19,689 nt of DNA, from contig CAADGV010000018.1 in the NCBI GenBank assembly GCA_900696645.1, positions 1 through 19,689 on the forward strand, read 5' to 3'. Position numbers and translations under genes: made by a program. Each line of letters opens with the position of its first letter. The stretch's first letter is position 1. The DNA comes from an uncultured Chlorobiota bacterium (lineage in GTDB: Bacteria > Bacteroidota > Ignavibacteria > UBA10030 > UBA6906). The notes under the pieces are model-generated. The model was not told where the DNA came from, did not search any database, and saw nothing but the letters and a program-made list of their open reading frames with translations. This document shows positions 1 to 19,689 of the stretch, one piece after another.

Positions 1-126
1 CAAACGAGCCAAGGTGAAGCCCAACAGCAAACAAGGACAATCTCGGGGTTGACGATGACAGTGTATTCCTTACATGGTATTACCTGTTCGCCCAACCTAC
101 CGGAAGGATTTCCTAATCGTAAGTAA
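1..126 (+). CDS. possible C-terminal end of an upstream protein (partial, unrecognised)
   Basis: Frame 1 is open from the window edge to a TAA at 124-126 (41 codons). The other two forward frames close early, at about 15 and 50. A strong forward terminator follows at 151-190, which fits a gene ending here. The short peptide is Gln/Thr-rich at first and shows no motif I recognise. It could equally be chance open frame in an intergenic region. Confidence 0.25.
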   Translation, partial: QTSQGEAQQQTRTISGLTMTVYSLHGITCSPNLPEGFPNRK

Positions 127-150
127 CGGCGTAGAGAATCCTACCCGAAT

Positions 151-194
151 GAAAGGCAGGCGGCCCGCGGGTTGCCTGCCTTTCTGTTTTGTTG
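151..194 (+). terminator. rho-independent terminator of the upstream unit
   Basis: A perfect 11-bp stem, GAAAGGCAGGC (151-161) with GCCTGCCTTTC (174-184), encloses a 12-base GC-rich loop. It is followed on the + strand by a T-rich run (tgttttgttgtt). It lies before the metallopeptidase gene and so insulates it from upstream transcription. Confidence 0.75.
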
Positions 195-246
195 TTGGAT
201 TACCCGGCGTCTGGTGTGCAACACGTTACAAATAAGAGGAAGAAAG

Positions 247-2385
247 ATGTTCCCTGTACTCATGGCATTGCTTCTTGCTGCCGCCTCAAGCACGGCCGGC
301 AACCTGCATGAAGGGATACCGCAATGCGGAACGCGTGTCGAACCACATCATCTTCGTCAACCAACCGATGTCGGCGGACGACACATCACGGCTCAGGGTG
401 TGCTCAGGGTGTTGCTTGTCTTCGCCAGCTTCCCCGACGATGAAACGCCCCATCCCTACTGGCCGGCCCGTAATCCCCCGTTATTCATGAATCAGTTCAT
501 CGATCCAGACACGGCAACACGCTCGCAATCGGCATTCAATCTCACAAACTATTTCCGGCAGATGTCGATGGGCAAGTTTCATCTTGTCGGCGATGCGCTC
601 TGGGTGGAATCGGCACGCTCGCAGGAGGAATACCGGACGGGCGCCTACGGGCGGGCAAACAGAAATGTGCTGGAAGAACGTGTCGATGCGCTGGTTGATT
701 TCGCGTTGTACGATCACTGGACGAAGCAGGCCGATCACGTGCATGTCAACATTCCCGACGGGCAAGTGGATATGATCATCATGATCTGGCGAACGGCAAT
801 GTGGCAGTTCTTCGGCGAAGCGTCGTTGGGCTACAACGCCGGATTCGTGTTGGACGGGAAGAGAATTGAGATGGGATTTCCCGAGTATCTTCCTTCACCT
901 CTCGGCTCGGGCGTTACGTGTCAGTACGTCTATAGCGACACCCCGCGGCGCATCATGCAAACGATGGTTCATGAAGTCGGACATTGGCTGTTGGGGGGGC
1001 CGCATCCGTACCACGGCGAATCTCCGCAAGGCAAACACAACTACTGGGGAATGCTGTGCAATCCACTTCGAACCGCATCCTGTGCAAACGCGTATGAACG
1101 TGAACGGCTCGACTGGATAACCGTCCCCGAAATCGTTGCCGACACACATCTGATTCTTTCGGATTACCTCACAACCGGCTCGGCATACAAGTACCGTCCG
1201 CCGAACGGCGAACCTGCCGAGTTTTTCTATTTTGAGAATCATCAACGGCTTTCCGTCTTCGACGACGTGACGATCAATCCGGCGGACAAGGGAATCTGGA
1301 TTCTTCACCAGCAAGGCCCGTACATGGAGCTTGATAACCTGAAGATTAGACCTTCCGACGGTATGTGGAAATGGGAAAATCCGGGAACGTCAACCGCGTG
1401 TTTCTCGCAGCAGCTTCCTGTTTTCACTCGCGGCGTTCCCCGCACGCACACCGGCGTTTCACACCGGAGTCAAATCCCGATGGCAACAAGTCTCGTGAAC
1501 TGGATGCGCGTGCTTAAAGGCAACCCTGCCGCAATTCAATGCGGAGTATTCTATGCAGGAGAACGATTCAACGGCGCGTTCGGCAGTCATTCGAGTCTCG
1601 TGTTCTCTCCATTCAGCAATCCCAACAGCAATACATGGAGCAGGCAGCCGACGTCATTTTCGTTGGAAATTGTTCGTGACAGCGTTGGAACCATCACGTT
1701 CCGCCGCCATTCGAATCCGCTAAACGGTTCGCCTGCACGCCGCTATCTCGGCAATGACCCCACGGTTCAGGGCATTCCGCCGGGAATGATTGCCCTTGCG
1801 TGGGGGTCGCAGTGGTCTGAAGGACAACTCATTGAGCCTGACGTGAATCTGTCGCAACTTGAGCGTCAAATCGGAACCGGCGGAAATTGGATTTCTGTGT
1901 ACGAAGGCTCCGACCTGAGTTGGATTGACGGAAGCATCCCGTACGACACGAACGGTAGGGTGCCGGTATTCTTCCGCGTACGTGTACGCGACACTGATGG
2001 TCACTACTCGGTGTGGTCCGACACGTTCAAAACCGCGACAAGCACAAACGCCGTCTTCCCCACACAAGCCGAGCATCTCCCCGTCCGGTTCGAGCTTCGC
2101 CCGAACTACCCGAACCCGTTCAATCCTTCAACCGTCATAACATACGCGGTTCCCGCGGCATCTCGTATCAGGGTAACTGTGTTCGATGTATTAGGTCGTG
2201 AAGTACGATTGCTTGTGAATGGCACCGTTCAAGCCGGGTTGCATAGAACACTTTGGGACGGGAACAACGAAAACGGCATGAATGCGGCAAGCGGCATCTA
2301 TTTCTGTCGGTTGGATGTACTTCCCGATGAAACGGGCAGCGGAAAATTCGCTCCACTGTTCGTGAAGATGATGTTGACAAAATAA
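247..2385 (+). CDS. secreted M6-like metallopeptidase with T9SS sorting domain
   Basis: Predicted 712-aa secreted zinc peptidase. The frame is open from 172, but the ATG at 247 is preferred because it has a purine-rich AAGAGGAAGAA ribosome site and begins directly with a signal peptide (MFPVLMALLLAAASSTAG). The zinc-binding motif is H242-E243-V-G-H246, followed by GGPH253PYH and a likely Met-turn (Y-W-G-M-L), with an N-A-Y-E-R-E-R-L-D-W stretch like M6/immune-inhibitor-A-type peptidases. The usual third ligand sits one residue further away than in a textbook HExxHxxGxxH. A fibronectin-III-like segment follows at about residues 490-600. The end is a T9SS type-A tail: N620-Y-P-N-P-F-N-P, then VFDVLGREV, and a C-terminal FVKMMLTK strand. 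It is probably translocated by Sec, then secreted or surface-anchored by T9SS. An M43-type assignment is the alternative. Confidence 0.85.
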   Translation: MFPVLMALLLAAASSTAGNLHEGIPQCGTRVEPHHLRQPTDVGGRHITAQGVLRVLLVFASFPDDETPHPYWPARNPPLFMNQFIDPDTATRSQSAFNLTNYFRQMSMGKFHLVGDALWVESARSQEEYRTGAYGRANRNVLEERVDALVDFALYDHWTKQADHVHVNIPDGQVDMIIMIWRTAMWQFFGEASLGYNAGFVLDGKRIEMGFPEYLPSPLGSGVTCQYVYSDTPRRIMQTMVHEVGHWLLGGPHPYHGESPQGKHNYWGMLCNPLRTASCANAYERERLDWITVPEIVADTHLILSDYLTTGSAYKYRPPNGEPAEFFYFENHQRLSVFDDVTINPADKGIWILHQQGPYMELDNLKIRPSDGMWKWENPGTSTACFSQQLPVFTRGVPRTHTGVSHRSQIPMATSLVNWMRVLKGNPAAIQCGVFYAGERFNGAFGSHSSLVFSPFSNPNSNTWSRQPTSFSLEIVRDSVGTITFRRHSNPLNGSPARRYLGNDPTVQGIPPGMIALAWGSQWSEGQLIEPDVNLSQLERQIGTGGNWISVYEGSDLSWIDGSIPYDTNGRVPVFFRVRVRDTDGHYSVWSDTFKTATSTNAVFPTQAEHLPVRFELRPNYPNPFNPSTVITYAVPAASRIRVTVFDVLGREVRLLVNGTVQAGLHRTLWDGNNENGMNAASGIYFCRLDVLPDETGSGKFAPLFVKMMLTK

Positions 2386-2406
2386 TCACCCGTCCTCAAG
2401 CCCTTT

Positions 2407-2437
2407 TTTGTTCTGCAGGGCGATTTTCATATCTTTC
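2407..2437 (+). promoter_or_regulatory. Bacteroidota-type promoter for the DUF3108 gene
   Basis: TTTG at 2407-2410, a spacer of exactly 19 bases, then TATCTTTC at 2430-2437. This matches the Bacteroidota housekeeping consensus TTTG-N19-TAnnTTTG except for the last base. It implies a transcript start near 2443 and a leader of about 35 bases before the ATG at 2478. Confidence 0.55.
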
Positions 2438-2477
2438 ATCACCTCAAACGGTTCTTTGTTGTTTCATCACTCACGCA

Positions 2478-3299
2478 ATGAAGTCGCTGATTGTTCTTAT
2501 TCTTCTGTTCGCGCCCCTTTCGGCGGGCGACGGACAAGAGTCGAAGCCTGCCGGCAAAAACATCTCCGGCGTTATGATGCCGGGAGAAGAGCTTGTCTAT
2601 GAAGTAAGTTGGACATTCTTCAAGTTGGGGAAGATTCGCGTTCTTGCTCTTCCTTCATCTGTCAACAATCCCGCTGTTGCGTACAGTTCAATTGCGTACT
2701 CCGATTCGTACACACTGCCGTTTGTAGACTTCCACGCCATCTCAACTTCCGAAATGGATTCAACGTTGTTCTCTGAAGGAGCATCACTGTTTGAGAAGAA
2801 AGACGACAGGTGGTACCGGCAATTGTACTTCTTCACGCCCTCAACGAGAACATACGTCACCGAACATGCATTCGTCAAAGACCCGCAATCGCAGCAACCG
2901 CTGCAACCGATGACGTACGATACGCTTCAGTTACCATACGACCGGTTTCAGGACGGAACATCGATTCTCTATTTTGCCCGCGCCTATGTTCACACGCAGC
3001 GCGCCATTGCCGTGCCGATACTTGTTCGCGGAAAGGCAGGCAAGACGAACTTCTATCTGCCCGCGGAACGGACAAAGGAAAAAATTGACGCTGTTGATTA
3101 CCCGATCCGTGTCGTGGAACTGGAAGGAAAGGCCGAATTTGAGGGGATTTTCGGGTTAACGGGCGATTTCACCGGGTGGTTTTCCGACGACGAGGCCGCG
3201 GTTCCTATTAAAGCAAAAATGAAAGTAATTCTCGGCAGCATTACGATAGAGCTGAAAGAATGGAAACGCCCCGGCTGGACGCCGCCGCGCGCCGACTGA
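2478..3299 (+). CDS. DUF3108 domain envelope protein
   Basis: 273-aa protein starting with a signal peptide (MKSLIVLILLFAPLSAG). After a short linker, G-E-E-L-V-Y-E-V-S-W-T opens a long beta-rich domain typical of DUF3108, which spans the rest of the chain to a C-terminal strand (I-T-I-E-L-K-E-W). DUF3108 proteins are periplasmic or outer-membrane-associated and of poorly defined function in the Bacteroidota and Proteobacteria. The gene has its own likely promoter. It lies 114 bases before a PAP2 phosphatase on the same strand, so an envelope or lipid role is possible but is inference. No catalytic residues are evident. Confidence 0.8.
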   Translation: MKSLIVLILLFAPLSAGDGQESKPAGKNISGVMMPGEELVYEVSWTFFKLGKIRVLALPSSVNNPAVAYSSIAYSDSYTLPFVDFHAISTSEMDSTLFSEGASLFEKKDDRWYRQLYFFTPSTRTYVTEHAFVKDPQSQQPLQPMTYDTLQLPYDRFQDGTSILYFARAYVHTQRAIAVPILVRGKAGKTNFYLPAERTKEKIDAVDYPIRVVELEGKAEFEGIFGLTGDFTGWFSDDEAAVPIKAKMKVILGSITIELKEWKRPGWTPPRAD

Positions 3300-3413
3300 G
3301 CACGGCAGACATTTGACGTATTCCCTTGCTTCTACACCCCTCTCGTTCTTACATTTTTCACGGTCAGAAGTCTCGGGGGCACACTTCATCACGACAATCA
3401 CTTAGGGTACTTC

Positions 3414-4334
3414 TTGATAAAGCTTCTACTCTCTTCTTTCATGGGAATCTTGTGCCTGTCATCAGCATTCGCGCAAGCGGGTGCCGAACAAGGGGATTCA
3501 TACATGCAGGTCCTCGATGCCGACTCTGTGGCGAGGGTGGAGCTTGCAACGCTTCAGATTCCCGTCGCAACGGAAAACCAACCGCCCTCCAAAATCTCGA
3601 GCATGTTCAGCGGTTTCTGGCGGGATGAAGCGCAAATCTGGACTTCCCCCTTTCGAATGGATTCGGAAGATCTGTTGTGGGTCGGCGGCATTGCCGCAAC
3701 AACGGCATTGCTGATTGCCATCGATGAGCCGGTGTACAAGTCGTTTCGCGACTTCAAAAACGACCACACGTGGGTTCAGAAAACCAGCCCTGTTGCAACA
3801 CAGTTGGGCGAGTTTTATGTCCCTTACGCCATTTCCGCATTGTACTGTTTGAAGGGACTCGCGTTTGATGACGAGCATGCGCTGGATACAGGGCTTCTTT
3901 CCGTGCAGGCAATGATTCATTCGGCTGTTGTCGTCCAGCTTCTCAAACATCTGTTCGGAAGGATGCGCCCCTACGTCAGAAACGGTGAAGATGTATGGTA
4001 CGGCCCGCGGATGTTCTTCAAGAGATACAGCGGCGGATTCTCAAGTTACGACGCATTTCCTTCGGGACACACAATAACGGCATTCAGTCTGGCCGCCGTC
4101 GTTGCTGAACGCAGCGAGCACGCGTGGGTCAAGGCAACCGCATACTCGCTGGCGGGACTCTGCGGCCTGTCGCGGCTGACAGAGCATGATCACTGGCTTT
4201 CCGACGTTGTTGTCGGCGCCGCAATGGGAATTGCCATCGGCAAGCTTGTGGCTCGCAATCACGAACGGAGTGTAACGCTGACCCCGTCGTTCGGCTCTCG
4301 CGGTGCAGGAGTGAATGTTGTGTTCAGTTATTAG
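3414..4334 (+). CDS. PAP2-family membrane phosphatase (canonical motifs)
   Basis: 306-aa phosphatidic-acid-phosphatase type 2 protein. All three signature motifs are present: K178-x6-R185-P186 (KHLFGRMRP), P216-S-G-H219, and S253-R254-x5-H260-x3-D264. These form the vanadium-haloperoxidase-like phosphate site, with H260 as the likely nucleophile. The start chosen is TTG at 3414, preceded by AGGG, because it gives a better signal or anchor segment (MIKLLLSSFMGILCLSSAFA) than the ATG at 3441. Several hydrophobic segments lie at about 85-105, 135-180 and 220-285. The chain ends in a short beta-like strand with a terminal Tyr. The likely substrate is a lipid phosphate or undecaprenyl pyrophosphate on the periplasmic face. 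A paralogue follows immediately downstream. Confidence 0.88.
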   Translation: MIKLLLSSFMGILCLSSAFAQAGAEQGDSYMQVLDADSVARVELATLQIPVATENQPPSKISSMFSGFWRDEAQIWTSPFRMDSEDLLWVGGIAATTALLIAIDEPVYKSFRDFKNDHTWVQKTSPVATQLGEFYVPYAISALYCLKGLAFDDEHALDTGLLSVQAMIHSAVVVQLLKHLFGRMRPYVRNGEDVWYGPRMFFKRYSGGFSSYDAFPSGHTITAFSLAAVVAERSEHAWVKATAYSLAGLCGLSRLTEHDHWLSDVVVGAAMGIAIGKLVARNHERSVTLTPSFGSRGAGVNVVFSY

Positions 4335-4392
4335 CATGAGAGGGTTTTGTTTGAAGATGATATGTGGAGATTCGTTTGAGCAGTTTGGGAAA

Positions 4393-5337
4393 ATGAAGAT
4401 TGGCGTCCTGTTGCTTGCTTTGATGTTCTTGCATTCCGCCGCTTCGCGTGCTGATGAAAGAGGCATTCCGCTGAAACCGCAACGCGACTCGACCTCCGTC
4501 AGCGAGGCGTTGCCCGACTCGATGCAGTTCATGCACCGGCCGCTGCCTGCAGGCGAGCTGAAATGGTACACGATGTTCCAACGCATCCCCGGCGATTGGG
4601 TGACGTTTGCCAACAGGAATTTCCGCGAAGAGAAAATCCCGATGATCGCCGGCATTACCGCGCTGACGGCTTTTGCGGTTTGGACCGACCACCCCGTGTG
4701 GGAAGCCTCCGACCGGTGGTACAAAAGTTCGAGAACCGTCAAGAATCTTAGTGATTTCTTTGAATATTTGGGGGATGGGAAACCGCAGTTCGGACTTGCG
4801 GCAGCATTCGGCGCATTCGGGTATTTTGCGGATGATGAACGGGCGCTGCGCACCGGCAGCCAGCTCGTTCAGACAATTCTCGCCTGCGGAACCGTCATTC
4901 AAACCCTCAAGCACATCACTGGACGCGAAAGTCCGTTCGTCTCATCACGCATCAACGGGCGGTGGGTATTCTTTCCAAATCAAATCGACTACCACCGGAA
5001 AGTGCCGTACTACGATGCCTTCCCTTCCGGACACATCGCTACTGCAACCGCAACGCTCACGGTGATCATGGAAAATTATCCCGAGTGGAAGCCGTGGCTC
5101 AAGCCGCTTGCGTATTTTCTGATTGCCGGCATCGGGGTCGGACTCTCCAACACGGGCATTCATTGGTGGAGCGACTTCCCGCTCGGCATTGCGCTCGGCT
5201 ATGAGTTCGGCATGATCGCCTCGCATCCCGAAGGCTTGCCCCTCAGCGATTCGGAGAAGGATAACTCGCCGAGAGTGACTTTCAGGCCAAACATCTCGCC
5301 AATTGGGCAGGGAGTGACGTTGTCGCTGCATTTCTGA
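4393..5337 (+). CDS. divergent PAP2-family protein, tandem paralogue
   Basis: 314-aa protein from the ATG at 4393, which begins a clean signal peptide (MKIGVLLLALMFLHSAASRA). The frame is open from 4315 and would then overlap the previous gene, so an upstream start cannot be excluded. It shares layout with the preceding gene: hydrophobic N-terminal half, DDERAL-type turn, F-P-S-G-H, and a terminal beta strand ending in Phe. The motifs are altered. Motif 1 reads K173-x6-S180-P181 (Arg replaced by Ser). Motif 2, P211-S-G-H214, is intact. Motif 3 keeps H257 and D261 but has Leu251 where the conserved Arg should be. Two phosphate-binding arginines are therefore missing, suggesting changed substrate or loss of phosphatase activity. 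Probably co-transcribed with the first copy. Confidence 0.82.
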   Translation: MKIGVLLLALMFLHSAASRADERGIPLKPQRDSTSVSEALPDSMQFMHRPLPAGELKWYTMFQRIPGDWVTFANRNFREEKIPMIAGITALTAFAVWTDHPVWEASDRWYKSSRTVKNLSDFFEYLGDGKPQFGLAAAFGAFGYFADDERALRTGSQLVQTILACGTVIQTLKHITGRESPFVSSRINGRWVFFPNQIDYHRKVPYYDAFPSGHIATATATLTVIMENYPEWKPWLKPLAYFLIAGIGVGLSNTGIHWWSDFPLGIALGYEFGMIASHPEGLPLSDSEKDNSPRVTFRPNISPIGQGVTLSLHF

Positions 5338-5427
5338 AGCGAACGGCCGTAGAGCGGTTCTTGCATTTCCACATCCAATTCACCATACTTCCGTCGTATG
5401 TTCATGTGACACATCGTGTGAGCCATA

Positions 5428-6459
5428 ATGATGAAAGCAATGGTCCTCCACTCTCTCACAACTCTTGCGTCGAACCCGAAGCCCCTCTCGCTCGTCCACT
5501 TTCCTGTACCGAAACTTCCCCTGCGGAAGCTGCTTGTCAAAGTCTCGGCGTGCGGAGTCTGCCATACCGAGATTGATGAGATTGAAGGAAGAACACCGCC
5601 GCCGCGCCTGCCAATCATCTTGGGTCATCAGGTTGTCGGCAAAATTGAAGCGTTGGGAGAAGACGTAACGAAGTTCAAGGTCGGGGATCGCGTTGGTGTT
5701 GCGTGGATTTTCTCGGCATGCGAAGCGTGTTCATTCTGCCGGGCGGGGAATGAGAATCTTTGTCCCGAATTCAAAGCAACAGGTCGCGATGCCAACGGCG
5801 GCTACGCGGAATACATGACGGTGCATGAAGATTTCGCCTATCCGATACCGGATGTCTTCTCCGATGCCGAGGCCGCTCCGCTGCTCTGCGCGGGCGCAAT
5901 CGGCTATCGCTCGCTTCGACTCACGAATCTGAGCGACGGGCAGAAGTTGGGCCTCACGGGATTCGGCGCTTCGGCGCATCTTGTGCTCAAAATGGTCCGG
6001 CATCGATTTCCCAGAATACCGGTGTTCGTCTTTGCGAGGAGTGAAAAAGAACGGGAGTTTGCAAAGGAGCTTGGCGCCGTTTGGACCGGCGATTCTTCGG
6101 CCTCTCCTCCCGACAGACTCGATGCAATCATTGACACGACGCCGGTCTGGTCGCCGGTTGTTGACGCGTTGAACAATCTTGCACCGGGCGGACGCCTCAT
6201 CATCAACGCTATCAGAAAAGAAGACGCCGACAAGCAACTTCTCGCTCAGATTGACTACTCTTCTCATCTTTGGATGGAAAAGGAAATCAAATCCGTAGCA
6301 AATGTAACGCGATATGATGTGAGCGAGTTTTTGCAGCTTGCCGCGGAAATCCCTATCAAACCAGAGATTCAGGAATATGCTCTGGAAGGGGCAAACACAG
6401 CGTTGCTGGAGTTGAAGCAGAAGAAGATTCGCGGAGCCAAAGTGTTGAAGATTGCGTGA
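5428..6459 (+). CDS. zinc-dependent alcohol dehydrogenase (MDR superfamily)
   Basis: 343-aa medium-chain dehydrogenase. The N-terminal GroES-like domain carries the catalytic-zinc motif G-V-C45-H46-T-E and G-H67-Q68 (Gln where Glu is commoner), plus C154. The structural zinc site has four cysteines: C98, C101, C104 and C112. The Rossmann domain begins at L-T-G178-F-G-A-S-A. It most resembles the AdhA/CAD2-like class of NAD(P)-dependent alcohol or aldehyde reductases. A second ATG directly follows the first (5431), and either could be used; no strong ribosome site is visible. It is cytosolic, with no signal peptide. Its neighbours give no pathway clue. The substrate is unknown. Confidence 0.88.
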   Translation: MMKAMVLHSLTTLASNPKPLSLVHFPVPKLPLRKLLVKVSACGVCHTEIDEIEGRTPPPRLPIILGHQVVGKIEALGEDVTKFKVGDRVGVAWIFSACEACSFCRAGNENLCPEFKATGRDANGGYAEYMTVHEDFAYPIPDVFSDAEAAPLLCAGAIGYRSLRLTNLSDGQKLGLTGFGASAHLVLKMVRHRFPRIPVFVFARSEKEREFAKELGAVWTGDSSASPPDRLDAIIDTTPVWSPVVDALNNLAPGGRLIINAIRKEDADKQLLAQIDYSSHLWMEKEIKSVANVTRYDVSEFLQLAAEIPIKPEIQEYALEGANTALLELKQKKIRGAKVLKIA

Positions 6460-6486
6460 AGAAGCGGTTTTTTCTTTCAACACGAA

Positions 6487-6546
6487 CACACAGAGGACAC
6501 GAAGTATCACAAAGTTGATTGTTGATTAAGGAAAACCCTCTGTGTG
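6487..6546. repeat. inverted repeat in convergent gap, REP-like
   Basis: Perfect 10-bp arms CACACAGAGG (6487-6496) and CCTCTGTGTG (6537-6546), separated by 40 bases, sit in the 114-base gap between two convergent genes. The flanks extend the symmetry imperfectly (CACGAA versus CACAATGG). The CAC-rich, purine-rich wording resembles the element at 12667-12755, suggesting a dispersed repeat. Confidence 0.5.
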
Positions 6547-6573
6547 CCATTGTGCCGAATTTTTTCTTTTCCG

Positions 6574-8205
6574 TCAACGAAGCAACAATGCCTTCCTCGT
6601 CAATGTCATTTCGCCCGCCGTGAGCCGGTAGATGTACACGCCGCTGGGCAGATTGGCGGCGTTCCATTCAACGGAATAACTTCCCGGATTCATCGGCTCG
6701 TTCACGAGTGTCCCGACTTCCCTCCCCAACACATCAAACACCTTGAGTGTTACATGGCTGAATGCTGAGAGCTGATAGCTGATTGCTGTTGCCGGATTGA
6801 ACGGATTCGGATAATTCTGCTCAAGAACAAATTCCCGCGGATGTGACGGCGATATCTCCTTCACATCCGTTGGCGAATCGCCGTACGCAATAAAAAACAG
6901 GAACTGCATCTCATCGCTGCTGCGCAATCCGTAGTAAATAGGCTGCGCCGTGGGATTATGATACGTCGTGATCAGCATGAGGCTGTCACCGGCGAGAAAC
7001 CGCATCGGCGTCGTGAGCGAAAGAAGTGCCGGATGCTCCCAATCGTTGGTGTAGTAGAGAAGCTGCCCGTTATGCGCTCCACCGACACCGACCACGCTGA
7101 ACTCGATCATCCGCTGATGGGCATGCGCCCACATTTGAATGATGTTGGTATTCTGAGTGAAACGAAACGCCCTGCTGATCGTCGTTGTTTGAAACGGGGG
7201 TAGGAAAATATTCGTGTTGGAGAAATGCCTCGGTGTAGCCTTGTGCAGAACGGTGGCGGAGTCAACGGTATGCAGATTCACATACACTTCGCCGATGCGC
7301 GGGGCGCTTGTGCGGTTCACGGAGTGAACATTCAGGTCGAAGCCCGTTCCCCGCGGAAGTTCCAGCGCAACGCCGGGCGGAAAGTAGTAATCGACTTCCG
7401 GCGTCTGCGTTCCGACAAAAAACCTGAAGGGGAAAAGATTGTTCAACTCAAAAATCGCCGGAAGGTAATTACCCAGCGAATCACGTATGTCTCGATACAC
7501 ATGAGGCGTCGGCGAGCCTGTTCCGACCGGATAGTTGTACACAATCATGTGGTGGCTGCCGGCACGGTAGCGGATTTGATACCGGTTGACATACACGTTC
7601 TGCGACGTCGGGTAGGGAATGAAATAAAGAAACTCCCTGTCGTGTATTTGCGCGGGCCACACGTGAAACGGGCCGAGATGAAGCTGAAAGCCGCTTGCAG
7701 GAAGAGGAAGCGGTTCGAAATTGAGAATGAAGCGCGTAGTATCGTTGAAGAGATTCGTATCAGCTCCGGCAACAACGCCGGTCTCCGGCGCCCCGCCGCT
7801 GATCCAGCGGTTGACAAACGCAAGTTCACCCATGGTGAGGAAAGGAAGTCCGAGCGGCATAATCGAGCCGTACCCCTGCGGCATGTTGACGCTGTTCGGC
7901 GCGTTGATCTTGTGCCAGAAGTAACTCTTGTTGAGTCCGGGAATGCCGCCGATGGTGCTGACGCGGACCAGACTATCCTGCGCCGCCGCGATGTTGTGCG
8001 GAGTGACGTTCACCAGCTTGCGGTACGCTGAATCGGCCGTGAGAATGAGCCCCGTTTGTACTGCGGGCGGATAGCCGCCGACGGCGTGGCAACTCGTGCA
8101 GTACCTGTCGAGCACACGCTCTTGCACGGTTTGCCACGTGGACGGTTGGGCAAACAGTGGCAATGACAGACATGTCAGCAATGCGACGTAGGCGGAAGGC
8201 TTCAT
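6574..8205 (-). CDS. secreted heme-c / copper type II monooxygenase-like protein with T9SS tail
   Basis: 543-aa exported protein. Order: signal peptide (1-19); a c-type heme site C36-T-S-C39-H40 with M109 or M116 as possible axial ligand; a two-lobed PHM/DBH-like copper monooxygenase core; and a T9SS sorting tail (N464-Y-P-N-P-F-N-P, then VFDVLGREV, ending in basic ALLLR). Copper ligands match peptidylglycine/dopamine monooxygenase positions: H218-H219-M (first CuH ligands), H294 (third CuH ligand), H361-A-H363 (CuM) and M433 within S-x-D-E-M (CuM methionine). The start has a strong GGGGAGAG ribosome site. Known family members hydroxylate C-H bonds using two coppers and an external reductant; a fused cytochrome domain could supply electrons (inference). 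Substrate unknown. It is transcribed toward the alcohol dehydrogenase. Confidence 0.85.
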   Translation of the reverse strand: MKPSAYVALLTCLSLPLFAQPSTWQTVQERVLDRYCTSCHAVGGYPPAVQTGLILTADSAYRKLVNVTPHNIAAAQDSLVRVSTIGGIPGLNKSYFWHKINAPNSVNMPQGYGSIMPLGLPFLTMGELAFVNRWISGGAPETGVVAGADTNLFNDTTRFILNFEPLPLPASGFQLHLGPFHVWPAQIHDREFLYFIPYPTSQNVYVNRYQIRYRAGSHHMIVYNYPVGTGSPTPHVYRDIRDSLGNYLPAIFELNNLFPFRFFVGTQTPEVDYYFPPGVALELPRGTGFDLNVHSVNRTSAPRIGEVYVNLHTVDSATVLHKATPRHFSNTNIFLPPFQTTTISRAFRFTQNTNIIQMWAHAHQRMIEFSVVGVGGAHNGQLLYYTNDWEHPALLSLTTPMRFLAGDSLMLITTYHNPTAQPIYYGLRSSDEMQFLFFIAYGDSPTDVKEISPSHPREFVLEQNYPNPFNPATAISYQLSAFSHVTLKVFDVLGREVGTLVNEPMNPGSYSVEWNAANLPSGVYIYRLTAGEMTLTRKALLLR

Positions 8206-8270
8206 ACTCTCCCCGGAAGATTATCAATGAACGGTGGATCAAGATAGAAATTTGGGTGGAGAGTTGGTAG

Positions 8271-8308
8271 AAGAAAGAAAAAAGCCTTGCTGCATTCCCA
8301 GGCAAAGC
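8271..8308 (-). terminator. rho-independent terminator of the sigma-factor operon
   Basis: On the - strand, GCTTTGC pairs with GCAAGGC (+ strand 8302-8308 and 8284-8290; 7 bp with one G-U) around an 11-base loop. A T-rich run (TTTTTTCTTTCTT) follows at once. It lies 25-60 bases beyond the stop of the PDZ gene. Confidence 0.7.
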
Positions 8309-8332
8309 CCTTTTGTAAGAAAATCTCAATCC

Positions 8333-9313
8333 CTAAACGTTGACGCTTATCCGGCCATCTCTGATTTTTATTTTGAGCTCCTTCATCGAGTCCTTCAAAT
8401 CAAGCTTCATCTTTCCGAGACCCTCCCGCAGTTCCTGCATTTCTTCACGAAAGCGATCGTGTTCTTCGTGCGGGAACAGATCGATGATTACATCATCCGA
8501 ATCGAAATACCGGAAGCTCAAGTCGCGTTCACGTTCGGGAATCGTCAGCGATAGCTTCTGCGTGCTTCCCTTTCGGAGAACCTCGACATCCGCCTTGTCG
8601 CCGCTCTTGTAATCTTCCAGAGCATAATGGATATCGTCAATCCGCCGGATGCTTTCCTTTCCGATCCTGACGATCACATCACCCGCCTTGAATCCGGCCT
8701 TCTCTGCCTCGCTGTCACGCCTGACGCTTTTGACGAGAACGCCTTTGCCATCCGGCGCACCGAAGTACTCGCCTAATTGTTTGTTGAGATTCTCGAGCGT
8801 CAGCCCGTACAGTACCGATGATCGCATCAGCGAGAGAGGCGGCTCAATTCGAAAGCGTGGTGCCACCGGCGTCCGCGGCACGATTGTGAGCGAGCGGGGC
8901 GCCTTGTCGATTGTTACCTTCAGTGATTTCTTCTCTCCGTCCCGAAGCACGGTGACAAACACCTCCTTACCCGGTTTGGTGCTGCGAACTTCGTCGATCA
9001 GGTCGCTGCTGTCGTAGATCTTTTTTCCGTCAAATTCGGTGATAACGTCGCCCTCACGAATGCCCGCAGCTTCAGCGGGACTCTCTTCTTCAACGTTGCG
9101 CACGTAAGCGCCATCTCTCGATTCTAACTTCTTTTTCCGTACAAGACTGGAAGAGATATTCTCGATGGAAACACCGAGCCAACCGCGATCTTTGTCGCTA
9201 ACATAAACGTAGGTTGAGCGGGTTCTCTCCTTTTCATCACCGGGACGAATACTGCACGCAGTGTTGGTGAAGATCGCGGAAAATAAGAATGCAATCAGAA
9301 CTATGGATTTCAT
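8333..9313 (-). CDS. double-PDZ exported protein without protease domain
   Basis: 326-aa protein. The N-terminus is hydrophobic (MKSIVLIAFLFSAIF) and ends in T-N-T-A-C20, a possible but imperfect lipobox. PDZ1 spans about residues 43-138 (G-W-L-G-V-S-I, then G-I-R-E-G-D-V-I-T), and PDZ2 about 168-260 (Y-G-L-T-L, then G-F-K-A-G-D-V-I-V-R-I-G). A charged amphipathic helix follows at about 280-318, possibly a coiled coil. No trypsin-like Ser-His-Asp domain is present, so this is not DegP itself; a periplasmic adaptor or sensor is more likely. The ribosome site AAGGAGGTACGC before ATG is very strong. It is the last gene of the ECF sigma operon, followed by a terminator. PDZ domains bind protein C-termini, so it could sense misfolded outer-membrane proteins (inference). 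Confidence 0.82.
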   Translation of the reverse strand: MKSIVLIAFLFSAIFTNTACSIRPGDEKERTRSTYVYVSDKDRGWLGVSIENISSSLVRKKKLESRDGAYVRNVEEESPAEAAGIREGDVITEFDGKKIYDSSDLIDEVRSTKPGKEVFVTVLRDGEKKSLKVTIDKAPRSLTIVPRTPVAPRFRIEPPLSLMRSSVLYGLTLENLNKQLGEYFGAPDGKGVLVKSVRRDSEAEKAGFKAGDVIVRIGKESIRRIDDIHYALEDYKSGDKADVEVLRKGSTQKLSLTIPERERDLSFRYFDSDDVIIDLFPHEEHDRFREEMQELREGLGKMKLDLKDSMKELKIKIRDGRISVNV

Positions 9314-9337
9314 GCGTACCTCCTTCTTTGCAAAGAG

Positions 9338-9356
9338 GCGAGACAGAGTCCCGCCC
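9338..9356. repeat. GC-rich hairpin repeat copy
   Basis: GGCGAGAC (9338-9345) pairs with GTCCCGCC (9349-9356), with one G-T wobble and a 3-base loop. It lies between the HEAT and PDZ genes. Read on the - strand (GGCGGGAC TCT GTCTCGCC) it closely resembles the hairpin at 19451-19470, so it is probably the same dispersed family. Confidence 0.5.
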
Positions 9357-9367
9357 TTACGTGTTTA

Positions 9368-10483
9368 CTATTTGCCTTTCAAGATTTGCATCAATGCTGC
9401 ACGTGATTTATCGTTGCCGATGCTGCCGAGATAATACACGGCGTCGCTACGCAGATCGTAGTTTTCGTTGGTTGTCGCTACGCGGACGAGAAAATCAACC
9501 GACTTGTCGCTCCCGACGTCCGCAATAGCATACAGAGCGGTTTGCATCTGCTTCTCCTTTTGCTTCGGATATCCGTTGAACAGGGTAATCAGTGCATCGG
9601 TGGATTTGTTCTTATCCCCCCGCAAATTCGCAATCGTATAGAGGGCCGTCATCTGCACATCGTCGCTCGCATCGGATCGGGCAACATCAACAAGCACCGG
9701 CAGCACATCGAATTTCCCGAAGTCGCTTAGCGATTCAAGCGCCGTAATGCGGACAATCTCGGCCTGCGACTTATCGAGCGCGATATCCTTCAGCGTGGTA
9801 AATGCCTCCTTGTCGTTCTCCGATCCGCCGAGTGCACGGATAGCATCCAACTTGATGCGCGTTTGCGGATCGAGATCCTTCGTTTTTAGTCTAAGACTGC
9901 CGGCCGACCACGCAACAGAAGCCCTTGGTGGTCTCGGCGTTCTTCCCACTCGACGATACACGTCGCGCATCGCGAGTTCTGCTTCACGCATTGCCCTCTC
10001 GCTTTCGCGCATCGTTGTGCCGATGCTGTAGGTGTACGAACCGGAGCCCGTTTTGACCTTCAGGTTTTTTCCGTCAGGCGCGACAATCAGGACATTGTCG
10101 TTTATATCGGCAACCGCGTCATCAACATAGCGGCTGTCGGGAAAGTCGCTGATGAACTTCTCGTACGCCGCAAGACCTTTGCCTCTGTTGAGTCGTTTCT
10201 GTGCGTACGCCGACCAGTATGCTGCATCGTCCAGATACTCGCTCTTCTGGAACTTCGTGCTTACCTCGGCGAACTTCTTCAGCGCCTCGTTCCACTTGTC
10301 TGCAAGAATGAATGCGTAACCCTCCTTGTATGTCTTGTACGCAGGGTCTTTCTCGTTCTCCCCTTCACCGGTTGTCATTGCATCAGCAAGCAATGGGCGG
10401 GGCGTGTACACTGCTTGCGCGTTGACCTGTACGTGCACAAGCGCAAGCACAAGGGCTGCAAGAACAATTCGATATCGCTTCAT
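9368..10483 (-). CDS. exported TPR / HEAT-repeat protein
   Basis: 371-aa protein with a signal peptide (cleavage near A22 or A24). Residues 47-125 form TPR-like helices of the outer-membrane-lipoprotein type (W-N-E-A-L-K-K-F, then A-Y-E-K-F-I-S-D-F-P-D-S). A linker contains repeated M-R-E-x-E-R/L-A-M-R. From about 205 to 370 come four to five HEAT-like repeats of roughly 35 residues (A-L-E-S-L-S-D-F-G, A-L-Y-T-I-A-N-L, A-L-Y-A-I-A-D-V-G, A-V-Y-Y-L-G-S-I-G). It starts 8 bases after the anti-sigma stop with AGGAGTCAGT before ATG, so it belongs to the same operon. It is a likely periplasmic protein-interaction scaffold; its partner may be the anti-sigma or PDZ protein (inference). Confidence 0.82.
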   Translation of the reverse strand: MKRYRIVLAALVLALVHVQVNAQAVYTPRPLLADAMTTGEGENEKDPAYKTYKEGYAFILADKWNEALKKFAEVSTKFQKSEYLDDAAYWSAYAQKRLNRGKGLAAYEKFISDFPDSRYVDDAVADINDNVLIVAPDGKNLKVKTGSGSYTYSIGTTMRESERAMREAELAMRDVYRRVGRTPRPPRASVAWSAGSLRLKTKDLDPQTRIKLDAIRALGGSENDKEAFTTLKDIALDKSQAEIVRITALESLSDFGKFDVLPVLVDVARSDASDDVQMTALYTIANLRGDKNKSTDALITLFNGYPKQKEKQMQTALYAIADVGSDKSVDFLVRVATTNENYDLRSDAVYYLGSIGNDKSRAALMQILKGK

Positions 10484-10491
10484 ACTGACTC

Positions 10492-11304
10492 CTAATAGAT
10501 TCTGTCGGTTACACTCGATTGACTTGTATCGTACGACGCAGCCGCCATCCTGATTTTGAACAATAGATTCTCCTGACGGATGCCACTCCGGATAAGTTCG
10601 ACGTTCGGGAGATCATTGGTTTCTTCAAGATTGGCAAGCTCGATCATGATCTTTTCAAGATCACGAATCAGGCGCGCAGAACGCCCGTCAAGGGGCTGCT
10701 GTTGCAGGAGACGTGCCTCGTGTACAAGACTGCGTGAAACCGATCGTTCGTCGCTGAGATCAATGTTCGGCTCGTCTTCCGTTCTCATGTTGGCAATGCC
10801 AACCAACAATGTCTTCGACTTGCGGAAATAGTCGCTGATGCGCTGGTGGGACTCGTTTGCAGTTGGAATGATTCGCGCCTCTTCAGACATATCCTCCTTT
10901 TCGGCAACGTGTATCGGGGCTTCAAACTGCGGTCGGAAGAAGAACACGGCAATCCCCATAACAGCAAGCGCTGCTCCTGCGCTGTACACATAAGCAGGGC
11001 GGAACGCCACGAACGAGCGAACACGATCAACCAACGCCGAGAACACTCCCGTCCTTGACTTTCGCTCACCACGAATGTCACGTTGAACGTTCATTGCGAG
11101 CGAATGCCAGAACATCGCATCCCGTTCATCTGCCGGTTGAGATGAGGGATGCGGAAGAACTGCGAGAGTCTTCTGCAACCCGGCTAACTCATCCGCACAT
11201 TGCCTGCACGCTGCAAGATGTTGCGCAACTGCGTTCCGGTCGGCGTCGCTCAGTTCGTTGTGAAGAAAATCGTACAACACATTCTGAACATCTGAGTGTC
11301 TCAT
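10492..11304 (-). CDS. zinc-finger (zf-HC2) membrane anti-sigma factor
   Basis: 270-aa anti-sigma factor. The frame is open further upstream, but the ATG at 11304 is chosen because it overlaps the sigma stop as ATGA and has a textbook AGGAGGAATTGGC ribosome site, indicating translational coupling. The N-terminal zinc-binding anti-sigma domain has H29-x3-C33-x2-C36, followed by one transmembrane helix at about 102-122 (V-Y-S-A-G-A-A-L-A-V-M-G-I-A-V-F-F-F). A periplasmic domain of about 145 residues is largely helical and charged, with no recognised sensor fold. It should hold the ECF sigma factor inactive at the inner membrane until an envelope signal releases it; release by proteolysis is typical of the group but not shown here. 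Confidence 0.9.
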   Translation of the reverse strand: MRHSDVQNVLYDFLHNELSDADRNAVAQHLAACRQCADELAGLQKTLAVLPHPSSQPADERDAMFWHSLAMNVQRDIRGERKSRTGVFSALVDRVRSFVAFRPAYVYSAGAALAVMGIAVFFFRPQFEAPIHVAEKEDMSEEARIIPTANESHQRISDYFRKSKTLLVGIANMRTEDEPNIDLSDERSVSRSLVHEARLLQQQPLDGRSARLIRDLEKIMIELANLEETNDLPNVELIRSGIRQENLLFKIRMAAASYDTSQSSVTDRIY

Positions 11305-11888
11305 GCCAATTCCTCCTGCAAGTGTTCGAGCTTGCTTCTCATCTTTTTTAATCCTCGAAATAAATGTGTTTTCACCGTCCCCTCCGAGCATTGCAGAATG
11401 TCGCTTACCTGCCGGGTGGAAAGCCCGTTCAAGTGCCGCAGAATCACCACCGCCCGTTGCAGCGTCGGCAATTCGTGCAATGCCTGCTCTATGTATGCCT
11501 GTTGTTCTTTCACAACAATCTCTTCGTGATGGTCACACTCAACGCCGCCTCTCACTTCTTCCAGCGGCACGTGACGTTGAACCCGGTTCTTGTCAAGTCG
11601 CTTTCTTGTCAAAGCCACGTTCACCACAATGCGATGAAGCCACGTACTGAATTCCGCATCACCCCGAAACGACGGCAGCGCCGCGTGCACTTTCACGAAC
11701 GCCTCCTGTGTCACATCTTCCGCACTGTCGTGATCGCCTGTGAACCGGTACGCAATGTTGTACGCATGTCTGATGTACCGATCCATAAGAAGACGGAATG
11801 CTTCGCCGTCTCCTTTCGTTGCGTGTTGGATAAGTTGCTGTTCGCCACGCTCTCGCGCCGGCGGAACGGGCTGTTCAGCAGCCGCCAT
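11301..11888 (-). CDS. ECF-family RNA polymerase sigma factor (RpoE-like)
   Basis: 195-aa extracytoplasmic-function sigma factor. Region 2 spans about residues 28-95 with D-R-Y-I-R-H-A-Y-N-I-A, A-E-D-V-T-Q-E-A-F-V-K-V and F-S-T-W-L-H-R-I-V-V-N. Region 4 spans about 132-188 with L-P-T-L-Q-R-A-V-V-I-L-R and the helix-turn-helix G-L-S-T-R-Q-V-S-D-I-L-Q-C-S-E-G-T-V-K-T-H. Region 3 is absent, as expected for ECF. It heads a four-gene unit with its anti-sigma factor, a HEAT protein and a PDZ protein. A short dyad and a possible AAC-N18-GTC pair upstream could be an autoregulated promoter, but this is weak. Confidence 0.93.
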   Translation of the reverse strand: MAAAEQPVPPARERGEQQLIQHATKGDGEAFRLLMDRYIRHAYNIAYRFTGDHDSAEDVTQEAFVKVHAALPSFRGDAEFSTWLHRIVVNVALTRKRLDKNRVQRHVPLEEVRGGVECDHHEEIVVKEQQAYIEQALHELPTLQRAVVILRHLNGLSTRQVSDILQCSEGTVKTHLFRGLKKMRSKLEHLQEELA

Positions 11889-11916
11889 CGGTATTCCGTA
11901 ATTTCTGATGATTAGA

Positions 11917-11939
11917 CAACCGGATGTTCCGGCTGGTTG
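11917..11939. promoter_or_regulatory. dyad upstream of the ECF sigma gene
   Basis: In the 188-base gap before the sigma gene, CCGGA (11920-11924) and TCCGG (11928-11932) form a perfect short dyad with a 3-base centre. CAACC (11917-11921) and GGTTG (11935-11939) add an outer alternative pairing. On the - strand an AAC, 18 bases, GTCTAA arrangement overlaps it, loosely like an ECF promoter. The rest of the gap (11940-12076) shows nothing I can name. Confidence 0.25.
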
Positions 11940-12076
11940 ACAAGCGGCGTTCGGAAAAATCGCCTCCGGTAGAGGATACGAATTCTGAGGGGGTGGGTTA
12001 CAATCGGGAATCTGAGCGCGAATTCACGCCAGTAACTCTAATTCTGGCAAGCATGCCAAGTCGCCTTGAAAGCAAA

Positions 12077-12643
12077 TCACTGGAAATTCATGTAAAACAC
12101 CCAGTACAGTAGCGGGATTAGCACGCCAATCCCGACAAGCCACTTGCCGCGGCCCAAAATGCCGGTTGGACCTTTTAGCATGAAAATCCCTGTAATTGCC
12201 ATCAGAATGAGTGCGACGGCAAACAAATCGGCGATGATCGTCCAGGCTTTTTTAGGGGCGTTGACGTGAAGCTGGTTCATTTCGAAAAGAACCCGTCGGG
12301 GACGGGTTGATTCAACCAGAACATTCCCCGTCGGCAAGTCTATCGAGTAAGTCTTCTTATCGTAGAAGAGTTGCAGCGTCTCGGGGTCGGGACGGAATGT
12401 GTTTTTCGGATCTTGAGTGAGATTGAGTTTGGAGATTGCTTCGGCAACTATCGCTTCACGGTCGGCGGCTGTGATGGGCGATATCGTAACCATCTCTTTC
12501 TCGATTTTGTAGTTCGGATTCCAGTCAGCAATGTGGTTTACCGCGAGACCCGAGATTCCGTAGATCAACGTCATAGCAACAACAATGTAGCCGATGTCGC
12601 GATGAAGGATATTGTTCCATTTACGCCATTTGAATTCAGCCAT
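12077..12643 (-). CDS. PepSY-type transmembrane protein (short PepSY_TM-like)
   Basis: 188-aa membrane protein. The ATG at 12643 is preferred over the TTG at 12652 because GGGAG lies 9 bases before it. There are three hydrophobic helices: about 16-36 (D-I-G-Y-I-V-V-A-M-T-L-I-Y-G-I-S-G-L-A-V-N-H), 134-156 and 168-186. A soluble PepSY-like loop lies between helices 1 and 2. Conserved-looking histidines H14, H37 and H126 flank helices 1 and 2, as in PepSY-associated membrane proteins linked to heme or iron reduction. The family is known, but this short form has no defined function. It lies downstream of a terminator that follows the DUF4920 gene, so it may be transcribed separately. A role in the redox cluster next door is inference. 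Confidence 0.75.
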   Translation of the reverse strand: MAEFKWRKWNNILHRDIGYIVVAMTLIYGISGLAVNHIADWNPNYKIEKEMVTISPITAADREAIVAEAISKLNLTQDPKNTFRPDPETLQLFYDKKTYSIDLPTGNVLVESTRPRRVLFEMNQLHVNAPKKAWTIIADLFAVALILMAITGIFMLKGPTGILGRGKWLVGIGVLIPLLYWVFYMNFQ

Positions 12644-12666
12644 GCAAATCAACTCCCGAAAAAGAC

Positions 12667-12755
12667 TTCAACACGAAGGCACTAAGAACCACCAAGGTTC
12701 ACGAAGTTCCTTTGTGCTACTTCGGACACCTTTGCGGCTTTGTGCTGAAAAGATG
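12667..12755. repeat. imperfect palindrome, REP-like repeat
   Basis: The left arm CACGAAGGCACTAAG (from about 12673) matches, imperfectly, the reverse complement of the right arm CTTTGCGGCTTTGTGC (to about 12754). Inner pieces (acgaagttcctttgtg) continue the symmetry. It sits between the DUF4920 terminator and the PepSY gene. The wording (ACACRAAGGCACNAAG, then CTTTGTGC) resembles the element at 6487-6546. Confidence 0.5.
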
Positions 12756-12761
12756 AGGGGA

Positions 12762-12806
12762 ATAGAAAAGGCCGCAGCGGCATCAAGCAAAACATCACTG
12801 CGGCCT
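12762..12806 (-). terminator. rho-independent terminator after the DUF4920 gene
   Basis: Perfect 9-bp arms AGGCCGCAG and CTGCGGCCT (+ strand 12769-12777 and 12798-12806) enclose a 20-base loop. On the - strand the second arm is followed by TTTTCTATT. It lies 28 bases past the stop of the DUF4920 gene and marks the end of the redox operon. Confidence 0.75.
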
Positions 12807-12833
12807 AAGAACGGAAATCCGCAATCGCCAAGC

Positions 12834-13301
12834 CTACTTTATCACAGCGCCTTCGCCCTTGATCTGTACGACAGTCTTGGGGCCTTTGACGGTTGAAGGA
12901 TCAAATTCCTCGCCCTGCTCTTCCGCGTGATGTTTCCCCTGCTCGATGAGTTCTTCAACCGTGTACTTCTTCACCGAAATGACACCCTCGGCGAGGGCTG
13001 TCTTCCCTTTTGCATCCATCGGAAACACGATCACGCCGTCGTCAACTTTGAAGCGGATGGATTCGAATTCCTTGTCGCTCGCTACCTTGATCCAGCAGCC
13101 GCGGTTTGCGCAGACGTCAACAACTGCGCCTTCAACAAGGACTTTCTTGCCGTCATATTGTTCGGGATTGGCAAGAATGTCGGAGACTTTCGTTTTCTCC
13201 TTCAACGTCAACTTCTTGCCGTAGTTTTTTGGGCCGGCGATTGCTATCGAGCCAATCAGTACCAGAATCGCGGCAATTGATAGAACGTGTCTATGAGTCA
13301 C
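12834..13301 (-). CDS. DUF4920 exported protein
   Basis: 155-aa protein with a signal peptide (I-A-A-I-L-V-L-I-G-S-I-A-I-A, cleavage near A22). The start is GTG at 13301, with AAGGAAAA upstream. The core matches DUF4920, a small OB-like periplasmic fold: V-S-D-I-L-A-N-P-E-Q-Y-D-G-K-K-V-L-V-E-G, then V-D-V-C64-A-N-R-G-C69-W-I-K-V. The C-x4-C-W pair could bind a metal or form a disulfide, and H124-H125 near the C-terminal region are further candidate ligands. It follows the FA2H-like gene by 51 bases and is followed by a clear terminator. Function unknown. In this setting a periplasmic metal or redox role is plausible but unproven. Confidence 0.82.
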   Translation of the reverse strand: MTHRHVLSIAAILVLIGSIAIAGPKNYGKKLTLKEKTKVSDILANPEQYDGKKVLVEGAVVDVCANRGCWIKVASDKEFESIRFKVDDGVIVFPMDAKGKTALAEGVISVKKYTVEELIEQGKHHAEEQGEEFDPSTVKGPKTVVQIKGEGAVIK

Positions 13302-13352
13302 TTGATTTTCCTTTTCTTATGAATGAAGAATACAGAAATGTACAACAGAACC

Positions 13353-13991
13353 TTATGCTTCGACCGTTTCTTTTTCCTTCGACGCCGTCGTCCCGAACAC
13401 GTAGTCCCAAATCGGAGAACTTACCCCAAATCGCGTGTGCGGGTCTTGATAGTGGTGGAGCATGTGATATTGCTTCAACCACAACCAGCCCGATGACTTC
13501 AGCGCAAAGTGATGCGATGCATAATGCCACGAGTCATAAATCATGTAGCCGAGAATGAAACCCGCGAAGAAAGGCGCCGTCATGCCGACACCGAGCACCG
13601 CAACAAACAGATAGTAGAACAGCATTGCCAGGGGAATGCTCACAACGGGCGGCATCACGAGACGAAGCGAATCGTTCGGGTAGTCATGGTGAACGCCGTG
13701 CATCATGAAATGGAGGTACTTCCCCCATTCCGATGTCGGCTCGTAGTGGAACACGAACCGATGCAGCAAGTACTCGGCAAGCGTCCAGAAAAATAATCCC
13801 GCAAAAAACAATCCGACAATACCGGCATTTGTCATCGAAGGATTAATGGATGCCTGATACAGAAAATACACCATCACCGGGATGTAGACAATCAGCGGTA
13901 CGCTCGGATGGACGTGTGAGAAGAATTCGAGAAAATTGCTTTTGAAAAGCCGGGCCGACTCATCTTTATTGGATACATAGAGTTTAGACAT
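13353..13991 (-). CDS. FA2H-like fatty-acid hydroxylase (sterol desaturase superfamily)
   Basis: 212-aa membrane di-iron hydroxylase. The ATG at 13991 is chosen for its GGAGGTG ribosome site. Histidine clusters appear in the family order: H77-R-F-V-F-H82, H98-G-V-H101-H102-D, H156-Y-A-S-H160-H161, H176-M-L-H179-H180 and H185. The blocks M-H-G-V-H-H-x-x-P-N-D-S-L-R-L-V-M-P-P-V and F-G-V-S-S-P-I-W-D-Y-V-F-G-T resemble eukaryotic fatty acid 2-hydroxylase (FA2H/Scs7) more than C4-sterol oxidases. Unlike FA2H there is no cytochrome b5 domain, so electrons must come from elsewhere. Hydrophobic helices lie at about 31-47, 56-75, 114-135 and 138-153. The likely substrate is a long-chain fatty acyl or sphingolipid acyl chain (inference). 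It follows the polyferredoxin gene. Confidence 0.88.
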   Translation of the reverse strand: MSKLYVSNKDESARLFKSNFLEFFSHVHPSVPLIVYIPVMVYFLYQASINPSMTNAGIVGLFFAGLFFWTLAEYLLHRFVFHYEPTSEWGKYLHFMMHGVHHDYPNDSLRLVMPPVVSIPLAMLFYYLFVAVLGVGMTAPFFAGFILGYMIYDSWHYASHHFALKSSGWLWLKQYHMLHHYQDPHTRFGVSSPIWDYVFGTTASKEKETVEA

Positions 13992-14030
13992 ACTCACACC
14001 TCCAGACTTATTTCCTTCAAAGACCTGCCG

Positions 14031-14062
14031 TAAAGATATGCAAAACGAGAGAAATACTCAAT
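14031..14062 (-). promoter_or_regulatory. possible Bacteroidota-type promoter for the FA2H-like gene
   Basis: Read on the - strand: ATTG (14062-14059), a 20-base spacer, then TATCTTTA (14038-14031). This approximates TTTG-N19/20-TAnnTTTG and would start RNA about 35 bases before the ATG at 13991. The other bases of the 117-base gap show no hairpin. Confidence 0.4.
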
Positions 14063-14108
14063 CTTCCAAAGGCAACCAAACACTTGTGTTTCGAGGATTC
14101 AAGCGAAG

Positions 14109-15353
14109 CTAGTCGTTTGGCCCGTAGGCCGGAACATCGCCGCGGAAATGGTTGTAAACGGGTTTGTCAAGTTCCTGGAATCGCCGCTGGTATTCCTCCC
14201 GGCTGATTGCGTTCTGCCAGTTTCCGGTGAGCATTGCAAGTCCCGTAATCGCAACAAATACTCCGGCCACCAACGTTCCGTACACCCAGGTCGGAACGGC
14301 GTTCTTGCTTCTTGCGCCGACACGAACGTCAAGCGTGTTCTTTGCCGGACATGCCTGCACACACAGCATGCAACTCATGCACTCGTCGCTCCAGACGCGT
14401 CCCGTCGGGCTGTTCTTTCTCAGATTTCCAATCTTGTGAACCTTAATGTTTGATGGACACGCTTTCGTGCACAATTCACAGTCGATGCAAGTTGACTTGT
14501 TGCGCGTGATTTTCAGCGGACTCAACCATCCGGCAATACCTAACAATGCCCCGTACGGACAGAGAAATCTGCACCAAAAGTTCTTGATGAAAATGGAAAA
14601 CACCATCAGAATGATAATCGTCCAGAGGGCAAATGTCGAGATGTCTGCGAAAAACAAATACATCTTGATATCCGCAACTTTGTTGTACGGACTGTAGATG
14701 AAGTTTTCGAGACTGAACAAATCCATCTGCCAGATGGCGTTGACGAAGAAGTAGAGAAGAAGATATTTGAGTGAACGGAGAGGATAATCTAACCAGCGCC
14801 AGACTGTGAAGTTCCGTTTGAAGATTTTTTTCCCCAACATCCACAACGATTCGCTCAGCGTACCGATCGGGCACAGCCAACTGCAGAACGATTTGCGCAA
14901 CGCAATACTTGCGCCGATGATGGCAAGAAGAATAAATACCGACGATGGATGTATGTTGTTGAGAGAGCCCGAGAGAATCCAATGCTTCAAGCTCATCAGC
15001 GCGCTGATGGGAAGAAACCCTTCAACGCCGGGCGGGCGCTCGAAGTAGGGCGCTGTTCCACCCGACATTCCCCATTGCATGAAGAGATAGAACTCGATGC
15101 CGATCCAGATGCACAGCAACACAAACGCAAGTTGTACGGCGGAACGCTGAAATTGCGAATCTTCCTTCAGCCGCAGCAACAGGCGTCTGTACAACGAAGG
15201 TTCGGCGGAATAGTTGATCTTCTCTTTCCGCAACTCCCGAGGCAGTTTCTTGATATTTTTTTTCGGGTCGGACTTTCGGGCAAGCTCAACAATATCAACG
15301 GATTCCGTCGCCTTTTCGGCCGTTATTGTTGCTCCTAAATTCTCTATTCTCAT
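14109..15353 (-). CDS. membrane polyferredoxin, NapH/CcoG/NosR-like 4Fe-4S protein
   Basis: 414-aa inner-membrane iron-sulfur protein. The frame is open up to 15497 (TTG), but that extension overlaps promoter-like sequence, so the ATG at 15353 is chosen; its ribosome site is weak (AGG). After a charged N-terminal cytosolic segment come about five membrane helices, starting near residue 70. Two C-x3-C-P motifs sit at membrane edges: C157-S-W-L-C161-P and C261-R-F-L-C265-P, the hallmark of NapH/NosR/CcoG proteins. Two ferredoxin [4Fe-4S] sites follow: C289-C292-C295-C299-P and C325-C328-C331-C335-P. A final helix lies at about 355-375. Such proteins pass electrons across or along the membrane. 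Here the partner may be the downstream di-iron hydroxylase (inference). CcoG (copper handling) is the main alternative. Confidence 0.85.
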   Translation of the reverse strand: MRIENLGATITAEKATESVDIVELARKSDPKKNIKKLPRELRKEKINYSAEPSLYRRLLLRLKEDSQFQRSAVQLAFVLLCIWIGIEFYLFMQWGMSGGTAPYFERPPGVEGFLPISALMSLKHWILSGSLNNIHPSSVFILLAIIGASIALRKSFCSWLCPIGTLSESLWMLGKKIFKRNFTVWRWLDYPLRSLKYLLLYFFVNAIWQMDLFSLENFIYSPYNKVADIKMYLFFADISTFALWTIIILMVFSIFIKNFWCRFLCPYGALLGIAGWLSPLKITRNKSTCIDCELCTKACPSNIKVHKIGNLRKNSPTGRVWSDECMSCMLCVQACPAKNTLDVRVGARSKNAVPTWVYGTLVAGVFVAITGLAMLTGNWQNAISREEYQRRFQELDKPVYNHFRGDVPAYGPND

Positions 15354-15495
15354 AGCCTGATTTCCCGTTCTCAGATTTGCGAAATCATGCCGGAAATCTT
15401 CAATCCCGGTGCATTTTTCGCCTCCAATCTTCAACACTGTATGGTACTGCAAGCCTGATGCCAATTCAGATGAATTTATCTTATTTGTGCGCGTC

Positions 15496-15537
15496 AAAAA
15501 ACGGCTCAGGATCGGGCTGAACGATACTCCGTTTTTT
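15496..15537 (-). terminator. terminator or attenuator hairpin between rrf2-type gene and polyferredoxin gene
   Basis: Arms AAAAAACGG (15496-15504) and CCGTTTTTT (15529-15537) are perfectly complementary. An inner TCAG/CTGA stem (15506-15509 with 15517-15520) shortens the loop. Read on the - strand, the hairpin covers the last codons and stop of the Rrf2 gene and ends in a T-run. The final T-run then reads into TTGACG, a possible -35 for the next gene. Confidence 0.5.
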
Positions 15538-15946
15538 TCATATCCTTTGCCATTTCCGCAATGTTTTTTCTGATGAGCATGTCATAGATTTCATCCCGCA
15601 TTCTTCCCCATGTGTCGTGCACCGAGCAGGGATTCTTGCCCGAACATTCAGGGAATCCCATCACGCAATTCCGAGTGAAATCTGAGCCGTCAATTGCGTT
15701 CACTACATCGAACAACGTAATGTCTTTCGCTTTCCTGCCGAGCGCAAATCCGCCAGTCGGGCCTTTGAGCGATGTCAGCAGTCCCGTGCCCGCCAATCGC
15801 TGCAAAATCTTGCCAAGAAAATGATACGGTATGTCGAGTCGCTTCGTGAGTTCCTTGATGGACGTCATCTCGCCCTCCGGCTTGAGGGCAAGATACAAAA
15901 CACCCTGAATGGCGTATTCGCATTGTCGGCTGAAAAGGATGCTCAT
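15506..15946 (-). CDS. Rrf2-family Fe-S transcriptional regulator
   Basis: 146-aa Rrf2 regulator. The frame extends upstream to 16105, but the family N-terminus (M-S-I-L-F-S-R-Q-C-E-Y-A-I-Q-G-V-L-Y-L-A) fixes the ATG at 15946. A winged helix-turn-helix spans about residues 25-72 (S-I-K-E-L-T-K-R-L-D-I-P-Y-H-F-L-G-K-I-L-Q-R-L), with the wing K-G-P-T-G-G-F-A-L-G. The cluster loop has three cysteines, C94-x6-C101-x5-C107, followed by H110, as in [2Fe-2S]/[4Fe-4S] sensors of the NsrR/IscR/RsrR group. It therefore probably senses NO, redox state or Fe-S supply. It lies just upstream of the polyferredoxin gene and probably controls that cluster and itself; a palindrome sits just before its start. 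Confidence 0.88.
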   Translation of the reverse strand: MSILFSRQCEYAIQGVLYLALKPEGEMTSIKELTKRLDIPYHFLGKILQRLAGTGLLTSLKGPTGGFALGRKAKDITLFDVVNAIDGSDFTRNCVMGFPECSGKNPCSVHDTWGRMRDEIYDMLIRKNIAEMAKDMKKTEYRSARS

Positions 15947-15960
15947 GGGTTTCGGACTGT

Positions 15961-15975
15961 GATGTCTTAAATATC
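15961..15975. promoter_or_regulatory. candidate operator upstream of the Rrf2 gene
   Basis: GATGTCTTAAATATC is a 15-base imperfect palindrome (5 of 7 paired positions match) lying 15 bases before the Rrf2 start. A TTGCTT-N17-GATATT arrangement on the - strand overlaps it. Rrf2 regulators often repress themselves from such AT-centred sites, but no consensus was tested. Confidence 0.3.
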
Positions 15976-16020
15976 GGAAAGGCCTCAGTAAAAAGCAAGA
16001 AGCATCGGGTTGCAGAACAT

Positions 16021-16833
16021 CTAATACAACGCCCGACTGAACTCGCGCCTGAAATTCTGCGTTATACCATGTTCTTCTCCCAAAATCTTGAAGATAGCGA
16101 TGCACGCCTTGCGCGAGCCGTCGTCGTCGTAATAGCGGTTGGTTCGAATAACGTTGATGAAACCCTCGAGCGCGGCGGTAAAATCGCCCGACTCCAGCCT
16201 GCGTATGGCTGAAAGATACTCTCCCTTCACCCCATCCTCCGGAAGCTGTTCGGGAGTTCTTGCTGTGTCTGCAAGGCGGGCAAATGTTCGAATTGCTTCG
16301 GCGATATCAAATGCTTCCGAGTCTTGCTCAATGTCGCTGACAAGCGAAAGCGCTTTGGGCTGGTCGGTAAAAACAAGAAGCCGAGCAAGAAGTGCCCGCG
16401 CCTTGTGATTCCCGGGTTCATGCAGAACCACGTCTTCCAGAAGTTGCTGTGCTTGTTGCGAGTTGCCTTCTTTCAAAAGTTGTTCTGCCTGTTCCACGGT
16501 TTTCCTGTAGGTACTTGGAATGTTCTTCGCCAGCCACTGTTTTACCATCTGCTCCGGCAATGCGCCGACGAATTCGGTTTCGACTTTGCCATCAACAAAC
16601 AGCTTCACGTTCGGAATGCTGCGGATATTGTACTGTGCGGCAACGTCGGGGAGTTCCTCGGTGTTCACCTTCGCGAGTTGCCAGGTCCCGTTTGCTTGAG
16701 CCGCGAGCCGTTCGAGCACGGGGCCCAGAATCTTGCACGGGCCGCACCATTCGGCCCAGAAGTCAACAAGGACCGGAATCTGCTTGCTTCGCTCAATAAC
16801 TCCAGTTTGAAAATCTGTTACATCATAACTCAT
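16021..16833 (-). CDS. thioredoxin-TPR chaperedoxin (CnoX/YbbN-like)
   Basis: 270-aa cytosolic protein. The thioredoxin domain (residues 1-108) has W-C30-G-P-C33-K and the cis-proline I-R-S-I-P74. Unlike E. coli CnoX, whose motif is not a classical CGPC, this one has the full active pair, so it should be redox-active. The rest (about 112-270) is helical TPR-like repeat with the YbbN-type C-terminal region (A-A-L-E-G-F-I-N-V-I-R-T-N-R-Y-Y-D-D-D-G-S-R-K-A), a good family marker. Start ATG at 16833 with GGAGAA upstream. In the family it protects folding proteins from oxidation and hands them to GroEL or DnaK. It lies upstream of the Rrf2 gene on the same strand with a 74-base gap, so co-transcription is possible but not required. 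Confidence 0.88.
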   Translation of the reverse strand: MSYDVTDFQTGVIERSKQIPVLVDFWAEWCGPCKILGPVLERLAAQANGTWQLAKVNTEELPDVAAQYNIRSIPNVKLFVDGKVETEFVGALPEQMVKQWLAKNIPSTYRKTVEQAEQLLKEGNSQQAQQLLEDVVLHEPGNHKARALLARLLVFTDQPKALSLVSDIEQDSEAFDIAEAIRTFARLADTARTPEQLPEDGVKGEYLSAIRRLESGDFTAALEGFINVIRTNRYYDDDGSRKACIAIFKILGEEHGITQNFRREFSRALY

Positions 16834-16866
16834 AGTGAGTGGTTCTCCGTCTGGTTCTTCGATACT

Positions 16867-16894
16867 ACATTCTCATAATTTGATGCAAGAATGT
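16867..16894. promoter_or_regulatory. 7-bp inverted repeat before the thioredoxin-TPR gene
   Basis: ACATTCT (16867-16873) and AGAATGT (16888-16894) are perfect arms separated by 14 bases, in the 220-base gap between divergent genes and 33 bases before the thioredoxin start. On the - strand a TTGACA overlaps the outer edge. It may be an operator or leader hairpin. The remainder of the gap (16895-17053) has only a weak CCTGC/GCAGG pairing. Confidence 0.35.
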
Positions 16895-17053
16895 CAAGAA
16901 CGGGTTTCACATAGCGCCATCTTGACTTTCACGCAGCGGGAATATATTTTTATGTAGAAGGTCTTTGACAATCCTCTTGTTCCGATTCCCTGCCGGGAGT
17001 ATGGTGCAGGAGGTTTCGGCTTTTTGAAATCGGTGTTCAGAAAGGAGTCTCAA

Positions 17054-17221
17054 ATGCCTGCGTATACCTATTATTGCAACGACTGCAAGAAGGAGTTTAC
17101 TGTTTACTTGACAATGACTGAACATGAGAAAGGGAATCCGCCGGTGTGTACGGAATGCGGCAGCAAAAATGTTGTGGCGGAACTTTCCAGCGCAACAGTC
17201 ATCACATCGAAAAAGAGCTGA
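17054..17221 (+). CDS. FmdB-type zinc-ribbon protein
   Basis: 55-aa protein. The frame is open from 17024, but the ATG at 17054 has the ribosome site AAAGGAGT and gives the family start M-P-A-Y-T-Y-Y-C. Zinc ribbon: C8-N-D-C11 and C32-T-E-C35, the FmdB/CxxC_CxxC_SSSS layout, with K-K-E-F-T-V after the first pair and a Ser-rich tail. Length is typical of this tiny family, often annotated as a regulatory or zinc-ribbon protein of unknown role. It is divergent from the thioredoxin-TPR gene and stands 105 bases before the cytochrome gene on the same strand. Confidence 0.85.
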   Translation: MPAYTYYCNDCKKEFTVYLTMTEHEKGNPPVCTECGSKNVVAELSSATVITSKKS

Positions 17222-17326
17222 TCCCAATTCCTCCGCTGGAAAGAGTTGCAAATTGAGCAAAAAACCCGTTAGTTCAACGAGACTTCTGCAATCTGAATTC
17301 TGACTGTTGAACCAATGGAGTTTTTG

Positions 17327-17743
17327 ATGAAGTATGTTGTTGCGGCTATTGCCCTTTGTTTCACTCTATCTCTCAGCACAGCCCAGCAAAAAGCAACTGA
17401 ATCGGGCGGAAAGGCAAACACCGAACGCGGCCGCTACATCGCCGAAAATGTTGCCCTCTGCATCCAGTGCCACACACCCCGCGATGGAAGCGGCGAGCTG
17501 ATTTTCTCACGCGCATTCGAAGGTGCCGCGATTCCCGTTGCCAAACCGGCGCAACTGCGTGTGTGGGCCGAGTTTGCGCCGCGTATTGCCGGCTTGCCGC
17601 AGTATTCCGACGAACAACTCATCACGCTTCTCACGACAGGAATCGGACGGGAAGGAAAACCGCTCCGCTCGCCGATGCCCACGTTCAAATTGTCACGGCA
17701 GGATGCAGCCGACGTCGCGGCATATCTCAGATCGTTAAAGTAA
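17327..17743 (+). CDS. monoheme cytochrome c, exported
   Basis: 138-aa cytochrome. The ATG at 17327 is chosen over 17315 because GGAG, which overlaps the earlier ATG, then sits 6 bases before it and the product begins as a signal peptide (MKYVVAAIALCFTLSLSTAQ). One heme-binding motif C45-I-Q-C48-H49, followed by T-P-R-D, with the likely axial Met M117 in R-S-P-M-P-T-F, and a final helix (A-A-D-V-A-A-Y-L-R-S-L-K). This is the class I layout seen in periplasmic electron carriers of the alcohol-dehydrogenase or oxidase type. Partners are not evident nearby. Confidence 0.88.
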   Translation: MKYVVAAIALCFTLSLSTAQQKATESGGKANTERGRYIAENVALCIQCHTPRDGSGELIFSRAFEGAAIPVAKPAQLRVWAEFAPRIAGLPQYSDEQLITLLTTGIGREGKPLRSPMPTFKLSRQDAADVAAYLRSLK

Positions 17744-17911
17744 GAAGAAGCCCGTTATGGCTCGTGTCGTTCACTTCGGAATTGCTTGCATACTGCAAAT
17801 ATCCTGAAGGAAACATCTTCGGCGTTATGCAACCCCATCCGTTGGTTGTGTAGCAAACAATCTTCATCTCACGTTTACATTTCAATCAGACACTCACAAA
17901 GGAGTTCTTTC

Positions 17912-18241
17912 ATGGAACTACTGACCGGAATTATCGCCCTGATTATCGGCTTCTCGGTAGGATGGTTTTTGCGGGGCAAGCAAGCGCTTGGCGCCAATGA
18001 ACCGCCCGATGCCGGACTTTCTTACAAGCTGCAACAACGTGATGAGGAATTGCGTGCCGCACGGTCTGAGATTGCTGTTCATACCGCAACGCTTGACACG
18101 CTGAGGAATGAGCTGGCAATTCTCACAAAGAAACAGCATGACGGCCAGCGTGCTCAGAAGAAACCAGCAACGAAACCGGCAGCCAAGCGCAAAGCATCTC
18201 CCCCAAAGAAAACTACCTCAAGCAGGCGCAAGAGCCGCTGA
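17912..18241 (+). CDS. small membrane-anchored coiled-coil protein with basic tail
   Basis: 109-aa protein, not recognised as a named family. The frame is open from 17786; the ATG at 17912 has AAAGGAG 8 bases before it. One transmembrane helix (residues about 4-23, L-L-T-G-I-I-A-L-I-I-G-F-S-V-G-W-F-L-R-G) is followed by a charged coiled coil (about 40-75, with L-Q-Q-R-D-E-E-L-R-A-A-R). The last 30 or so residues are rich in Lys, Ala, Pro and Arg, like a histone-H1-type tail. It resembles RmuC-like N-termini and other small membrane coiled-coil proteins, but lacks a nuclease domain. The basic tail would face the cytosol and could contact nucleic acid or the membrane (inference). Confidence 0.7.
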   Translation: MELLTGIIALIIGFSVGWFLRGKQALGANEPPDAGLSYKLQQRDEELRAARSEIAVHTATLDTLRNELAILTKKQHDGQRAQKKPATKPAAKRKASPPKKTTSSRRKSR

Positions 18242-18275
18242 CCGTACATCACGCAAAGATGTGATTCGCCGACAT

Positions 18276-18301
18276 AGCATGCGACCGATGCTCTGTTTTT
18301 T
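18276..18301 (+). terminator. possible weak terminator after the coiled-coil gene
   Basis: AGCAT (18276-18280) pairs with ATGCT (18288-18292) around a 7-base loop, and six Ts follow at 18296-18301. The stem is only 5 bp, so the call is weak. It lies in the 65-base gap between convergent genes. Confidence 0.35.
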
Positions 18302-18306
18302 CGGAA

Positions 18307-19350
18307 TTATGATTGCGGAATGCGAACTTCGGATGAAATTCTGCCGAGAAGGATTTCGGCTACCCGCTCAACTGAGGGATCGTCAAGTCTGCACACTTTG
18401 GGATCGCCCGGACATTGTTTACTGCAATATCCCTCGTGAGGAAGAATCACATGTGCATCGTTCCCTTTCGGCCCCCACAATGTTGGCGAGCAAGCTGTTA
18501 ACGGACAAAACAAGCTGACTGTCGGCACCCGCAGCGCCGCCGCAATGTGCATCGGGCCTGTGCTGGAGGAGAACAGTACACGTTCGTGCGAAAGTACACT
18601 CATCAATTCCCGCAGAGTGAGTTTTGCGCGGAGATCGATGAGATGCGGATTGCGGGGAAGGGAAGCAGTATTCGTTCCATCGGTGAAGATGATTTTGAGG
18701 GATTTGGGTGTACGACGAATGAGAAACTCAGCCAACTCGCCATACTTTGCAGGCTCCCAGTTCGGAGCCGAGTTGCCGCTACCGATGTGAAATCCAACGA
18801 GCAGATCATCTTCCTTAGCACCGGCCTCTCGCAGAATCTCCTTTCCCCGTTTCCGTTCATCAGATGTGAGAAACACTTCTGTGGAGAGATCGTCCGTCAG
18901 CACGCCGATTTTCCTCGCCAAATCAAGGCAATAATCTGCCTCGTGACGCAGAGGGATGTACTTCCTCCGGCTAACCCCTTGCATGAATGTCAGCACGCCG
19001 TAGAGTTTCGTCCCGACGCCAACGCGGCGCGGGATTCCTGCCCAAAACAACATCCATGCAGCGCGTTCGGTGGGAAGAAGAAGAAGCGCGGTATCGTACC
19101 TGCGTTGACGCAACGCCATCACTTGCTTCCAGAATCCGGATCGGCCCGCATGTTCCCCCGACGGGTCGTCGATGATGATTTCGTTCAGATGAGGATTGTG
19201 AAGAAGAACATCCCGCGTGTACGGACGCACCATCGCGCCGATGAACGCATCCGGGAAAGTCCGGCGGAGCGCACGAATGAGAGGCGTGGCAAGAACAACG
19301 TCGCCAATGCGGTCGGTGCGAACAACGAGTATGCGGCGCGGGTTTCTCAT
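18307..19350 (-). CDS. glycosyltransferase family 9 (heptosyltransferase-like)
   Basis: 347-aa cytosolic GT-B enzyme. The N-terminal signature is R-I-L-V-V-R-T-D13-R-I-G-D17-V-V-L-A-T-P-L-I-R-A-L (residues 6-28). The C-terminal donor-site motifs are G-S-G-N-S-A-P-N-W (190-198) and S-S-T-G-P-M-H-I-A-A-A-L-R-V-P (262-276). This is the ADP-heptose:LPS heptosyltransferase family used in lipopolysaccharide inner-core assembly, so a Gram-negative envelope is implied. A Cys cluster near the end (C309, C313, C320) is of unknown use. The ribosome site before the ATG at 19350 is weak. No other LPS genes are in the window. It may act on another glycan. Confidence 0.87.
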   Translation of the reverse strand: MRNPRRILVVRTDRIGDVVLATPLIRALRRTFPDAFIGAMVRPYTRDVLLHNPHLNEIIIDDPSGEHAGRSGFWKQVMALRQRRYDTALLLLPTERAAWMLFWAGIPRRVGVGTKLYGVLTFMQGVSRRKYIPLRHEADYCLDLARKIGVLTDDLSTEVFLTSDERKRGKEILREAGAKEDDLLVGFHIGSGNSAPNWEPAKYGELAEFLIRRTPKSLKIIFTDGTNTASLPRNPHLIDLRAKLTLRELMSVLSHERVLFSSSTGPMHIAAALRVPTVSLFCPLTACSPTLWGPKGNDAHVILPHEGYCSKQCPGDPKVCRLDDPSVERVAEILLGRISSEVRIPQS

Positions 19351-19411
19351 GAGGTGTTCACAAGATACTTACCGCGCGGCAGAATTGCCAGATGGGACGA
19401 AAGCATTCAAC

Positions 19412-19438
19412 AAGGGCGAGCCGCCTTGACTCGCCCTT
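19412..19438. repeat. GC-rich hairpin
   Basis: Perfect 9-bp arms AAGGGCGAG (19412-19420) and CTCGCCCTT (19430-19438) with a 9-base loop, in the gap between the T9SS cargo gene and the glycosyltransferase gene. No T-run follows on either strand, so a repeat is likelier than a terminator, though it may also halt transcription. Confidence 0.55.
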
Positions 19439-19446
19439 CGGACAGT

Positions 19447-19476
19447 GTAGGTCGGGACTCCTGTCCCGACATCTAC
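19447..19476. repeat. GC-rich hairpin repeat, full copy
   Basis: GTCGGGAC (19451-19458) and GTCCCGAC (19463-19470) form a perfect 8-bp stem with a TCCT loop. GTAG (19447-19450) and CTAC (19473-19476) extend it after a 2-base bulge. It lies 8 bases after the previous hairpin and is related to the copy at 9338-9356. Confidence 0.6.
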
Positions 19477-19488
19477 GGGTCATTGCCG

Positions 19489-19689
19489 TCATTTCGTCAG
19501 CACCAACTTGCTCACCTTGTTCAGCCGCACATTGCCGCTGCCATCCGTCGCTGTGCACCGCACAAAATAAACACCGCTTGCAACGTTCGAAGCGTCCCAT
19601 ATTGCAGAGTGATACCCTTCGGACTTCCCGCCACTAACGAGTTCGGTGACCTTCCGGCCCAAGAGATCGTAAACCACCAACGATACGTG
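19489..19689 (-). CDS. C-terminal end of a T9SS-secreted protein (partial)
   Basis: The gene runs off the right edge of the window; only the last 66 codons are visible. They form a T9SS type-A sorting domain: V-S-L-V-V-Y-D-L-L-G-R-K-V, then a W-D-A-S-N-V-A-S-G-V-Y-F-V-R turn, and the terminal K-V-S-K-L-V-L-T-K. The cargo domain lies outside the window, so its function cannot be told. The N-Y-P-N-P-F-N-P part would also lie beyond the edge. Confidence 0.85.
   Translation of the reverse strand, partial: HVSLVVYDLLGRKVTELVSGGKSEGYHSAIWDASNVASGVYFVRCTATDGSGNVRLNKVSKLVLTK

Follow-up and report, generated by a model that had tools for sequence, protein, structure and literature searches.

The DNA analysed here, referred to as the window, is a stretch of 19,689 nucleotides that makes up one entire contig of the 4.2 Mb genome of an uncultured Chlorobiota bacterium. 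An open reading frame at 6574-8205 encodes a protein of 543 amino acids that joins a heme-c domain to a PHM-type copper domain; an earlier sequence-only reading had given these coordinates exactly, but had left the strand, which is the minus strand, unstated. The gene and its features are as follows.

6574-8205, minus strand: whole gene, 543 amino acids, with signal peptide-like N-terminus, heme-c domain, PHM/DBH-type copper domain and T9SS tail
8146-8205, minus strand: hydrophobic, signal-peptide-like N-terminus, residues 1-20 (read from sequence only)
7780-8145, minus strand: heme-c domain, residues 21-142 (domain model; structure and profile matches to 5c2v)
8086-8100, minus strand: heme attachment motif CTSCH, residues 36-40 (CX2-4CH kept by all 30 sequences that have the domain)
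7858-7860, minus strand: Met116, inferred as the probable sixth heme ligand (Met in 28/30 sequences with the domain)
6868-7719, minus strand: PHM/DBH-type dicopper monooxygenase region, both halves, residues 163-446 (Foldseek match to PHM; Z scores to 6ala and 4zel)
7549-7554, minus strand: His218-His219, predicted CuH ligands (32/32)
7324-7326, minus strand: His294, predicted CuH ligand (32/32; aligns with the PHM H172 region)
7117-7125, minus strand: His361-Ala-His363, predicted CuM ligands (32/32; aligns with PHM HTH)
6907-6921, minus strand: SSDEM, residues 429-433, with Met433 as the predicted CuM Met ligand (32/32; aligns with PHM SSDEM)
6592-6813, minus strand: T9SS type A sorting domain, residues 465-538 (TIGR04183, E 2.6e-9; mirolase CTD, Z 9.0)

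The central claim of the earlier reading, that a CxxCH heme site and the copper ligands of PHM and DBH are carried by one chain, holds for every motif named (HHM at 218-220, H294, HAH at 361-363, and SxDEM as SSDEM at 429-433). The protein has three cysteines in all, two at the heme site and a third in the signal region, and hence none of the disulfides of PHM is present.

For the copper domain, Pfam alone is a weak guide, and alignment with relatives settles the assignment to the PHM family. In Pfam, the window protein as a single sequence scores 17.8 bits with PF03712, which is below the cut-off of 23; profile and fold comparisons do reach PHM. Two relatives, L020 and L050, lie above the cut-off (24.5 and 28.9 bits). 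Compared with the PDB by phmmer, the single sequence had no match; only a profile built from 32 sequences led to solved structures, those of rat PHM and of mutants of this enzyme (from E 3.7e-4), and in that alignment the H172, HTH and SSDEM of PHM fall in register. The AlphaFold2 model (pLDDT 86.8) retrieves PHM in Foldseek at E 4.4e-14, and VIA-align superposes it on PHM (6ala) with Z 23.4 and an rmsd of 3.5 Å over 267 residues, and on DBH (4zel) with Z 22.5. The 267 aligned residues comprise the ligand-bearing region, as the superposition on PHM suggested earlier would have it. Both predicted metal sites have their complete ligand sets, i.e., His-His and His for CuH (H218, H219, H294), and His-x-His and Met for CuM (H361, H363, M433), the latter in register with PHM, and all six residues are invariant in the 32 aligned sequences (the window protein and 31 relatives). 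Chance is excluded as an explanation by this invariance and by that of the CX2-4CH motif in all 30 aligned sequences having the heme domain.

The likeness to PHM comprises the predicted fold, the six copper ligands and the SSDEM motif; the differences are the added heme-c domain and T9SS tail, and the replacement, according to the profile alignment, of PHM Arg240, Asn316 and Tyr318 by Trp359, Phe435 and Phe437. The three PHM residues are those that bind the peptide carboxylate, and they are replaced here: judged by its ligands the window protein is a PHM-fold enzyme, but probably not a peptide-amidating one, and the reaction of PHM itself is not predicted. DBH, which has a DOMON domain and uses ascorbate, is likewise similar in predicted fold and copper ligand set, but differs from the window protein, in which a heme-c domain lies ahead of the copper domain.

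Modelled alone, the heme domain reaches a pLDDT of 95.3 and a pTM of 0.90. Methionine occupies position 116 in 28 of the 30 sequences that have the domain. Foldseek returned no significant match for the isolated domain, and structure comparison gives only one of any size, to the heme domain at the C-terminus of hydrazine synthase alpha (5c2v; VIA-align Z 6.6, rmsd 3.3 Å, 102 residues, 20% identity), a Z score that could reflect a mere common arrangement. The same heme domain is reached, weakly, by the sequence profile (residues 650-766, E 0.0038). Hydrazine synthase alpha differs in its partner domains and chemistry, and 5c2v has no Met at the position aligned with Met116. Several family members give weak to moderate matches to the models for SO2930-type diheme cytochromes (TIGR03806), CTI and PSCyt1, but these are named as other proteins, and the CTI match to a family member is confined to some 45 residues that follow the heme motif. 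The CxxCH motif, whose setting in a cytochrome fold the earlier reading had made decisive, is placed in a conserved and confidently modelled domain that resembles the heme domain of hydrazine synthase alpha. Neither of the two outcomes named as refuting the earlier reading came out of the present comparisons. We treat the domain as a real, divergent cytochrome c domain for which heme attachment is predicted.

The T9SS tail read from the sequence is matched by curated models (Por_Secre_tail, E 8.8e-9; TIGR04183, 36.9 bits at a cut-off of 23), and the predicted model of the sorting domain has the fold of the mirolase CTD (VIA-align). The host genome encodes SprA (E 2.0e-62), C25 peptidases and cytochrome c assembly genes, which makes export of a heme-loaded protein feasible; it also encodes well over a hundred T9SS-type tails. 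Relatives that end 8-10 residues past the DEM motif mostly have a lipobox-like cysteine (by pattern match only), and those with at least 100 residues past it have a T9SS tail or, in Planctomycetes, a dockerin or PEP-CTERM. The heme and copper core behaves as one unit that is exported by whichever system the host provides; the address label varies and the core is constant.

The frequency of the fusion was surveyed by scanning 84,980 species genomes with two peptide patterns taken from the copper domain alone, followed by confirmation of the matches with the fused window protein. This yielded 40 relatives, 38 of them with an in-frame heme motif ahead of the copper domain; since the query used for confirmation was fused, heme-free copper domains that have diverged strongly may be under-represented in the count. 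Two loci, L045 and L046, have the copper domain without heme, and one such genome has a free cytochrome of the same type elsewhere. The relatives are spread over Bacteroidota, Ignavibacteriota, KSB1, Rhodothermota, Planctomycetota, Poribacteria, Marinimicrobia and Binatia; L038 comes from an Imperialibacter genome. Of 395 sampled genomes from the window's phylum, 20 (counting the window's own) encode the fused protein over its whole length in a single frame, and one genome has the copper domain only, at full strength. Within the window's own family, the whole protein occurs, among the genomes searched, only in the source species and one sister, and a same-genus orthologue is 92% identical over the core. 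Compared with the sister-species copy, dN/dS is 0.042 for the whole protein, 0.072 for the heme domain, 0.032 for the copper domain and 0.157 for the tail, so selection on both domains is strongly purifying. A tree built from copper domains groups the window protein, with full support, with sequences from KSB1, Rhodothermaceae and Planctomycetota, which suggests that the gene moved between phyla, although the loci are binned metagenome contigs. A search of plasmids revealed no member of the fused family: four of five matches to the window protein are to the T9SS tail alone, and the fifth sits in a T9SS-tailed protein annotated without a copper-enzyme name.

Further architectures were also noticed. 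A second, more divergent fused lineage in the same class is represented by L095 (571-2109) and L099 (1162-2781), which combine a CxxCHRxGxIAPF heme domain with a PHM domain that has all six ligands; PF03712 matches occur in 36 of 294 genomes of this class. A Binatia protein of 1234 residues (L047, 3899-7600) has PD40 beta-propeller repeats behind its heme and PHM-like domains.

Recurrent neighbours were sought across the 40 loci, and those that are shared follow close relatives only; a few loci share genes for TonB receptors or FG-GAP proteins, but this is no general rule. With neighbours not conserved, the surrounding genes give no clue to the substrate. Secreted proteins of FG-GAP or ASPIC/UnbV type lie beside PHM-like genes, fused and split alike, at L014, L016, L112, L023 and L055 (by Pfam for L023 and L055, by eye for the others). 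In the window, an alcohol dehydrogenase gene downstream of the heme-copper gene is convergent with it. Upstream, a run at 8333-11888 on the same (minus) strand, separated by a gap of 127 bp, encodes an ECF-type sigma factor and an anti-sigma-like protein (both by eye), a HEAT-repeat protein and a double-PDZ protein. Of four genomes checked for the upstream PDZ gene, that of the sister species alone gives a close match (79%), and the same-genus genome G002 gives none. On the plus strand, two overlapping open reading frames at 3414-5337 appear by eye to be tandem PAP2-type membrane phosphatases, and 172-2385 encodes a candidate secreted metalloprotease of 737 residues that by eye resembles M6 and carries a T9SS-type tail (FlgD_ig/Por_Secre match). 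Searches for Rfam RNAs gave none, and those for promoter and terminator signals none above chance.

That the two domains work together is best supported by relatives in which the same pair is found either fused or as neighbouring genes. The domains are encoded by two genes side by side in G490 and in three genomes from the same order (G055, G044, G048); in G448 a single gene lies between the cytochrome and copper genes. Profile comparison identifies the separate cytochrome as the same heme domain (E 2.8e-28) and the separate copper protein as the same family (E 1.5e-29). G042 has a copper protein without a heme domain, and a free cytochrome of this type elsewhere in the genome. The pattern supports a functional link between the heme and copper domains, as judged from gene arrangement.

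A sister clade of PHM-like proteins has His at the position of the CuM Met (e.g., ENQEH for SSDEM) and HHxN at CuH. Its members include L014 (1402-2349), L015 (1429-2379) and L016 (1378-2361), and also L109, L111, L112 and L114; at five of the loci checked, a gene for a CX4CH or CX5CH cytochrome adjoins or is one gene away.

We consider it rather probable that the window protein is secreted to the cell surface and is a copper monooxygenase of PHM/DBH fold, with a heme-c domain of its own for electron transfer. Following Sec export, heme would be attached to C36 and C39 in the periplasm and copper loaded at both sites, and T9SS export would lead to surface attachment via the C-terminal domain. 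The heme-c domain would take single electrons from a periplasmic or extracellular donor and hand them to CuH; electrons arriving at CuM would allow O2 to be activated there and a C-H bond of the substrate to be hydroxylated, with heme taking the place of the ascorbate used by the animal enzymes. A role of the heme domain as electron supply to the copper centres is plausible, and is strengthened by the existence of both fused and split gene arrangements; the interpretation given in the earlier reading is supported in part. The electron route to the second copper and the substrates of bacterial PHM-like proteins are little-studied questions.

A working copper monooxygenase might, however, be reduced by small diffusible reductants, with heme c serving to dock a redox partner, to sense, or to drain stray electrons or peroxide and so protect the copper site. 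The animal enzymes PHM and DBH run on ascorbate without any heme c, and heme-free relatives exist; yet the heme motif persists at 38 of 40 loci, its attachment residues are invariant, and several unfused relatives keep the heme domain as a neighbouring gene. We regard this explanation as unlikely. Somewhat less likely still is that the protein is not an oxygenase, and that two copper sites and a heme form an electron-transfer protein or another oxidoreductase, e.g., a reductase or peroxidase, on a reused PHM fold. Loss of the PHM substrate-binding residues would fit such a change, as would the replacement of Met by His at CuM in the related clade, since the chemistry of the site may have drifted, and the resemblance of the heme domain to that of hydrazine synthase, which is not an oxygenase. 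Against this, none of the canonical ligands, the CuM Met included, is lost in the window protein or in the 31 relatives aligned with it. Surface binding or scavenging of copper with no catalytic role agrees with surface export and with the lack of conserved metabolic neighbours at the loci compared, but a strictly conserved, dedicated heme site would be superfluous for copper storage and the specific copper ligand set is fully kept, and we regard it as highly improbable. The most likely reading of sequence and model is a hydroxylase that depends on O2 and draws its electrons from the heme c in the same chain.

The general design has a counterpart in LPMOs that are fused to, or reduced by, cytochrome domains, and which likewise pair an extracellular copper oxygenase with a heme donor; their copper site (histidine brace) and fold are, however, unrelated to those of PHM-type enzymes. 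No paper on a heme-c/PHM fusion was found in the part of the literature that was searched, and NCBIfam holds no curated model for the combination. Each of the two domains is known on its own.

Tentatively, and with slightly less than even confidence, the window protein may represent a widespread, undescribed bacterial class of PHM/DBH-type copper oxygenases that has a built-in or operon-encoded heme-c donor instead of ascorbate, acts on a new extracellular substrate, and has a sister clade using His for Met at the O2-activating copper. The fusion suggests how bacterial PHM-type copper enzymes may obtain electrons without vitamin C. An enzyme that brings its heme reporter along in the same chain would allow electron entry to be followed by spectroscopy, and proteins of the sister clade, with His at CuM, are natural variants on which to study why the animal enzymes use Met at this site.
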